This document shows, one piece after another, positions 1-64,000 of a stretch of 64,000 bases of DNA. This DNA comes from Geomonas paludis. GTDB taxonomy: Bacteria; Desulfobacterota; Desulfuromonadia; Geobacterales; Geobacteraceae. The stretch's first letter is position 1, and every line of letters starts with the position of its first letter. The position numbers and the translations under genes were made by a program. The stretch covers positions 1,049,033-1,113,032 of the forward strand of contig NZ_BLXY01000001.1 of the NCBI RefSeq assembly GCF_014193585.1, given 5' to 3'. The notes beneath the pieces are model-generated. The model saw only the letters and a list, made by a program, of their open reading frames with translations, was not told the DNA's origin and searched no databases.

Positions 1-125
1 TCATAAGGTTTTGCTTGGCTTTTGTCAATAAGAAAAAGAGTGTATACAGGCAAAGTGCCGGAAATACGAAGGGTTTTAAAGTGGGGCTAAAAAGGAGGAG
101 GGAGGCGGCTGACAGGGGTTGCCTG

Positions 126-1406
126 TCAGCGCCTGATTTTGCGGGCCAGAAGCTCGACGGTATGCAATACCCTCGTTTTATCTCCTGCCTGTTTTAAGCC
201 GTCCGAGAGCTGCATGATGCAGCCGGGGCAGCCGGTGACCACGGCGTCGGCGCCGGTGTCGATGATGGCCTTGCTCTTGCCGGCGTTGATGTCCAGCGAG
301 CTCTCGTAGTGGTAGACGTTGAAGGTGCCGCCCAGGCCGCAGCAGCGGTCGGCCCCTTCCATCTCCACCAGGTCCAGCCCCGGGGTCTCTTTGAGCAGGG
401 TGCGCGGCTGCTTGGCGATGCCGGCGGTCCGGTGGTGGCAGGGATCGTGGTAGGTGATGCGCATCCTCTGGCCGGTGCCGGTTTCCTCCGGGTGCAGACC
501 CAGCTTCTGCAGCAGCACCGCCGCATCCACCGTTTTATCCGCCACCGCCTGGAGCCGCGCCTTCAATTCGGGGTTTCTCTTGCCGATCACCAGCGGGTAG
601 AGCTTGTGCAGCGCGCCGCCGCAGGTGGCGCAGGCGGTCATCACGTAGTCGGCCTGGTGCTTCTCGATGGCGGCCAGGTTCTGCTCGGCCAGTTCGCGCA
701 CCGTATCGAGGTCGCCGCCGGACATGCCCGGCAGGCCGCAGCACTGCTGCCCCTGCGGGATGATCACGGTGCAGCCCAGGTGGCGGAACAGCGCCAGGGT
801 CGCCTCGCCGATCTCGGTGTAGACGAAGTTGGTCATGCACCCCACGAAGAAGACGATGGTCGGCTTGCCCGGCTCACCCTTGATGATTTCGGGATGGCGT
901 TTCATAAACGGCTTCTTGGCGATCTGCGGGATGTGACGGCTGCCGCCGATGAAGGGCATCGGGAAGCGCAGCCTCAGGCCGGAGGTGCTGGGGACCTTTC
1001 TGAAGAAGATCGGCCCCAGGACGGCCGCGGCAAGAGCGCCGAAGTTCATCAGCTTGCGGTTCCTGATCACCTGCCCCACCGCCTTGTGGAAGGTGGTGAG
1101 GCCGCGCCGCTGCGCCAGGGCCTCGCGGGCGGCGATGACGATCTCGTCGGTAGGGACCTGGTTCGGGCACTTGTCGACGCAGCTGCCGCACAGAAGGCAC
1201 TTGGACATGGCCGCGTAGGTGCCGTCGTCGAGGGTGATGTCCCCCTTGACCAGGTGCTGGGCCAGGGCCACCTTGCCGCGCGCCGTGGCCGGCTCGCGCT
1301 GGAAGGTGCCGAAGGCGGGGCAGTTGGCGCGGCAGGCGCCGCACTTCACGCATTTCTTCATTTCCTGGGCTACCCGCTCGAGCGGGTCGGTGTGCTTCTT
1401 GGTCAT
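126..1406 (-). CDS. glcF: GlcF-type iron-sulfur subunit of glycolate/D-lactate dehydrogenase
   Basis: Predicted 426-residue cytoplasmic iron-sulfur protein that passes electrons from a partner flavoprotein (GlcD, just upstream) toward the quinone pool. Two ferredoxin-type clusters are visible: Cys19, 22, 25, 29 (CVKCGACRANCP) and Cys70, 73, 76, 80 (CLLCGSCVDKCP). Two CCG-domain motifs follow, one in QQCCGLPG and one in DRCCGLGG, as in GlcF and heterodisulfide-reductase-like proteins. The ATG has an AGAGAG-type ribosome site. It is the last gene of the larA-glcD-glcF run. The substrate (glycolate or D-lactate) cannot be told from sequence; the larA neighbour favours lactate. Confidence 0.87.
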   Translation of the reverse strand: MTKKHTDPLERVAQEMKKCVKCGACRANCPAFGTFQREPATARGKVALAQHLVKGDITLDDGTYAAMSKCLLCGSCVDKCPNQVPTDEIVIAAREALAQRRGLTTFHKAVGQVIRNRKLMNFGALAAAVLGPIFFRKVPSTSGLRLRFPMPFIGGSRHIPQIAKKPFMKRHPEIIKGEPGKPTIVFFVGCMTNFVYTEIGEATLALFRHLGCTVIIPQGQQCCGLPGMSGGDLDTVRELAEQNLAAIEKHQADYVMTACATCGGALHKLYPLVIGKRNPELKARLQAVADKTVDAAVLLQKLGLHPEETGTGQRMRITYHDPCHHRTAGIAKQPRTLLKETPGLDLVEMEGADRCCGLGGTFNVYHYESSLDINAGKSKAIIDTGADAVVTGCPGCIMQLSDGLKQAGDKTRVLHTVELLARKIRR

Positions 1407-1510
1407 GCTGGTTCTCTCTTCTTAGCGGCAATGGGAACTATGGGAGGGCTGGGAGTGATGGGAAACCCATAGTCGATTGTCCATTGTCAATTGCCGGTTG
1501 CCGGTTGCCG

Positions 1511-2887
1511 TTACGGCAGCATCTTGCCGGGGTTCAGGATGTTGTTGGGGTCCAGGGCGGCCTTGATGGACTTCATGGCGGCTATCTGGTCCGCGTTCAG
1601 CTCCAGGGGGATGTAGGGCTGCTTGGCAAGACCGACGCCGTGCTCGCCGGACATGGTGCCGCCAAGGTCCAGCGCCGCCTGGAACACTTCCTTGATCGCC
1701 TCGTGCGCCTTCTCCAACTGCCCCGGGACACTCTTGTCGATCATGATGTTGACGTGGATGTTGCCGTCGCCGGCATGGCCGAAGTTGACGATGGGGATGT
1801 CGTAACGCTTCTGGATCACCTCGATGCGACGGATCACGTCGGGCACCTTGCTCCTGGGGACCACGATGTCCTCGTTGAACTTGTCCGGGTTCACGTCGCG
1901 CAACGACGGCGACACCAGGCGGCGCACCCGCCACAACTCCTCGCTCTCGGCGGCATCCTTGGCCACCCGGAACTGCACCAGCCCCAGCGGCTCGATCAGC
2001 TTGTGGATCTGACCCGCCTGCTTCTCGATCAGGTCACGGTCGCCGTCCACCTCGATCAGGAGCACCGCCCGGGCGCTTTCCGGCATGCCCAGGTTGAAGC
2101 GGCGCTCGACGCAGGTGAGGGTGGCGTGGTCCATGAACTCCAGCGTGGTCGGGATGATCTTGTTCTTGATGATGGTGGAAACCGCGCGCGCCGCGCCGTC
2201 GATGGAGTCGAACACGGTGAGCATGGTCTTCTTCGAGTCCGGGTACGGGAGCAGCTTGAAGATGATCTTGGTGATGATCCCGAGCGTCCCCTCGGAGCCG
2301 CACAAAAGCTTGGTCAGGTCGTAGCCCACCACCCCCTTCACGGTCTCGCCGCCGGTGCGGATGATGGCGCCGGTCGGCAGCACCACCTCGAGCCCCATCA
2401 CGAAGTCCTTGGTAACCCCGTACTTCACGGCACGCGGGCCGCCGGCGCACTCGGCGACGTTGCCGCCCAAGGTAGAGAACTTGAGCGAGGCGGGATCGGG
2501 CGGGTAGAAGAGCCCCAGTTTTTCCACCTCCATCTGGAAGGCCTCGGTGACGACACCCGGCTCGACCTCGGCCACCAGGTTGTCGGTGTCGATCCTGAGG
2601 ATGCGGTTCATCCTGGTGGTCACCAGCACCACGCCGCCCCCTTTGGGAAGGGCTCCGCCGGTGAAGCCGCTGCCGGCTCCTCTCGGGAAGACCGGGAAGT
2701 TCTCCTTGTTGGCGAGCTGCAGGATGCGGGAAACCTGCTCGGGGCTGTCCGGGTGCACCACGGCGTCCGGGAGGAACTCCATCTGGGTGGCGTCATAGCC
2801 GTAGCAGATCAGGTCCTGCGCGCCGGTGGCGATGTTGTCGGCCCCGACGATGTCGGTGAGTTGCTGAAGGGTGCGTGCGTCTAGCAT
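1511..2887 (-). CDS. glcD: FAD-linked glycolate/D-lactate dehydrogenase subunit
   Basis: A 458-residue flavoprotein of the FAD_binding_4 / FAD-oxidase C family that oxidises a 2-hydroxy acid (glycolate or D-lactate) to the keto acid. The FAD-binding signature PRGAGSGFTGGAL lies at residues 68-80, HAGDGNIHVN begins near 371 and GEHGVG near 414, and the protein ends NILNPGKMLP as GlcD and Dld proteins commonly do. The size is normal. It lies between larA and glcF on the same strand; the 104-bp gap to glcF holds only short duplicated sequence. With LarA upstream, D-lactate made by racemisation is a plausible substrate; glycolate cannot be excluded. Confidence 0.88.
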   Translation of the reverse strand: MLDARTLQQLTDIVGADNIATGAQDLICYGYDATQMEFLPDAVVHPDSPEQVSRILQLANKENFPVFPRGAGSGFTGGALPKGGGVVLVTTRMNRILRIDTDNLVAEVEPGVVTEAFQMEVEKLGLFYPPDPASLKFSTLGGNVAECAGGPRAVKYGVTKDFVMGLEVVLPTGAIIRTGGETVKGVVGYDLTKLLCGSEGTLGIITKIIFKLLPYPDSKKTMLTVFDSIDGAARAVSTIIKNKIIPTTLEFMDHATLTCVERRFNLGMPESARAVLLIEVDGDRDLIEKQAGQIHKLIEPLGLVQFRVAKDAAESEELWRVRRLVSPSLRDVNPDKFNEDIVVPRSKVPDVIRRIEVIQKRYDIPIVNFGHAGDGNIHVNIMIDKSVPGQLEKAHEAIKEVFQAALDLGGTMSGEHGVGLAKQPYIPLELNADQIAAMKSIKAALDPNNILNPGKMLP

Positions 2888-2910
2888 CTAGTGATTCCTT
2901 TCGTCTTTAC

Positions 2911-3043
2911 TCCTCCCCCGGTAGGGGGGAGGTTGGGTGGGGGGGAAGCCTCGGCGGTTAGGCCATCGGGTAGCCCCCTCCCTGTCCCTCCCCCTCCGGG
3001 CCTTTGCCCACCGTAGGGCTTCGGTCCGCAGGCGGGGGCGGGG
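2911..3043. repeat. REP-like C/G-rich palindromic intergenic repeat
   Basis: The gap between larA and glcD holds short inverted C-rich and G-rich tracts (CCTCCCCC / GGGGGGAGG) and a CCCACCGTAGGGCTTCGGTCCGC stretch. The same building blocks recur at 33.9 kb and inside the gene at 58438-60459. It belongs to the window's second repeat family and contains no gene. Confidence 0.45.
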
Positions 3044-3061
3044 ACGCGTGGGCGGCCTTTT

Positions 3062-4342
3062 CTAACTATGATGCACCGGCAGCACCGTGCCCCCTGAGGG
3101 GATCAGGTACGCCTTGTAGTCGTCCGGGAGCATGGGAACTGCCAGCTCCGTCGCCTCGTCGAGGGTCGCCGCGGGGATCATCCCCATGGTGCGCACCTCT
3201 TCCGCGGGCAGCTTGGATACCAGCACGATCCTGAATCGCTCAGCCTTTTCCTTCACCGACCAAGCCGTCTGGCCGTTGATCTCGTAGCGCTTCCTGAGGG
3301 CGGACTCGAGTTCGGCGCAGCTCTCATAGCTGAACCAGTTGAAGAAGGTGGCGTTGCCGTAGCCGTCCCGGCATTCGGCGAGGAGGATCATGACCCCTCC
3401 GGGCTTTAACGCGCGGCTGGCGTACTCCATCGACTTGTGGGCCTGGATCAGGTTGATGTCCTTGGGGAACCCCCCGCAGGACACGATGACCAGGTCTCCC
3501 TTCTCCTCGATGGGCGTGGAAAACGTGTCGTTGTAAAACCGGCATCCGGCCTCGTGCGCGGCCTGCCAGTCGCCGGCGTAGGCGGCGCAGATCTGCTTGT
3601 CGGGGCCGAGCACCGTGTTCAGGATGAAGTCGGGGGCGACCATGCCGCACGCCTCCAGCATCGCTTCGTGGACCGGGTTCCCCTCCAGGTTGCCGGCCAC
3701 GGCCTTGGGGTGCCTGCCGCTCCCCTCCTCCGGGTTCAAAAGGGAGAAGTGGCTCGCCATGCAGCTTTTGCGGCTGGAGACGCCGGGGAGGATGCTCTTG
3801 CGGCCGCCGCCGAAGCCGGCGAAGTAGTGAAAGGTTACCGCGCCGGTCAGGATGACCCGGTCCGCCTCGGTAACCCTGCGGTTCACCTCCACCGGCACGC
3901 CCCGCTGGGTATCGCCCAGGTAGACCAGCTCTCCGGGGTCATCGCATTCATGATCGGTGACCTTGATCCTGCCGTACAACTCGCCCACGATCTTCTTGTG
4001 CTCGGCCGGGGTCTGCTTGCGGTGGATCCCCAGCGCGATGACGATCTCGATATCCCGGTCCTTGATGCCGACGGAGTTGAGCCGTGAGACCAACAGGGGA
4101 AGGTAGACCTCGCTCCCGGTGGGACGGGTCACGTCGGAGGTGACGATGACTACGCGGTCGCCGGGGGCGAAGCTCGCCAGGGAATCGGTGCAGCCGTCGA
4201 GAGCGCGCTCGACCAGCTCGACCGGTGTTCCCTGCCGCTGGAAAGGGCGGGGGCCCAGCACGGAAAGGAGATGTTCCGGAGCAAGCTGCAGAGGGTAGCT
4301 GTGTTCGCCGCATTTAAGCTCGAGCATCGGATTATGATACAT
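3062..4342 (-). CDS. larA: LarA family nickel-pincer-dependent lactate racemase
   Basis: A 426-residue protein of the DUF2088/LarA family. LarA interconverts L- and D-lactate using a nickel pincer nucleotide bound to a lysine. Matching residues are in place: Asp70 (TSDVTRP), His107 (ALGIHRKQ), His172 and Lys182 (FHYFAGFGGGRKS). The 10-residue His-Lys spacing equals the His174/Lys184 pair of the Lactobacillus plantarum enzyme. The start is set by GGAGGT six bases upstream of the ATG. larB, larC and larE, needed for the cofactor, are not in the window. glcD and glcF lie downstream on the same strand, suggesting L-lactate is racemised and then oxidised. A different 2-hydroxy acid substrate is possible, as the family is broader than lactate. 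Confidence 0.86.
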   Translation of the reverse strand: MYHNPMLELKCGEHSYPLQLAPEHLLSVLGPRPFQRQGTPVELVERALDGCTDSLASFAPGDRVVIVTSDVTRPTGSEVYLPLLVSRLNSVGIKDRDIEIVIALGIHRKQTPAEHKKIVGELYGRIKVTDHECDDPGELVYLGDTQRGVPVEVNRRVTEADRVILTGAVTFHYFAGFGGGRKSILPGVSSRKSCMASHFSLLNPEEGSGRHPKAVAGNLEGNPVHEAMLEACGMVAPDFILNTVLGPDKQICAAYAGDWQAAHEAGCRFYNDTFSTPIEEKGDLVIVSCGGFPKDINLIQAHKSMEYASRALKPGGVMILLAECRDGYGNATFFNWFSYESCAELESALRKRYEINGQTAWSVKEKAERFRIVLVSKLPAEEVRTMGMIPAATLDEATELAVPMLPDDYKAYLIPSGGTVLPVHHS

Positions 4343-4615
4343 ATTCGACCTCCGATACGCAACTGTTTACCAGATGCAGTTGGCTGGATAAGGAATTGAA
4401 GTGACTGGCATAGAAGTCGACGTGCCGACTGTCTCGCAAGGCGAGGGGCGGGCGAATGATTGTTCGCCCCTACAGGTGACACAGGACAGGCCCCGCACCG
4501 GCCCAGCGGGGGCGCACACGGTTCTGCCGGAGCAGACGGATGTGTGGCCGTAGCGAAGTATACGACGGGATGATAAAAATATTTTAAGAAATTACCCTTC
4601 GGGATATGAATTAGA

Positions 4616-4644
4616 TTGACAAAATGGGGCGTTTTCGATAACAA
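4616..4644 (+). promoter_or_regulatory. candidate sigma-70 promoter for hppA
   Basis: A perfect TTGACA (4616-4621) is followed after 17 bases by TAACAA (4639-4644); an overlapping GATAAC is an alternative -10. It lies about 75 bp before the hppA start. The remaining 4343-4615 gap has a GGCGAA...TTCGCC palindrome near 4451-4468 and no gene. Confidence 0.45.
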
Positions 4645-4716
4645 TCACCCGTTTTTATGACTATGTTGGAAGGCACGCCTTTTTTGAGGCATATCCAAAT
4701 AGGAGGAATTTTTTCA

Positions 4717-6759
<2,043 letters not shown>

Positions 6760-6784
6760 CACCGGCTTTTAGCTGAAGCGAAAA

Positions 6785-6816
6785 AGGCGTCCCGGATTAC
6801 CGGGGCGCCTTTTTTT
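6785..6816. terminator. bidirectional intrinsic terminator between hppA and glgA
   Basis: A GGCGTCCCGG / CCGGGGCGCC stem with loop ATTA has a T-run on the plus side and, read in reverse, also T-rich sequence. It serves hppA and probably the convergent glgA. Confidence 0.87.
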
Positions 6817-6829
6817 GTTGGTTGCTCGG

Positions 6830-6872
6830 GTGGATCTGATGGACCGCGTGGACCTTATGGACAGGGTGGACT
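6830..6872. repeat. 18-bp tandem repeat, about 2.5 copies
   Basis: Units GTGGATCTGATGGACCGC and GTGGACCTTATGGACAGG, then a partial GTGGACTGG. It lies between the terminator and the end of glgA and codes for nothing recognisable. Confidence 0.5.
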
Positions 6873-6887
6873 GGAGGAGTGTAGGGA

Positions 6888-8447
6888 CTAAGCCGAGGGC
6901 TGGCAGGCCTCTGACTTCCTCCGCGGGGCTTTTCGCTTTGGCGACCTCTCCGCCAGCACCTGCTGGAATCTCTCTTCGCCCAGTTTTCTCCTCATCCCTT
7001 CGAGGTAGAGCCGCTCGTACTTCTCTGCGGCGTTTTCCCAGGTGAATCTCTTGGCCATGGCGTTTTTTCGCAAAACCGCGATCCCCTCGGGATCGTGATA
7101 CCAGGTGTGCACTGCCCAGCCGACGGTGTCGAAAAGGGCGCCCGCGTCCAGGTTCCAGAACTTGAAGCCGTCGCCGGTGCGGTCAGCCGCATTGTAGTTC
7201 TGCACCGAGTCGTCCAGTCCGCCGGTCGCGCGCACGATGGGGAGGGTGCCGTAGCGCATGCTGTACATCTGGTTGAGGCCGCAGGGTTCGAAGGCGGAAG
7301 GCATCAGGAAGAAATCACAGCCGGCCTCGATGCGGTGGGCGAGACTGTTGTCGTAGCCGATGCGGCAGGCGAAGCGATCGGGGCGGTCCGCCGCGATGCC
7401 GCCGAAATAGAAGTGGGCCCAAGGCTCGCCGGCTCCCAGAAGCACCAACTGGATGTCCAGTTCGAGCAGACGGGGCAGCGCCTGGGCCAGGACGTCGATC
7501 CCCTTCTGCTTCACCAGGCGCGACACCATGCCGATCAGCGGTACATCCTCGCGCTGGGGCAGTCCCAGGGCGCGCTGCAGCTCGCCTTTGCAGATTGCCT
7601 TTCCGGAGAGATCGCTGGCGCTGTAATTGGCGGGCAGGAGGCGATCCTCCTCCGGGTTCCACTCGTGATAGTCGACGCCGTTCAGAATACCGGAGAGGAC
7701 GTCTGAGCGCTGGCGCACCACATCCTCCAACCCCCACCCGTACTCCGGCGTCTGGATCTCGCGGGCGTATCCTTCACTGACCGTGTTTAGCATGGTGGCG
7801 TGGTAGATTCCCCCTTTGAGGAGGTTCACCTGGTCGTCCATCTCCAGTTCCAAGAAGGTGAAGTGGTGCCAGCCGATGCCGAGGACATCCATGGCCCCTT
7901 CGTAGAAGCTCCCCTGGTGCTGCATGTTGTGGATGGTAAGGAGCGAGGCGGCCTGGGCGAGGTGGTGATCGTGCCGGTACCAGGTGTTCATCAGCACCGG
8001 AACGGCCGCGGTGTGCCAGTCGTGGGCGTGCACCAGGTCGGGGGTGAACTGGAGCATCTTGCACAACTCCAGGCTTGCCTTGGACAGGAAGATGAAGCGG
8101 TTGTCGTTGTCGAGGTACCCCTGGTTGTCCCGCTCGTAGAGTGAATCGCGCCCGTAGAAGTCTTCGTGCTCGAAAAAGTAGATGGGGACACTGGAGCCGG
8201 GCATGGTGCCCTGGTACACGCCGCAGTACATGTTGCCGATGATCCCCATGGGGACCACCAGCACGCCGGGGAGTTGGCGCAACTGGTAACGCTCGCGGTC
8301 CACCTTGTAGTAGCGGGGCATGACCACGCGCACGTCGTGGCCGCGTGCTTCGAGGTATTTGGGGAGGGCGCCGACCACGTCGGCCAGGCCGCCTTCCTTG
8401 GCGAACGGGACTGCTTCCGAGGCGGTAATCAGGATGTTCAGACGCAT
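6888..8447 (-). CDS. glgA: Glycogen synthase (GT5 family)
   Basis: A 519-residue GT-B glycosyltransferase that extends alpha-1,4-glucan from a sugar nucleotide. The N-terminal motif is K17-E-G-G-L-A-D-V, a KEGGL variant of the usual KTGGL nucleotide-sugar site. The C-terminal half carries PSAFEPCGLNQMYSMRYG with the catalytic Glu. The basic tail after residue about 490 (SPKRKAPRRKSEA) is longer than in E. coli GlgA (477 aa). The chosen ATG has CAGGAG nine bases upstream; in-frame ATGs at 8480 and 8507 would add residues not typical of the family. No other glg genes lie nearby. Confidence 0.94.
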   Translation of the reverse strand: MRLNILITASEAVPFAKEGGLADVVGALPKYLEARGHDVRVVMPRYYKVDRERYQLRQLPGVLVVPMGIIGNMYCGVYQGTMPGSSVPIYFFEHEDFYGRDSLYERDNQGYLDNDNRFIFLSKASLELCKMLQFTPDLVHAHDWHTAAVPVLMNTWYRHDHHLAQAASLLTIHNMQHQGSFYEGAMDVLGIGWHHFTFLELEMDDQVNLLKGGIYHATMLNTVSEGYAREIQTPEYGWGLEDVVRQRSDVLSGILNGVDYHEWNPEEDRLLPANYSASDLSGKAICKGELQRALGLPQREDVPLIGMVSRLVKQKGIDVLAQALPRLLELDIQLVLLGAGEPWAHFYFGGIAADRPDRFACRIGYDNSLAHRIEAGCDFFLMPSAFEPCGLNQMYSMRYGTLPIVRATGGLDDSVQNYNAADRTGDGFKFWNLDAGALFDTVGWAVHTWYHDPEGIAVLRKNAMAKRFTWENAAEKYERLYLEGMRRKLGEERFQQVLAERSPKRKAPRRKSEACQPSA

Positions 8448-8535
8448 TACGATCGGCTCCTGTTGCTGTTCTTGTGGCATTAGGCCCCACCAAAAATACC
8501 AGAACAAGACGGCGGGTGCAATGAGGTTGTGTTAA

Positions 8536-9795
8536 TTATTCCGACGCATCCTTTGTCTTCATGCCTCGCAGCACAGCAACCCGGTCCACAACGGGGGGGT
8601 GGCTGTAGTAGAAAGCGGCGTACAGCGGATGCGGGTGCAGGTTGGAGAGGTTCTCGGTGGAGAGTTTCACCAGGGCCGAGGCGAGGGCGTCGGGGGCGCC
8701 GGACAGGTCGGCAGCGAAGCGGTCGGCTTCCCACTCGTTGCGGCGCGACAGCCAGGAGCCGATCGGCGTCAGCGGGAAGGAAACGATGGAGAAGATGAAG
8801 CTGACCATCAGGACCTGGGCCAGGAACGAGGCTTGAGGGAGGCCGAACAAAAGCGGAAGCCCGCCCCATGCCATCACCTGGTGCACCAGGAAGAAGAGCG
8901 CGAGCGCGGCGGCCTCCATCAGCACCAGCCGTTTCCAGATATGCCCCTTCTTCCAGTGCCCCGCCTCGTGCGCCAGGATGGCCAGGAGCTCGGGGCGCTG
9001 CATCTGCTTCAGCAGCGTGTCGTAGAGGACGATGCGCTTGACCCGGCCGATGCCGGTGAAATAGGCGTTGGAGTGGAGGCTACGTCGGGAAGCATCCATC
9101 TGCTGCACGTCCTTCACCCTGAGATCGGCCTTTTGCAGCATCTCGCGGATCTCTTCCTCCAACTCCGGGTCGCCCAGCGGCTCGAACTTCGAGAACAGCG
9201 GCTCGATGATGTAGGGAGAGACGTAGATCATGACGATGGAGAACAGGGCGAAGAAGGCCCAGACCCAGAGCCACCAAAAACCGGGAGAGTGCTGGACCAG
9301 CAAAAGAGCGGCACTGATGACGATGGCGGTGAGGGCCGCGGAGATCAGGGTCGACTTGAGGAGGTCCGACAGCCACAGGGCCGGTGTCGTGGTATTGAAA
9401 CCGTAGCGCCGTTCCAGGCGGAAGGTGCTGTACAGCGAGAAGGGAATATCGAGCACCTCCTGGACCAGGGTGAGGATCAGCATGAAGAGCACGCCCCGAA
9501 GCACGAACGAGTCGGTGAGCGAGGCGATCCAATGGTCGTAGAGCGGCAGCAGCGGGGTGAACATGAAGACGAGCAGGAGCGCGCTGTCATAAATGGAGTC
9601 GATCAGGGCCAGCCGGCTCTGCGCCAGCGTGTAACTTGCCGACTTTGCCAGCGCCTGCGCATCGACGGCGTCGGCGAACCCATCCGGCACGATGCTGCCG
9701 TAGCGCCTGAGGTGGCGCAGGTTCAGGTAGCGCAGCAGGCAGGCCGCGGCGAAACGTGCAAGGTAAAGGGCGATCAGCAGAGTTGTGGTGGACAT
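8536..9795 (-). CDS. M48 family (Ste24/CAAX-prenyl-protease-like) membrane metalloprotease
   Basis: A 419-residue multi-spanning inner-membrane zinc protease. The zinc site HEAGH is at 276-280 within ILAHEAGHWKKGH, and the third ligand is in NEWEADRFA further on. Hydrophobic segments lie near 66-82, 100-115, 150-167 and 172-195, the arrangement of the Ste24-like M48A family rather than the shorter HtpX. In bacteria such enzymes are linked to membrane protein quality control; substrates are unknown here. The ATG at 9795 is preferred because GGGG is eight bases upstream; the ATG two codons earlier is too close to it. It is 88 bp upstream of glgA on the same strand. Confidence 0.88.
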   Translation of the reverse strand: MSTTTLLIALYLARFAAACLLRYLNLRHLRRYGSIVPDGFADAVDAQALAKSASYTLAQSRLALIDSIYDSALLLVFMFTPLLPLYDHWIASLTDSFVLRGVLFMLILTLVQEVLDIPFSLYSTFRLERRYGFNTTTPALWLSDLLKSTLISAALTAIVISAALLLVQHSPGFWWLWVWAFFALFSIVMIYVSPYIIEPLFSKFEPLGDPELEEEIREMLQKADLRVKDVQQMDASRRSLHSNAYFTGIGRVKRIVLYDTLLKQMQRPELLAILAHEAGHWKKGHIWKRLVLMEAAALALFFLVHQVMAWGGLPLLFGLPQASFLAQVLMVSFIFSIVSFPLTPIGSWLSRRNEWEADRFAADLSGAPDALASALVKLSTENLSNLHPHPLYAAFYYSHPPVVDRVAVLRGMKTKDASE

Positions 9796-9854
9796 GGTCA
9801 TTTCCCCAGTGCCTCAGTTGGCAAAACCGTCTCTTAACAGGTATGGCACCTTAT

Positions 9855-9970
9855 CCCTCGCCCTCCGGGAGAGGGTGGCCGAAGGCCGGGTGAGGGAAAT
9901 AGCCCATTGTACCATGGTTGCTTCGTAGCGGCGCCCTCACCCCGCCCCTCACCCAGGGGGAGAGGGAGGT
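9855..9970. repeat. REP-like repeat pair (CCCTCGCC...GGGAGAGGG family)
   Basis: Two facing copies of the C-rich/G-rich palindromic family: CCCTCGCCCTCCGGGAGAGG with a GTGAGGG tail at 9855-9896, then GCCCTCACCCCGCCCCTCAC with GGGGGAGAGGGAGG at 9932-9970. They fill the gap upstream of the M48 gene. Confidence 0.6.
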
Positions 9971-10010
9971 TTCGTGGAGGACAGGGGCGGGTATTCAGCC
10001 CGGGTGTATT

Positions 10011-10044
10011 AAAAAAGGCCCTCCGTGTGGACGGAGGGCCTTTT
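10011..10044 (-). terminator. intrinsic terminator of the OB-fold protein gene
   Basis: Stem GGCCCTCCGT / ACGGAGGGCC (10017-10040) is flanked on the minus-strand 3' side by six T residues, 28 bp after the stop at 10068. Confidence 0.87.
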
Positions 10045-10067
10045 CGCTGGTTTGAGTGCGGGGCGCC

Positions 10068-10955
10068 TTACTTCTTGACGCTCCCTTTCTCGATGATGGC
10101 GGTGTACTTGTAACCGCCGCCGAAGTCCTTGTCCTTGGCGAGGGTACCGGAGACGGTGATGATATCGCCCTCTTCGGCGTTGTCGGTGGTGGTCACCACG
10201 AGGTCGTTGGTCTTCTTCTTGTCGCTGCCGGTGCCGTCCTGCAGATGCAGCCAGTTCTTGTTCATGATGCCGGTGGCGGTTTTAACCACCTGACCGCGCA
10301 CCACCACCTGCTTGCCGTTCAGCGAGCCGCGCTTGGCGAAAATCTCTTCCACGGTGTAGGCGTTGGCGCCGGTTGCCTTCTCCACCTTGATCTTCTCGCC
10401 GGGAGCGGCCTTCTTGGCCTCCTTGGCGGCGGGCTTGGCCGCACCTTTAACTTCCGGAGCGTTGCAGAACAGGATGCTGTCGAAGGTGCGGTTCAGGGTC
10501 TTGCTCTGGAACTTGCTCATCGGCATGCAGCCCTGGAAGGACAGGGTGTCGCCGACGCGGGTTTCCAGCACCGGGTAGGCAACCCAGGTTTTGGTGCCGT
10601 CGGCCACTTCCAGGTTGGCGTAGGTGTAGCCGCCGCCTGCCATGGTCTCAATGACCTTGCCGGTGGGGTTGGTGTTGATCTCGGCTGCCCCGGCTTCGGC
10701 GGGAGCAGCGCCACCCATCATCATGGAATGGCCGCTTTTGGACATGCTCTTCTGGATCGCCTCGGCCTTGGACTCGGGCGCCTTGGCTGCAGCGTCGGCT
10801 TTGACATCGGCCTTGGCATCGGCTGCTTTCGGTGCTGCAACCGCTTCGACCTTGGTGTCAGCCTTCTCGGGTGCTTTGGGTGCGTCAGCACAGGTCCCGG
10901 CCACCGGCAGCGCAAGCGTGACGAGGACGGACATAATGGTGGAATAACGCTTCAT
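10068..10955 (-). CDS. Exported OB-fold domain protein, function unknown
   Basis: A 295-residue protein with a Sec signal peptide (MKRYSTIMSVLVTLALPVAGTCADA), then an Ala/Lys-rich low-complexity stretch to about residue 80, a middle region and a C-terminal OB-fold-like domain. The domain shows GKQVVVRGQVVK...NWLHLQDGTG and EGDIITVSGTLAKDKDFGGGYKY, the pattern of exported nucleic-acid-binding-like OB domains. It is likely periplasmic. The two internal modules (about 110-180 and 205-295) each contain short beta-strand-like segments. It is monocistronic with its own terminator. No enzyme motif is visible, so I give no function. Confidence 0.82.
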   Translation of the reverse strand: MKRYSTIMSVLVTLALPVAGTCADAPKAPEKADTKVEAVAAPKAADAKADVKADAAAKAPESKAEAIQKSMSKSGHSMMMGGAAPAEAGAAEINTNPTGKVIETMAGGGYTYANLEVADGTKTWVAYPVLETRVGDTLSFQGCMPMSKFQSKTLNRTFDSILFCNAPEVKGAAKPAAKEAKKAAPGEKIKVEKATGANAYTVEEIFAKRGSLNGKQVVVRGQVVKTATGIMNKNWLHLQDGTGSDKKKTNDLVVTTTDNAEEGDIITVSGTLAKDKDFGGGYKYTAIIEKGSVKK

Positions 10956-11084
10956 CTGAGACTCTCCCCCACATCGAATTGCCGCCAGGGCGGCGCAAAA
11001 GCCTAGCTTTGCGCCGCGTACAATAGCAGCTTAAAGATAAAATATCAATTTGTTAATTTTTGTTTATTGTATTCGCTATCTTCG

Positions 11085-13676
<2,592 letters not shown>

Positions 13677-13692
13677 GGGGGTGCCTCCTAAG

Positions 13693-13837
13693 CTGGCTCT
13701 ATTAGCAGACGGTGTTGGTGTCGCAGAAGGGACTGGCTCCGTTAGGTGCCTGTCCCTTTTAGCGGAACGCTCTTTTCAGCTCAGCCACCAATGGGACAGG
13801 CACCTGGCGGAGCCAGTCCCCTCGCTAATAGAGCCAA
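13693..13837. repeat. composite inverted-repeat element, copy 1 (clpB leader)
   Basis: Outer inverted ends TGGCTCTATTAGC (from 13694) and GCTAATAGAGCCA (to 13836) enclose two inverted arms. The left arm is at 13729-13757 (GGGACTGGCTCCG...AGGTGCCTGTCCC) and the right arm at 13793-13821. The core between them reads GCGGAACGCTCTTTTCAGCT. It is the fullest copy of the family. Confidence 0.85.
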
Positions 13838-13849
13838 AGTCCTAGAAGA

Positions 13850-13878
13850 AGATAGGGAGGGGAGGGGGGCGTGTCAAG
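13850..13878 (-). promoter_or_regulatory. candidate RpoH (sigma-32) promoter for clpB
   Basis: On the minus strand CTTGACA (13872-13878) is followed after 14 bases by CCCTATCT (13850-13857), close to the CTTGAAA-N13-15-CCCCAT-T heat-shock consensus. The predicted transcript starts near 13843. Confidence 0.68.
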
Positions 13879-13910
13879 GTGCGGGGCGGTTTTTACCCAC
13901 AAGCATTAAG

Positions 13911-13938
13911 GGGACAGGCACCTGGCGGAGCCAGTCCC
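13911..13938. repeat. composite element, solo arm
   Basis: A single arm, GGGGACAGGCACCTGGCGGA then GCCAGTCCCC, preceded by AAGCATTAAG. It has no facing partner or core. The rest of 13677-14070 contains no gene. Confidence 0.75.
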
Positions 13939-14070
13939 CTCGCGGCAGGGCTTGTAGTGCGCGGCAAGATATGGCATTATCCGGCAGCGTAACAGAGCGG
14001 TGCTCGCAACGGTTGGCGCATATCGGTAGGTGCCGGTAGCGACGCTGTGAGGCCTGCAGGGGAGCTGCAG

Positions 14071-14637
14071 TTGGCAAAGTTGAATCGCGACGACAACGGC
14101 ATTGGTGCCGAAGACAATCCGGACGCCGAGGTGGAACTGGACCTTGCGCCAGAGGACGAACTGGATGACGACCTCGACCTTGCGGCGGACGAGCATCTCT
14201 TCTACGGCGACGATCCGGAGAAACTCCTCGATGACGATGAGGACGACGGCGAGGAACTGGTCTGGGACGCCGACGAGCTAGCGAAGCCCGTCGTTGCCAC
14301 GCCCGGATGCGCCGTCAGTTTCTTCGTGGACAACAAGCGCCACCACGCCATCTGTCTCGCCGTAATCGGTGACGAGGTGCTCCTCGAGCACAAAGACGCG
14401 ACCAAGTGCTTCCTGTTCATCGGCAAGATAACGGAGATCGTGCCGCGCATCCGGCGCGGGGTCGTCTCCGCCACCATCACCGTCGGCGCCTTAAAGCGCT
14501 GCCGTTACCGGTCCGTTCCCAAGAAGTGGCTCCAGGAGATGATCAAGGCGGGCCTGTCCTGGAAGGGTGTCGAGGGGCCGGGCAAAGTGGCGCCCGCTCC
14601 CGGCGAGCTCCTCAGGGGGCAGATGGAATTGTTCTGA
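14071..14637 (+). CDS. Hypothetical acidic protein with conserved-looking C-terminal domain
   Basis: About 188 residues. The first 70 are extremely acidic (EDELDDDLDLAADE, LLDDDEDDGEEL) and look disordered. The remaining part is basic and folded-looking (GCAVSFFVDNKRHHAICLAV, then a short beta-rich stretch and VPKKWLQEMIKAGLSWKGVEG). I do not recognise the family. I chose the TTG at 14071 because GGGGAG lies six bases upstream; an in-frame GTG at 14047 would add eight residues. It lies between clpB and ilvE on the opposite strand to both. Confidence 0.6.
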   Translation: MAKLNRDDNGIGAEDNPDAEVELDLAPEDELDDDLDLAADEHLFYGDDPEKLLDDDEDDGEELVWDADELAKPVVATPGCAVSFFVDNKRHHAICLAVIGDEVLLEHKDATKCFLFIGKITEIVPRIRRGVVSATITVGALKRCRYRSVPKKWLQEMIKAGLSWKGVEGPGKVAPAPGELLRGQMELF

Positions 14638-14665
14638 AGCTTGGTGTTGAGGCTCTTCGGCTAGT

Positions 14666-14779
14666 CCCCCTCTCCCCCTGGGAGAGGGTGCCCAACGGGC
14701 GGGTGAGGGCGCTGCCACGAAGTTAATAGCTTGCATCTGCCGACGCCCTCACCCTGCCCTCTCCCGGAGGGAGAGGGGA
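14666..14779. repeat. REP-like repeat pair
   Basis: Two inverted members of the CCCTCTCCC / GGGAGAGGG family, with the GCCCAACGGGCGGGTGAGGG tail in the left copy, facing each other across AGTTAATAGCTTGCATCTG. Confidence 0.65.
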
Positions 14780-14806
14780 TGTGGCGCAAAAGCATGTATA
14801 TCGGAA

Positions 14807-14845
14807 ACAAAAAGGGGACAGGCAAAAGTAGCCTGTCCCCTTTTC
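14807..14845. terminator. bidirectional intrinsic terminator before the ilvE 3' end
   Basis: Inverted repeat AGGGGACAGGC / GCCTGTCCCCT is flanked by A-runs on the left and T-runs on the right, so it can stop transcription both ways. It is 20 bp past the ilvE stop. Confidence 0.82.
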
Positions 14846-14865
14846 TTTTTTCTGCCGGCTTGTAG

Positions 14866-15939
14866 TTACTTCACTTTCCTGATCCAGCCGAACTTGTCTT
14901 CGATCTTGCCGGTCTGGATGCCGGTCAGGGTGTCGTACAGGGTCTGGGTGTGCTTGCCGACGCCGCCGTTGCCGACATCTACGGTCTCACCGGCATAGTG
15001 GAGCGTGCCGACCGGGGTGACCACGGCGGCGGTGCCGCTGCCGAAGGCCTCGGTGATCTTGCCGCTCTTCAGGTCCTGCATCAGGTCGTTCACGTCGATC
15101 TTGCGCTCCTCGACCTTGAGCCCCATGGACTTGGCCAGGGTCAGCACGGAATCGCGGGTGATGCCGTGCAGGATGCTCCCCTCCAGCGGCGCGGTGACGA
15201 TGGTGTCGCCGTAGGCGAAGAACATGTTCATGGAACCTACTTCCTCGATGTAGCGCTTGTGCACGCCGTCCAGCCAGAGCACCTGGTCATACCCCTTCTT
15301 CTTGGCTTCCAGGCCGGCCTTCAGCGAGCTGGCGTAGTTGCCGCCGGTCTTGGCTTCGCCGGTGCCGCCGGGGGTGGCGCGGACGTACTTGTCCTCGACC
15401 ATGATCTTGACCGGGTTGAAACCGGCGGCGTAGTAGGCGCCTACCGGGGAGAGAATCACGTAGAAGTAGTAGTGGTCCGAGGGCTTGATGCCGACGTGCG
15501 GTTCCACCGCGATCATGGCGGGACGGATGTAGAGCGACGTCCCCTCCGAACCCGGCACCCAGGCGCTCTCCAGGGCGACCAACTGCTCGATCCCTTTCAC
15601 GAAGAGTTCCTCGGGAACTTCCGGCATGCAGAGCCGTTCGGCAGAATGGTTGAAGCGACGGGCGTTCATCTCCGGGCGGAACAGCGCGATGGTGCCGTCG
15701 GCCCACTTGTAGGCTTTCAGCCCCTCGAAGATTTCCTGCGCGTAGTGCAAAACAAGCGCCGCGGGGTCGATCTGGAACGGCTCGTACTTCTTGATGCGGC
15801 CGTCGACCCAACCCTGCCCGGCTTTCCACTCGACCAGCAGCATGTAGTCGGTGAAAATCCTCCCGAAGCCCAGCTGCGACTCGTCGGTATACTTGGCCTT
15901 CTTCTCCCCCTCGCTAATAGGTATTACCCTGATCTCCAT
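14866..15939 (-). CDS. ilvE: Branched-chain amino acid aminotransferase
   Basis: A 357-residue PLP-dependent class IV transaminase carrying out the last step of valine, leucine and isoleucine synthesis. The length and layout fit the longer BCAT type (about 360 aa) rather than the 300-residue E. coli IlvE. The PLP-lysine region is GEAKTGGNYASS near 205, and VLWLDG and YIEEVGSMNMFF follow as in BCAT_beta proteins. GGAGG nine bases upstream supports the ATG. It is divergent from rpoH and appears monocistronic. Confidence 0.95.
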   Translation of the reverse strand: MEIRVIPISEGEKKAKYTDESQLGFGRIFTDYMLLVEWKAGQGWVDGRIKKYEPFQIDPAALVLHYAQEIFEGLKAYKWADGTIALFRPEMNARRFNHSAERLCMPEVPEELFVKGIEQLVALESAWVPGSEGTSLYIRPAMIAVEPHVGIKPSDHYYFYVILSPVGAYYAAGFNPVKIMVEDKYVRATPGGTGEAKTGGNYASSLKAGLEAKKKGYDQVLWLDGVHKRYIEEVGSMNMFFAYGDTIVTAPLEGSILHGITRDSVLTLAKSMGLKVEERKIDVNDLMQDLKSGKITEAFGSGTAAVVTPVGTLHYAGETVDVGNGGVGKHTQTLYDTLTGIQTGKIEDKFGWIRKVK

Positions 15940-16055
15940 GTGGCAGAACCTCCGGTTTTTCGGCGCCAGGCGTCGCTTATTTGGATCTTTTCGTTTACCA
16001 CATTCGCAGCGGCAGGCGCAAGTAATTTAACCCCCGTAAATTCACGGGCATCCCC

Positions 16056-16084
16056 TTGATTTTTTGCATGCGACTTGTTATATT
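16056..16084 (+). promoter_or_regulatory. sigma-70 promoter of rpoH
   Basis: TTGATT (16056-16061), a 17-base spacer, then TATATT (16079-16084). The expected transcript start near 16091 falls inside the CIRCE operator just downstream. Confidence 0.75.
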
Positions 16085-16086
16085 TG

Positions 16087-16113
16087 TTAGCGCTCAAGAG
16101 TGGAGAGTGCTAA
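16087..16113. promoter_or_regulatory. CIRCE operator (HrcA binding site) of rpoH
   Basis: TTAGCGCTC, nine bases, GAGTGCTAA: one mismatch from the canonical CIRCE element TTAGCACTC-N9-GAGTGCTAA. It begins three bases after the -10 box, so bound HrcA should block initiation. Confidence 0.92.
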
Positions 16114-16154
16114 CAGCAGTAGGCAAAACCAGCACTCACAAGGGAGAGATCGAC

Positions 16155-17006
16155 ATGACGCACGCAATGCCGGTACCTATAGACAGCCTTACCCTCTACC
16201 TCACGGAGATCAACCGTTTCCCGCTTTTGTCGGCGGATGAGGAGATGGATCTGGCCTGCAGGTTCCGCGACGAGGGGGACCTGGAGGCGGCACACAAGCT
16301 GATCACCTCGAACCTCAGGTTTGTCGTGAAGATTGCCGGGGAGTACCGCTCCTACGGGATGAAGATGCTGGACCTGATCCAGGAGGGGAACGTCGGCCTG
16401 ATGATGGCGGTCAGGAAGTTCGACCCCGCCAAGGGGGTCCGTCTCATCTCGTACGCCGTGTGGTGGATCCGGGCGTACATCCAAAACCACATCATCTCGG
16501 CCTGGAGCCTTCTGAAAATCGGCACCACCCAGGCGCAGAGGAAGCTCTTCTTCAAGCTGAACCAGGCCAAGCAGGCCATCATCAACATGACCGGAGAAGG
16601 TGACCTGCACGCGGCGGCAATATCGCTGGACGTGAAAGACACCGAGGCGCAGGAGATGGAACAGCGCCTGAGAGGCGAGCTCTCGCTGGACGTGGAAATG
16701 TTCGAAGGGGAGGGGGCGACCTTCCTGGAAAGCCTGCCCGACCTGCGCCAGAACCAGGAGGAAATGCTGGCCGAGCGCCAGGAGAGCAGCATCCTGGAGC
16801 AGACGGTGGCCAGCGCGCTGGAACAGCTGAACGAGAAGGAGCGCTTCGTCATCGAGCACCGCGTCTCGGCGGACCAGCCGCTTACCCTGCAGGAGATCGC
16901 CGACCACTTCTCCATCTCCCGCGAGCGGGTGCGCCAGATCGAGGAAGGCGCGCTCAAGAAAATGAAGCGCTTCCTGACCCCGCTGGTCCTGGAGCAGGCG
17001 GCATAA
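16155..17006 (+). CDS. rpoH: Heat-shock sigma factor RpoH (sigma-32)
   Basis: A 283-residue group 3 sigma factor that directs RNA polymerase to heat-shock promoters. Region 2 is intact (NLRFVVKIAGEYRSYG, LIQEGNVGLMMAVRKFDP, SYAVWWIRAYIQ). The RpoH box is present as TQAQRKLFFKLNQ, close to QRKLFFNLR of E. coli RpoH. Region 4 ends SISRERVRQIEEGALKKMKRF. GGGAG eight bases before the ATG at 16155 fixes the start. The gene has its own sigma-70 promoter under a CIRCE operator. The probable clpB target promoter lies 2.2 kb away. Confidence 0.96.
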   Translation: MTHAMPVPIDSLTLYLTEINRFPLLSADEEMDLACRFRDEGDLEAAHKLITSNLRFVVKIAGEYRSYGMKMLDLIQEGNVGLMMAVRKFDPAKGVRLISYAVWWIRAYIQNHIISAWSLLKIGTTQAQRKLFFKLNQAKQAIINMTGEGDLHAAAISLDVKDTEAQEMEQRLRGELSLDVEMFEGEGATFLESLPDLRQNQEEMLAERQESSILEQTVASALEQLNEKERFVIEHRVSADQPLTLQEIADHFSISRERVRQIEEGALKKMKRFLTPLVLEQAA

Positions 17007-17016
17007 TGGAAAACAA

Positions 17017-17046
17017 GGGGACTGGCTCCGCAAGGTGCCTGTCCCC
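17017..17046. repeat. composite element, solo arm after rpoH
   Basis: GGGGACTGGCTCCGCAAGGT then GCCTGTCCCC, starting ten bases after the rpoH stop codon. Confidence 0.75.
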
Positions 17047-17057
17047 CTTCGCTTGAA

Positions 17058-17091
17058 GGGCGGCTTCCCTGCTGGGAGCCGCCCTTTTTTG
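17058..17091 (+). terminator. intrinsic terminator of rpoH
   Basis: Stem GGGCGGCTTCCC / GGGAGCCGCCC with loop TGCT, followed by TTTTTT. Confidence 0.88.
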
Positions 17092-17095
17092 CTTT

Positions 17096-17211
17096 GGCTC
17101 TATTAGAGGGGACTGGCTCCGCCAGGTGCCTGTCCCCCTAATGCTTGTTGAAGGTGGCTGAGCTGAAAGGAGCGTTCCGCAGAGGGACAGGCACCTAACG
17201 GAGCCAGTCCC
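17096..17211. repeat. composite inverted-repeat element, copy 2
   Basis: GGCTCTATTAGAGG leads into the left arm (17108-17137). The core is GGCTGAGCTGAAAGGAGCGT-TCCGC, the reverse complement of the copy 1 core. The right arm is 17184-17211. It fills the gap between the rpoH terminator and the PPIase gene. Confidence 0.83.
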
Positions 17212-17220
17212 TTCCTCCCG

Positions 17221-18249
17221 TCAAGGGAGGGGGAGGCCTGGTTCGAGCTTGGCCCTGCCGCGCAACTCGGTTACGTACGCCGCGACCAGCGGGGCCATCT
17301 TCCCTTTCTTAAGGGAGGCGTAGACGGCGGACTTCGCCTCCTGGTAACTCTCCGGGCGCGAGGCGCGCTTTTCGGTCAGCTTCAGGATGTGAAAGCCGTA
17401 GGAGGTCTGCACGACATCGCTGATCTCGCCCGGCTTCAGCGCGAAGACCGCCTGTTCCAGGCGCGGGTCGAGCTCGCCGCGGTTGAAGTAGCCGAGGTCG
17501 CCCCCGCGGGCTTTGCTGGGACAATCCGAGTGCGACTGCGCCAGGATGCTGAAGCTTTCTCCCTCCCGCACCCGGTGCAGCAGGACCTCCGCCCGTTCCC
17601 GTGCCCGCTCCTTGTCCCGTTCCTCGCCACTACCGGAAATCGCAACCAGGATCTGGCTGGCCCTGGCACTGCACCCGGTCCTGAACCGTTCCCTGTTCGC
17701 TTCGTAGAAAGCCTCGGCTTCATCTGCAGCGACGCCCACGGACCTGCCGAACCTCTGCTCCACGAAGTTGCCGATCACCAGTTCTTTTCGTATCGACTGT
17801 TCTAGTTGCGGCAGGGTTAGTCCGGCCTCCTCGATGCTGCGGTAGAATGCGGCATCGCTCAGGTGTCTGGTCCGCTCACGGGCAATTGCCTCGGACACCT
17901 GCCGTTCCCCCCCCCGGGGCATGGTCGCCGTGCTCTGGGCAGCCTGGTACAGCAGCTCGGACTCTACCAGCTGTACGATGGCTTCCGCCTCAAGCTCGCG
18001 AAGCATGGCCGGCGACAGCGGCTGACGCAACTGCCGGTTTACCGTAAGGGCCTTCACCGCGCGATCCAGTTCGGCGCGGGTGATGATCGTGCCGTTGACC
18101 TTCTGGACAGGATCGGTGGGAAAGCCTTCTCTGAGTGACGGCGGGGACTGCCATTGCGGTTTCTGGTCTGCTTGGTTGCAGGCAACAAGGGATAGCAAAA
18201 GGAGTGGTATCGCGATCACCAAAGCGACCGCTTTGCTCCGAGGGTACAT
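17221..18249 (-). CDS. Parvulin-type peptidyl-prolyl isomerase lipoprotein (SurA/PrsA-like)
   Basis: A 342-residue lipoprotein chaperone. The signal sequence ends in the lipobox LVAC with Cys24 as the lipidated residue. A SurA-N-like helical region follows, then one rotamase (PPIC) domain at about 190-290 with SQILVAISG, GGDLGYFNRGEL and SYGFHILKLTEKR. It probably helps fold outer-membrane or secreted proteins in the periplasm. GGAGG upstream of the ATG supports the start. There is one PPIC domain, whereas E. coli SurA has two. Confidence 0.88.
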   Translation of the reverse strand: MYPRSKAVALVIAIPLLLLSLVACNQADQKPQWQSPPSLREGFPTDPVQKVNGTIITRAELDRAVKALTVNRQLRQPLSPAMLRELEAEAIVQLVESELLYQAAQSTATMPRGGERQVSEAIARERTRHLSDAAFYRSIEEAGLTLPQLEQSIRKELVIGNFVEQRFGRSVGVAADEAEAFYEANRERFRTGCSARASQILVAISGSGEERDKERARERAEVLLHRVREGESFSILAQSHSDCPSKARGGDLGYFNRGELDPRLEQAVFALKPGEISDVVQTSYGFHILKLTEKRASRPESYQEAKSAVYASLKKGKMAPLVAAYVTELRGRAKLEPGLPLP

Positions 18250-18430
18250 CCATTTCCTCCAGGTGAAGCGTAACGTTCCTGTGCAGCGCCCTGGAGGACA
18301 GCAAGAGATGTACCCTTACGGCTTCCGTCTGGGGCAACGTCGTGTGATTACAGCAGTTTCCTGGAAATGGCCCGGTGGGGGCGGAGAGAAGGTGCGGGGA
18401 AGAGGGGGGAGCACGGTGCAAATGACCCAC

Positions 18431-18478
18431 CGCCTGACCGGACGCAGGGGCATTTACCCCTGCGTCTGACCGGTCGGT
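18431..18478. repeat. large perfect-stem palindrome after plsY
   Basis: GACGCAGGGG / CCCCTGCGTC around CATTTA, inside outer half-sites TGACCGG and CCGGTCA. It is 21 bp past the plsY stop. There is no T-run, so it may be an RNA-stabilising stem rather than a terminator. Confidence 0.55.
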
Positions 18479-18498
18479 GCGGCTGGCGAGCCTGGATT

Positions 18499-19083
18499 TC
18501 AGGCCTTGAACTTGTTCTCGGTGCCGGCGCGGAGCCGGGCGATGTTCTCGTGATGCTTGAGGATCACGATCACGGCGATGACAGCCGCCATGACGATGGT
18601 TTCGCGGGGGGCACAGGTGGCAAAGGCGAGTGCGGGGATGCAGGCGGCTGCGCTGATGGATGCCAAGGAGACGTAGCGCCACTTGTAGAGGACGGCGGCG
18701 AAAACGAGGATGCCGAAGAGGACGGCCAGCGGTGCGGTGCCCAGCAGCACGCCCAGCGCGGTAGCGACCCCCTTGCCACCCTTGAAACCGAGAAAGACGG
18801 TGTAGACGTGACCGAGGAAGGCGGCGAGGCCGATGAGGGCGACCCACATCGGAAAGAGTTCCAGGGACTGCGCGATCAGGACCGGGATCAGCCCCTTGAG
18901 GCAGTCCCCGACCAGGGTCATGATGCCGAGCTTCTTGCCGGCGGTGCGGTAGACGTTGGTGGCGCCGATGTTGCCGCTGCCACATTCCCTGATATTGATG
19001 CCCATACTCCGGGCCAGGAGCAGGCCGGTCGGTACCGAGCCGAGCAGGTACGCGCCGATCACGAGCAGAATTTCGGTCTTCAA
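18499..19083 (-). CDS. plsY: Acyl-phosphate glycerol-3-phosphate acyltransferase PlsY
   Basis: A 194-residue inner-membrane enzyme that moves an acyl group from acyl-phosphate to glycerol-3-phosphate, the first step of phospholipid synthesis; PlsX is not in the window. Signatures: GSVPTG near 15-20, GSGNIGATNVYR at 35-46, and GFKGGKGVATALG, all glycine-rich cytoplasmic loops of PlsY. Five hydrophobic segments are visible. The start is a TTG at 19083 with GGGAG six bases upstream; the in-frame ATG at 19146 would add 21 residues before the first membrane helix. Confidence 0.95.
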   Translation of the reverse strand: MKTEILLVIGAYLLGSVPTGLLLARSMGINIRECGSGNIGATNVYRTAGKKLGIMTLVGDCLKGLIPVLIAQSLELFPMWVALIGLAAFLGHVYTVFLGFKGGKGVATALGVLLGTAPLAVLFGILVFAAVLYKWRYVSLASISAAACIPALAFATCAPRETIVMAAVIAVIVILKHHENIARLRAGTENKFKA

Positions 19084-19170
19084 AACATTCTCCCAGTGGT
19101 TAATGAAACAACGGCGCATCCTACAGTATTTCGGCTCAAACTGCAAGCCGCCGGGGGGATGGTGTTGTGT

Positions 19171-19315
19171 GCCCCCCCTCCCTTGACGGGCCTGCGCGCC
19201 GAAGCGCTTCGTCCCGCGAAGGCGGGAGGGGGCAGGGGGGTGGGTGACCTTGCCATGACTGCAACTGTGGCACCTGCCCCCACCCCCTAACCCCCTCCCG
19301 CGAGGGGAGGGGGGG
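19171..19315. repeat. REP-like C/G-rich repeat cluster upstream of plsY
   Basis: Inverted CCCCCTCCC and GGGAGGGGG tracts with GCGCCGAAGCGCTTCGTCCC, then CCCCCTCCCGCGAGGGGAGG. It covers most of the 19147-19353 gap, and no gene is visible in it. Confidence 0.4.
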
Positions 19316-19353
19316 CTTTAATCAAGGGAAGGGGGCGCGCGAACCTGGCGGTG

Positions 19354-19782
19354 CTACCGGGCGCGCAGCCGCTCGTAGCGCAGCACCGCAGCGGTCATGG
19401 CGAGAAAAAATACGTCGCGCAGCAGTGCAACCCAGGGGGCGGTTTTGGGGCCGTCGGGGCGGAAGCAGCCGCAATCGATGTCCAGCCCCCGTATCATGGC
19501 GGCGGAGAGTGCGGCCATGAAGACCACGTTGAGCGCGCCGATGATGAGGGCGCCGCTTCTGACCCGCACCCCCAGGATCAAGAGCACCCCGCAGGTGAGC
19601 TCCAGGAAGGGAAGCACCGCGGCGGTGACATAGCTCCAGAAGTAGGGGAGGATGCGGTAGGCCGCCACGCTGCCGGCAAAGGTGACCGGATCCGCGATCT
19701 TGGGGATGGCGGCATAGATGAAGATGGCCCCGAGGACGATGCGCAGCGCCAGGGGGATCATGGAGGAGCGGAAACTTTTCAT
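19354..19782 (-). CDS. DoxX/MauE-like membrane protein
   Basis: A 142-residue protein with four predicted membrane helices. The N-terminal pattern RIVLGAIFIYAAIPKIADP and the conserved DIDCGCF motif near 103-109 match MauE/DoxX-like redox membrane proteins; the paired cysteines suggest thiol chemistry. GGGAGG just upstream of the ATG at 19782 sets the start. Its ATG overlaps the TGA of the upstream rhodanese gene (ATGA), so the two are translationally coupled and likely act together in sulfur or thiol redox at the membrane. The precise function is unknown. Confidence 0.83.
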   Translation of the reverse strand: MKSFRSSMIPLALRIVLGAIFIYAAIPKIADPVTFAGSVAAYRILPYFWSYVTAAVLPFLELTCGVLLILGVRVRSGALIIGALNVVFMAALSAAMIRGLDIDCGCFRPDGPKTAPWVALLRDVFFLAMTAAVLRYERLRAR

Positions 19783-20297
19783 TGCTTCCCTCCCGAGGTG
19801 GGGTATCCGCCGTCGCGCCATTCGGGTAGCCCCCCTTCGAATACGTACACCGAAGCGTAGCCGGCCTTGATCAGGAGTTTGCCCAGGTCCATGCTGTCGT
19901 GACAGGAAAAGCCGTTGCAGTACGCGATGATGACGGCGTCCTTGGCGACGCCTTTGAGCTGCGGCGTCGCCTGGCGGGTCGCTTCCTCCAGCGGCAGCGA
20001 CCGCGCACCCGCGATGTGCTCTTTCGCGAAGCTCGCCGCGCTCCTGGCGTCCACCAGCACCGCCTGTCCCGAGTCGTGCAGTTCCTTTACCTGGGCCAGG
20101 GCGATGGGCATCGGCAGCGCCTCCGCCTGCTGGGAGCCCGGTGCCGCCTGCTGGGGAACCGGCGCCGCCTGCCCCGCGGGGGCGCCGCGCCAGGCATCGG
20201 CCAGGAGCGTTCTGTTCCAGGCGATGCCGAACAGCGCCGAGGCGAGCACGATCACCGCGATCTCCAGGGAAGTTTTGAGCCAGCTTTTCTGTGCCAT
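19779..20297 (-). CDS. Membrane-anchored rhodanese-domain protein
   Basis: A 172-residue protein with an N-terminal membrane anchor (about 8-25), a Pro/Ala/Gln-rich linker, and a rhodanese domain from about 60 to the end. The active loop is YCNGFSCHDS, with the usual catalytic Cys position occupied. DARSAASFAKEHIAGARSLP and FEGGLPEWRDGGYP are typical rhodanese elements. The topology suggests a periplasmic sulfurtransferase domain. It overlaps the DoxX-like gene by four bases. No clear ribosome site precedes the ATG at 20297; a longer start at 20402 is less likely because it lacks domain homology. Confidence 0.85.
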   Translation of the reverse strand: MAQKSWLKTSLEIAVIVLASALFGIAWNRTLLADAWRGAPAGQAAPVPQQAAPGSQQAEALPMPIALAQVKELHDSGQAVLVDARSAASFAKEHIAGARSLPLEEATRQATPQLKGVAKDAVIIAYCNGFSCHDSMDLGKLLIKAGYASVYVFEGGLPEWRDGGYPTSGGKQ

Positions 20298-20423
20298 GTG
20301 TAGGGACCCGAATGTGAGGGAGGTGCGCCCGGCGCTGCAGGCGGCACGTCCCGTTGAAGTGGACACCTGAGAGATGTTACGCAAAAGCGGCGTCCGGGTC
20401 AACGGGCGCCGCTTCGGGGGATG

Positions 20424-20858
20424 CTAGAACCGCTCGGGAGGGTAGATGTCGTGCTCCTCCAGCCAATGCGCGGCGCGGTCGGTGAGGAAGGCCTCGCGGA
20501 TGGCCTGGAAGCGTTCCTGCTCCTCCGGGTAGAAAGCGAGGATCTCGTGCAGCCTGCCGTGGGACTGCTTGCCGCTGAAGGCCCGCGTCAGCATCGACTT
20601 CAATCCCTCGTTGGTCAGGCGCTGGATGAAGGCGTGCACCAGTTGGCGCTCCTGCCCGTAGTCGAAGGGGGGGATCTCCAGGAAGCGCTCCTCCTGGGAG
20701 GCCACCTCCTCCCAGAAACTCTCGTCCTCGTATTCGGCGGGGACGGAGAAGACCTCGCCGGTCTCGCGGTCCAGGAAGTAGACCAGGTCCTGGTCGCCGT
20801 TCTCGAAGGCCTCCATCAGGTCTTCCCAGACGATCTCCAGGTTGCGTAGTGCGTGCAT
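20424..20858 (-). CDS. UPF0158 family protein
   Basis: A 144-residue acidic soluble protein of the uncharacterised UPF0158 family. Features: VWEDLMEAFENGDQDLVYFLDRETGEVF at the N-terminus (the family's DRxTGEV-like signature), and FIQRLTNEGLKSMLTRAFSG then GRLHEIL in the second half. AAGAGGT five bases upstream supports the ATG. It is divergent from lpxH with only 72 bp between start codons. Function unknown. Confidence 0.85.
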   Translation of the reverse strand: MHALRNLEIVWEDLMEAFENGDQDLVYFLDRETGEVFSVPAEYEDESFWEEVASQEERFLEIPPFDYGQERQLVHAFIQRLTNEGLKSMLTRAFSGKQSHGRLHEILAFYPEEQERFQAIREAFLTDRAAHWLEEHDIYPPERF

Positions 20859-20895
20859 CGGTACCTCTTGAAAACAGGTTGGGGGTTAAGTCCCC

Positions 20896-20924
20896 TTTAC
20901 CAGACCCGTATTTTTGTATATATT
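20896..20924 (+). promoter_or_regulatory. candidate promoter giving a leaderless lpxH transcript
   Basis: TTTACC (20896-20901), 17-base spacer, TATATT (20919-20924). The expected start point about seven bases later coincides with the ATG at 20931, and no ribosome site precedes that ATG. Confidence 0.42.
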
Positions 20925-20930
20925 GCGCAA

Positions 20931-21644
20931 ATGCGCAAGATTTTCATCGCCGACGCCCACCTGAGGAGCCCGCAGGACCGGAACTACCGGACCCTGGTCC
21001 GTTTCCTGGACACGCTTCCCCCCGACACCGACACCCTCTATCTCTTGGGTGACATCTTCGAGTTCTGGATCGGCAACCCGCGGCCGGTGTACGGCCACTA
21101 CGGCGACATCGTGGATTGTCTGAAGCGGGTGAGGGCGCGCGGGGTGCGCATCGTCTACTTCGAGGGGAACCACGATTTCCACCTGGGGGGCTTCTTCAGA
21201 GACGAACTGCAGGCCGAGGTCCATGTCGGCGGCGCGGAACTGGAGATGGGCGGGAAGAGGGTCTGCCTGTGCCACGGGGACCAGGTCAACCGCGCCGACC
21301 GCCGCTACCGGGCCTGGCGCTTCGTGCTGCGCAGCCCCCTGGTGAGGGCGCTGGTGCCGGTTGTCCCGCGCCGGCTGTCCGATCGCATCGCGGTCAAGCT
21401 GTCCCTGCGCTCCAGCCGCCAGCACACCGCTCGCAAGAGCCGCTGGGACTACCCGCGCATCCTGGAGAGCTTCGCGCGCGAGCGCTTCGCATCCGGGTGC
21501 GACCTGGTGATCACCGGTCACTTCCATCTCCCGATGGAAGTAAGGGAAGGGGAGCGGGTCTTCATCGCCCTCGGCGATTGGATCACCCACTTTTCCTACG
21601 CCCAGTGGACCGACGCGGGGGTCACCCTGGAGCGCTTCGCCTAG
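20931..21644 (+). CDS. lpxH: UDP-2,3-diacylglucosamine pyrophosphatase LpxH-like
   Basis: A 237-residue calcineurin-type phosphoesterase that cleaves UDP-2,3-diacylglucosamine to lipid X in lipid A synthesis, acting at the inner face of the inner membrane. Metal ligands are all visible: Asp8 and His10 (IADAHL), Asp41 (GDIFEFW), Asn80-His81 (EGNHDF), His115 (CHGDQVN) and GHFHLP near the C-terminus. E. coli LpxH is 240 residues. The ATG at 20931 is the only start that puts the phosphoesterase motif at the N-terminus, yet there is no Shine-Dalgarno. It overlaps the convergent YkgJ-like gene by four bases at the stop codons. Confidence 0.9.
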   Translation: MRKIFIADAHLRSPQDRNYRTLVRFLDTLPPDTDTLYLLGDIFEFWIGNPRPVYGHYGDIVDCLKRVRARGVRIVYFEGNHDFHLGGFFRDELQAEVHVGGAELEMGGKRVCLCHGDQVNRADRRYRAWRFVLRSPLVRALVPVVPRRLSDRIAVKLSLRSSRQHTARKSRWDYPRILESFARERFASGCDLVITGHFHLPMEVREGERVFIALGDWITHFSYAQWTDAGVTLERFA

Positions 21645-21877
21645 TCCGGCCGCAACCCGAACAGTCCCAGGTACTTCTCCACCCGCTCCTGCAGGGTCGG
21701 CGCGGCGATCAGGGCGCAGATCTCGTCGGGCCGGTAGCCGCGGCACACGGCGGGGCGCTCCTGGTAGATCTGGCAGCGCTGCTCACCGGAGAGGTGGCGG
21801 CACGGCTCTCCCACCTTCTTCCCCAAGGCGCTGATATCCGGCGCGACGCAGCAGGTCCCGCATCCTGAACAATCCAT
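21641..21877 (-). CDS. YkgJ family cysteine-cluster protein
   Basis: A 78-residue protein of the YkgJ/UPF0153 zinc- or iron-binding family. The cysteine pattern is C-x2-C-x2-CC at the N-terminus (DCSGCGTCCVAP), then C in EPCRHL, C in RCQIY, C in VCRGYRPD and EIC. AGGTAGG precedes the ATG at 21877; a GTG two codons upstream overlaps the ribosome site. Convergent with lpxH. Members are presumed metal-binding; role unknown. Confidence 0.82.
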   Translation of the reverse strand: MDCSGCGTCCVAPDISALGKKVGEPCRHLSGEQRCQIYQERPAVCRGYRPDEICALIAAPTLQERVEKYLGLFGLRPD

Positions 21878-21897
21878 CTCCACCTACCTGAAACCGG

Positions 21898-23235
21898 CTA
21901 CCTGAAAAACGCCTCCAGGGCCTGTTCGCCCACCGAGGTCGCCTTGATGCGCCACTTGTTCTCGTTGATGACCAGTGCGGCCAGGGCGATCTGCGGGTCT
22001 TCCATGGGAGCGTAGGCGGCAAACCAGCTGTAGTGCCCGGCGGGGTCGGAGCCGTCGATGGAGCCGGTCTTGGCGGCGATGCGCACCGAGGCGAGCATCC
22101 TCCTCCCCCTGCGGTCGTGGAAGGCGCGACGCGAGGTGCCGCTCTCCACGGTGGTGGCGAGCATGTGCGCCAGGTCGCTGGCGGTCTGCGGCGACATCAC
22201 GGTGCGCAGCACCTGGGGCTTCTGGGAGAACACCACGTTACCCTTGGCGTCCCGGATCTCGCTGGCCAGCGACGGCGCCATCATCACCCCGCCGTTGGCC
22301 ACCGTGGCCATGATGGCGGCGGCGTGGAAGGGGGAGACTTTCACCTCGCGGTTGAGCCCCGCGCCCATGCGCATCAGCTCGTCGACGGTACCCGGGACGG
22401 GGGCGGTGCTGGCAAGGATCGGGGAGCCGGGGACGATGGGCTGGTTGAAGCCGTATTTCCCCGCGTACAGGAGCAGCGGGTCGCGCCCGACCACTTCGCC
22501 GGCGAGACGCCCGTACACCGGGTTCACCGATTTCCCCATGGCAAGCGACAGCGGCATCTGCTGGTTGCCGCGCCCCGGCCGCACGCGCCAGTACTTCGGG
22601 CTCTCCGAGGTCAGCTTGCCGTTGAAGGCGAACATGGTGTCCGGCCCCACCTTCTTCTCTTCCAGGGCCGCCGTCGCGGTGACGATCTTGAACAGCGACG
22701 CCATGGGGTAGAGGTGGTAGTTGGCCCCCTTTTCCCACCCCGGTTGGGAGGCGGAATGCGAGACGGCGGCGAGGATGCGCCCGGTCTTGGGCTCGAGGGC
22801 GACGAAGAGGCCGTAGGGGACCTTGTAGTCGCTGAACAGTTTCTCGATCTTTCTCTGCACCTCTTCGTCGATGCTGTAGATCACCTGCCCGCCCTGCGGC
22901 AGGGGCGCGGTGAACTTTCCCCCCTGCACCTGGGCGTTGGAGTAGGCGTCGGCGGCGAGCTTGAAGGCGCTCCCCTGGTCCAGTTTGGACAGGGAGACGG
23001 CGGCCGGCACCTCTGCCGCCGGCGCGGTTTTGGCGCGGGGGGATCCGAAGAGGGAGATCAGGGGGTAGGAGGCGAGCAAAAGCGCGATGGCCGGGAGGAT
23101 GATCTTGAGCCGCTTCTTCTGCGGCTTGGTCTCCTCGATCTGCCGAAGGAACACGTTGCGTCCTTCTTCTGCCTTTGCCTTGCGGAATCGTCTGCTGCGT
23201 TTCTTATCTTTGTCGATGTCTTTAAAATCTTGCAT
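21898..23235 (-). CDS. Penicillin-binding transpeptidase domain protein
   Basis: A 445-residue protein with a basic cytoplasmic N-terminus, one membrane anchor (about 43-60) and a periplasmic transpeptidase domain. All three penicillin-binding motifs are present: S180-L-F-K, S236-V-N and K389-T-G. It lacks both the glycosyltransferase module of class A PBPs and the long pedestal/dimerisation region of PBP2 or PBP3, so it is a compact D,D-transpeptidase-type protein. Genes alongside concern the envelope (lpxH, YihY). A role in cell-wall crosslinking or beta-lactam response is possible; which one cannot be told. Confidence 0.86.
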   Translation of the reverse strand: MQDFKDIDKDKKRSRRFRKAKAEEGRNVFLRQIEETKPQKKRLKIILPAIALLLASYPLISLFGSPRAKTAPAAEVPAAVSLSKLDQGSAFKLAADAYSNAQVQGGKFTAPLPQGGQVIYSIDEEVQRKIEKLFSDYKVPYGLFVALEPKTGRILAAVSHSASQPGWEKGANYHLYPMASLFKIVTATAALEEKKVGPDTMFAFNGKLTSESPKYWRVRPGRGNQQMPLSLAMGKSVNPVYGRLAGEVVGRDPLLLYAGKYGFNQPIVPGSPILASTAPVPGTVDELMRMGAGLNREVKVSPFHAAAIMATVANGGVMMAPSLASEIRDAKGNVVFSQKPQVLRTVMSPQTASDLAHMLATTVESGTSRRAFHDRRGRRMLASVRIAAKTGSIDGSDPAGHYSWFAAYAPMEDPQIALAALVINENKWRIKATSVGEQALEAFFR

Positions 23236-23268
23236 ATCCCGCTTCTGGCCCTCAGTTGAATCGGGCCA

Positions 23269-24612
23269 CTATATGTCAACTGCGTCCCCTTTGTCAACGC
23301 CGGGGGGGCGCATTTCCGGGAAGGCGAGATCCTTCAGGGTGACCCCTCCCAGGGCCGCCGTGACCGCCTGTTCCGACTGGTTCAGAAGGCCCCCGGCCAG
23401 ATCCTCCCCGGTGATGGCGGCCGAGGCGCCGCGCCTTCTCAGGGAGAGGAGCACGTCGGCGATGGAGACCTGGTCCAGGTCGCGTGCCGGGTAGTAGCTG
23501 CCGCGCCCCTCGCCGGCCATGACCACGAAGCCCTGGTCGCGCAGGTGCTCCAGCGTGTTGCGCACGACGCGCAGGGGGACGCCCAGCTTGGCCGCCAGGT
23601 GGCTTTCGCCCCAGGCGGGCTCGCCGCGATAGAAGGCGTCCGCTATGTGCCGCAGCGCCGCCAGCGCCACCAGTTCCTGCAGCTCGTGGCTGATCTCGCG
23701 CCCCCGGATGTCGCGCCGGAAGGTGCCCCGGTTCTGGTGCGCCGCCACCACCTCCATGCCGAACAGGACGATGATCCAGCTCACGTAGATCCAGACCATG
23801 AGGATGGGGAGCGCGGCCAGGGTGCCGTAGATGGCGTTGTAGTTGCCGGCGCCGACCTGGAAGTGGATGTAGGCCCACTGGGCGAACTGCCAGAGCGTGC
23901 CCGCGAGCACCGCGCCGATCAGCGCCGAGTCGAAGCGCACCCGCGTGTTGGGGATGAACACGTAGAGCAGGAAGATGGCGACCCAGACCACGAGGTAGGG
24001 GGTGAGACCCAGGGCGAACAGGAACAGGTCGCCCAGGTAGGTCCACTCCATGATCCAGCCGGTGAGCCACTTGCTGGAGAGCGTGGTCGTGATGCTGGTG
24101 GCGGCCAGAAGGAGCAGCGGCGCGCTGACCAGGACGCTCAGGTAGTCGCTGAACTTCCGGTAGAAGGTGCGGGTCTCCGGCACCCCCCAGATCACGTTGA
24201 AGGCCTCCTCGATGCTGCCCAGCATGCTGATGGCGGTGAAGAGCAGCGCCGCGAGACCGATGGCCCCCACCGAGCCCATGTTGGTGTTGCCGATGTAGGA
24301 GATGACCCGGATCACCACCTCCTCGTTCCCCGCGGTCACCTGCTTCAGGATCAGGGGCACCAGGCGGTTCTGCGCGCCCAGTCCCTTGAGCACCGAGAAG
24401 GCGAGGGCGAGCAGCGGCACCAGGGACAGGAGCGTCGTGAAGGAGAGGGCCGTGGCGCGCAACAGGGCGTTGTTGGCCATGAAGTTGGAAAAGGCGAAGC
24501 TGGTGAACTGCAAAAGCCGCACCCCTCTACCTTTCCAGCCGCCGATGGCCGCCGGGTCGTACTGCCAGATGAGGCCGGGGGAGAACTTCTTCTTGCCGTT
24601 ACTGTCGTTCAT
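23269..24612 (-). CDS. YihY/BrkB family membrane protein with C-terminal winged-helix domain
   Basis: A 447-residue protein. Residues about 30-300 form the YihY/virulence factor BrkB membrane module, with FMANNALLRATALSFTTLLS near the start and six predicted helices. The C-terminal 140 residues form a cytoplasmic winged-helix-like region (LAAKLGVPLRVVRNTLEHLR then GFVVMAGEGRGSYYPAR). The family was once called ribonuclease BN in error; its true activity is unresolved. The start at 24612 is chosen by family fit; no good ribosome site is seen. It lies between the transpeptidase and a YtxH gene on the same strand. Confidence 0.85.
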   Translation of the reverse strand: MNDSNGKKKFSPGLIWQYDPAAIGGWKGRGVRLLQFTSFAFSNFMANNALLRATALSFTTLLSLVPLLALAFSVLKGLGAQNRLVPLILKQVTAGNEEVVIRVISYIGNTNMGSVGAIGLAALLFTAISMLGSIEEAFNVIWGVPETRTFYRKFSDYLSVLVSAPLLLLAATSITTTLSSKWLTGWIMEWTYLGDLFLFALGLTPYLVVWVAIFLLYVFIPNTRVRFDSALIGAVLAGTLWQFAQWAYIHFQVGAGNYNAIYGTLAALPILMVWIYVSWIIVLFGMEVVAAHQNRGTFRRDIRGREISHELQELVALAALRHIADAFYRGEPAWGESHLAAKLGVPLRVVRNTLEHLRDQGFVVMAGEGRGSYYPARDLDQVSIADVLLSLRRRGASAAITGEDLAGGLLNQSEQAVTAALGGVTLKDLAFPEMRPPGVDKGDAVDI

Positions 24613-24671
24613 AAGCTGTGGCACCGCTGCTGCTCGCGGCAGGCACCCCCGCCGGGGCGTGCGCCGCAAAG

Positions 24672-24698
24672 AAAAAAAGCCCACCTGGGTGGGCTTTC
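24672..24698 (-). terminator. intrinsic terminator after the ytxH-like gene
   Basis: AAGCCCACC / GGTGGGCTT stem followed on the minus strand by a run of seven T, just past the stop at 24718. Confidence 0.85.
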
Positions 24699-24717
24699 GG
24701 ACTGTGGGACATGGCGC

Positions 24718-25029
24718 TTAGACCTGGGTCTTCTTCTCCCGCTCCCGCTCCATGGCCTCCTTGCCGGCCTCTATGGCCGAGGAGATGATGTTCTTCTTCT
24801 CCAGCACCAGGTCCTTGCCGTCCTCGTAGCTGGACCTGATCTTGTCCTGCGCCTCGCTGGCGTATTCCTTGATCTTGTCCACCGCGTCGTCGGCCAGGTC
24901 CTTGATCTTGCCGCGCAGCTCCTCGCCGGTGTTCGGCGCGAGCAGCAGGGCTGCCCCTATCCCGACGGCAGCACCGGCCAGGAAGGAAAGCAGCATGGTA
25001 CCGGTCCCGATATCTTTATCTTTTGACAT
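24718..25029 (-). CDS. YtxH domain protein
   Basis: A 103-residue protein with a short hydrophilic start, a membrane segment LLSFLAGAAVGIGAALLLAP (13-32) and a long charged helix. The membrane segment followed by NTGEELR is the YtxH (formerly GvpP-like) signature. Such proteins are small stress-associated membrane proteins of unknown role. It is four bases downstream of the DUF948 gene, with which it often pairs in other bacteria. Confidence 0.88.
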   Translation of the reverse strand: MSKDKDIGTGTMLLSFLAGAAVGIGAALLLAPNTGEELRGKIKDLADDAVDKIKEYASEAQDKIRSSYEDGKDLVLEKKNIISSAIEAGKEAMEREREKKTQV

Positions 25030-25033
25030 GGCG

Positions 25034-25429
25034 TCACCCCCTAATTTTGGATTTGATTATTCTATCAGCAATATACTTGCCCGCAACCTTGGCCCCCGTG
25101 ATCCAGACCGGAGCGTTGGCCACAATCTCAGTGGCGATGCCTAATACCTTGTTGATCATGCGAATGTTGTGTCCGGCGTGGCCGAGCTCGCTCAAAAGCA
25201 GGTTCACGCCTTCGGCATTGGCGGCCGCGGCGCCTGTTACTACTTGCACATCAGACACCGTGTCACGCAGTTCCTTGACCAGGGGCGTTACTTCCTTTTG
25301 CAGCAGATCGGCTGCACCCTGCAGGGCCAAAGCCGCCTTCTTCAGTTCAGTGAGGACCGGAATGAGGCACAGCGCCAGTATCACGAGAGTCAGCGCCGTC
25401 ACTGCCGAGGTTATCTGTAGAAAAAGCAT
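25034..25429 (-). CDS. DUF948 domain protein
   Basis: A 131-residue protein with an N-terminal membrane helix (about 8-27) followed by a long amphipathic helical region (LKKAALALQGAADLLQKEV), the DUF948 layout. AGGAGG upstream of the ATG supports the start. It forms a two-gene unit with the YtxH protein. Function unknown; general-stress envelope protein is a guess based on the pairing. Confidence 0.86.
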   Translation of the reverse strand: MLFLQITSAVTALTLVILALCLIPVLTELKKAALALQGAADLLQKEVTPLVKELRDTVSDVQVVTGAAAANAEGVNLLLSELGHAGHNIRMINKVLGIATEIVANAPVWITGAKVAGKYIADRIIKSKIRG

Positions 25430-25486
25430 GCGATCCTCCTGGTGCTACGCGAACTGGTTGTCAAAGGGTTGAAAACGGGGAGGGGT

Positions 25487-25521
25487 AAAAAGATCGGGGA
25501 GGCCGCGCAGGGCCTCCCCGA
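25487..25521 (-). terminator. intrinsic terminator of the dodecaheme cytochrome gene
   Basis: An 11-bp stem TCGGGGAGGCC / GGCCTCCCCGA, followed on the minus strand by CTTTTTA. Confidence 0.8.
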
Positions 25522-25536
25522 TTCGCTGCAGGAGTG

Positions 25537-26409
25537 TTACTTCTTCACCGGCTTGGCCGGTTTGGCCGGAGCTGCCGGCTTGGCCGGGGCGGCTGCCGGG
25601 GCCGGGGCAGCTGCGTCACCCCAACGGTTCAGGTCGTGGGCGATGCTGTGGCACTCGCCGCATTTCGGGAACTTCGCCATGATGGCGGCCGGGTGCGGCT
25701 TGACGTGGCACTGGGTGCACTGCGGCACCATCTTGTGCTTGGCCTGGTGGCAGTAGACGCAGGCAAGCTTGCTGTGCTTCGCGGTGCTGGCGGTCAGCAG
25801 TTTGAACGCCTTGCTGTGGCAGGCGGCGCACATCTTGGACGGAGTGTCGGACTTGTAGGTCACGTCAGCCGGCTTGTGGGCCTGGTGGCAGACCTTGCAG
25901 TCCTTGGCGGCCATGTCGTTGGAGTGCGGCTTGTGGCACTGGGTGCATTCCGGAATGCGGCCGTGGACGTTGTGGCAGAAGGAGCAGTTGAGGGCGGTGT
26001 GCTTGCTCTTGAAGGAGCGCAGCTGCTCGATCTGACCGGTGTGGCAGGTCAGGCACGGATCGGTGACGTTGTTGCCGAACTTTATGTTCTTCGGGGTATG
26101 GGGGTTGGAGTGGCAGCCCAGGCAGCCCTGGAGCTTGAAGTGCGGCTTGCCTTCGTGGCACTGGCTGCACTGCGGGATCGGCTTCTTAACCTTGGGCGGG
26201 TGCCCGACGTGACAGTCCTGGCAGGTCACCTCGGTTTTGTGCTTGCCGCCTGCAGCTGCGATATCCTTGGGCGGCTGCTCATGACACTTCACGCAGTCCG
26301 CGCTGGTCAGCACCGCCGTAGGTTGTGCAGGACCGGCAGCGGCAGCGGTTCCCACGAATGCGAACAGCGCCAGGGCCGATACAAGGTTGAAAAGTTTTGC
26401 TACTCTCAT
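25537..26409 (-). CDS. Periplasmic dodecaheme c-type cytochrome
   Basis: A 290-residue secreted cytochrome. The signal peptide ends FVGTAAAA; the mature part has twelve CxxCH heme sites (CVKCH, CQDCH, CSQCH, CLGCH, CLTCH, CSFCH, CTQCH, CKVCH, CAACH, CVYCH, CTQCH, CGECH), many with a nearby His for bis-His ligation. The tail is a Pro/Ala/Lys repeat (APAKPAAPAKPAKPVKK). It is likely to move electrons across the periplasm of a metal-reducing bacterium. It is transcribed alone, with a strong promoter, AAGGAGG before the ATG, and a terminator, so it is not obviously part of a quinol-oxidase operon. The specific redox partner is unknown. Confidence 0.95.
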   Translation of the reverse strand: MRVAKLFNLVSALALFAFVGTAAAAGPAQPTAVLTSADCVKCHEQPPKDIAAAGGKHKTEVTCQDCHVGHPPKVKKPIPQCSQCHEGKPHFKLQGCLGCHSNPHTPKNIKFGNNVTDPCLTCHTGQIEQLRSFKSKHTALNCSFCHNVHGRIPECTQCHKPHSNDMAAKDCKVCHQAHKPADVTYKSDTPSKMCAACHSKAFKLLTASTAKHSKLACVYCHQAKHKMVPQCTQCHVKPHPAAIMAKFPKCGECHSIAHDLNRWGDAAAPAPAAAPAKPAAPAKPAKPVKK

Positions 26410-26453
26410 TGCCCCCTCCTTGGTATTAAAACAGAGTTAATTTTAAGCATGGA

Positions 26454-26483
26454 TTTATATAACGTCTTGAGGTGAATTGTCAA
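26454..26483 (-). promoter_or_regulatory. sigma-70 promoter of the dodecaheme cytochrome gene
   Basis: Minus-strand TTGACA (26478-26483), with TATATA (26456-26461) at a 16-base spacing or TATAAA (26454-26459) at 18. The leader to the ATG is about 40 bases. The rest of 26484-26717 shows a C-rich hairpin at 26684-26710 and no gene. Confidence 0.7.
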
Positions 26484-26717
26484 GGGTTTAGGCACTAAAA
26501 CAGCCCCCTTGATCAAGCTTTAGCGCCATACTAACTACAGTCCGAGTTGATCGATATCGGTAAAGGTACTGTCGGGGGATTGGGCGACAATGAGAGAGGC
26601 GGGGATAAAGAAGCAGCGTAGCGCGTTTTTTACACTGTTTCTTGAGTCGAAGCGGTGCTATTGCGGCGGCGTCAAAGCAGTGCGGCCTCCCCGGGAGGGG
26701 GAGGCCGCAGGGGGAGG

Positions 26718-27536
26718 CTACTTGTCGGCGGCGATCTTGAAGGTGCGCTTGAGCGGTGTGGCGGTTTTGGGGCCGAACCACTTCTCGAAGATCTTCTTGG
26801 CTTCGCCGTTTTTCTCCATCTCCAGGAGGGTCTTGTTGACGAAGGCGACGAAGTTCTTGTCGTCCTTCCTCATCCCCAGGCCGTAGGGCTCCTCGGAGAT
26901 CTGCAGGTTGGGGATCTCGAACTTGTTCTTGTTGGGCGCCTTGCCCAGGATGCCGGCCAGGATCGACTCGTCCGTGGTGACTGCCGCCACCTTGCCCTGC
27001 TGCAGCGCCAGGAAGGCCTGCGGGTAATCGTCGAAGGAGAGGATGGTGGCGGTGGGGATGGCCTTGGCCACGTTCTGCTCCGAGGTGGAGCCTTTGGCGG
27101 TGCCGATCTTCTTCCCTTCCAGGTCCTTGAGGCTCTTCACCGCGCCCTTCTTGGTGATGAACTTCTGGCCGGTCAGGAAGTAGGTGTAGCTGAAGTCGAT
27201 CTGCTTGGCGCGCTCCGGGTTCTTGGTCATGGTGGCGGCGATGATGTCGATGTTGCCTTCCATGAGCTGCGGCATGCGGGAGGCCGAGGTCACCGGTTTC
27301 ACTTCCAGCTTCACGCCCAGTTTCTTCGCGATGTACTTGCAGAAGTCGATGTCGTAGCCCACGATTTCGCGGGTCTTCTCATCCACGTAGCCAAACGGCG
27401 GCAGCGAATCCTTCACGCCGGCCACGAGGACCCCTTTCTTCTTCACCTCGGCCAGGGTATCCCCGGCTGCCAGTGCGGCGTGAGCCATGATGCCGACCAG
27501 TGCAACAGCAGCAAACAGCGTCCACAGTTTCTTCAT
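26718..27536 (-). CDS. Amino-acid ABC transporter periplasmic binding protein
   Basis: A 272-residue family 3 solute-binding protein with signal peptide ending AHAALA. Typical elements: GVLVAGVKDSLPPFGYVD, IVGYDIDFCKYIAKKLG, MEGNIDIIAATMTKNPERAKQIDFS and the C-terminal WFGPKTATPLKRTF. It most resembles glutamate/aspartate or glutamine binding proteins, but ligand cannot be assigned. AAGGAGG eight bases upstream sets the start. The ATPase gene glnQ lies upstream on the same strand, separated by 323 bp of repeats; no permease gene is nearby. Confidence 0.9.
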   Translation of the reverse strand: MKKLWTLFAAVALVGIMAHAALAAGDTLAEVKKKGVLVAGVKDSLPPFGYVDEKTREIVGYDIDFCKYIAKKLGVKLEVKPVTSASRMPQLMEGNIDIIAATMTKNPERAKQIDFSYTYFLTGQKFITKKGAVKSLKDLEGKKIGTAKGSTSEQNVAKAIPTATILSFDDYPQAFLALQQGKVAAVTTDESILAGILGKAPNKNKFEIPNLQISEEPYGLGMRKDDKNFVAFVNKTLLEMEKNGEAKKIFEKWFGPKTATPLKRTFKIAADK

Positions 27537-27566
27537 CAGTGTTCCTCCTTTTGAATGAATAAAACC

Positions 27567-27848
27567 CGTTCAACGTTCAAGGTTCAACGTTCGACGGAGT
27601 GAAAACGTACCGGATTATACCAGAGTGACTTGTACCTGCATCCTTTCGGGCAAAAAAAACAAGAAACAGATGCCGTTCAACGTTCAAGGTTCAACGTTCG
27701 ACACAGTGAAAGGGCACGGGCAAACATCACAGTGACTTGCACGTGCATCTTCCCCGGCAAAAAAAGCTGCAATGCAGAAGCCATAGCTGAGCCCGCGCAT
27801 CGTGAGGTGGGTTTAACGTCGAACGTTGAACGTTGAACCTTGAACGGC
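27567..27848. repeat. three-copy repeat (two direct, one inverted) between ABC transporter genes
   Basis: A 29-bp sequence beginning CGTTCAACGTTCAAGGTTCA occurs at 27567-27595 and 27674-27702, and inverted at 27818-27846. The direct copies share further similarity for about 85 bp (AGTGACTTG, TGCATC, then an A-run). No open frame of interest is present; this is all the 27537-27859 gap contains. Confidence 0.85.
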
Positions 27849-27859
27849 CGTTCAGGCGG

Positions 27860-28594
27860 TTAATGCATGGGAGAGAGCAGCTGTTTCAGGAACTGCTGCG
27901 CCCGTTCGTGTTGCGGGTTCTTGAAGAACTGCTCGGGAGCGGCTTGCTCCAGTATGGTTCCCTGGTCCATGAAGACCACGCGGTGAGAAACCTCGCGGGC
28001 AAACCCCATCTCGTGGGTGACCACGACCATGGTCATGCCGCTTAGCGCGAGCTTCTGCATGACGTCGAGCACCTCGCCGATCATCTCGGGGTCAAGGGCG
28101 GAGGTGGGCTCGTCGAAGAGCATGATGCGCGGCTTCATGGCGAGGGCACGCGCGATGGCGACGCGCTGCTGCTGGCCGCCGGAGAGCTGGGCGGGGTAGG
28201 CGTCCCGCTTCTCGGCGAGCCCGACCCGCTCCAAAAGCGCCATGGCCTGCTCCTGCGCCGCTGCCTTCGGGGTCTTACGGATTTTTATGGGGGCCAGGGT
28301 GATGTTATTGAGGACGGAAAGATGAGGGTAGAGGTTGAACTGCTGGAAGACGAAACCAACCTCGGCGCGCAGCTTGTTGATGTCGAGCTTCCTGTCGCTT
28401 AAATCCTTGCCGTCGACGATCAGCGTCCCCTGGTCGATGGGCTCGAGCTGGTTCACGGTCCGGATCAGGGTGGACTTGCCGGAGCCGGATGGGCCGCAGA
28501 CCACCAGCACTTCCCCGGGCTTCACGTGGAGGTTGATGTCGTTCAGCACGTGCAGCTTCTTGAACCACTTGTGGACGCCTCTGAATTCGATCAT
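27860..28594 (-). CDS. glnQ: Polar amino-acid ABC transporter ATPase
   Basis: A 244-residue ABC ATPase of the polar amino-acid uptake family. Walker A is GPSGSGKST at 34-42, the signature is [14 protein letters not shown], Walker [16 protein letters not shown], and the switch histidine VVTHEMGFA. It energises uptake with a membrane permease that is missing here. GGGAG seven bases before the ATG supports the start. The gene symbol denotes the family; the transported amino acid is not known. Confidence 0.9.
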
Positions 28595-28645
28595 GGGATA
28601 CTCCCGCTCGGTTAAAACCTGCGCGACGGCGCTTTCATTACCTTC

Positions 28646-28674
28646 ATCTTAAGTAACGAATGCGACAAATGCAA
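28646..28674 (-). promoter_or_regulatory. candidate sigma-70 promoter for glnQ
   Basis: Minus-strand TTGCAT (28669-28674), 17-base spacer, TAAGAT (28646-28651). A CTCAAA / TTTGAG hairpin between it and the gspN stop (about 28693-28710) may end the gsp transcript. Confidence 0.5.
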
Positions 28675-28712
28675 CCCAATTTTTGATTTCCTCAAACCGC
28701 GTTTTGAGAAAT

Positions 28713-29549
28713 TTACAGTGACGGGTGGGCCAGGGTGCCGGCGATGGGGACCTTGAACGCCCCTGGGGAGGTCTGGTACTTGGTGAGCAGTAAAAACACG
28801 AACTTCTGGCGCTCCAGGAAGGATGGCTTGGGCATCATCTCCATGGTCAGGTTGAGGGGGGAGGCGCCGACGGGGTTGCCGAGCACGGTGTCGCCGGAGA
28901 GGCGCACGTAGATGCCGTCGCCGTTTAAGGTAAAGCTTTTTAAAACGGCGCGTCCCTTGTCGATCTTCAGGGCGCCGCGCACCTCGCGGTAGGCGGCATC
29001 GGGAAGCGGCATGGAGCCGATCTTCACGCCGGCGACCTCGGCGGCACGGACCTCCAGCTGCAGGTCACCGCTCCCGCCCGCCTTGTTTGCTTCCATTTTG
29101 CCGGTGAGCTTCAACTCGCCCCTGACCGTGGCCTCGGCGACGGTGCTGAAGAATGGGATGTCCTCGAGTCGCACGCCGCGACACTGCATGCTCCACCCCT
29201 TGCCTTTGCCGAGGTCGATATCCCCGCTCGCTTCGCCCGTGCCGATGCCGCAGCGGTAGGCGAGGCGCGCCTTGCCTGCCAAAAGCGGCAGGAGTTCCAG
29301 GCGCACCTTCACCTGGTTCAGCTTCAGGATGGCGCCCTTGTCGGAGCCCAGTTCGACCTGGTCCGCCCTGATAGCCAAGGGAAAGCTCTTGCCGAAGCCG
29401 GTGCACTTAAGGGTGTACCCCGCATTCTCGGCCGCCCGGACCATTACCCCCACGATGGCGTGGTTGGGGGTGAACAAAAGCGTCAGCAGCAGGAACAAAA
29501 TGAGGGCCGCGGGAACGCCGCAGGCAAGGTAGAGGGTGCGTCTGTTCAT
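28713..29549 (-). CDS. gspN: Type II secretion system protein GspN
   Basis: A 278-residue inner-membrane protein of the Geobacter-type GspN family (DUF-like, AsmA/TamB-ish beta-rich periplasmic part). One N-terminal helix (about 5-25), then repeated beta-strand patterns (DIDLGKGKGWSMQCRGVRLEDIP, LRLSGDTVLGNP). It is the last gene of the locus and abuts gspM (its ATG follows the TAG directly). Assignment rests on position and weak similarity; GspN is absent from many type II systems and its role is not well defined. Confidence 0.72.
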   Translation of the reverse strand: MNRRTLYLACGVPAALILFLLLTLLFTPNHAIVGVMVRAAENAGYTLKCTGFGKSFPLAIRADQVELGSDKGAILKLNQVKVRLELLPLLAGKARLAYRCGIGTGEASGDIDLGKGKGWSMQCRGVRLEDIPFFSTVAEATVRGELKLTGKMEANKAGGSGDLQLEVRAAEVAGVKIGSMPLPDAAYREVRGALKIDKGRAVLKSFTLNGDGIYVRLSGDTVLGNPVGASPLNLTMEMMPKPSFLERQKFVFLLLTKYQTSPGAFKVPIAGTLAHPSL

Positions 29550-30092
29550 CTATTTCCCCGCCGGCGCCGGCTTGATCAGGGCGATGGTGAGTGCCACGTC
29601 GAGCTTGGACGGGTCGTCGAACCTCTGCTTGATGAGGGCCTTCTTCACCGTCACCGGGCGGGCCCCTTTTTCCAAACGGTAGATCAGGTTGACCGCCTCA
29701 TTGGCGGAGAGCCCTTCCATGCGCAGCTCGGCCGCATCCTCGACGTAGCCGGGGATGTCGTCCCCCTTGACCGACTTGATCTGGCTGGCGCGCCCCTTGA
29801 TGCCGATCTCTTCCACGATCTTGGCCGGGGAGTCGTCGGGCTTGGTGGCCATGAGCCGGTTGGCCAGGCGCTGGGCGCCCTGGTTCGCCTCCTGGTAGCG
29901 CAGCTTCAGGCGCATCATCTCGGCGATGTCCGCCTCGCGGGCGGCACGCTTTTTCTCGAGGGCCGAGATCCTGCTGTTGGCGGCGGACAGAAGCACGATG
30001 ATGGCCAGCACGACGGCGATGGCGATGCCGATGCGCTGCCGGGTGCGCTGGTCCAGCCCCTGCATGAGGGTGATCATCTCTTCGCGGTTCAT
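29550..30092 (-). CDS. gspM: Type II secretion system protein GspM
   Basis: A 180-residue inner-membrane platform protein. A short cytoplasmic N-terminus and one helix at about 20-38 are followed by a coiled coil (ISALEKKRAAREADIAEMMRLK) and a small ferredoxin-like periplasmic domain ending LIKPAPAGK. GspM pairs with GspL to hold the assembly platform. Its ATG overlaps the end of gspL by four bases (ATGA). Confidence 0.82.
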   Translation of the reverse strand: MNREEMITLMQGLDQRTRQRIGIAIAVVLAIIVLLSAANSRISALEKKRAAREADIAEMMRLKLRYQEANQGAQRLANRLMATKPDDSPAKIVEEIGIKGRASQIKSVKGDDIPGYVEDAAELRMEGLSANEAVNLIYRLEKGARPVTVKKALIKQRFDDPSKLDVALTIALIKPAPAGK

Positions 30093-31378
30093 CGGGTCAC
30101 CCCCTTCATCTTCCCGCTCAGGGTGAAGGTCACGCTGCCGTCGGGACGGGACTTGGTCTCACCGACCTCGGCCCCCTCCAGGATGGCGGCGGCACGCGTC
30201 TTCAGGTCCCCGGCGGCCTGGACGCTCTTCGCGTCCCCCTTCAGGCGCACATCCGCGCCGGTTACCTCGGTTTCGTAGATGCCGAAGACGTCGTCCCCCT
30301 TGACCTGGGCCACGTCGCTCAAGAGCTTTAAGACGTTGCTGGATGTCTTGGCGCCTTCCAGACGCTTGATCTCGGACCGGAGTTCCGCCACCTCGTCGAC
30401 CGCCTTTTTACGGGTCGGGAACACTTCCTTGTAGATGCCGGTGATGGTGCGGTCCAGCGAGGCGAGGTCGCGTTTGACCAGGTAGTAGCGCACGCCGCTT
30501 TCGACGAAGATGAGCAGCACCAGGGCGGCCGCCAACATCATGCTGACGCGGAGGCGCTGGTACAGCTTTTCGGTGGCCGCGGTGTAGGCGAGCGGGCCGC
30601 GGCGCAGGTTGACGGCGGAGTTGTCCGCCACGGCCGCCGCGAGCGCGTAGGCGCCGGCCAGATCGTGGGCCGCGCGCGGGTCGTCGCCGAAGGCCTCGAA
30701 GAGCCCCCTGGTGGAGGGGGCGACGGTGTCCTGCTGCTGTTTTCCCGGGTTATGCGAGATGACCCGCTCCACGCGCAGGCTGCGGGACATCTCCAGGGCG
30801 GTGACGGTACGCTGCAGGTCCTGGTCCGTGGCGTTGGGGGGGAGGGCGCGGAAGTAGATGGGGGCGCCGTCGCTGTAGGCCGCCACCGCCTCGCCGTCAC
30901 TCACCGCGACGGTACCGGCGGCGGGAGCCAGCTTGTCCCAGTGGAAGACCGATGCCGTCACCACTTCCGGTTCGAGCCCTGCTTCCTTGAGGAGATCGAT
31001 CTTCTCGGCAAGCTCCTGGACCCTGCCCCAGACCGCCAGCATCTTGCCGCCGGCAAGGGGGAGGGCGTCGAAGGCCAACTGGTCGGTGTCGAGGGCGGTC
31101 TCCCCTTTCAGTTCCAGCGGGAGCAGTTCGCGGACCTTGGCGCGATCGCTGATGGGGAGCTCCAGCTCCCTCATGAACAGCGTGGAAGGGGGGAGGGCGA
31201 GGACCACCCGGTGCTCTCCTGTGGCCAGGGAGCTGCCGCCCAGGATGCGGGAGAGTTCCCCCTCCTCACCCAGAAGCGGGTGCCGTTCGGCGGAGAGGAA
31301 GGCCGCTCCGCCTTTCTTGGCCCTGAAACTGGCCAGGACCAGCTCGGTCCTTTTCAGCTGTACGATCAGCATGTCCAT
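30089..31378 (-). CDS. gspL: Type II secretion system protein GspL
   Basis: A 429-residue bitopic protein. The cytoplasmic part (about 1-270) has an actin-like fold (PilM/GspL), a membrane helix at about 279-299, and a periplasmic ferredoxin-like domain. GspL recruits the GspE ATPase to the inner membrane. The start used is the ATG at 31378, with GGAGAG seven bases upstream; it overlaps the gspK stop codon (ATGA). An upstream in-frame start at 31456 lacks such a site. Confidence 0.85.
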   Translation of the reverse strand: MDMLIVQLKRTELVLASFRAKKGGAAFLSAERHPLLGEEGELSRILGGSSLATGEHRVVLALPPSTLFMRELELPISDRAKVRELLPLELKGETALDTDQLAFDALPLAGGKMLAVWGRVQELAEKIDLLKEAGLEPEVVTASVFHWDKLAPAAGTVAVSDGEAVAAYSDGAPIYFRALPPNATDQDLQRTVTALEMSRSLRVERVISHNPGKQQQDTVAPSTRGLFEAFGDDPRAAHDLAGAYALAAAVADNSAVNLRRGPLAYTAATEKLYQRLRVSMMLAAALVLLIFVESGVRYYLVKRDLASLDRTITGIYKEVFPTRKKAVDEVAELRSEIKRLEGAKTSSNVLKLLSDVAQVKGDDVFGIYETEVTGADVRLKGDAKSVQAAGDLKTRAAAILEGAEVGETKSRPDGSVTFTLSGKMKGVTR

Positions 31379-32325
31379 CAATATTCTCTCCAGTAAAGGA
31401 TCGTAGGCGGAGCGTTTTCCACGTTGGTTACCACGGCCTCTACGACACTGATGCATTCACCCACTTTCCCTTCCGAGCGGATGCGGTAGATGGATCCCTT
31501 AAATCCGACCCAAGGGGGAGACAAGGCGATAGCCAGGGGGGAACTGCCAAAAACGTCGGCGGAGCTTTTGATCACCTTTGTCTTGCGGTACTCAAGGATT
31601 TGCGAGACCCCGCTGCCCCGCATGAGGTCATCGTTCAAAGACATCAGGACCTCCTTAGGCGCCGTGTTGATGTTAATTCCGTCGGTGACTCCATTTGCGG
31701 TACCGTAAACCGTCACGAAGTTCTTCAGCTTGGCTACCACCTCTGGCGTGAACCCCTTGATGAGCGCCAATTCCTCGACCGTTTCCAGCTTGTTGTTGTG
31801 CACCTGGTGGGGCTGCTTCAGCGAGCCGTAGTAACTCTTGTCGGCTCCGCTTGGGCGGGGCATGTCGTCTGTGTCCGCCCAGTCTGCCAGCGCGTCGTAG
31901 AGGTCACGTGACAGTTTCAGGTTGTCGAACAGTCGCAGCAGAGCGTTCTTGGAAAACTCGACCGGCTCTCCTGTCTGCGAAGTGGCGGCATTTAGATCGA
32001 TCTTGCCGCTCTCCTCTTCAATGGTCACGGTGACCGTGCCGTTATCCGCGTCAAGAGAGCGGGGCTGCGCCCACAGCTCGAGCAGCGAACTGAAATTACT
32101 GGAGGTGTCCAGATTCGCCCTACGGAGCGAGGCGGAAAGCTGCAGCAGCTTGATGCCCCCCGCGATACCGGACTCGGCCATTACCCCGGCCTGCTGCGAC
32201 GCCACGAAGTTATGGCTGTGCGAGGTGTCGACGTAGACCTCGTTGACGAACTCGGCCAAAAGCGCCACGAGGAGCGTGGTCACGATCAATGCGATCACCA
32301 GGGCGAAGCCCCTCTGCCCCCTCAT
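31378..32325 (-). CDS. gspK: Type II secretion minor pseudopilin GspK
   Basis: A 315-residue minor pseudopilin. The short leader MRGQRG is followed by FALVIALIVTTLLVALLAEF, a class III signal, but GspK lacks the usual Glu5, here Val/Ile. The large globular domain has the SAM-like region (INTAPKEVLMSLNDDL) expected of GspK, which caps the pseudopilus tip with GspI and GspJ. Stop and start overlap neighbours by four bases on both sides. Confidence 0.88.
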   Translation of the reverse strand: MRGQRGFALVIALIVTTLLVALLAEFVNEVYVDTSHSHNFVASQQAGVMAESGIAGGIKLLQLSASLRRANLDTSSNFSSLLELWAQPRSLDADNGTVTVTIEEESGKIDLNAATSQTGEPVEFSKNALLRLFDNLKLSRDLYDALADWADTDDMPRPSGADKSYYGSLKQPHQVHNNKLETVEELALIKGFTPEVVAKLKNFVTVYGTANGVTDGININTAPKEVLMSLNDDLMRGSGVSQILEYRKTKVIKSSADVFGSSPLAIALSPPWVGFKGSIYRIRSEGKVGECISVVEAVVTNVENAPPTILYWREY

Positions 32326-32945
32326 TCGCTAAGCCTCTGTGCGGCGATGGTGCTGAAGACCTCACCCCCCTTGAGCGTCACGGTCACCCTGACCTGCTTG
32401 GGAATGAATGAGTTCATCGGAATACCGTTGACCTTCCCCGTGTCCCATACCTTTACCCACTTGGCTCCGTCCCAGCATTCGACTAGAAATCCTTCTATCT
32501 CGTCAATGACAGGGTAGGGGGTGGACTTCACACTGACATCGAGGTAAGGGGAGCGGGCTTCCCGCATCAAAGTCAGGCGCTGCCCGTCGTTCTGCTCCCG
32601 CACGAAGTAATCCACGAGCATGACATCTGAGGCCGGAGCAGGGTCGATACGGGGAGGAGTCAGGGTCGTAAAAGCCAAACGAGACTTGGGCTTTCCGAAA
32701 CTGTCCTGGTTTTCCACCACGAAGAGCAGCCGTTCGTTCTTCTTGTTGAAGAAGCACGAGGCCAGCTCGTTGTGCAGTTTTCCCAGCGTCGTCGAGAGCT
32801 CCCGGCGCTCCTCCATGCGTGTGCCACCCTTTTCGCGCGCGGCCACCACCGAGAAGTAGGTGCCGTACAGGGCGCCGGCGAGGATCACCAGCAGCGCCAG
32901 GGCGATCAGGAGTTCGATGAGGGTGAAGCCCTTGTTATTGCGCAT
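32322..32945 (-). CDS. gspJ: Type II secretion minor pseudopilin GspJ
   Basis: A 207-residue minor pseudopilin. Prepilin leader MRNNKG, cleavage before FTLIELLIALALLVILAGAL with Glu5 present. The C-terminal beta-rich domain ends VRVTVTLKGGEVFSTIAAQR. It forms the tip complex with GspI and GspK. It overlaps gspI by 11 bases and gspK by four. Confidence 0.88.
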   Translation of the reverse strand: MRNNKGFTLIELLIALALLVILAGALYGTYFSVVAAREKGGTRMEERRELSTTLGKLHNELASCFFNKKNERLLFVVENQDSFGKPKSRLAFTTLTPPRIDPAPASDVMLVDYFVREQNDGQRLTLMREARSPYLDVSVKSTPYPVIDEIEGFLVECWDGAKWVKVWDTGKVNGIPMNSFIPKQVRVTVTLKGGEVFSTIAAQRLSE

Positions 32946-33279
32946 TTTGCGGTGCGTATTGCACGAGCGAAAGCCTCTTGCTGTCGTTGTTCCAGGTGAC
33001 GGTGAGCCGGACCAGGTTCAGCCCGGGGATCTCGGTCTGGGTGATTTCGCGCTCCCACTTGTGATCGGGGTGGTCGGGGGCGAAGTCTCCCTTCTTCTCG
33101 GCCTTCTTGGCGAATTCGGGGTCTTCCAGCTTGGCGCGCCCAAGGAGCACCGCCGTGGTCTCTTCCTTGTCCGCCGAGATCCGGGCCAGGTGGTGGTTCA
33201 CCGAGGAGATCACCGTCAATAGGACGCCGGCGGTGATGGCCAGCGCGATCATCACCTCCAGGAGGGTAAAGCCTCTCAC
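32935..33279 (-). CDS. gspI: Type II secretion minor pseudopilin GspI
   Basis: A 114-residue minor pseudopilin with the minimal leader MRG before FTLLEVMIALAITAGVLL (Glu5 present). The rest is a small alpha/beta domain (TQTEIPGLNLVRLTVTWNND). It overlaps gspH by four bases and gspJ by 11, so the run is tightly coupled. Confidence 0.87.
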   Translation of the reverse strand: MRGFTLLEVMIALAITAGVLLTVISSVNHHLARISADKEETTAVLLGRAKLEDPEFAKKAEKKGDFAPDHPDHKWEREITQTEIPGLNLVRLTVTWNNDSKRLSLVQYAPQNAQ

Positions 33280-33806
33280 GAGGTCACCTCCTGGTAGCCG
33301 TCCTGCACCGTCACCTTGCCGCCGGAAGGGTTGGCGGTCACTGTGTAGTGTTTCTCGCCCCCCTTTAGGTGGATGGTCACTCCGTCCGCCACGCCGCCCG
33401 GGCCGAAGGGGATGATGACCTCTCCCTCGGTCACGACGCCCAAGGCGGGCACGTTCACGTCCTCGATATCGATCCCCTCTTCGATCAGACGCCTCCCCAT
33501 GAACTGGTCGCCCGGCTGCAGCTCTTCGCCGGAGGGGGAGAGCTCGGTGATGCGGGTGGTGTTCTCGCCCAGGTGCAGGTGCAGGCGGTAGACCTTCTTG
33601 GTGATGATGGCCTGGTCGTTCAGGAACCTGAGGCCGCTGGCCAGGTTGCGCGCCGAGCTCTTCAGGCGGGTGCCCTCCGGTTCCGGGAGCCGGGGCAGCA
33701 CGATGCCGGCCGCGAGGGCGATGATGAAGATCACCACCATCAGCTCCAGGAGGGTGAAGCCGGCTTCCCGGCCGCTACATTTTGGGATCTTACCTTTAAA
33801 AACCAA
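33276..33806 (-). CDS. gspH: Type II secretion minor pseudopilin GspH
   Basis: A 176-residue minor pseudopilin. The leader MVFKGKIPKCSGREAG precedes FTLLELMVVIFIIALAAGIV with Glu5, and the beta-rich GspH domain follows (FLNDQAIITKKVYRLHLHLG). No ATG lies close upstream; a TTG at 33806 with GAGGAG 11 bases before it is my preferred start. An in-frame ATG at 33905 would read through a REP-like repeat (giving PSPRPSPGGRGRVRG), which I consider non-native. Confidence 0.82.
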   Translation of the reverse strand: MVFKGKIPKCSGREAGFTLLELMVVIFIIALAAGIVLPRLPEPEGTRLKSSARNLASGLRFLNDQAIITKKVYRLHLHLGENTTRITELSPSGEELQPGDQFMGRRLIEEGIDIEDVNVPALGVVTEGEVIIPFGPGGVADGVTIHLKGGEKHYTVTANPSGGKVTVQDGYQEVTS

Positions 33807-33828
33807 AGGGGCGCGATCTCCTCGAACT

Positions 33829-33970
33829 CTCCCTCTCCCCCCGGGAGAGGGCCGGGGTGAGGGCGTTGCTATATCGCGTGTGCTGCTCCAAGGGAAAGCC
33901 CTCACCCCAGCCCCTCTCCCGCCTGCGGGCCAAAGCCCTTCGGTGGGCGAAGGCCCGAAGGGCGAGGGGA
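33829..33970. repeat. REP-like repeat pair between gspG and gspH
   Basis: One CCCTCTCCCCCCGGGAGAGG unit with GTGAGGG tail (33829-33863), then one longer unit (33899-33970) with CCTGCGGGCCAAAGCCCTTC and GGTGGGCGAAGGCCCGAAGG. The longer form recurs inside the homocysteine methyltransferase/MTHFR gene. Confidence 0.7.
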
Positions 33971-33995
33971 GCGTGGACAGTCCGTTTCCTGCGAC

Positions 33996-34439
33996 CTACT
34001 TCATGCTCCAGCTTTCGATGTCGGCGTTCTTGCCTTCGCCGCCGCGCGCGCCGTCGGCGCCGTAGGAGGAGAGGTCGTAGTCGCCGTGCTCGCCGGGGGA
34101 GAGGTAGACGTAGTCGTTGCCCCAGGGATCCTTGGGCACGTTCTTGTTCTCGAGATACCCTTCCGCCTTATAGTTGTTGGGGATCTTGCCGGTGGTCGGC
34201 TTGGCGACCAGCGCCTGCAGCCCCTGCTCGGTGCCGGGGAAGCTACCGGTATCCAGCTTGTAGAGCTTGAGCGCGGTCTCGAGGTTGCGGATCTGGACCT
34301 TGGCGTCGGCTACCTTGGCGTCGTCGCTGCGGCCGATGATCTTCGGACCGACCAAAACGGCCAGAAGGCTCAGTATGACGATGACCACCATCAGTTCGAT
34401 CAGGGTGAAGCCGCGGCTGTCTTTCATTGTCTTCAGCAT
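33996..34439 (-). CDS. gspG: Type II secretion major pseudopilin GspG
   Basis: A 147-residue major pseudopilin, the main subunit of the periplasmic pseudopilus. Leader [10 protein letters not shown], then [20 protein letters not shown] with Glu5. The C-terminus has the calcium-loop layout [26 protein letters not shown] seen in GspG (read in two parts: DPWGNDY and GDYDLSSYG). AGGAGG seven bases before the ATG. It is separated from gspF by the RAYT transposase and its repeats. Confidence 0.93.
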
Positions 34440-34516
34440 TTCAGAACCCTCCTATATCAATCGGATTGTATTTAAAGTAGTGGTACAGAGGCCGACCAGC
34501 GCTGCGATAACCTTAG

Positions 34517-34642
34517 CTCTCGTTACCAAGCTCCAGGCTCTCGTTACCGAGCTCCAGGCTCTCGTTACCAAGCTCCAGCTTACTCTCGTTCCCAAGCTCC
34601 AGCTTGGGAACGCCCGGCCGATGTTGAAGCTCCAGCTTCAAC
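34517..34642. repeat. REP cluster on the 3' side of the RAYT gene
   Basis: Three tandem 21-bp units (CTCTCGTTACCAAGCTCCAG-G/C type) at 34517-34579 and a fourth after three bases. Then a 26-bp palindrome at 34587-34612 (CGTTCCCAAGCT, CC, AGCTTGGGAACG) and a 20-bp palindrome GTTGAAGCT-CC-AGCTTCAAC at 34623-34642, which spans the RAYT stop codon. Confidence 0.88.
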
Positions 34643-35168
34643 TGATCTGATCAACATCTATGATTCCCGCTCCCTGAAAGTAATTGGAGGCGCTGGAGTA
34701 AACCCAATGCTCCGGCGAGGAGACGAGCCCGCGGCGTACCGGATTGGAATGCACATAATCCAACTTCTGCCGGTACATCTCCTCAAAGGAAATCACCTGC
34801 GGATGAAATCCTTCCTGCCAGACCTGGTGCTGGCTTTCAGTTTTGTACTCCTTCTTGAAGAATTCCAGCCTTCCCAGAAGCCAATTCTTCTTTTCAGCGT
34901 CCAGGAGTTCTATGATCTTCTTGCCGGTGAAGCTCTTGAAGTCACGCATGAATACCGTTACATCCGGCGCGGTTACTACCAAATGGACGTGGTTGTCCAT
35001 GATGACATAGGCATGAAGCTGTAGTCCTTTACGTTCCCTGCAAAAACACAGCGAGTCAGTGACGATGCCGCAGTAGCGCGCCGAGGTGAAGAGAGGGATC
35101 CACTCCACAATGGTGGACGTCACAAAGTGAGTGCTGCTCCCGTCACTGGCTTTGTAGCGGCTTCTCAC
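34638..35168 (-). mobile_element. RAYT (REP-associated tyrosine transposase, Y1_Tnp family)
   Basis: Coding region for a 176-residue Y1 transposase of the HUH type. Motifs: His60-Val-His62 in MDNHVHLVV and the catalytic Tyr138 in RQKLDYVHSNPVRRG, both intact; WQEGFHPQ is also typical. The start is a GTG at 35168 with GAAGGAG five bases upstream. Flanking REP palindromes on both sides are the expected target of such enzymes. The element sits between gspF and gspG, in the same orientation, and splits the secretion operon. Confidence 0.9.
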
Positions 35169-35180
35169 GTCGACTCCTTC

Positions 35181-35263
35181 AAAGCTGGAGCTTTCTACCG
35201 CATTGCGTTCCCAAGCTGGAGCTTGGGAACGAGAAAATCTCGTTCCCCCTTTGCGAAAGGGGG
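35181..35263. repeat. REP cluster on the 5' side of the RAYT gene
   Basis: AAAGCT-GG-AGCTTT at 35181-35194, a 26-bp palindrome at 35206-35231 (CGTTCCCAAGCT, GG, AGCTTGGGAACG) and a CCCCCTTT / AAAGGGGG hairpin at 35245-35263. The loop is GG here and CC on the other side, as expected for REP partners in inverted orientation. Confidence 0.88.
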
Positions 35264-35275
35264 AGGCCATTCAAC

Positions 35276-36478
35276 TCATTTCACCAACTGGTTCAGTTGC
35301 ATGATGGGGAGCAGGACGGCGATGACCATGAAGCCGATGGTGAGCCCCATGCCCAGGATCAGCATCGGCTCGAGCAGGGCCATGGATCGGGTCACCTGCG
35401 CGTTGAACTCCTTCTGGAAGGCATCGCCCGCCTTGATCAGCATTGCGTCCAGTTCGCCGCTCTTCTCGCCGACGGCGGTCATGTGGGTCAAGAGCGGCGG
35501 GAAGAGCGGGCTCGTTTTGAGCGTGGCGGAGAGGCTCCCCCCCTGGATCAGCGACTCGCGCGCCTCGGCAAGGAACGACTTGTACTCCCGGTTCACCACG
35601 GCCTCGCCGGTGATCTCCATGGCCTTGATGATGGGGACGCCGCTTTGCAGCAAGAGCCCGAGCACCTTGGCGAAACGCGACAGCACCAGGCGCCGCCAGA
35701 GCTGGCCCGCCATGGGGAGACCCAGGATGAACCGGTCGCGCTTGTGCAGGAAAGTCTCGTTGGTCTTGGCCCGCTTCCAGGCGGCGACGGCGCCCAGGGC
35801 CAGCGCGCCCATGATCCACCAACCCTTCCTCACCGCGGTGCTGGCCTTGATGAGAAGGACGGTGACCAGGGGCAGGGTGGCCTTGTTGCTCTCGAAGACG
35901 GCGGAGATCTTGGGCACCACGAAGCCCAGGAGCACCATCATGACGGCGATGCCGACCACCACCATGATGGCGGGGTAGATGAGGGCGGTGATGACCCGGC
36001 TTCTCACCTCAGCCTGGTCCTCTTGGAACTCGGCCAGACGCTCGAGCACCACCTCCAGGGCGCCGCTCGCCTCGCCGGCGGCGACCATGCCCACGTAGCT
36101 TTCGGAAAACACCTGCGGCTCGGCGGCCAGTGCCTGCGCCAGTCCCTGCCCCTCGGCGAGCCGGTCCCGCACCCGCCCGAGCACCCGCTTCAACTCGCCC
36201 GGGGCCTCCTGCTCCCACAGGGTCGCCACCGCCTCGTACACCGGCACGGCGCTCCCCAAGAGGGTGGCGAGCCTTCTCGTGGCAAGGGAGAGGTCGGGGA
36301 CGCTGACGCCGGACTTGAGCGCCCAGCGCGAGCCGGCCTCGGCTGCGGGGGCGATTTCCTTGGCGAAGAGCCCCTTCTGCTTCAGTTGCAGCCGCGCCTC
36401 GCTCTCGGTAGCGGCGTCCACCGTCCCGGCGACCTCGGCCCCCTTCTGGTTGAATGCGCTATAGCGAAAGGTCGGCAT
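35276..36478 (-). CDS. gspF: Type II secretion inner-membrane platform protein GspF
   Basis: A 400-residue polytopic protein with two cytoplasmic GspF domains, each followed by a membrane region (near 170-190 and 215-240, and a last helix at about 370-395). The N-terminus MPTFRYSAFNQKGAEVAGTVDAATE and the internal DRLAEGQGLAQALAAEP repeat are typical. It forms the rotor-like core under the pseudopilus. Its start overlaps the gspE end by 20 bases. The RAYT element begins about 100 bp after its stop. Confidence 0.93.
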   Translation of the reverse strand: MPTFRYSAFNQKGAEVAGTVDAATESEARLQLKQKGLFAKEIAPAAEAGSRWALKSGVSVPDLSLATRRLATLLGSAVPVYEAVATLWEQEAPGELKRVLGRVRDRLAEGQGLAQALAAEPQVFSESYVGMVAAGEASGALEVVLERLAEFQEDQAEVRSRVITALIYPAIMVVVGIAVMMVLLGFVVPKISAVFESNKATLPLVTVLLIKASTAVRKGWWIMGALALGAVAAWKRAKTNETFLHKRDRFILGLPMAGQLWRRLVLSRFAKVLGLLLQSGVPIIKAMEITGEAVVNREYKSFLAEARESLIQGGSLSATLKTSPLFPPLLTHMTAVGEKSGELDAMLIKAGDAFQKEFNAQVTRSMALLEPMLILGMGLTIGFMVIAVLLPIMQLNQLVK

Positions 36479-38021
36479 AGTCGTCCTGGGTCACCCTCAG
36501 GACCTCCTCGATGGTGGTGATCCCGGCCGCCGCTTTCATCAGTCCGTCCTCGCGCAAGGTGCGCATCCCCTTGGAGACGGCGTACTCCTTGATGGCGCCG
36601 GAGGAGGCCTGGCGGATGATCATGGAGCAGAGCTCCGCGTCGATGGGGAGCAGTTCGTAGATGCCGACCCGGCCGATGGTGCCGAGGTTGAAGCACTTGT
36701 CGCAACCGCGGCCGCGGTAGAGGACCGGCGGCAGTTCCACGCCGGGGTAGCTGCGGTCCGGGGTGTAGGATTCCTTGCAGTGCGGGCAGATGACCCGCAC
36801 CAGGCGCTGCGCCAGCACCGCGGAGAGCGACGAGGCGACCATGAAGGGCTCGATCCCCATGTCGATGAGACGGGTGACGGCGGTGGCGGCGTCGTTGGTG
36901 TGCAGCGTGGAGAGCACCAGGTGGCCGGTGAGCGAGGCCTGCATGGCGATCTCGGCGGTCTCGGCGTCGCGGATCTCGCCGATCATGACGATGTCCGGGT
37001 CCTGCCTCAGGATGGAGCGCAGGCCGTTGGCGAAGGTCAGGTCGATCTTCGGGTTGACCTGGATCTGCCCCACCCCCTTCAGCTGGTACTCGATCGGGTC
37101 CTCGACGGTGATGATGTTCTTCTCCGGCGAGTTGATCTGGGACAGCGCCGCGTAGAGCGTCGTTGTCTTTCCGCTGCCGGTCGGGCCGGTGACCAGGATG
37201 ATGCCGCTGGTGCGGGACAAGAGGCGCTCCATGAGGAGGTCGTTCTTGTCCGAGAGCCCGATTTCCTTCAGGGAAAGGACGCCGCGCTGTTTGTCCAGAA
37301 GCCTTAAGACCACGCGCTCGCCGAAGAAGGTCGGGATCAGGGATACGCGGATGTCCACGTCGCGGCCGGCGACTTTCACCCGGATGCGGCCGTCCTGCGG
37401 CAGCCTCTTCTCGGCGATGTTCAGGCCGGACATGATCTTGACGCGGGAGGTGAGCGCTTCCTGGATCACCTTCGGGGGGGAGAGCATCTTGTAGAGCAGG
37501 CCGTCGATCCGGAAGCGGACCTCGAGCTCGCGCTCGAACGGCTCGATGTGGATGTCGCTGGCGCGCTCCTTGACCGCCTGGAACAGGATCGAGTTCAAAA
37601 GCCGGATCACCGGCGCCTCGTCGGTCAGTTCCATCAGGTCGCGCGGCTCGTTGAACGAGGTGGCCAGGGTGGAGAGTTCCTCCCCCTCGAGCTCCTCGAC
37701 CACTTCCTGCGCCGAGCCGGAGAGCCGGGAGTAGAGCCGGTTCACCGCGTCGATGAGGACCGGCTGGGGCACCACCACGGTGGAGACCGGACGCTGGAAC
37801 AGACCCGCCATCTCGTCCACGGCCAGGAGGTTGGCCGGGTCGGCGCTGGCGGCGATCACCGTGCCGTCCTCCTCGCGCAGCGGCAAGAGCAGGTTGTTGC
37901 GGGCGAAGTTGAGCGGCACCCGGTTCACCAGGGAGCCGTCCACCTTGGAGTCGTCGATCTCGGCCTGGAAGGGGAGGCCGAGACGCGCCGCTATGCTTTC
38001 TATGTCAAGCGTTTCTGCCAT
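36459..38021 (-). CDS. gspE: Type II secretion ATPase GspE
   Basis: A 520-residue hexameric ATPase powering pseudopilus assembly. An N-terminal GspE-N domain is followed by Walker A GPTGSGKTT at 279-287, the Asp box DPDIVMIGEIRD at 341-352, and a His box with HTNDAATAVTR. The zinc-binding tetracysteine is at Cys412, 415, 440 and 443. All catalytic elements are intact. It is 15 bp downstream of gspD. Confidence 0.95.
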   Translation of the reverse strand: MAETLDIESIAARLGLPFQAEIDDSKVDGSLVNRVPLNFARNNLLLPLREEDGTVIAASADPANLLAVDEMAGLFQRPVSTVVVPQPVLIDAVNRLYSRLSGSAQEVVEELEGEELSTLATSFNEPRDLMELTDEAPVIRLLNSILFQAVKERASDIHIEPFERELEVRFRIDGLLYKMLSPPKVIQEALTSRVKIMSGLNIAEKRLPQDGRIRVKVAGRDVDIRVSLIPTFFGERVVLRLLDKQRGVLSLKEIGLSDKNDLLMERLLSRTSGIILVTGPTGSGKTTTLYAALSQINSPEKNIITVEDPIEYQLKGVGQIQVNPKIDLTFANGLRSILRQDPDIVMIGEIRDAETAEIAMQASLTGHLVLSTLHTNDAATAVTRLIDMGIEPFMVASSLSAVLAQRLVRVICPHCKESYTPDRSYPGVELPPVLYRGRGCDKCFNLGTIGRVGIYELLPIDAELCSMIIRQASSGAIKEYAVSKGMRTLREDGLMKAAAGITTIEEVLRVTQDDYADLSL

Positions 38022-38036
38022 GGAGTATGTCCGCCG

Positions 38037-39965
38037 TTACTGGTTGCGAATTTCGGGCTTGTCCGCGGTCACGGACTTCGGCTTTTCCTCGAGAGCGCGC
38101 TCCAGGTTGAAGGGAGCGTTGTTCTTCACCGCCTCGGAAAAGTTGTTCCTCTGGGTCACCGAAACCTCGGCCAGGTCGCGCGCGTCCTTGATGATGCGCG
38201 GGGTGAGCATGATCAGCAGGTTGGTCTTGTCCCGCTTGGTGCTCTTTGTTTTGAAGAGCCAGCCCAGGCCCGGGATGTCGCCCAAAAGCGGGACCTTGCT
38301 CTCGGTCTCCTGGTCGGTGTCCTGGATCAGGCCGCCGATGAGCACGGTGTCGGTGTTCTTCACCACCACCGAGGTTTTGGCGGAGCGCTTGGTGCTGCCC
38401 AGGCTCGGGTCGGTTGCGGTGCCGAAGTTCTTGACCGCGGAGATCTCCTGGTAGATGTCCAGCTTGACGTACTCTCCCTCGCTGATCTGGGGCTTGATCT
38501 TCAGGATGATACCGGTGTCTTTTCTCTCGATGGACTGCTGCGACAGGCCGGTCGAGGTGAGGTTGGTGCCCGAGACGAAGGGTACGCTTTCACCCACGAA
38601 GATCTCGGCCTCCTTGTTGTCGCTGGTCATGATGTTGGGCGTGGAGAGGACGTTCAGTGCGCCGTTGGTCTGCAGCGCCTGCAGCACCACCGGGACGTTG
38701 ATCTTGCCCAGCGTCACGTCCATGCCCAGGGTCTTGGCCGCCTGTGCGGTGGTGGAGAGGCCGGCCACGGTGCCGAAGGGGTCGAAGGTGCCGATGGTGG
38801 CAACGGTGCCGTTGGAGGCGGCGCCGATAACGCCGATCTGCACGCCCAGGTCCTTGGCCCGGTTCACCGAGACCTCGGCGATCATCGCCTGTACGAATAC
38901 CTGGCGGCTTCTGCGGTCCAGCTTCTGGATCACCTGCAAGAGGTTCTGGTAGTCGGTCGGGGAGGCCATGACCACCAGCGAGTTGGTGGCCTTGTCCGGG
39001 GTGATGGTGATCTTGCCGCCCTCGAACACGGCCTGTTGCGGCGCCGCCGCGGCGCCCGGGGCGCCGGGAGCAGTAGTGGGAGTACCTTTCACCAGCCCTT
39101 CCAGCACCTTGGCCACCTCGGTCGCCTCGGCGTTTTCCAGGTAGTAGACGTTCACCTTGCTGCTGGTGGTGGGGGGGACCACGTCGACCAGCGCGATCAG
39201 TTTCTTGATGTCGGCCTTGTCCTTGTCGGAGCCGAAGATGATCAGGGCGTTCAGCCTGGCGTCGGCGACCACCGGTACGTTGCCGGCGGAGGGGACCGCG
39301 CCGGCGGCGGTCTTGCCGCTTTGCTTGCCGGAGAGCCAGTCCTTGACCAGGGTGGCCACGCTGTCGGCGGCGGCGTTTTTCAGGAACACCAGTTCGGCCC
39401 CTTCGCGCACCTGGTCGGTATCGATGTACTTGAGGATGCCCAGGATCTTCTGGATGTTGTAGGCGGAGTCCACCACGAGAATCAGGTTGGCGGCGCCGAA
39501 GGCGGAGATCTGCCCGTCCTTGGAGACCAGCGGCTGCAGGAAGGTGACCGCGTCCTGCGGGGCGACGTGCTCCAGTTGGATCACCCGCGCCTGGTAGGTG
39601 TCGTTGACCACCCCCTTCTCGCCGTCGCTGAAGACCTTCATCCCGGCCTGCTTGGCGGCCGCCGTCGGGACGATCTTCATCACCTTCCCGGCAGGGATGA
39701 CCGTGAAGCCTTTGAGCTCCAGCACCGAGGTGAAGACGTTATAGGCTTCCTCGTTGGAGAGCTTGGCCGGGGAGAAGACCGAGATCTTACCCTTGACCCG
39801 TTCGTCCATGATGAAGTTCTTGCCGGTCAGGTCGCTGATGAATTTCACCATGGTGGCGATGTCCACGTCGGTGAAGTTGAGCACCACCCCTTTGGCGAGG
39901 ACGAGATTCGGGGCAGCCAGCAGGAATATGAGCATGGCAGTGATGCGCGCAACTCTTCTTTTCAA
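38037..39965 (-). CDS. gspD: Type II secretion outer-membrane secretin GspD
   Basis: A 642-residue secretin forming the outer-membrane gate. Signal peptide (about 1-24, ending NLVLA), then periplasmic N0-N3 domains (LNFTDVDIATMVKFISDLTG, three repeats with ALIIFGSDKDKADIKKLIA) and a C-terminal secretin domain ending in the conserved VPLLGDIPGLGWLFKT. The Ala/Pro/Gly loop near 295-315 is a normal N3 insertion. The start codon is TTG, supported by AGGGGGG eight bases upstream. The 35-bp gap to the S23 gene suggests read-through from gspC. Confidence 0.94.
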   Translation of the reverse strand: MKRRVARITAMLIFLLAAPNLVLAKGVVLNFTDVDIATMVKFISDLTGKNFIMDERVKGKISVFSPAKLSNEEAYNVFTSVLELKGFTVIPAGKVMKIVPTAAAKQAGMKVFSDGEKGVVNDTYQARVIQLEHVAPQDAVTFLQPLVSKDGQISAFGAANLILVVDSAYNIQKILGILKYIDTDQVREGAELVFLKNAAADSVATLVKDWLSGKQSGKTAAGAVPSAGNVPVVADARLNALIIFGSDKDKADIKKLIALVDVVPPTTSSKVNVYYLENAEATEVAKVLEGLVKGTPTTAPGAPGAAAAPQQAVFEGGKITITPDKATNSLVVMASPTDYQNLLQVIQKLDRRSRQVFVQAMIAEVSVNRAKDLGVQIGVIGAASNGTVATIGTFDPFGTVAGLSTTAQAAKTLGMDVTLGKINVPVVLQALQTNGALNVLSTPNIMTSDNKEAEIFVGESVPFVSGTNLTSTGLSQQSIERKDTGIILKIKPQISEGEYVKLDIYQEISAVKNFGTATDPSLGSTKRSAKTSVVVKNTDTVLIGGLIQDTDQETESKVPLLGDIPGLGWLFKTKSTKRDKTNLLIMLTPRIIKDARDLAEVSVTQRNNFSEAVKNNAPFNLERALEEKPKSVTADKPEIRNQ

Positions 39966-39980
39966 GGATAAACCCCCCTA

Positions 39981-40010
39981 GAGGCAGATTAAGATAAAGA
40001 TTAAGATTTA
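39981..40010. repeat. left flank of inverted repeat around the S23 gene
   Basis: GAGGCAGATTAAGATAAAGA-TTAAGATT overlaps the end of the S23 gene. It is similar to the reverse complement of 40411-40445 (TCAATCTCAGTCTTAATCTC-GCCTC). Confidence 0.55.
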
Positions 40011-40381
40011 GTAAAACCTGACTGCATTTCTTTTAAAGTCACTACAATCTTGTTGATTTCCAGGTACAGCTTGCATAGAGCATCATCAAGTGAATCGGCC
40101 TCTTCCGTTGTAAGGTACCCCACTCTCCTTGAGTACTCGATGTGATTCTGTGTCTCCGTCAGAGACCCTCGAGCGTGGTAGTAGAAGTTAACCTTGTCAA
40201 GAAGGTGTTTCCTTCCAAAAGCCTCTGCAATGTTTGCTGATATACTGAGGGCGGACCTGCGAATCTGTGAAGTAAGGCCGTAATCTTCCTTTCGCGGGAG
40301 ATGCTCCGTTGCCTTGTGCACCCGCTCAGCCACGGCCATAGCCTCCTGCCAAACCGGCATATCTTTGAAGCTATGGTACAT
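40001..40381 (-). CDS. Four-helix-bundle S23-type (rRNA intervening-sequence) protein
   Basis: A 126-residue helical protein of the S23 / bVAP family (TIGR02436-like). Characteristic motifs: FKDMPVWQEAMAVAERVHK, LTSQIRRSALSISANIAEAFGR and LTETQNHIEYSRRVGYLT. Such genes occur in 23S rRNA intervening sequences or as dispersed small genes; no rRNA is present here. GAGGG six bases before the ATG. It is more AT-rich than its neighbours and lies between gspC and gspD on the same strand, with imperfect inverted repeats at its ends, so it looks like a late insertion. Function unknown. Confidence 0.86.
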   Translation of the reverse strand: MYHSFKDMPVWQEAMAVAERVHKATEHLPRKEDYGLTSQIRRSALSISANIAEAFGRKHLLDKVNFYYHARGSLTETQNHIEYSRRVGYLTTEEADSLDDALCKLYLEINKIVVTLKEMQSGFTKS

Positions 40382-40410
40382 GGCGCCCTCAGGTGTTTGT
40401 TGTTTCGCCT

Positions 40411-40445
40411 CTCCTTAGTCTCAATCTCAGTCTTAATCTCGCCTC
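40411..40445. repeat. right flank of inverted repeat around the S23 gene
   Basis: CTCCTTAGTCTCAATCTCAG then TCTTAATCTCGCCTC, an imperfect inverted partner of 39981-40010; it touches the gspC stop codon. Confidence 0.55.
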
Positions 40446-41337
40446 ACTGTATATCGTAAGTGAATGTGGTGGGCTTGCCGTCGCGGATCAGGTCGAGCTT
40501 GATCCGGCTCTGCCCCTTGAGCGACGCGAAGGACTGGATCGCCTTCTCCGGCGAGTCGATGGGGAAGTCGTTCATCCGCAACAGCACGTCGCCGTTTCTG
40601 ATGCCGACGGTGCCGAAGATCCCCTGCGGCTTCACCTCCGAGGCGCGGAACCCTTCGACCTTGCCGTCCTTCATGCTGGGGAGCAGGCGCGCGTCGGTCA
40701 TGGCCTGGCCGATGTTGTCCAGGGCGGCGTTGAGCGCGCGCTGGTCGATGACGTAGTTGCCGCCTGCGCCGGCAGTGGCGGTCAGGCTGCCGCCGACAGC
40801 GGCGGGTGCTGCCACGGGAGCCGCTGCCGCTTCGGCCGCGGCGGCCATGGGGGTGAGGATCTTAACCCGCTTGCCGCCGACCAGGATCTCGGCCACGTCC
40901 TTCTTGACCGACACCAGCGGGCCCGCCGAGAACACCGTGTCCCCCAGCCTGAAGACCCGCTCCTCGTGGCTTGAGTTCTTCAACACCAGGGCGAATGTCT
41001 CGCGGAAGGAGCCGACCGCGGTCCCTAAAAGGACCAGGTCCCCGACCGCCGCCGGTGGGGGCGCGGCCGCCGCGGGACCCGCGGCCGCCTGCTGCTGCAG
41101 CGGTGTCAGTTTCCCCTGGGTCGCCTTGCCGAACAGCCCCCGCTCCAGGATGGGCGCGAAACTCATCAGGTCCTGGCTCCCGGCCGGCGTCGCCGCCTGC
41201 GCCGCGACCTGTTTCGGTGCGGTCCTGGGGTACAGGGCGGCGATCTTGACGCTCAGCAAATCGGCTGCAATGAGCGCCGCGACTGCGGTGATGGCGAGGC
41301 CAAGAGTAAGGTTCAGGGGGAGAATCCAGCGCGGCAT
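40444..41337 (-). CDS. gspC: Type II secretion protein GspC
   Basis: A 297-residue bitopic inner-membrane protein linking the platform to the secretin. Membrane helix near 10-27, an HR-like domain (GDLVLLGTAVGSFRETFALV), an Ala/Pro-rich linker, and a C-terminal PDZ domain (FGTVGIRNGDVLLRMNDFPIDSP). GAAGGG seven bases before the ATG. It is the first gene of the gsp operon, with a good promoter upstream. Confidence 0.87.
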   Translation of the reverse strand: MPRWILPLNLTLGLAITAVAALIAADLLSVKIAALYPRTAPKQVAAQAATPAGSQDLMSFAPILERGLFGKATQGKLTPLQQQAAAGPAAAAPPPAAVGDLVLLGTAVGSFRETFALVLKNSSHEERVFRLGDTVFSAGPLVSVKKDVAEILVGGKRVKILTPMAAAAEAAAAPVAAPAAVGGSLTATAGAGGNYVIDQRALNAALDNIGQAMTDARLLPSMKDGKVEGFRASEVKPQGIFGTVGIRNGDVLLRMNDFPIDSPEKAIQSFASLKGQSRIKLDLIRDGKPTTFTYDIQ

Positions 41338-41373
41338 GAAAGACCCTTCTTTGCGAGTAGTTGGAACTGAGCG

Positions 41374-41402
41374 AATATATTAGATGCCTCTGAGTTATGC
41401 AA
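41374..41402 (-). promoter_or_regulatory. sigma-70 promoter of the gsp operon
   Basis: Minus-strand TTGCAT (41397-41402), 17-base spacer, TATATT (41374-41379), about 35 bases before the gspC start. Confidence 0.68.
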
Positions 41403-42076
41403 CAAAAAAGGGGGTCCGGACACCCCGTCTCGGGCATCCCGGCGGCTCCCCTTTTCCCCCTCTGTCCATGGCGTTCGAACCATCCGGCTCAGGGACCACC
41501 GTCACGACGGCTCACGAGGGGAGACTGGATAATGAGAGCCTGCGGTACCCATGCCTTAACCAAGCGCCACCTTTATCAGCAAAAGCTGTGCCGCCGCTTC
41601 TGGAGCGCCGATACGGGAAAGAGTTTAGCAGATGGACCATGATTTGCCGCACTTTTTTCCAATGAAGACCCCGGCGCAGCGAGGCGGCGCCGAGTGCCGG
41701 AACCAGGAACGCTCCCCCCAAAGGATCACTTTTTTGACAGGCGACGGTTATTTGACTGGGAACGCCAAGACGCGACGCAAAGACGCAAAGCAATGAAAGA
41801 CATAAAAAACTCAGGATCAAAAGCTTTAATTTGTAACGCAAGACGCAATGACGCAAAGCAGACAAAGCGTACAAAACGATAAGAGTAAAAAGCTTCAACG
41901 CGAAGACGCAGGGGTGCCAAGACGCTGAGCAGAATACTGTAAAAGGGAAACTTAAATTGTCTTGTCTTTTACCCAATAGGTTTTCTTTGCGTCCTTGCGG
42001 CTTTGCGTTAAATACGCTTTACGCCCTTTAAGCGTTGGAGGCCAAAAATGGATTTTGTAAGCCAACGCGACAGTCG
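41403..42076. other. gene-free intergenic region with degenerate ACGCAAAGACGC-type repeats
   Basis: No convincing gene on either strand. From about 41755 to 42015 it carries degenerate direct and inverted copies of a GACGCAAAGACGCAAAG motif (for example 41768-41790 and 41836-41860) and an inverted CTTTGCGTCCTTGCGGCTTT near 41985. The region 41470-41640 has several short hairpins but fits no RNA family I recognise. Confidence 0.6.
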
Positions 42077-42106
42077 TTGAAGTCGCCTTCTCTGCTGTGC
42101 TACACT
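42077..42106 (+). promoter_or_regulatory. candidate sigma-70 promoter of mqnB
   Basis: TTGAAG (42077-42082), 18-base spacer, TACACT (42101-42106), 30 bases before the mqnB ATG. Confidence 0.5.
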
Positions 42107-42135
42107 CGCGCCCAAAACTGTGCAGGGAGCAGCGC

Positions 42136-42879
42136 ATGAGCCGCATCATCGTCACCGCATCGACCCGGATGGAACTCTCCGAACTGCTGGCCGCAACCAC
42201 GGCCTGCGCGCTACCGGGCGGCGGGCACGTGCCGCTGCACCGCGCCGAGGTCGGTGGGTTCGAGATCCTCTTCGCCCTGACCGGGATCGGGAAGGTGAAC
42301 GCGGCCAGCGCCACCACCCTCCTTTGCGAGCGCTACGCCCCCGATCTCGTCATCAATACCGGCTGCGGCGGCGCCTTTGCCGGCGCCGGCCTCGCCGTGG
42401 GCGACCTCGCCGTGGCCGACAGCGAGTGCCTTGCCGACGAGGGGGTTACGACCCCCACCGGGTGGCGCGGGCTCGACCTGATCGGCATCCCCGTGTACGA
42501 GGGGAGAGGCGAGCGGCTCTTCAACCGGATCCCGCTGGACCAGGAGCTAGCCCGCCGCGCCCTCGACTGCGCGACGGCCGGCGGCTTCGACGCGGTCATG
42601 GGGCCCTTCCTCACCGTTTCCACCTGTTCCGGCACCACCCGGCAGGGGGAGGAGCTGCTGCGCCGCTTCCCCGGGGTCTGCGAGAACATGGAGGGGGCTG
42701 CCGTGGCGCAGGTGGCGCTGATGTACGGTGTCCCCTGCCTCGAGGTGCGCGGCATCAGCAACATGGTGGAGGACCGGGACCTGTCCCGCTGGGACCTGAA
42801 GCGCGCGGTGGGACAGGTACAGCGCTTTCTGGGCCTGTACCTCGAGCAACTGGCCGCCGGCCGCCCCGGCATCCGCTAA
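42136..42879 (+). CDS. mqnB: Futalosine hydrolase
   Basis: A 247-residue nucleoside-phosphorylase-fold enzyme that cleaves futalosine in the alternative menaquinone pathway. Seen: LFALTGIGKVNAASATT near the N-terminus, NTGCGGAFA, and CENMEGAAVAQVALMYGVPCLEVRGISN, the nucleosidase active-site region. GGGAG six bases before the ATG at 42136 sets the start; an in-frame codon at 42097 adds 13 unconvincing residues. mqnD lies 206 bp downstream on the same strand, which supports the assignment over a generic MTA/SAH nucleosidase. Confidence 0.93.
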   Translation: MSRIIVTASTRMELSELLAATTACALPGGGHVPLHRAEVGGFEILFALTGIGKVNAASATTLLCERYAPDLVINTGCGGAFAGAGLAVGDLAVADSECLADEGVTTPTGWRGLDLIGIPVYEGRGERLFNRIPLDQELARRALDCATAGGFDAVMGPFLTVSTCSGTTRQGEELLRRFPGVCENMEGAAVAQVALMYGVPCLEVRGISNMVEDRDLSRWDLKRAVGQVQRFLGLYLEQLAAGRPGIR

Positions 42880-43085
42880 AGAAGGTTCTGCGTTTCCCTT
42901 CCTTGGTCCCCGTCTAAGGGATCTTCCCGTCAGTATTTCTAATTGGACTATGAGGATCTCGTTAACCTTTTCTTGCACGGCAGACCCCCTGATTGTATAT
43001 TGGTGAGTCTTAAAGTGCGGCCTTTGCCGCGGCGGGCGCCTGCGGCCGTGGCGCTGTCGCTGTAAACAGGGAGTCTGAGCAACAC

Positions 43086-43955
43086 ATGGATGCAGTTATG
43101 CCAGTAAGACAGGAACAGCAATCGGCACCGATACTTTCCCTGGGCTTTTCGCCCTGCCCCAACGACACCTTCATCTTTGACGCCTTGATCCACGGGCGCG
43201 TCGACTGCGGCTTCCGCTTCCGGGAGCAGTTGGAAGACGTGGAGACCCTGAACCGGATGGCGCTGGAGTCGGTGCTGGACGTCTCCAAGGTTTCCTACCA
43301 CCTCCTGGGGCACATCCTGAAGGACTACCTGCTGCTCAGAAGCGGCGGCGCCCTGGGACGCGGCTGCGGTCCCCTGGTCGTGGCGCGCGGCCAGGTGGAC
43401 CCCGCCACCCTGGCCGGCAAGCGCGTTGCGCTTCCCGGGCGCTACACTACCGCGGCGCTGCTGCTTCGGCTCTTCAATCCCACCCTGACCGATTTCGTCT
43501 ACCTCCCTTTCCACGAGATCATGGCGGCGGTGGCCGACGGTTCGGTGGCGGCCGGGGTAATCATTCACGAGTCCCGCTTCACCTACCAGGAGTACGGCCT
43601 GCACAAGGTGCTCGATCTCGGGGAGTGGTGGGAGCGGGAAACCGGCCACCCCATCCCGCTGGGCGGGATCGCGGCCAAGCGCTCCCTGGGGAGGGAGGTG
43701 CTGCTCAGGCTCGAGCAGGGGATAGCGGAAAGCGTCGAGTATGCCTTCGGCCATCCCGGCGAGGCCCGCCCCTATATCCGCGCTCACTCCCAGGAGATGA
43801 GCGACGAGGTGTGCGACGCCCACATCGGGCTCTACGTGAACGATTTCTCCCGCGGTCTGGGGAGCGAAGGTGAAGCTGCGGTGCGCCTGCTCCTGGGGCG
43901 CGCGGCGGCAGCGGGGATCATCCCCCCCTGGCAGGACCCGCTGCTCATTTTCTGA
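43086..43955 (+). CDS. mqnD: 1,4-dihydroxy-6-naphthoate synthase
   Basis: A 289-residue periplasmic-binding-like fold enzyme that converts cyclic de-hypoxanthine futalosine to 1,4-dihydroxy-6-naphthoate. The diagnostic SPCPNDTF is at 22-29, VSKVSYHLLG and GRYTTAALLLRLF follow, and IHESRFTYQEYGL near 160. These mark MqnD rather than MqnA. A GGGAG lies 12 bases upstream, a loose spacing. A composite repeat starts immediately after the stop. Confidence 0.93.
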   Translation: MDAVMPVRQEQQSAPILSLGFSPCPNDTFIFDALIHGRVDCGFRFREQLEDVETLNRMALESVLDVSKVSYHLLGHILKDYLLLRSGGALGRGCGPLVVARGQVDPATLAGKRVALPGRYTTAALLLRLFNPTLTDFVYLPFHEIMAAVADGSVAAGVIIHESRFTYQEYGLHKVLDLGEWWERETGHPIPLGGIAAKRSLGREVLLRLEQGIAESVEYAFGHPGEARPYIRAHSQEMSDEVCDAHIGLYVNDFSRGLGSEGEAAVRLLLGRAAAAGIIPPWQDPLLIF

Positions 43956-44059
43956 GGGGACTGGCTCCGCCAGGTGCCTGTCCCCTTGGAGCTTCGGTCA
44001 GTTGGATGGGGCATAGAGCGTTCCGCTAGAGGGACAGGCACCTGACCGGAGCCAGTCCC
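43956..44059. repeat. composite inverted-repeat element, copy 3
   Basis: Left arm 43956-43985 begins at the base after the mqnD stop. The core includes AGAGCGTTCCGCTAGAGGGA, in the same sense as copy 2. Right arm 44031-44059. Confidence 0.83.
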
Positions 44060-44128
44060 TTCGTCTCAAGTAATTTCCTTTTCCGCCGAAAGGTGCAAAA
44101 GCTGTCTTAGCATCGTGGAGGATTCCAG

Positions 44129-46327
44129 ATGATCAAGCCGTTCAACTGGAAGCGGCACATAGGCGTGGCGCTCGGCTTCATGGCCACGTTCTGGCTCGGG
44201 GACGCCCTGCTCGACGCCACCATCATGGGGCGGGAACCCTTCCTGCAGCAGCTCCACGATCCCAATAGCTACGAGATCTGGATGCGGACCTTCTATGCCA
44301 GCCTGCTCGGCGCCTTCTTCGCCTCCCTTTCCGTGGTGTGCGAGCGGGGGCGCAGGGTGGAGACGGCGCTGCGCCATTCCGACGACCTTTCCCAGATCTT
44401 CCTGGATTCATCCCATGACGCCATCTGTGTCCTGAGCACCGCCGACTACACCGTCGTCAACTGCAACAGCGTCTTCCTCGCCAACTACGCCTTGACCGAA
44501 GAGCGGGCCAAGGGGTGCAGCTTCTCCGACCTGGTGGCGCGCCAGGGGCTTGCCGACCAGATCATGAGTCTCATTTCCGACTGTACCTGCAGCGGCACCG
44601 CCCTTAACAGCGAGATCTGTTACCGCGCCGGGGGGGGCGAGATCCGTTACGAGGACATCTCCGTGCACCCTATCGGGGACCTGGAGCAGGGTGTGCGCAG
44701 GGTGCTCTTCGTGGCGCGGGACATCACGGTGCGCCGCCTGTCGCAGCAGCGGCTGGAGGAGTCCGAGGCGAGGTACCGTGCCATCTTCGAAGACACCGGG
44801 ACCGCCATGGCCATCATCCTCCCCGACGGCACGCTGCAGATGGTGAACCGGGGCTTCGCGGCGCTGACCGGCCTTTCCCGCCAGGAACTCGAGGGGAAAA
44901 GGCTTTGGACCGAGTTCATCGGCAGCTGCGACAGCGACGGGGTCGCCATCCCCGGGGACGACGCCCTTTCCGGCACGCCGCGCCGCAGCTTCGAGGTGCA
45001 GCTCTCCGGCAGGGACGCCATCCGGACCATGGCCGGCAACTGGGCCGCGATCGAGGGGACCGACCGCTCCGTGCTCTCCCTGGTGGATATCAGCGCCCAC
45101 AAGGAAGCCGAGGAGGCGCTCAGGGAAAGCCGGGCCATTCTCGCCGTAGCGCAGCGCATCGCGCGGCTGGGCAACTGGGACTGGGACCTCGGCAGCGACA
45201 CGCTCACCTGGTCCGACGAGATGTACCGCATCTATGACGCCGACCCGGCCTGTTTCGTGCCGACCCACGAGCTGGTGCTGCAGGCCGTGCACCCCCAGGA
45301 CCGGGAGCAGGTGGTCCGCGCTGTGAACGACGCCATCTACAACCGCAGCGCCTATCACATGGACTACCGCATCGTGCTCCCCAACGGCTCGACACGCACT
45401 CTCTCCGCGCGGGCCGAGGTGACCTACGACGCCCAGGGCAAGCCGCTGCACATGCTGGGCACCGCCCAGGACATCACCTGGCGCATCGAGGCCGAAGATG
45501 CCCTCAGGAACTCGGAAGAGAAATTTTCCAAGGCCTTCCATGCCTCGCCGGACTCCATCGTCATCACCCGCGCCGAGGACGGCACCTACATCGACGTCAA
45601 CGAGGCGTTTCAGGAGATCACCGGGTACAGCCGGGAGGAGGTGATCGGCAGGACCTCCACCGAACTCATGCTCTGGGCCGACCCCGACGCGCGCATGGTC
45701 ATGCTCAAGCTCCTGAACGAGCACGGTCACGTGCGCAACCTCGACGTGCGTTTCCGGGTCAAGTCCGGTGAGATCCGCGAACTTTTGTGGTCGGCCGACG
45801 TGATCGAGTACCAGGGGGAGGCGTGCCTGATCGCCATTTCCCGCGACGTCACCGACCAGCGCCAGATGGAGCGGGAACTGCTGGAAAGCGACGCCCGCCT
45901 CTACATGAAGCACGAGGAGTTGAAGAACGTCTTCCACCAGATGGAGGGGATCCGGCGCGAGTGGGAGGAGATCATGGACTGCATCTCCGACCTGTTCATC
46001 CTGGCCGACCAGTTCGGCAAGATCCGGCGCTTCAACCGGGCCGTGGAAACCTTCACCGGGATGGCGCACCGCGACATCGTGGGCAGGGACTGTGTCGCCT
46101 TCCTCGAGCAGCACGGCCTCAAGGAGCACCTGGAGTCCCCGGGGGTGGAACTGCTGCACAAGCCCACCGGCAAGTGGTTCGTGGTCAAGCGGCACGCCTT
46201 CCCGCCGGAGGTGGACGGCTCGGCGCGCGAAGTGGTAATCATTAACGACACCACCACCATCGGCCGGCGCCAGCGTGGCGCGCAGCCCGTCGAAGCCGTA
46301 CCGGCGCAGGGGCAAACGGCGGGGTAG
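44129..46327 (+). CDS. Membrane-anchored multi-PAS protein without an output domain
   Basis: A 732-residue protein with two N-terminal hydrophobic segments (about 11-28 and 53-68) and then five PAS-type domains at about 85-205, 216-325, 345-450, 470-590 and 605-715. PAS cores are recognisable, e.g. LGNWDWDLGSDTLTWSDEMY and EDGTYIDVNEAFQEITGYSR, with PAC motifs (MLGTAQDITWRIEAEDALR). Helical linkers join them (SEARYRAIFEDTG). No histidine-kinase, GGDEF, EAL or HTH domain follows; the chain ends a short way after the last PAS domain. GGAGG eight bases before the ATG. Either a stand-alone sensor acting through a partner or a truncated kinase. Confidence 0.87.
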   Translation: MIKPFNWKRHIGVALGFMATFWLGDALLDATIMGREPFLQQLHDPNSYEIWMRTFYASLLGAFFASLSVVCERGRRVETALRHSDDLSQIFLDSSHDAICVLSTADYTVVNCNSVFLANYALTEERAKGCSFSDLVARQGLADQIMSLISDCTCSGTALNSEICYRAGGGEIRYEDISVHPIGDLEQGVRRVLFVARDITVRRLSQQRLEESEARYRAIFEDTGTAMAIILPDGTLQMVNRGFAALTGLSRQELEGKRLWTEFIGSCDSDGVAIPGDDALSGTPRRSFEVQLSGRDAIRTMAGNWAAIEGTDRSVLSLVDISAHKEAEEALRESRAILAVAQRIARLGNWDWDLGSDTLTWSDEMYRIYDADPACFVPTHELVLQAVHPQDREQVVRAVNDAIYNRSAYHMDYRIVLPNGSTRTLSARAEVTYDAQGKPLHMLGTAQDITWRIEAEDALRNSEEKFSKAFHASPDSIVITRAEDGTYIDVNEAFQEITGYSREEVIGRTSTELMLWADPDARMVMLKLLNEHGHVRNLDVRFRVKSGEIRELLWSADVIEYQGEACLIAISRDVTDQRQMERELLESDARLYMKHEELKNVFHQMEGIRREWEEIMDCISDLFILADQFGKIRRFNRAVETFTGMAHRDIVGRDCVAFLEQHGLKEHLESPGVELLHKPTGKWFVVKRHAFPPEVDGSAREVVIINDTTTIGRRQRGAQPVEAVPAQGQTAG

Positions 46328-46376
46328 GTAAACCTTGCAAGATTAAAGGCTTACCCGGCGCGACGCTCATTGGAAC

Positions 46377-46405
46377 TTGACTCGCGGGTTAGAACGTGTT
46401 ATACG
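46377..46405 (+). promoter_or_regulatory. sigma-70 promoter of rlpA
   Basis: TTGACT (46377-46382), 17-base spacer, TATACG (46400-46405), 28 bases before the ATG at 46434. Confidence 0.62.
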
Positions 46406-46433
46406 AATGCCTCGCCCAACAAAGGAGGTGCGC

Positions 46434-46898
46434 ATGGCATCATCCGAGCGGAGCCGCAGGCTGGTACGCATCGTCGTCCTGGCCCTGATGCTCCTCCCGA
46501 TCCACACGCTTCCCCTGCTGGCTGCAGAACAAGTAGCAAAACCGGTAGTAGAAAAGGCAGTAGAAAAGGTAGAACCGCAAGAAAAGTCGGTGGTGAAAAA
46601 ACTGGTCGGCATAGCCTCCTACTATGCCAAGAAGTTCCACGGAAGAGCGACCACGTCGGGAGAGCGGTATCATCCGGAAAAGATGACCGCCGCCCACCAG
46701 AGTCTTCCGCTGGGCACCAAGGTTCTGGTCAGGAACCTCGCCAACGACAAGGAAGTCACGGTTGTCGTCAACGACCGTTGCCGTAAGAAGGGGTTCCCCT
46801 TCATCGACCTGTCACGGGCCGCGGCAAGGAAACTGGGGTTCCTCGGGGAGGGCAAGGCCAAGGTGGCCATCATCCCGCTCACCGAGGACGAATCCTAG
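46434..46898 (+). CDS. rlpA: Septal ring lytic transglycosylase RlpA-like protein
   Basis: A 154-residue exported protein. Signal peptide to about residue 31 (LLPIHTLPLLAAE), a short Lys/Val/Glu-rich stretch, then a double-psi beta-barrel domain: GIASYYAKKFHGRATTSGERY, MTAAHQSLPLGTKVLVRNL, VVNDRCRKKGFPFIDLSRAAA. RlpA enzymes cleave denuded glycan strands at the septum. Asn-Asp-Arg is retained, but the following Gly-Pro is replaced by Cys-Arg-Lys. No C-terminal SPOR domain is present. GGAGGTG directly before the ATG decides the start. Confidence 0.88.
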   Translation: MASSERSRRLVRIVVLALMLLPIHTLPLLAAEQVAKPVVEKAVEKVEPQEKSVVKKLVGIASYYAKKFHGRATTSGERYHPEKMTAAHQSLPLGTKVLVRNLANDKEVTVVVNDRCRKKGFPFIDLSRAAARKLGFLGEGKAKVAIIPLTEDES

Positions 46899-46926
46899 CA
46901 ACAAAATACAATCTGGGCGAACAGAG

Positions 46927-46962
46927 AAAAAGGCCGGTGGCTTGTCCCACCGGCCTTTTTTC
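46927..46962 (+). terminator. intrinsic terminator of rlpA
   Basis: Stem AAGGCCGGTGG / CCACCGGCCTT, followed by TTTTTTC. Confidence 0.88.
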
Positions 46963-46980
46963 TTGCAATGGACAGCAGAA

Positions 46981-47083
46981 GGGACAGGCTCCGTCAGGTG
47001 CCTGTCCCTCTTGCGGAACGCTCCTTTCAGCCCTGCCACCCGCAAGGTAGTAGGGGGACAGGCACCTAGCGGAGCCAGTCCCC
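46981..47083. repeat. composite inverted-repeat element, copy 4
   Basis: Left arm 46981-47008 (reads GGGACAGGCTCCG at its left end, a variant), core TTGCGGAACGCTCCTTTCAG in copy 1 orientation, right arm 47054-47083. A C/G-rich stretch follows to about 47128. With the two terminators this accounts for the 46899-47216 gap. Confidence 0.82.
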
Positions 47084-47156
47084 TTCCTTGATCCCCCCTC
47101 CTCAGCGGGAGGGGGGGAGGAACCCTTCCGGCGGGCTAGTCTGGCCCTGCATACGC

Positions 47157-47188
47157 AAAAAGGCAGCCCCGGTTAAGGGCTGCCTTTT
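47157..47188 (-). terminator. intrinsic terminator of the TPR protein gene
   Basis: AAGGCAGCCC / GGGCTGCCTT stem with T-rich flank on the minus strand, about 30 bp beyond the stop at 47217. Confidence 0.85.
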
Positions 47189-47216
47189 CATATGGTGCTG
47201 CTGCCGGAGTCGGCGG

Positions 47217-49148
47217 CTACTCTTCCTTTTGCTTCTTCTTCGAGGACTTCTTCTTGGATGAGCCTTTCTTGGAGGACTTCTTGGATGACTTCTCTTCCTT
47301 GTCCTTGGACTTCTTCCCTTTCTTGCCTTTCTTGGACTTTCCGCTCGACCCCTTGTGCTTGCGGAAGCTCCTCGGCTCGGGGTTGAACTCGTCCTTGATG
47401 TTGCTCAACAGGACCTGGGCCTCTTCCAGCTCCGGGTCGGCCTTCCTGGCGGCCTCGAGCGATTCCTTGGCCTCGGCGATGCGGCCGTCCTTCATCTGCA
47501 CGCGGCCCATGGCGTTCAGGGCCTTGGCGTGGTCGGCCTTCAGCCGCACCGCTTCCTTGTACTCGTCGGTGGCGGCGCTGTAGTTCTTCTGGAACTCGTA
47601 CACCAGCCCCAGCTTGTAGTGGGCGTTGGCGTCGTTGGGGGAGAGCTCCACCCCTTCCTTGAGCAGTTTGGCCAGGGAGTCGTAGTTCTTGTTCTTCACG
47701 TAGATGGCGGTGAGGGCGGTACGGGCCTCCTGGTCATCCTTCTTCAGGCGCAGCACTTCCTGGTACTCGTTGGCGGCCTGGTCCATCTCGTTGCGCTTGC
47801 GCAAAAGGTTGGCGAGCTCGCGGTGGGTCTCCAGCGACTCCGGGTCGAGCTTGATGGCGGCCTGGTAGGCGCTGATGGCCGAGTCGAGGTCCTTGGTGTT
47901 CACGAAGGCCCGCGCCAGCTTCAGCTGGGTCGAGGCGTCGGCCGGGTTGGCCTTGATCAGCGCCTGGTACTGCTCCAGCGCCTGCGGGAAGCTTCCCCTC
48001 AGCGTGTAGATCTCGGCGAGACGCTGGCGCGCCTGCTGGTTGTCCGGGGTGCTGGAGAGAACCTGGCGGTACTCCACCACCGCCTCGTCCAGGAGCGCCT
48101 TGCGCTCGTAGATGCCGGCCAGGTTCAGGTGCAGCTGCGGGTTCTCGCCCTTGTTCCTGATGGCGTCGCGGTAGTAGGACATCGCCTCGTCTTCGCGCCC
48201 CACCGCCAGCAGGCAGTCCCCCAGGCGCTGCTGCGCCACGGCGTCGGTCGGCTCCTCGGCGATCCTCAGCCGGTACTCGCTGATCGCCATCTCGTAATCC
48301 TTGGCGTTTTTGTACTGGTCGGCGAGGGCCATGTGGTCGACCTTGGGCGTCTCCTTCACCTTCGGGCCGATGCCGGCCAGCACCCGCTCGTACTCGGCGC
48401 TCTTCTGGTCCCCCTTGCGGACGTACCCTTCGGCGAGCAGGCGGTGCACTTCCTTGTTGCCCGGCTCGGCGATGGCGGCCTGCTTCAGTTCGGTCACCGC
48501 CTTGTCGGTCTCGCCGCGGGCGAGGAGCAGGGCCCCCAGTCCCAGGCGCGCACGGGCGTTGCCCGGCTGGATGGCGAGCGCCTTTTTGTATTCGTCCTCG
48601 GCCTTCTGCTTCTGCCCAACCGCGTCGTAGGAGACCGCCAGGTCGTTGTGCAGGGCGGCGTCTTCGGGGAAGGCGGCCAGCGCCTCGGTGTAGTGGAAGA
48701 TGGCGAGCTGGTGCAGATCCTTCTGGGCCAGGATGCGGGCGAGGCCGCCGTGGTAGCGCGGGTCGCCGGCCTTCAAGCCCTGGGAGAGCTCGACCGCCGC
48801 CTCCTCACTGGCCCCTTTCTGCAGGTGCAACAGGCCCAGGTTGCCGCTGGCGGGGTAGAAGTCCGGGTCCAGCGCGAGGGTCTCGCGGTACTCCTGGATG
48901 GCGGCGTCGACGTTGCCGCTCCGCTCGAAGGCGAGGGCCTTGAGGTAGCGCCCGGGGGCGCCGGTGGGGCAGAGCTCCGTTACGCGCTTTTCCGCATCCT
49001 TCTTCTTTTGTTCGCTTGCCTGCGGCGGCAGTTCCAGGATGATCTTCTTCGCTTCCAGGCAGCTGTTGGTCGCCGGGAAGGGCCAGCTGAAGCCGGTGCT
49101 GAACAGGGTCACCGCCAGAAGCGACGACAGTGCTGCGTATCTTTTCAT
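47217..49148 (-). CDS. Exported tetratricopeptide-repeat protein with Lys-rich tail
   Basis: A 643-residue protein. Signal peptide-like start (MKRYAALSSLLAVTLFSTGF), then about fourteen TPR units through residue 590, e.g. AIQEYRETLALDPDFYPASGNLGLLHLQ (typical A-x8-P pattern). The last 50 residues are mostly Lys and Ser (KKGKKGKKSKDKEEKSSKK). TPR arrays mediate protein binding; a lipoprotein Cys is not evident. I place the start at 49148 where AAAAGGG precedes the ATG; a frame extends to 49334 without a good site. Specific role unknown. Confidence 0.84.
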   Translation of the reverse strand: MKRYAALSSLLAVTLFSTGFSWPFPATNSCLEAKKIILELPPQASEQKKKDAEKRVTELCPTGAPGRYLKALAFERSGNVDAAIQEYRETLALDPDFYPASGNLGLLHLQKGASEEAAVELSQGLKAGDPRYHGGLARILAQKDLHQLAIFHYTEALAAFPEDAALHNDLAVSYDAVGQKQKAEDEYKKALAIQPGNARARLGLGALLLARGETDKAVTELKQAAIAEPGNKEVHRLLAEGYVRKGDQKSAEYERVLAGIGPKVKETPKVDHMALADQYKNAKDYEMAISEYRLRIAEEPTDAVAQQRLGDCLLAVGREDEAMSYYRDAIRNKGENPQLHLNLAGIYERKALLDEAVVEYRQVLSSTPDNQQARQRLAEIYTLRGSFPQALEQYQALIKANPADASTQLKLARAFVNTKDLDSAISAYQAAIKLDPESLETHRELANLLRKRNEMDQAANEYQEVLRLKKDDQEARTALTAIYVKNKNYDSLAKLLKEGVELSPNDANAHYKLGLVYEFQKNYSAATDEYKEAVRLKADHAKALNAMGRVQMKDGRIAEAKESLEAARKADPELEEAQVLLSNIKDEFNPEPRSFRKHKGSSGKSKKGKKGKKSKDKEEKSSKKSSKKGSSKKKSSKKKQKEE

Positions 49149-49378
49149 GTAGGGCCCTTTTATTCGAGAGAACGTGTGGTGGGGGCGCAGGCGCCGCGCC
49201 GGGGCTCGGCCCGGTGCTGCCGGGCGCTGCCGGGCCATGGGGCCCGGTGAGGTTGCGGGATTATACACATCGGGCCCAATAAATTCAATTCCAAAACGAT
49301 AATCATTAAGGATCCTGAGATCTTGAGTCCGCAAACCCGCGCCGGGCGGGGAGGGCTCCCAGGTTAAGGCGGATTACC

Positions 49379-49407
49379 TTGACTTTCATGATAAAGATGG
49401 TTAAATC
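49379..49407 (+). promoter_or_regulatory. candidate sigma-70 promoter of hsp20-lon
   Basis: TTGACT (49379-49384), then TTAAAT (49401-49406) at 16 bases or TAAATC at 17. I find no CTTGAA/CCCCAT pair here. The rest of 49149-49378 shows no gene. Confidence 0.5.
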
Positions 49408-49413
49408 ATCTGC

Positions 49414-49435
49414 ACCGGCCACGGGGCCGGTTTTT
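49414..49435 (+). promoter_or_regulatory. terminator-like hairpin in the hsp20-lon leader
   Basis: ACCGGCC / GGCCGGT stem with loop ACGG, followed by five T residues, sits between the promoter and the hsp20 start. No plus-strand gene ends nearby, so it may be an attenuator or a leader RNA stem. Confidence 0.45.
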
Positions 49436-49464
49436 CATTAATAGCCGTGCAACAGAGGGGCGCG

Positions 49465-49905
49465 ATGGCGGTAATTCCCAAGGAACCTTTGGAATGGCTG
49501 AACCTGTTCCGCCAGCAGATGGACGAGATCTTCCGGTTTCTCTCCACGTTGGAGGGGCGGGAAGGCTTCACCGACAAGGAACAGTCCCCGCTGCTAGACA
49601 TCTACGAAACCGACCGCTCCTTCGTGGTCGAGGTGGAACTCCCCGGCTGCGACCGCAGCGACATCACCCTGAGCCTGTGCTGCTCCACCCTGGTGGTGGA
49701 GGGGACGGCACGAGACGAAACGGAGCCGGGCGCCACCTATACCTGCCTTGAGCGCGGCACCGGCCGCTTTTGCAGGGCCATCGAGGTCCCTCCCGGCGTC
49801 GACCTGGAGGGGGTGCAGGCGCGCTACCGGCGCGGCCTGCTCACGGTCGAGTTCCCCTGGTGCAAGGGGGAGACGCCGCACATCCGCGAGATCCCGATTC
49901 AGTAA
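49465..49905 (+). CDS. Hsp20/alpha-crystallin small heat-shock protein
   Basis: A 146-residue small heat-shock protein that holds unfolding proteins. The alpha-crystallin domain spans about 45-135 (LLDIYETDRSFVVEVELPGCDRSDITL, FCRAIEVPPGVDLEGVQARYRRGLLTVEFP), with the GLL motif (RGLLTVEFP) intact. The C-terminal IREIPIQ has an I-x-I-type anchor. AGAGGGG before the ATG at 49465. lon starts 11 bp after its stop, giving a chaperone-protease operon. Confidence 0.9.
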   Translation: MAVIPKEPLEWLNLFRQQMDEIFRFLSTLEGREGFTDKEQSPLLDIYETDRSFVVEVELPGCDRSDITLSLCCSTLVVEGTARDETEPGATYTCLERGTGRFCRAIEVPPGVDLEGVQARYRRGLLTVEFPWCKGETPHIREIPIQ

Positions 49906-49915
49906 GGAGAGGTAA

Positions 49916-52350
<2,435 letters not shown>

Positions 52351-52354
<4 letters not shown>

Positions 52355-53409
52355 AACTAGCCGAACTGGGCGAATTCGGCCTGATAGACAGGATCAAGGC
52401 AAACGTCGCCGCGTCACCCTCGGTGCTTCTGGGCATCGGGGACGACGCGGCGGCGCTGTCTCCCACCCCCGGACAGGTCACCCTGATCACCTCCGACATG
52501 CTGCTGGAAGGGGTCCACTTCGACCTCTCCTTCTGCGACCCGCACACCCTGGGCAGAAAATCCCTTTCCGTCAACCTCTCCGATGTCGCCGCCATGGGCG
52601 CGCGCCCGCGCCACTTCCTGCTCGGCGTGGCGCTCCCCAAGGACGTTCCGATCGAATTCATGGACGGCTTCATGGCCGGGATGCTGGAGCAGGCACAGCG
52701 CTACGGCGCGACCCTGGTAGGGGGGGATACCTGCGCCTCCAAGGGCGGTCTGGCCATCTCGGTGACGGCGCTGGGCGAGCAGCGTCCGGAACTGGTGCTG
52801 AAGCGAAGCGGCGCGCAGCCCGGCGATCTGGTCTGCGTGACCGGGACGGTCGGGGACGCGGCGGCGGGGCTCAAGCTGTTGTTTGAAGGGGTGCGGGAAG
52901 GATTCCTGGTGGCGCGGCAGTTGGACCCGACACCGCGGGTGGAGGCCGGCGTGGCCTTGGCCGAGGCGGGTGTCGTGACCGCCATGATCGACGTAAGCGA
53001 CGGGGTGTTGCAGGACCTGGGGCACATCTGCGAGATGTCGGGAGTGGGGGCGCGCCTGGAACTGGCCCGGCTGCCGCTTTCCGGGGACTACCTGGCTCAC
53101 TGTGGGCACCATCTAGATGTCCCCCTCGCCCTCTGGGAGAGGGGCAGGGGTGAGGGCGCCGCTACCGGCAAGCTGTCTCCTGGCCACGATCCCTTCGCGC
53201 TGGCCCTTTCCGGCGGCGAGGACTACGAACTGCTTTTCTGCATACCTGCCGGGAAGGAGGCCGAGGTGGCGGCGATCTGCGCCTCCGTTAATCTCCCGGT
53301 CTCCGTGATTGGCGAGATAACCGCGGACGCCGGCATTCAACTCACCGCACCGGACGGCTCCCCCTACACGCCGCCGCGGCGCGGCTTCGACCACTTCGGC
53401 GCGGACTAG
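52351..53409 (+). CDS. thiL: Thiamine-monophosphate kinase with in-frame repeat insertion
   Basis: A 352-residue kinase making thiamine diphosphate from the monophosphate. PurM-like fold motifs: LLGIGDDAAAL near 28, SDMLLEGVHFDLSF, NLSDVAAMGARPRHFLLGVALP and IDVSDGVLQDLGHI. E. coli ThiL has 325 residues. Residues about 257-270 (PLALWERGRGEGA) are encoded by one REP-like repeat lying between LAHCG and the conserved LALSGGEDYELLFC; the frame is kept. The start is a TTG overlapping the lon TGA, with GAGGGG upstream. It overlaps the convergent yjbQ by four bases. Confidence 0.93.
53121..53158. repeat. REP-like repeat unit inside thiL
   Basis: CCCCCTCGCCCTCTGGGAGA then GGGGCAGGGGTGAGGGCG, matching the intergenic units at 9855 and 60506. 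Confidence 0.85.
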
Positions 53410-53804
53410 TCCGCGCTGATCCTCACCGCCACCTTCCTCTCTCTCGGCCCGTCGAACTCGCAGAAGTAGAGCGCCTGCCAGGTGCCCAGGAGGAGCTTGC
53501 CCCGGTCGATCAACAGACGCTGGCAGCTCCCCACCAGGGTCGACTTGACGTGGGCCGCGGAGTTCCCTTCGGCGTGGGTGAAGTAGTGCTCGTCCGGCAC
53601 CAGCCGGTCCAGGAAGTTGGCGATGTCCCGTTTTACCGCCGGGTCCGCCCCCTCGTTTACCGTGACCCCCGCCGTGGTATGCATCACGAAGACGTCGCAG
53701 CTGCCGCTCCCCACCATGCTGGCCGCAATGAGCCCCTGCACCATGGCGGTGATGTCGATCAACTCCGTCCGCTCCCTGCTTTTCAATGTCAGGTACTGGA
53801 TCAT
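53406..53804 (-). CDS. YjbQ/UPF0047 family protein
   Basis: A 132-residue protein of the YjbQ/UPF0047 family. Family motifs: VFVMHTTAGVTVNEGADPAVKRDI and HYFTHAEGNSAAHVKSTLVGSC (His-rich putative active site), GTWQALYFCEFDGPR. Some members show thiamine-phosphate synthase-like activity; the thiL neighbour on the opposite strand makes that of note. GGAGGG before the ATG. It overlaps the thiL stop by four bases. Confidence 0.88.
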   Translation of the reverse strand: MIQYLTLKSRERTELIDITAMVQGLIAASMVGSGSCDVFVMHTTAGVTVNEGADPAVKRDIANFLDRLVPDEHYFTHAEGNSAAHVKSTLVGSCQRLLIDRGKLLLGTWQALYFCEFDGPRERKVAVRISAD

Positions 53805-53831
53805 CCGTCCCTCCTCCGATGCGCTCGCTAC

Positions 53832-53861
53832 GGGGACTGGCTCCGCAGGTGCCTGTCCCCC
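53832..53861. repeat. composite element, solo arm
   Basis: GGGGACTGGCTCCGCAGGTG then CCTGTCCCC, next to a short C-rich tract, between yjbQ and the small TPR gene. Confidence 0.75.
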
Positions 53862-53900
53862 TTACCTCAGCTCCTCCCCCTCCGGGGGAGGGGACAAGGG

Positions 53901-54356
53901 CTACCTCCTGAACAGGCTGCTCCGAATCTTCCCCAGGTACTTGTTCAGGGGGTTCCCCCTGGAGAGGAAGGGGATCACCGGGGATTGACGGTGCCCCAGC
54001 GACTGCAGCAGCTTCATGATGGCCGGGCTTTTCCCCACCCTGAGCCCGAGGTTGAGCGTCCGGATCGCCTCCTTCTTCCTCCCGGCGACCAGGTATATCG
54101 TACCCAGGCGCAGGAAGTGGTCGGAGTTGCGCGGCTCCCTCTTGATGGCTTCCTGGCACAGGGCCACCGCCGTCTTTACGTTGCCGGTAGCCTGGGCCAG
54201 CGCCAGGGCGTACAGGGAGACGTGGTCCGGGGTGCGCTGCCGTTCCATGGCGGCCTGCAGGTAGCGCATCGCCGACGAGAAGCGGCGGGCCTCCAGCTCC
54301 TCCTGTCCGAGATGCACCAGTTCGCTTGTTTCCATTTGGGTCAGTTCCGGGTTCAC
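53901..54356 (-). CDS. Small TPR-repeat protein
   Basis: A 151-residue soluble protein with two or three TPR units (ALAQATGNVKTAVALCQEAIKREPRN, GTIYLVAGRKKEAIRTLNLGLRVG) and a basic tail (KYLGKIRSSLFRR). The start is a GTG at 54356 with AGGAG five bases upstream; a GTG two codons earlier overlaps that site. It is divergent from folK. Function unknown. Confidence 0.75.
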   Translation of the reverse strand: MNPELTQMETSELVHLGQEELEARRFSSAMRYLQAAMERQRTPDHVSLYALALAQATGNVKTAVALCQEAIKREPRNSDHFLRLGTIYLVAGRKKEAIRTLNLGLRVGKSPAIMKLLQSLGHRQSPVIPFLSRGNPLNKYLGKIRSSLFRR

Positions 54357-54501
54357 ATGCACTCCTGTCTGCAGCGTCTACATTAAGATGGGATACTATA
54401 CCATTTAATTTGTGACATGGGAAACCTTCAAGTTGCCCCGGCAGCGGCTATCCCCGCGTTATTCTTAGCCGAAGGCGACTGGGGCGGCGAGGCGCTGAGG
54501 G

Positions 54502-54530
54502 TTGAAAAAAAAAGGGATTTGTGTTCTAAT
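54502..54530 (+). promoter_or_regulatory. promoter predicting a leaderless folK transcript
   Basis: TTGAAA (54502-54507), 17-base spacer, TCTAAT (54525-54530). Transcription should begin near 54537-54539, at the GTG start codon. Confidence 0.55.
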
Positions 54531-54538
54531 CTGCGGCT

Positions 54539-55027
54539 GTGGAACAGTGCGCGTACATAGGGCTGGGGAGCAACATCGGCGACCGGGAGCTGAAGCTCCT
54601 GATGGCGATAGCGGAGCTGGGCAAGCTGCCGCAGACCAGGGTCACCGCCGTATCCCCCTTCTACGAGACCGAACCGGTCGGAGGGGTGCCCCAGGACAAC
54701 TTCTACAATGCCGTGGTGCGCATCAACACCGAACTGGCGCCGCTGGAACTCCTGGACCGGCTCAAGAAGCTGGAGACCGGGGTCTTCCACCGGGTGCCGT
54801 CGCAGCGCTGGGGCGCCCGCAGCATGGACCTCGACATCCTCCTCTACGGCGAGCTGGTTTTCAGCTGCGAACAACTGACCATCCCGCATCCGCGCCTGGC
54901 CGAGCGTCGTTTCGCCCTCCAGCCGCTGTCCGACATCGCACCCGACCTGGTGCACCCGACCCTGGGCAAACGCATCGTCGAACTGTTGACCGAACTGACC
55001 TCGCCCGAGAAGGTGGTCAGGATTTAG
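54539..55027 (+). CDS. folK: 2-amino-4-hydroxy-6-hydroxymethyldihydropteridine pyrophosphokinase
   Basis: A 162-residue HPPK of folate synthesis. Motifs: AYIGLGSNIGDRE near the start, SPFYETEPVGGVPQDNFYNAVV, and RWGARSMDLDILLYG with the metal-binding DLD, then IPHPRLAERRF. E. coli FolK has 159 residues. The GTG at 54539 is the only start that fits the family and has no ribosome site; the promoter position suggests leaderless translation. The YHS gene follows after eight bases. Confidence 0.92.
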   Translation: MEQCAYIGLGSNIGDRELKLLMAIAELGKLPQTRVTAVSPFYETEPVGGVPQDNFYNAVVRINTELAPLELLDRLKKLETGVFHRVPSQRWGARSMDLDILLYGELVFSCEQLTIPHPRLAERRFALQPLSDIAPDLVHPTLGKRIVELLTELTSPEKVVRI

Positions 55028-55035
55028 GGGGACGA

Positions 55036-55272
55036 GTGAAGTTTTTGATCTGGGCGCTCCTGGCGTACCTCGTGTACCGCATGTTCGTCGGGAAATCGTC
55101 CGAAAAGATAGCGAAAAAAGAACCTGCCGCCGCCGAGACCTTCCAGGATCCGGTCTGCGGCGTGTACATAGCCGAGGCCGACGCGGTGGTCGGCAGGCTG
55201 GAGGGGAAGCGCTACCACTTCTGCTCCATGGACTGTCTGAAAAAATTCGAAGAGATGCAGCAAGGGCACTAA
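55036..55272 (+). CDS. Small membrane-anchored YHS-domain protein
   Basis: A 78-residue protein. Hydrophobic helix at about 3-17 ([15 protein letters not shown]), then a YHS domain: [25 protein letters not shown], with three conserved-type Cys for metal binding. YHS domains occur in metal-handling proteins, but the specific partner is unknown. Start GTG at 55036, with GGGGGACGA just upstream. Between folK and tal on the same strand. Confidence 0.85.
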
Positions 55273-55291
55273 CAACACAACCGGAGGAAAG

Positions 55292-55936
55292 ATGAAGTTT
55301 TTTATCGACACAGCGGACGTTAAAGAGATTCGGGAGGCCAACGAACTGGGACTGGTGGACGGCGTCACCACCAACCCCTCCCTGATCGCCAAGAGCGGCC
55401 GGCGTTTTGAGGAAGTGATCAAGGAGATCACCGAGATCGTGGACGGTCCCATCTCCGCGGAGGTCATCTCCCTGGAGCATGACGGCATGATCGCCGAGGC
55501 CACCGAGCTGGCCAAGATCCACCCCAACATCGTCATCAAGCTCCCGATGACCCCGGAAGGGCTCAAGGCGACCAAGACCCTGCACAAGCAGGGGATCAAG
55601 ACCAACGTCACCCTGATCTTCACCCCGATGCAGGCGCTGCTCGCCGCCAAGGCCGGCGCCACCTACGTCTCCCCGTTCGTCGGCCGCCTCGATGACATCT
55701 CCCAGGACGGCATGGGGATCATCGAAGAGATCAGGACCATCTTCGACAACTACGGCATGGACGCCCAGATCATCGTGGCCAGCATCAGGAACCCGGTGCA
55801 CGTGCTCAACTCGGCTATCATCGGCGCCGACGTCTGCACCATCCCGTACTCGGTCATGCTGCAGCTTGCCAAGCACCCGCTCACCGATGCCGGGATCAAG
55901 AAATTCCTGGAAGACTGGGAGAAGGTTCCCAAGTAG
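55292..55936 (+). CDS. tal: Transaldolase (small TalC/MipB type)
   Basis: A 214-residue decameric-type transaldolase of the non-oxidative pentose phosphate pathway, forming a Schiff base with Lys83 (NIVIKLPM). Other motifs: [15 protein letters not shown] at the start, [15 protein letters not shown], and [37 protein letters not shown] before the ATG. Size equals the small family, which also includes fructose-6-phosphate aldolase; transaldolase is the more likely activity. Confidence 0.95.
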
Positions 55937-55987
55937 TGGGCGACGCGGGAGGCTTCTCCCGCAGATCGGGTAACAAAGGCGTTACTG

Positions 55988-56016
55988 AGGGCGGGTCCTG
56001 GACCCGCCCTTGCTTT
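55988..56016 (+). terminator. intrinsic terminator of tal
   Basis: GGGCGGGTCC / GGACCCGCCC stem with a two-base loop and a short T-rich tail (TTGCTTT). Confidence 0.7.
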
Positions 56017-56026
56017 ATGGTGGGGA

Positions 56027-56638
56027 TTATTCCGGGGACTGGGCGCGCTTGCAGCGCTGCAGGCGGACGTAGACGGCGATGATCACCGCGCTGGCGACGA
56101 GGACGCCGATGACCGCCTGGTGCGAGTAGCGCATGATCAGCTCCTGGTTGCTGCCGATGAAGTAGCCGATGAAGGTGAGCACGGTGACCCAGATGCCGGC
56201 CCCGAGCAGTGTGTAGAGCGAGAACTTGACGTGGTTCATGCCGGCAAGCCCCGCCGGGAGCGAGATCAGGTGGCGCACCACCGGCAAAAGCCTGCCGATG
56301 AAGGTCGAGATCTCGCCGTGGTCCCTGAAGAAGCGCTCCACCTTGGCGAACTTCTCCTCGGTGATGAAGACGTACTTGCCGTACTTCAGGATCAGCGGGC
56401 GGCCCAGGTAGTGCGCCGCGAAGTAGTTGGCGTAGGCGCCGACGAGGCTCCCCACGGTGCCGCAGACGATGGCCACGGTCATGTTCATCTGCCCCTGCTG
56501 GGCCAGGTAGCCCGCCGGCGGCATCACCAGTTCGCTGGGGATCGGGAAGACGGAGCTTTCCAGGGCCATCAGGAGAAAGATGCCGGGGTAGCCCATGGCC
56601 CCTATGGTTTCGACCAGCCACTGTACTGCTGCATGCAT
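56027..56638 (-). CDS. DedA family inner-membrane protein
   Basis: A 203-residue polytopic membrane protein of the DedA/SNARE-associated family. Motifs: LESSVFPIPSELVMPPAGYLA near 27, GSLVGAYANYFAAHYLG, and GRLLPVVRHLISLPAG near 115, the E and R that DedA proteins need. The family is linked to membrane lipid flipping and proton motive force. AAGG five bases before the ATG. Likely an undecaprenyl- or phospholipid-carrier flippase; not proven. Confidence 0.9.
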   Translation of the reverse strand: MHAAVQWLVETIGAMGYPGIFLLMALESSVFPIPSELVMPPAGYLAQQGQMNMTVAIVCGTVGSLVGAYANYFAAHYLGRPLILKYGKYVFITEEKFAKVERFFRDHGEISTFIGRLLPVVRHLISLPAGLAGMNHVKFSLYTLLGAGIWVTVLTFIGYFIGSNQELIMRYSHQAVIGVLVASAVIIAVYVRLQRCKRAQSPE

Positions 56639-56790
56639 GCCTTACTCTCCTTTATCGCTTTCGTTGCCGGCGCCATTCTATACGGCGCAGGCCAAAAAAA
56701 CGACTAATTTAATATTTTTTCCGTCCTGCGCAGGGGACGGCCGGGGATGAGCCTCCCGCCGGCCCGCGCGGGACGCACATGAAAGGAAAC

Positions 56791-58437
56791 ATGGACAAGC
56801 AGATCTTCGTCATCGGCCACAGAAACCCGGACACCGACTCGATCGCCTCGGCCGTCGCCTACGCCCACCTGAAGCGGGCGCTGGGGGACGAGCGGGTCAC
56901 CGCGGCCATGGCCGGCAACCTGAACCCCCAGACCACCTGGCTTTTGGGGCGGCTCGGCATCGAGGCGCCGCTGTACCTGGCCGACGTGCACCCCAAGGTG
57001 CGCGACGTGATCCAGCGCACCCCCATCACGGTGGCCGCCGACGCACCGCTTTTGACCGCACTGGAACAGTTCCATCACAACTCCATCAGGGTGCTCCCGG
57101 TGCTCGACGGCGCCGGTGTTCCCAAGGGAGTGATTCCGCTGAGAAAGATCGCCGAGCGCTCGCTGGTCACCGGCGCGGAGTCGCTGCGGCTGGTCTCGGC
57201 CTCGCTCGCCTCGCTGGCCGCCTGCCTCTCCGGAAGCTTCCTCGCCGGGAGCGCCGATGCCGCCGTCGAGAGCCTGCACCTCTTCGTGGGGGCCATGGCC
57301 GAGGAATCCTTCATCGACCGGATCTCCGGCTTCGATCCCGCCACCCTGGTCGTCGTGACCGGCGACCGCACCTCGATCCAGAAGGCCTCCATCGAGCGGG
57401 GCGTGCGCCTGCTGGTGGTGACCGGCGGCCTCCCCGTCGCCGATGACGTGGTGCGCCTGGCCAAGTCGCGCGGGGTCGCGCTCATCTCCACGCCGCTCGA
57501 CACCGCGGCCACCGTTTCCCGTGCCCGCCTGGCCACCCCGGTGCTGGCGCTGGCTGTCCCGACCTTCGAGAGTGTTTCCGTCGGAGAACCGCTGGGACGA
57601 CTACGGGACAAGCTGCTGCACTCGGGTGAGAGCGCGGTGCTGGCGCTCGAGGAGGACGGCTCCCTGGCCGGCGTCGCCACCAAGTCCTCGCTGTTCGCCC
57701 CGCTTCCCTACGCCCTGATCCTGGTGGACCACAACGAGCTCACCCAGTCGGTGCCCGGCGCCGAGGACCTGGAGATCCTCGAGGTGATCGATCACCACAA
57801 GCTGGGCAATCCCCCCACCAGCAACCCGATCCCCTTCATCACCGCGCCGGTCGGGAGCACCTGCACCATCGTGGCCTCGCTTTACGAGGAGCACGAGGTG
57901 GAGCCCCCCGCGCAGATCGCGGCCCTGCTTCTGGCGGGCATCCTTTCGGACACCGTGATCCTCAAGTCCCCGACCACCACGCCCAGGGACCGTGCCACCG
58001 TGGCGCGCCTCGCCGCCGTTGCCGGCCTGGACTGGGAAGCGTTCGGCGCCGAGATCTTCGCCGCGTCCGGGGCGCTCTCCGGATACGGCAGCCCCGAGCG
58101 GGTGGTCGGCTCCGACTTCAAGCTCTTCAGCCAGGGCGAACTGACCTTCGGCGTCGGCCAGGTCGAGGTGTTCGGCTACGCCGAGTTCAACGAGATGAAG
58201 GGCGAACTGCGCAAGGCCCTCGCGGCGCGGCGCGAGAAAGATGGGCTGGAGCTCGCCGGGCTCATGGTCACCGACATCTCCACCGAGAGCACCATGTTCC
58301 TCATGGAGGGGGGGCAGGCCTTCACCCGGTTCATGGGCTATCCGCAGCCCGAGCCGCATGTCTTCGAGATGAAAGGTGTCATGTCGCGCAAGAAGCAGTT
58401 GGTGCCGCACATGATCAAGGTGCTGGGAGGTCGCTAG
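56791..58437 (+). CDS. ppaC: CBS-type manganese-dependent inorganic pyrophosphatase (family II)
   Basis: A 548-residue cytoplasmic family II pyrophosphatase that hydrolyses PPi. The DHH core is split: IGHRNPDTDSIASA at 8-21 (metal ligands His10, Asp14, Asp16), and later LVDHNE, VIDHHKLGNPP and the DHHA2 domain (AALLLAGILSDTVILKSPTTT). Between them lies a regulatory insert with two CBS domains and a DRTGG region (about 70-300), so it is probably nucleotide-regulated. The ATG at 56791 is preferred because it places the DHH motif at the N-terminus; an ATG at 56779 is possible. The next gene starts directly after the stop. Confidence 0.93.
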   Translation: MDKQIFVIGHRNPDTDSIASAVAYAHLKRALGDERVTAAMAGNLNPQTTWLLGRLGIEAPLYLADVHPKVRDVIQRTPITVAADAPLLTALEQFHHNSIRVLPVLDGAGVPKGVIPLRKIAERSLVTGAESLRLVSASLASLAACLSGSFLAGSADAAVESLHLFVGAMAEESFIDRISGFDPATLVVVTGDRTSIQKASIERGVRLLVVTGGLPVADDVVRLAKSRGVALISTPLDTAATVSRARLATPVLALAVPTFESVSVGEPLGRLRDKLLHSGESAVLALEEDGSLAGVATKSSLFAPLPYALILVDHNELTQSVPGAEDLEILEVIDHHKLGNPPTSNPIPFITAPVGSTCTIVASLYEEHEVEPPAQIAALLLAGILSDTVILKSPTTTPRDRATVARLAAVAGLDWEAFGAEIFAASGALSGYGSPERVVGSDFKLFSQGELTFGVGQVEVFGYAEFNEMKGELRKALAARREKDGLELAGLMVTDISTESTMFLMEGGQAFTRFMGYPQPEPHVFEMKGVMSRKKQLVPHMIKVLGGR

Positions 58438-60459
58438 ATGAAGAAATTCCTGGATCGGATCGCGCAGGGGGTGCTGATCGGCGACGGCGCCATCGGCACC
58501 ATGCTCTACGCCAAGGGGGTGGCGCCGGAGGCGAACTTCGAGCACCTGAACCTGGTGCGCCCGGAACTGGTGCTGGAACTGCACCGCGAGTACGTGGCCG
58601 CCGGTGCGCAGGTGATCGAGACCAACACCTTCGGCGCCAACTGCGCCAAGCTTTCCGCTATAGGCCTCGGTGGCAAGGTCGCCGAGATCAACCGCAAAGG
58701 CGCCCAACTCGCCAGGAGCGCCGCAGACGGGCACGACGTCTTCGTGGCCGGCTCCATCGGCCCCCTGGGGCGCGGCAAGAGCGACCTCGCGCCGGAGCAG
58801 ATCACGGAATGTTTCCGGGTGCAAGCGGCGGCGCTGGCCGAGGGCGGGGTGGACCTCCTGATCCTGGAAACCTTCTCCGAACTGGACGAACTCCTGGTCG
58901 CCCTGTCCGCTGCCAGGGAGACCGGACTTCCCGTGGTCGCCAACCTCGCCTTCGGTGAGGGGGGGCGGTTGCCGGGAGGTACCTCCGCCGAGGGCGCCGC
59001 GCGTGCGCTCGCCGCTGCCGGCGCCGACATCGTGGGCGCCAACTGCGGCGCCGGACCGCTGGAGTTGCTGGCCACCGTCAAGCGGATCGCTGCCGCCTGC
59101 TCGCTGCCGCTGGCCGCCTATCCCAACAGCGGCTTCCCCGAGTACATCGACGGCCGTTACATCTACCGCACCACCCCGGAGTACTTCGCCGATCGCGCCG
59201 AGGAACTGGTCGCCGCCGGGGCCTCCCTGGTGGGCGGCTGCTGCGGCACCACCCCCGAGCACATCCGCGCCATGGCCGCCAGGATGCAGGGGAAAGTGGC
59301 AGGTGCCGCGCCCTCACCCCTGACCCCTCTCCCGCCTGCGGACCGAAGCCCTTCGGTGGGCGGAGGCCCGGAGGGCGAGGGGGAACTGACCGCCGCGCAA
59401 CCCCTCTCCCCCCGGGAGAGGGTGCCCGAAGGGCGGGTGAGGGCGCTGCCACGCAGCGAGAGCGCTGCCGCTAGCGAAGCCCTCACCCCCAGCCCCTCTC
59501 CCGCCTGCGGACCGAAGCCCTACGGTGGGCGAAGGCCCGAAGGGCGAGGGGAGCTTCAGTCAAGCTTCCTGGACCGTTGGGGTGCAGAGCCGGTGATCAC
59601 CGTGGAGCTCGACCCGCCCAAGGGGCTCGACTGCGCGAAGGTGCTAGCGGGGAGCCGGGCGCTCAAGGAGGCCGGCGCCCATGCCATCAATTTGGCCGAG
59701 AACCCGCTGGCCCGCGTGCGCATGGGAAATCTGGCCCTCGCCTCGCTGATACGCCGCGAAGTCGGCATCGAGGTGATCGCGCACGTCACCTGCCGTGACC
59801 GCAACCTGATCGGGATGCAGTCCGAACTGATGGGGGCGAGCCTCTTGGGAGTCACCTCCATCCTCGCGGTCACCGGCGACCCGGCGAGCCTGGGCGACGA
59901 GGCGGGGGCGTCCTCCGTGTTCGATCTGAACTCCTTCACGCTGATCAAGTTGTTGAGCGACCTGAACAGCGGGGTCAACGCCTTGGGCAATCCTATCGGC
60001 TCCGGCACCGGTTTCACCATCGGCGCCGCCTTCAATCCGAACACGCAGAACATGGAAGTGCAGGTACGGCGGCTGGTGAAGAAAGTGGCCAACGGCGCCC
60101 GTTTCGCCCAGACCCAGCCCATCTACGACCTGGCGCGCTTCGAGGACATGATGGAGCAGACCGCGCACCTGGGGATCCCGGTCCTTCCCGGCGTGCTGCC
60201 GCTCGTTTCCGGCAGGAACGCCGAGTTTTTGCACAACGAAGTGCCCGGTATCGTCATCCCCGAGGAGATCCGCAAGCGCATGGCCGGCAAGAGCGGCGAC
60301 GAAGGTGTGGCAGAAGGTCTCGCCATCGCCAGGGAATTCATCGAAGCCGCCAGCGCCAAGGCCGGCGGTTTCTACCTGATCCCCCCCTTCGGCAAATACG
60401 AGATCGCGGTGGAGTTGGTTAAGTTCATAAAAAACAAAGCGGAACACAGAGGACACTGA
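58438..60459 (+). CDS. Bifunctional homocysteine S-methyltransferase / methylenetetrahydrofolate reductase
   Basis: A 673-residue fusion. Residues about 1-290: zinc homocysteine methyltransferase (GDGAIGTMLYAKGVAPEANFE, GANCGAG, GGCCGTTPEHI with the Cys pair). Residues about 385-673: MTHFR TIM barrel (VTCRDRNLIGMQSELMGASLLG, ILAVTGDPASLGD). Together they make methyl-THF and pass the methyl to homocysteine, as in the YitJ-type proteins of about 612 aa. The linker (about 292-371) is encoded by three REP-like repeats. GGGAGG seven bases before the ATG; the stop lies in another repeat. It is the second gene after ppaC. Confidence 0.93.
   Translation: MKKFLDRIAQGVLIGDGAIGTMLYAKGVAPEANFEHLNLVRPELVLELHREYVAAGAQVIETNTFGANCAKLSAIGLGGKVAEINRKGAQLARSAADGHDVFVAGSIGPLGRGKSDLAPEQITECFRVQAAALAEGGVDLLILETFSELDELLVALSAARETGLPVVANLAFGEGGRLPGGTSAEGAARALAAAGADIVGANCGAGPLELLATVKRIAAACSLPLAAYPNSGFPEYIDGRYIYRTTPEYFADRAEELVAAGASLVGGCCGTTPEHIRAMAARMQGKVAGAAPSPLTPLPPADRSPSVGGGPEGEGELTAAQPLSPRERVPEGRVRALPRSESAAASEALTPSPSPACGPKPYGGRRPEGRGELQSSFLDRWGAEPVITVELDPPKGLDCAKVLAGSRALKEAGAHAINLAENPLARVRMGNLALASLIRREVGIEVIAHVTCRDRNLIGMQSELMGASLLGVTSILAVTGDPASLGDEAGASSVFDLNSFTLIKLLSDLNSGVNALGNPIGSGTGFTIGAAFNPNTQNMEVQVRRLVKKVANGARFAQTQPIYDLARFEDMMEQTAHLGIPVLPGVLPLVSGRNAEFLHNEVPGIVIPEEIRKRMAGKSGDEGVAEGLAIAREFIEAASAKAGGFYLIPPFGKYEIAVELVKFIKNKAEHRGH
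59311..59552. repeat. three REP-like repeat units inside the homocysteine methyltransferase/MTHFR gene
   Basis: Units at 59311-59383, 59400-59444 and 59479-59551. The first and third share CCTGCGGACCGAAGCCCTTC-type cores with the unit at 33899-33970; the second is the short CCCTCTCCCCCCGGGAGAGG form with GGGCGGGTGAGGG. All read through in one frame. Confidence 0.9.
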
Positions 60460-60588
60460 GGTTCACAGAGGGCACAGAGAAAGGGTATATGCAAAACCGG
60501 TAATTCCCCCTCGCCCTCCGGGAGAGGGTAGGGGTGAGGGCGTTATGCCTCTGTGACCTCTGTGTACCTCTGGGACCTCTGTGTTCCG
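60441..60588. repeat. nested inverted repeat at the gene end (ACACAGAGG type around a REP unit)
   Basis: GGAACACAGAGGACACTGAG (from 60441) includes the last codons and the TGA of the upstream gene. An inverted partner is at 60549-60588 (CTCTGTGACCTCTGTGTACC then CTCTGTGTTCCG). Between them is a REP-like unit, 60506-60541. This fills the gap before the next gene. Confidence 0.75.
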
Positions 60589-60646
60589 GGTTGCTTTTCA
60601 ACTATTTTGACCTGCATCAATTTCAATAAAGACAAAGGAGCAGATG

Positions 60647-61333
60647 ATGAACACCAAGGACATCCTGGAAAAAGGCGCCATCCTGCAGCGTGACCGCGAA
60701 ACCTACGCCATCGCCCCGCACATCCCGGGCGGCTTCACGGACACCGCCACCCTGAGAAAGATCTGCGACGTGGCCGACAAGTACAAGCTGGAAGTGAAGC
60801 TCACCTCGGCCCAGCGCATCGCCATGTTCGGCGTGAAGGAAGAAGAGCTCGACGCGGTCTGGGCCGATCTCGCCCAGGCCCCCGGCGCGGCTATCGGCCT
60901 GTGCGTCAGGAGCATCAAGATCTGCCCGGGCACCCAGTGGTGCAAGAGGGCGGTGCTCGATTCCGCCTCGCTGGGGCTCAAGCTGGACAAGATCTACCAC
61001 GCCATGGAGCTTCCCAACAAGATGAAGATGGGGGTTTCCGGCTGTCTGCTCGCCTGCTCCGAGTCCGGCGTCAAGGACATCGGCATCGTCGGCCACAACA
61101 AGGGGTGGCGCATCCTGGTGGGGGGCAACTCCGGTCCCAGGCCCCGCCTGGCGGAACTCCTGGTGGACAACATCCAGACCGAGGAAGAGGTGCTGGAGAT
61201 CGTCGCCAAGGTGGTCGAAGTGTACAAGAACGACCCGCAGCAGGGGCGACTGGGCAGGCTGATCGAGGAGAAGGGGATCGAGGCATTCAGGGCGGCCGTG
61301 CTCGGCAGCCAGGACGCCGCGGTCGGGAAGTGA
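60647..61333 (+). CDS. Small siroheme / [4Fe-4S] sulfite- or nitrite-reductase-like protein
   Basis: A 228-residue protein with one ferredoxin-like half (TYAIAPHIPGGFTDTATLRKIC) and one siroheme/iron-sulfur half. The cluster ligands Cys93, Cys99 (CPGTQWC), Cys133, Cys137 (GCLLAC) give the C-x5-C...C-x3-C motif. One copy of each half, rather than two, places it with the small assimilatory-type sulfite reductases. AGGAG six bases before the ATG at 60647. It ends one base before the TtcA-like gene, so the pair is coupled. Substrate (sulfite, nitrite or other) unproven. Confidence 0.86.
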   Translation: MNTKDILEKGAILQRDRETYAIAPHIPGGFTDTATLRKICDVADKYKLEVKLTSAQRIAMFGVKEEELDAVWADLAQAPGAAIGLCVRSIKICPGTQWCKRAVLDSASLGLKLDKIYHAMELPNKMKMGVSGCLLACSESGVKDIGIVGHNKGWRILVGGNSGPRPRLAELLVDNIQTEEEVLEIVAKVVEVYKNDPQQGRLGRLIEEKGIEAFRAAVLGSQDAAVGK

Positions 61334-61334
61334 C

Positions 61335-62150
61335 ATGGACGCTGCGATAATGACTGAAACAAAACCTGCGCGGGAGCCTTCTACAGGGCTCATCGAGGAC
61401 GCGCTCTTCACGCGCATCAAGAACCGCGTCGGCAAGGCGATCCACGACTTCAACCTGATCTCGGAGGGGGACCGCATCGCCGTCGCGGTCTCCGGCGGCA
61501 AGGACTCGTACTCCATGCTGCACATGCTGGACACGCTGCGCCGGCGCGCCCCGGTACGCTACGAACTAGTCGCCATCAACATCGACTCCGGCTACCGCGG
61601 CTACCGTGCCGACATCATCGAGGAGCACCTGAAGGAGCACGGCTTCACCTACCACATGGAGAAGACCGAGCACTACGACATCATCTCGGAGAAGCGCCGC
61701 CCCAACTCCTCCTACTGCTCCATCTGCGCCAGGCTCAAACGCGGCACGCTCTACACCCTGGCGCAGCAGATGGGCTGCAACAAGCTGGCCCTTGGCCACC
61801 ACATGGACGACTTCATCGAGACGCTCCTTTTGAACCAGTTCTTCGTGGGGTCGCTGAAGGCGATGGCCCCGAGCATGCTGGCCGACAACGGCGTCACCAC
61901 GGTGATCAGGCCGCTGGTCTACGTCCCGGAGAAGGAGATTATCCCGTTCTCCCGCAACAACCGTTTCCCGGTCGTATGCTGCTGCTGCCCGGTCTGCGGC
62001 ACCGCGGACTTGCAGCGCAAGAAGATGAAGGAGTTGTTGGAGACCTTGGAGCGCGACAACCCCTTGGTGAAGAAGAGCCTTTTGAAGGCCTTGTCCAACG
62101 TCCACCCGCGCCACTTGCTGGACAAGGGCTTGACCAGGATCCCTTCCTGA
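61335..62150 (+). CDS. TtcA-like iron-sulfur tRNA thiolase / ATP-binding PP-loop protein
   Basis: A 271-residue PP-loop ATPase of the TtcA/TtuA group that thiolates tRNA using a [4Fe-4S] cluster. P-loop SGGKDS at 53-58; Cys128 and Cys131 (YCSICARLKRG) equal the TtcA cluster ligands, and the third region reads CCCCPVCG at 215-222, aligned to CNLCG of E. coli TtcA. LGHHMDDFIETLLLN is the family motif near 153. It begins one base after the stop of the siroheme gene. E. coli TtcA makes 2-thiocytidine 32; the exact tRNA target here is uncertain. Confidence 0.88.
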   Translation: MDAAIMTETKPAREPSTGLIEDALFTRIKNRVGKAIHDFNLISEGDRIAVAVSGGKDSYSMLHMLDTLRRRAPVRYELVAINIDSGYRGYRADIIEEHLKEHGFTYHMEKTEHYDIISEKRRPNSSYCSICARLKRGTLYTLAQQMGCNKLALGHHMDDFIETLLLNQFFVGSLKAMAPSMLADNGVTTVIRPLVYVPEKEIIPFSRNNRFPVVCCCCPVCGTADLQRKKMKELLETLERDNPLVKKSLLKALSNVHPRHLLDKGLTRIPS

Positions 62151-62233
62151 CGCAGGTCGGCGATGATGTCCTTCACCGTCAGGTGCCCGCAGTAGACGAC
62201 GATTCCCACAGCTCCTATGACCATCGGTTCCAT
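61919..62233 (-). other. possible small gene or gene remnant antisense to the end of the TtcA-like gene
   Basis: A 104-codon frame with a good GGAGGT five bases before its ATG at 62233. The first 34 codons (MEPMVIGAVGIVVYCGHLTV, then KDIIADLRQEGIL) look like protein sequence; the remaining 70 are the antisense of the TtcA-like gene and look random. It could be a truncated gene whose 3' part was lost. I do not recognise it. Confidence 0.3.
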
Positions 62234-62327
62234 ATGCTACCTCCGCTTTCCTTGATGATACGACGGTAGCACGTGGTAGCGACAAAATAAGTCGCAACAT
62301 ATAGGCGAGGCAACAAAGGTGAGGTTC

Positions 62328-63320
62328 ATGGCAGAAAAAAAAGTGCAACAGGTCAGGCTGGCAGTGCAGTGGGGCTTTCTTCTCTTCTCTCTCTACCTGG
62401 GAGTGACCTTCTACCGTTTCGTGCTCCATTTCAGAAGCGGCGGCGCCACCCCGTTCGTGGAGCGTCCCGACGGCGTCGAGGCGTTTCTCCCCATCTCCGG
62501 CCTGGTGAGTCTCAAGGGGTGGATGACCCTGGGCAGTATCAATGACGTGCACCCGGCGGCGCTGGTGGTCCTGTTGACCGTGATCGCGCTGTCGCTCCTT
62601 TTGAAGCGTTCCTTCTGCTCCTGGGTCTGCCCCGTGTCCACCATCACCGAGGTATGCTGGAAGGTGGGGACCAAGCTGTTTGGCAAGAACTTCAAGGTCT
62701 GGCTCTGGCTCGACTGGCTGCTGCGTCCGATCAAGTACCTGCTGCTCGCCTTCTTCCTGTTTTCGATCCTGGTGCTCATGGCGCCGGACAGCGTCGCCTC
62801 CTTCATCACCGGCGATTACAACAAGATGGCCGACGTGAAGATGCTCGACTTCTTCGTGAACCTGTCCGGTACCCCGCTGGTGGTGATCGGCGTGCTGCTG
62901 GCGCTCTCGTTTTTGTTCAAGAACCCGTTCTGCCGTTTCCTCTGCCCGTACGGTGCGCTGCTCGGCCTGGTGTCGCGTCTGTCGCCGGTCAAGGTGCAGC
63001 GCAATGAAAGCGCCTGCATCTCCTGTGGCGGCTGCACCAAGGCCTGCCCGTCCTACATCGACGTGATGCACAAGGAGAGGGTCTGCTCCGAGGAGTGTGT
63101 CGGCTGCCTGCGCTGCGTGAGCGCCTGCCCGAAACCCGAGGCGCTGCAGCTGAAGGCGAAGAACGGCAAGGTGGTGCCGGGCATGGTGTATGCGGCGTTG
63201 GTGGTGGCGGTGTTCATCGGCGGCACCCTGATCGGCCGGGCCACCGGTCACTGGCACAGCGCCATCACCAAGGCCGATTACCAGCGGCTGATAACGGCAC
63301 CCCCGGTGGACCACCCCTAG
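62328..63320 (+). CDS. Membrane polyferredoxin (NapH/CcoG-like 4Fe-4S protein)
   Basis: A 330-residue membrane protein with about five helices. Two CxxxCP membrane-loop motifs (FCSWVCPVS and FCRFLCPYG, as in NapH/CcoG/RsxB relatives) and two [4Fe-4S] ferredoxin clusters: CISCGGCTKACP and CVGCLRCVSACP, plus an extra CSEEC. It probably carries electrons across or along the membrane to a reductase. AAAGG eight bases before the ATG at 62328; a GTG at 62319 would add three residues. Its partner is not visible; the siroheme protein upstream is a possibility. Confidence 0.87.
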   Translation: MAEKKVQQVRLAVQWGFLLFSLYLGVTFYRFVLHFRSGGATPFVERPDGVEAFLPISGLVSLKGWMTLGSINDVHPAALVVLLTVIALSLLLKRSFCSWVCPVSTITEVCWKVGTKLFGKNFKVWLWLDWLLRPIKYLLLAFFLFSILVLMAPDSVASFITGDYNKMADVKMLDFFVNLSGTPLVVIGVLLALSFLFKNPFCRFLCPYGALLGLVSRLSPVKVQRNESACISCGGCTKACPSYIDVMHKERVCSEECVGCLRCVSACPKPEALQLKAKNGKVVPGMVYAALVVAVFIGGTLIGRATGHWHSAITKADYQRLITAPPVDHP

Positions 63321-63328
63321 CTGTTATT

Positions 63329-63420
63329 CCCTCTCCCTCCGGGAGAGGGTGCCCGAAGGGCGGGTGAGGGATGCAGGCGCCAATCCCCTCACCCTAACCC
63401 TCTCCCAAAGGGAGAGGGGA
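63329..63420. repeat. REP-like repeat pair
   Basis: CCCTCTCCCTCCGGGAGAGG with GCCCGAAGGGCGGGTGAGGG tail (63329-63370), facing CCCCTCACCCTAACCCTCTC with GGGAGAGGGG (63385-63420). Confidence 0.68.
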
Positions 63421-63446
63421 TGCCGGAAAATCATCGCAGCAGGAAA

Positions 63447-63483
63447 ACAAAAGAGGGGACGGTATCTCTACCGTCCCCTCTTA
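63447..63483 (-). terminator. intrinsic terminator of the DksA/TraR-like gene
   Basis: AAGAGGGGACGGTA / TACCGTCCCCTCTT stem; the minus strand continues TTTTGTTTT. About 70 bp beyond the stop. Confidence 0.83.
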
Positions 63484-63554
63484 GTATTTCCAGCACCGGC
63501 CGGGTAAAAAAGGCTAATGCCCGTTCCCTGCCGCTGTTTCCTGTTTTTGCCCTG

Positions 63555-63974
63555 CTACCCTTCCTCTTCCTCGCCCAGCGCGATCTCGCGGTAGGCGCGG
63601 TCCTCTTCGAAGCGCTTGGTCTGTGCCTGCTGCTTCTCCAGGTCCGCCTTGCACTTGACGCAGTGGCGGGCGAAGGGGACGATCTTCAGCCTCCCGATGG
63701 GGATTTCTTCCTCGCACTCCTCGCAGATGCCGTACTCGCCTTCTTCCAGACGCAGTAAAGCCTCGTCGATATTACGCAATTTCTCGCGCTCCCGGTCGCC
63801 CAGCAAAAGACCGAGTTCACGGTCGCGCTCGCTGGAAGCCTGGTCATAGATGTCGCCGCTCGGCTCGTTGATCGGTGCATCGGAGCCGGACTTGACAGTC
63901 TTGTTAATCTCTTTAAGCGTCTCCTCTTTCATCTTGAGGAGCATCGCTTTCATTTCTTCGGGTTTTTCTGTCAT
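63555..63974 (-). CDS. DksA/TraR family C4-type zinc-finger protein
   Basis: A 139-residue cytoplasmic protein that may bind RNA polymerase via its secondary channel. A coiled-coil N-terminal half bears D41-I-Y-D44-Q-A, like the DxxDxA tip of DksA. The zinc finger is Cys84, Cys87, Cys105, Cys108 (GICEEC, HCVKC). E. coli DksA has 151 residues. GGAGA lies 11 bases before the ATG, slightly long spacing. DksA itself versus a TraR/YocK-type paralogue cannot be settled from this sequence. Confidence 0.9.
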   Translation of the reverse strand: MTEKPEEMKAMLLKMKEETLKEINKTVKSGSDAPINEPSGDIYDQASSERDRELGLLLGDREREKLRNIDEALLRLEEGEYGICEECEEEIPIGRLKIVPFARHCVKCKADLEKQQAQTKRFEEDRAYREIALGEEEEG

Positions 63975-64000
63975 GTATAAACTATCTCCATTTGAGTCAT

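Follow-up and report, generated by a model that had tools for sequence, protein, structure and literature searches.

The two domains of the bifunctional homocysteine S-methyltransferase (HMT)/methylenetetrahydrofolate reductase (MTHFR) of Geomonas paludis, a member of a group of soil bacteria, are joined by a linker built from a multi-copy palindromic repeat, which is translated in frame within one uninterrupted gene (Table 1; the window is the whole 64,000-nt stretch of DNA analysed). As the best reading, and very probably the correct one, the repeat was inserted in frame into a permissive spacer, was tolerated there as a neutral tether and was later remodelled. Cases of repeats turned into protein are often doubtful because they are seen in one genome only. 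Here, 19 related genomes display repeat-free, repeat-bearing, in-frame remodelled and decayed states of the same linker, in a gene whose enzyme domains are clearly under selection.

Table 1. Features of the HMT/MTHFR gene and of related repeat loci (positions in the window unless given as genome:contig:positions)
Feature	Position	Strand	Remarks
Bifunctional homocysteine S-methyltransferase/methylenetetrahydrofolate reductase gene	58438..60459	+	673 aa, uninterrupted
HMT domain	58474..59283	+	residues 13–282, including the GGCCG motif
Repeat-derived inter-domain linker	59311..59552	+	codons 292–371; AlphaFold pLDDT <50 at residues 291–371
Repeat block 1, long B unit, extra front unit	59311..59384	+	shorter related front unit in G010
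Repeat block 2, A palindrome (CCCTCTCC...GGGAGAGGG...GGGTGAGGG)	59401..59443	+	translated LSPRERVPEGRVRA
Inverted-dimer spacer, 36 nt	59444..59479	+	aligns with the spacer of genomic copies; fast-evolving between species
Repeat block 3, long B unit, second half of the dimer	59480..59552	+	translated ALTPSPSPACGPKPYGGRRPEGRGE
MTHFR domain	59587..60333	+	residues 384–632
Single repeat hairpin, intergenic, just downstream of the HMT/MTHFR gene	60506..60542	+	neighbouring comparison
PF00329 (Complex1_30kDa) gene with repeat	G000:C1:529226-530055 (L207)		further loci L288-L301

A repeat-derived linker joins two intact enzyme domains

The gene product belongs to the NF006396 family. It scores 781.9 bits against this NCBIfam model of the bifunctional homocysteine S-methyltransferase/MTHFR (611 positions), above the curated cut-off of 453; the Pfam domains S-methyl_trans and MTHFR are both intact, and C203, C268 and C269 of the HMT domain show no variation across 40 aligned sequences. 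We take these three cysteines to be the zinc ligands of the HMT site. A sequence-only reading of this DNA had claimed that three repeat units are translated in frame as the linker, that the frame stays open with both domains keeping their motifs, and that the protein is longer than usual. The data uphold these claims, and orthologues in 8 of 8 outgroup species, after start-codon trimming, are 605–611 aa long.

The three blocks of the linker consist of one long B unit followed by one inverted dimer, in which an A unit and a second B unit are separated by a spacer. Our alignment of 29 copies, 28 of them from elsewhere in the genome, reveals that this A–spacer–B inverted dimer is the usual unit among them, and the spacer can be aligned as well as the arms, so that homology spans the whole dimer. 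By eye, the A arm is free of stops in five of its six frames, and the frame used in the linker gives a hydrophilic peptide rich in Pro, Arg, Glu and Ser. The AlphaFold2 model, built on a 40-sequence alignment, has a mean pLDDT of 83.6, with 441 of the 673 residues at or above 90 and only two segments, residues 291–371 and 482–493, below 50. Its pTM is low (0.52), in keeping with two domains joined by a loose tether. Foldseek matched the model to methionine synthase and betaine-homocysteine methyltransferase chains, with MTHFR chains lower down; together with a PDB search it confirmed the domain folds and returned nothing beyond them.

Distribution of the linker within and beyond the genus

Orthologues were taken from all 19 genomes of the GTDB genus, comprising 11 species of Geomonas proper and 8 outgroup species (G004, G005, G009, G012, G014, G015, G016 and G017); G. 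paludis itself is G000. In all 19, a single open frame runs from HMT through MTHFR without a stop inside the MTHFR-domain match, and the gene is thus not split into two proteins. A clear repeat linker is present in 9 of the 11 species of Geomonas proper and in none of the 8 outgroup species. The repeat-free linkers are short and uniform: the distance from GGCCG to TVELDPP is 57 in all eight outgroup species, compared with 74–121 in the nine species with a clear repeat (74 in G002 and G018; 77 in G001, G006 and G013; 86 in G007; 89 in G011; 101 in G010; 121 in G000). Within the clade, the two species without a clear repeat have offsets of 61 (G003) and 72 (G008). Against shuffles, the G008 linker scores z 5.6 and 7.0 in alignments to the G007 and G010 repeat linkers, respectively, so that a decayed repeat is more probable there than a clean loss; the G003 linker gives a weak signal against repeat linkers (z 0.4–3.9). 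A single-genome oddity or an assembly error is ruled out, the linker being found in nine assemblies, two of which (G011 and G018) are single-contig.

In a tree built from both domains with the linker left out, and rooted at its midpoint, the 11 species of Geomonas proper cluster with support 100/100. The repeat label requires three changes on this tree, compared with an average of 6.5 for shuffled labels, and the tree is compatible with one gain and two losses. The starred branches alone force at least two changes, and an open symbol (86/87) marks the fork that joins the G000 sub-clade of eight species. To speak of "one insertion" is to simplify, because the front units of G000 and G010 and the scattered B forms need repeated changes or exchange.

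The linker is not common to many genera on the evidence of 80 loci, 76 of which have a parsable HMT motif: the repeat peptide occurs only in L009 and L010, both from Geomonas, and was not seen beyond the genus. Some relatives have long linkers of other composition, with GGCCG offsets of 90 (L045), 123 (L052) and 92 (L078), and the inter-domain site is therefore permissive. The hosts of these three loci, outside the genus, are Thermobacillus, Paenibacillaceae and a Bacillota MAG.

In-frame remodelling between species

Across all nine repeat linkers, the dimer begins in the same codon phase and its spacer is 36 nt, and arms and spacer align without gaps. Our pattern search took the second gap as 5 nt in eight of the nine species and as 0 in G010; given the gap-free alignment, the G010 value reflects an alternative match. 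Equal dimer length across the linkers is partly expected from common descent. Among 54 dimers sampled from the G. paludis genome, that of the linker included, spacers range from 28 to 37 nt and total lengths fall into the three phases as 30/12/12.

The linkers differ between species in unit number and in the form of the B unit. The extra front unit of G000 has a relative in G010 with a similar joining peptide (TAAQP and TAAAQP, respectively), and these two species sit on different branches of the tree. The B unit is long in the linkers of G000, G011 and G007 and short in the other six, the difference being 36 nt. The intergenic hairpin just downstream of the gene provides a neighbouring comparison. 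It is present in 5 of the 11 clade species, in the opposite orientation in G010 and, by eye, with a left arm one base shorter in G002. In the species that have it, its arms too look closely similar by eye, pointing to arm conservation as a property of the repeat itself.

The repeat family and its copies

With 3 mismatches at most, a 30-mer of the A arm is matched 214 times in the G. paludis genome, compared with 0 for a reversed control pattern; the repeat nature of the linker is therefore not due to chance. Each of the other 18 genomes of the genus has 0 to 132 matches, with the control at 0 throughout. Copy number thus varies from 0 to 214 within one genus (G000, 214; G002, 60; G007, 4). Across a sample of 197 further genomes of the phylum, the 30-mer at up to 2 mismatches was matched in just one, and a phylum-wide repeat is unsupported at this threshold. 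A 32-mer representing the long B form matches the G. paludis genome at 14 sites and is matched in 6 of the 19 genus genomes, these being G000, G007, G008, G010, G011 and G018.

By eye, outer arms (TTCCGCTAAT/GGCGGAAG) are present in many genomic copies of the 29-copy alignment and absent from the linker copy. In the subgroup with outer arms (for example L110, L118-L120, L124, L127-L130, L132-L134 and L136), the dimer lies as if within a MITE of ~190 nt. In the same alignment, inspected by eye, the arms end at their foot in neither the GTAG nor the CGTC tag that marks the GTAG/CGTC REP super-families. In kind, it is a protein-coding palindromic element: it is multi-copy, lies between genes and also lies in frame within intact genes.

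We scanned 54 loci covering all 56 Y1_Tnp transposase matches in the genus. The repeat lies within ~1.5 kb at 2 of the 54, and a hand estimate from copy density gives an expectation of ~1.6. At L320, in the G. paludis genome, the repeat is ~0.9 kb from a weak Y1_Tnp match; at L321 (G015:C71:196242-199478), a repeat dimer lies ~140–250 nt to one side of a partial match, in a genome holding 64 copies of the A-arm 30-mer. With all 56 matches covered, neither locus has the repeat on both sides of the Y1_Tnp gene. A RAYT-driven REP (REPtron) is thus unsupported, since the repeat is no commoner near Y1_Tnp than by chance and flanks none on both sides. L321 offers one lead towards RAYT-type mobilisation.

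Repeat codons in a second gene

The repeat family had been thought to lie only between genes outside the linker. This does not hold, as an A arm at G000:C1:529626 is in frame near the N terminus of a PF00329 (Complex1_30kDa) protein, in a frame (LSPRERVPEGRVR) identical to that of the linker. The PF00329 gene was found in 14 of the 19 genus genomes searched. Seven of these 14 carry repeat-derived codons as judged by eye, clear in G000, G001, G002, G010 and G018 and degraded in G003 and G007; the gene is repeat-free in G004, G005, G006, G009, G011, G013 and G014. The repeat codons sit between a shared VA(A/S)A segment and a shared start, which comprises AGGAG followed by ATG with codons for Ser, Thr or Asn and for Asp. 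The true start may lie further downstream of the repeat codons. On this evidence, insertion of the family into two or more genes of this clade is probable. In G002, the PF00329 gene also contains an in-frame heptapeptide run (MTDCTET, MTDCAET, MPDCAET).

A census of coding copies considered the 87 exact 30-mer copies among the 214 matches, 86 of them testable (L262 is too near a contig end). A stop-free frame crosses the repeat in 25 of the 86, and by codon-usage score the linker alone is coding-like on both flanks. Likewise, 7 of the 54 sampled dimers have a stop-free frame across them, and the linker alone is coding-like on both sides. The score overlooked the PF00329 gene because its upstream flank lies outside the gene; this case came from inspecting the six next-best copies by hand, and the census is a lower bound. 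Of 81 long open reading frames listed through repeats in the G. paludis genome, the 12 inspected by eye are wrong-frame or antisense, or the repeat precedes the true start. The genes of the last kind presumably include one UvrC and one radical-SAM protein.

Selection on the domains and on the linker arms

When 36 pairs from the nine species with the repeat are pooled, dN/dS comes to 0.094 in the HMT domain and 0.100 in the MTHFR domain, compared with 0.62 in the linker, the last value being based on 48 shared columns that include a few flanking codons. Values of about 0.1 show that purifying selection on both domains is strong. By codon position (1/2/3), mean differences amount to 0.059/0.038/0.333 in HMT and 0.056/0.034/0.315 in MTHFR. 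The spacer gives 0.258/0.220/0.407, the A arm 0.079/0.115/0.079 and the first half of B 0.049/0.052/0.028. The pattern in the arms is unlike protein-level conservation. Across the nine species, a set picked for recognisable arms and hence biased towards conservation, third positions vary at 6 of 22 sites in the arms, the domains having 399 variable sites of 547 (Fisher p 1.7e-5), and codons for invariant amino acids vary in 3 of 13 and 310 of 429 cases, respectively (p 4e-4). Removing G007, which has the most worn arm, enlarges the contrast (3/22 versus 384/547 third positions). The scarcity of synonymous change in the arms suggests conservation as DNA or RNA rather than as protein, and is left unexplained by pure neutrality.

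One account, possible but less likely than not, is that selection maintains the linker arms for their nucleic acid, the peptide being a by-product. An mRNA hairpin slowing ribosomes or shaping mRNA decay between the domains, or a DNA site for a chromosome protein, would be examples of such a role. This agrees with both codon-level contrasts and with the freedom of the spacer to vary, its third-position mean being 0.41 as compared with 0.08 and 0.03 in the arms and 0.32–0.33 in the domains. It also agrees with the G011 linker, which retains a perfect 30-mer in a genome where no more than 10 matches exist, its own among them. In folding, the RNA of the linker outperforms each of 200 shuffled versions (z −3.5), but good folding is inherent to the whole repeat family and is expected of palindromic repeats generally. 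Against selection of this kind, the sampling by recognisable arms itself favours conservation, the arms have been lost in G003 and G008 with the gene retained, and the A arm differs from the 30-mer by 4 mismatches in G007 and by 2 in G018. Moreover, a T-to-G change (G001, G006, G011 and G013) or a T-to-C change (G018) in the left A arm breaks a stem pair, by eye, without compensation.

Alternatively, copies elsewhere in the genome would homogenise the arms through gene conversion or re-insertion, which we consider unlikely on present evidence. Some species do hold tens to hundreds of donor copies, and long-B linkers (G000, G007 and G011) occur only in genomes with long B matches elsewhere, but G010 and G018 have short-B linkers despite long B matches in their genomes. 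Arm decay tends to accompany few copies, although the correlation is not significant (Spearman −0.53, p 0.09, n=11). Subtypes of the A arm give a mixed picture of concerted evolution. In G001, G006 and G013, whose linkers have a G-type A arm, exact G-type matches number 18, 11 and 6, compared with 21, 19 and 10 of the T-type; the A arm of G018 is a third subtype. The G011 linker argues against homogenisation, since it is G-type in a genome with 1 exact G-type match, which is the linker itself, and 6 T-type matches. Far less probable than either is that the repeat separates two proteins, by internal initiation in the linker or premature ending, with the domains acting apart. The end of the B unit is purine-rich (GAGGGGAG) and, by eye, the A arm has in-frame GTG codons, but no internal stop occurs in any of the 19 genomes and the frame is kept in all nine repeat linkers.

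Proposed origin of the linker

Insertion into a permissive spacer, with tolerance and later remodelling, is the reading that we favour. The data show the presence of the repeat, its frame, its spread across the clade, the selection acting on the domains and the predicted disorder, and the single insertion and its manner are what we infer. In the last ancestor shared by Geomonas proper, an inverted dimer (A, 36-nt spacer, B) would have entered the inter-domain spacer and taken the place of most of the previous linker. The insert would have lengthened a disordered tether with harm to neither domain; that a longer tether would be harmless follows from the five stop-free frames among the six of the A arm and from the hydrophilic peptide in the frame used. 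We infer the neutrality of the tether because of its predicted disorder, the range of linker lengths among relatives and the high dN/dS of the linker. Later in-frame remodelling would account for the unit numbers and the short or long B forms, 36 nt apart, that vary by species, and the repeat would have decayed in G008 and become no longer clearly recognisable in G003.

As a speculative extension with a modest chance of being right, the translated arms may still be a working nucleic-acid element, held without regard to codons by selection or homogenisation while the spacer drifts. If so, the HMT/MTHFR gene would carry a regulatory or chromosome-organising repeat within its coding sequence, and the addition or removal of units would tune the length of the tether together with a second, nucleic-acid function. 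Entry into the PF00329 gene in the same frame would then represent a recurrent route to new peptide segments in Geomonas.

Relation to known systems

Rickettsia palindromic elements (RPE) are reportedly the subject of Ogata et al. 2000. This work is cited in PMC3767692 and PMC5896051, and RPE are described in PMC3767692 as high-copy palindromic DNA in frame inside intact genes, at an insertion site common to orthologues. The Geomonas repeat is likewise high-copy, palindromic and in frame in an intact gene, at a site shared by orthologues. The likeness to Rickettsia put forward in the sequence-only reading is thus apt as a resemblance in kind. The bacteria are different, the copies of the Geomonas repeat that we examined yielded only two genes, and the linker holds a dimer with an extra unit in G. 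paludis. Closer precedents come from Geobacter bemidjiensis (PMC2996986) and from intragenic REPs (PMC3733652).

Intragenic REPs with GTAG or CGTC tags are described in PMC3733652 as singles, dimers and clusters inside genes of several bacteria, with clusters encoding 43–82 aa in Thauera and R. conorii, and flexible linkers or loops are proposed there as sites that tolerate them. The Geomonas dimer similarly lies within a gene at an inter-domain linker. It is distinct from the tagged REPs in that its arms carry no GTAG/CGTC tag and show no above-chance association with Y1_Tnp. The main text of PMC3733652 does not mention "Geobacter".

The multicopy sequences of Geobacter bemidjiensis (PMC2996986) are a precedent for repeats read into proteins, and G. 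metallireducens has a heptanucleotide repeat family within genes (PMC2700814). The hosts of both are related to Geomonas, but the in-gene elements of G. metallireducens are heptanucleotide repeats, unlike the Geomonas palindromes; the passages on multicopy sequences in these two sources do not name the HMT/MTHFR enzyme. Our literature search, which did not extend to subscription papers and supplements, found no report of an HMT/MTHFR repeat linker and none on Geomonas palindromic repeats. Repeats read into proteins are a known but uncommon phenomenon, Geobacter included, to which the Geomonas linker adds a new case. It provides a testable example of interdomain linkers arising from repeat DNA, in which the codon-blind conservation of the arms could tell protein-level from nucleic-acid-level selection.

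Other repeats in the window

At 60440–60600, the last codons of the HMT/MTHFR gene and the region beyond hold another inverted repeat (CACAGAGG/CCTCTGTG), and the C-terminal tail EHRGH therefore looks repeat-derived in G. paludis. A separate repeat family (GGGGACTGGCTCCGCCAGGTGCCTGTCCCC; families D4 and D6) occurs in both orientations at 13726–17216, 43954 and 46978–47087 of the window.
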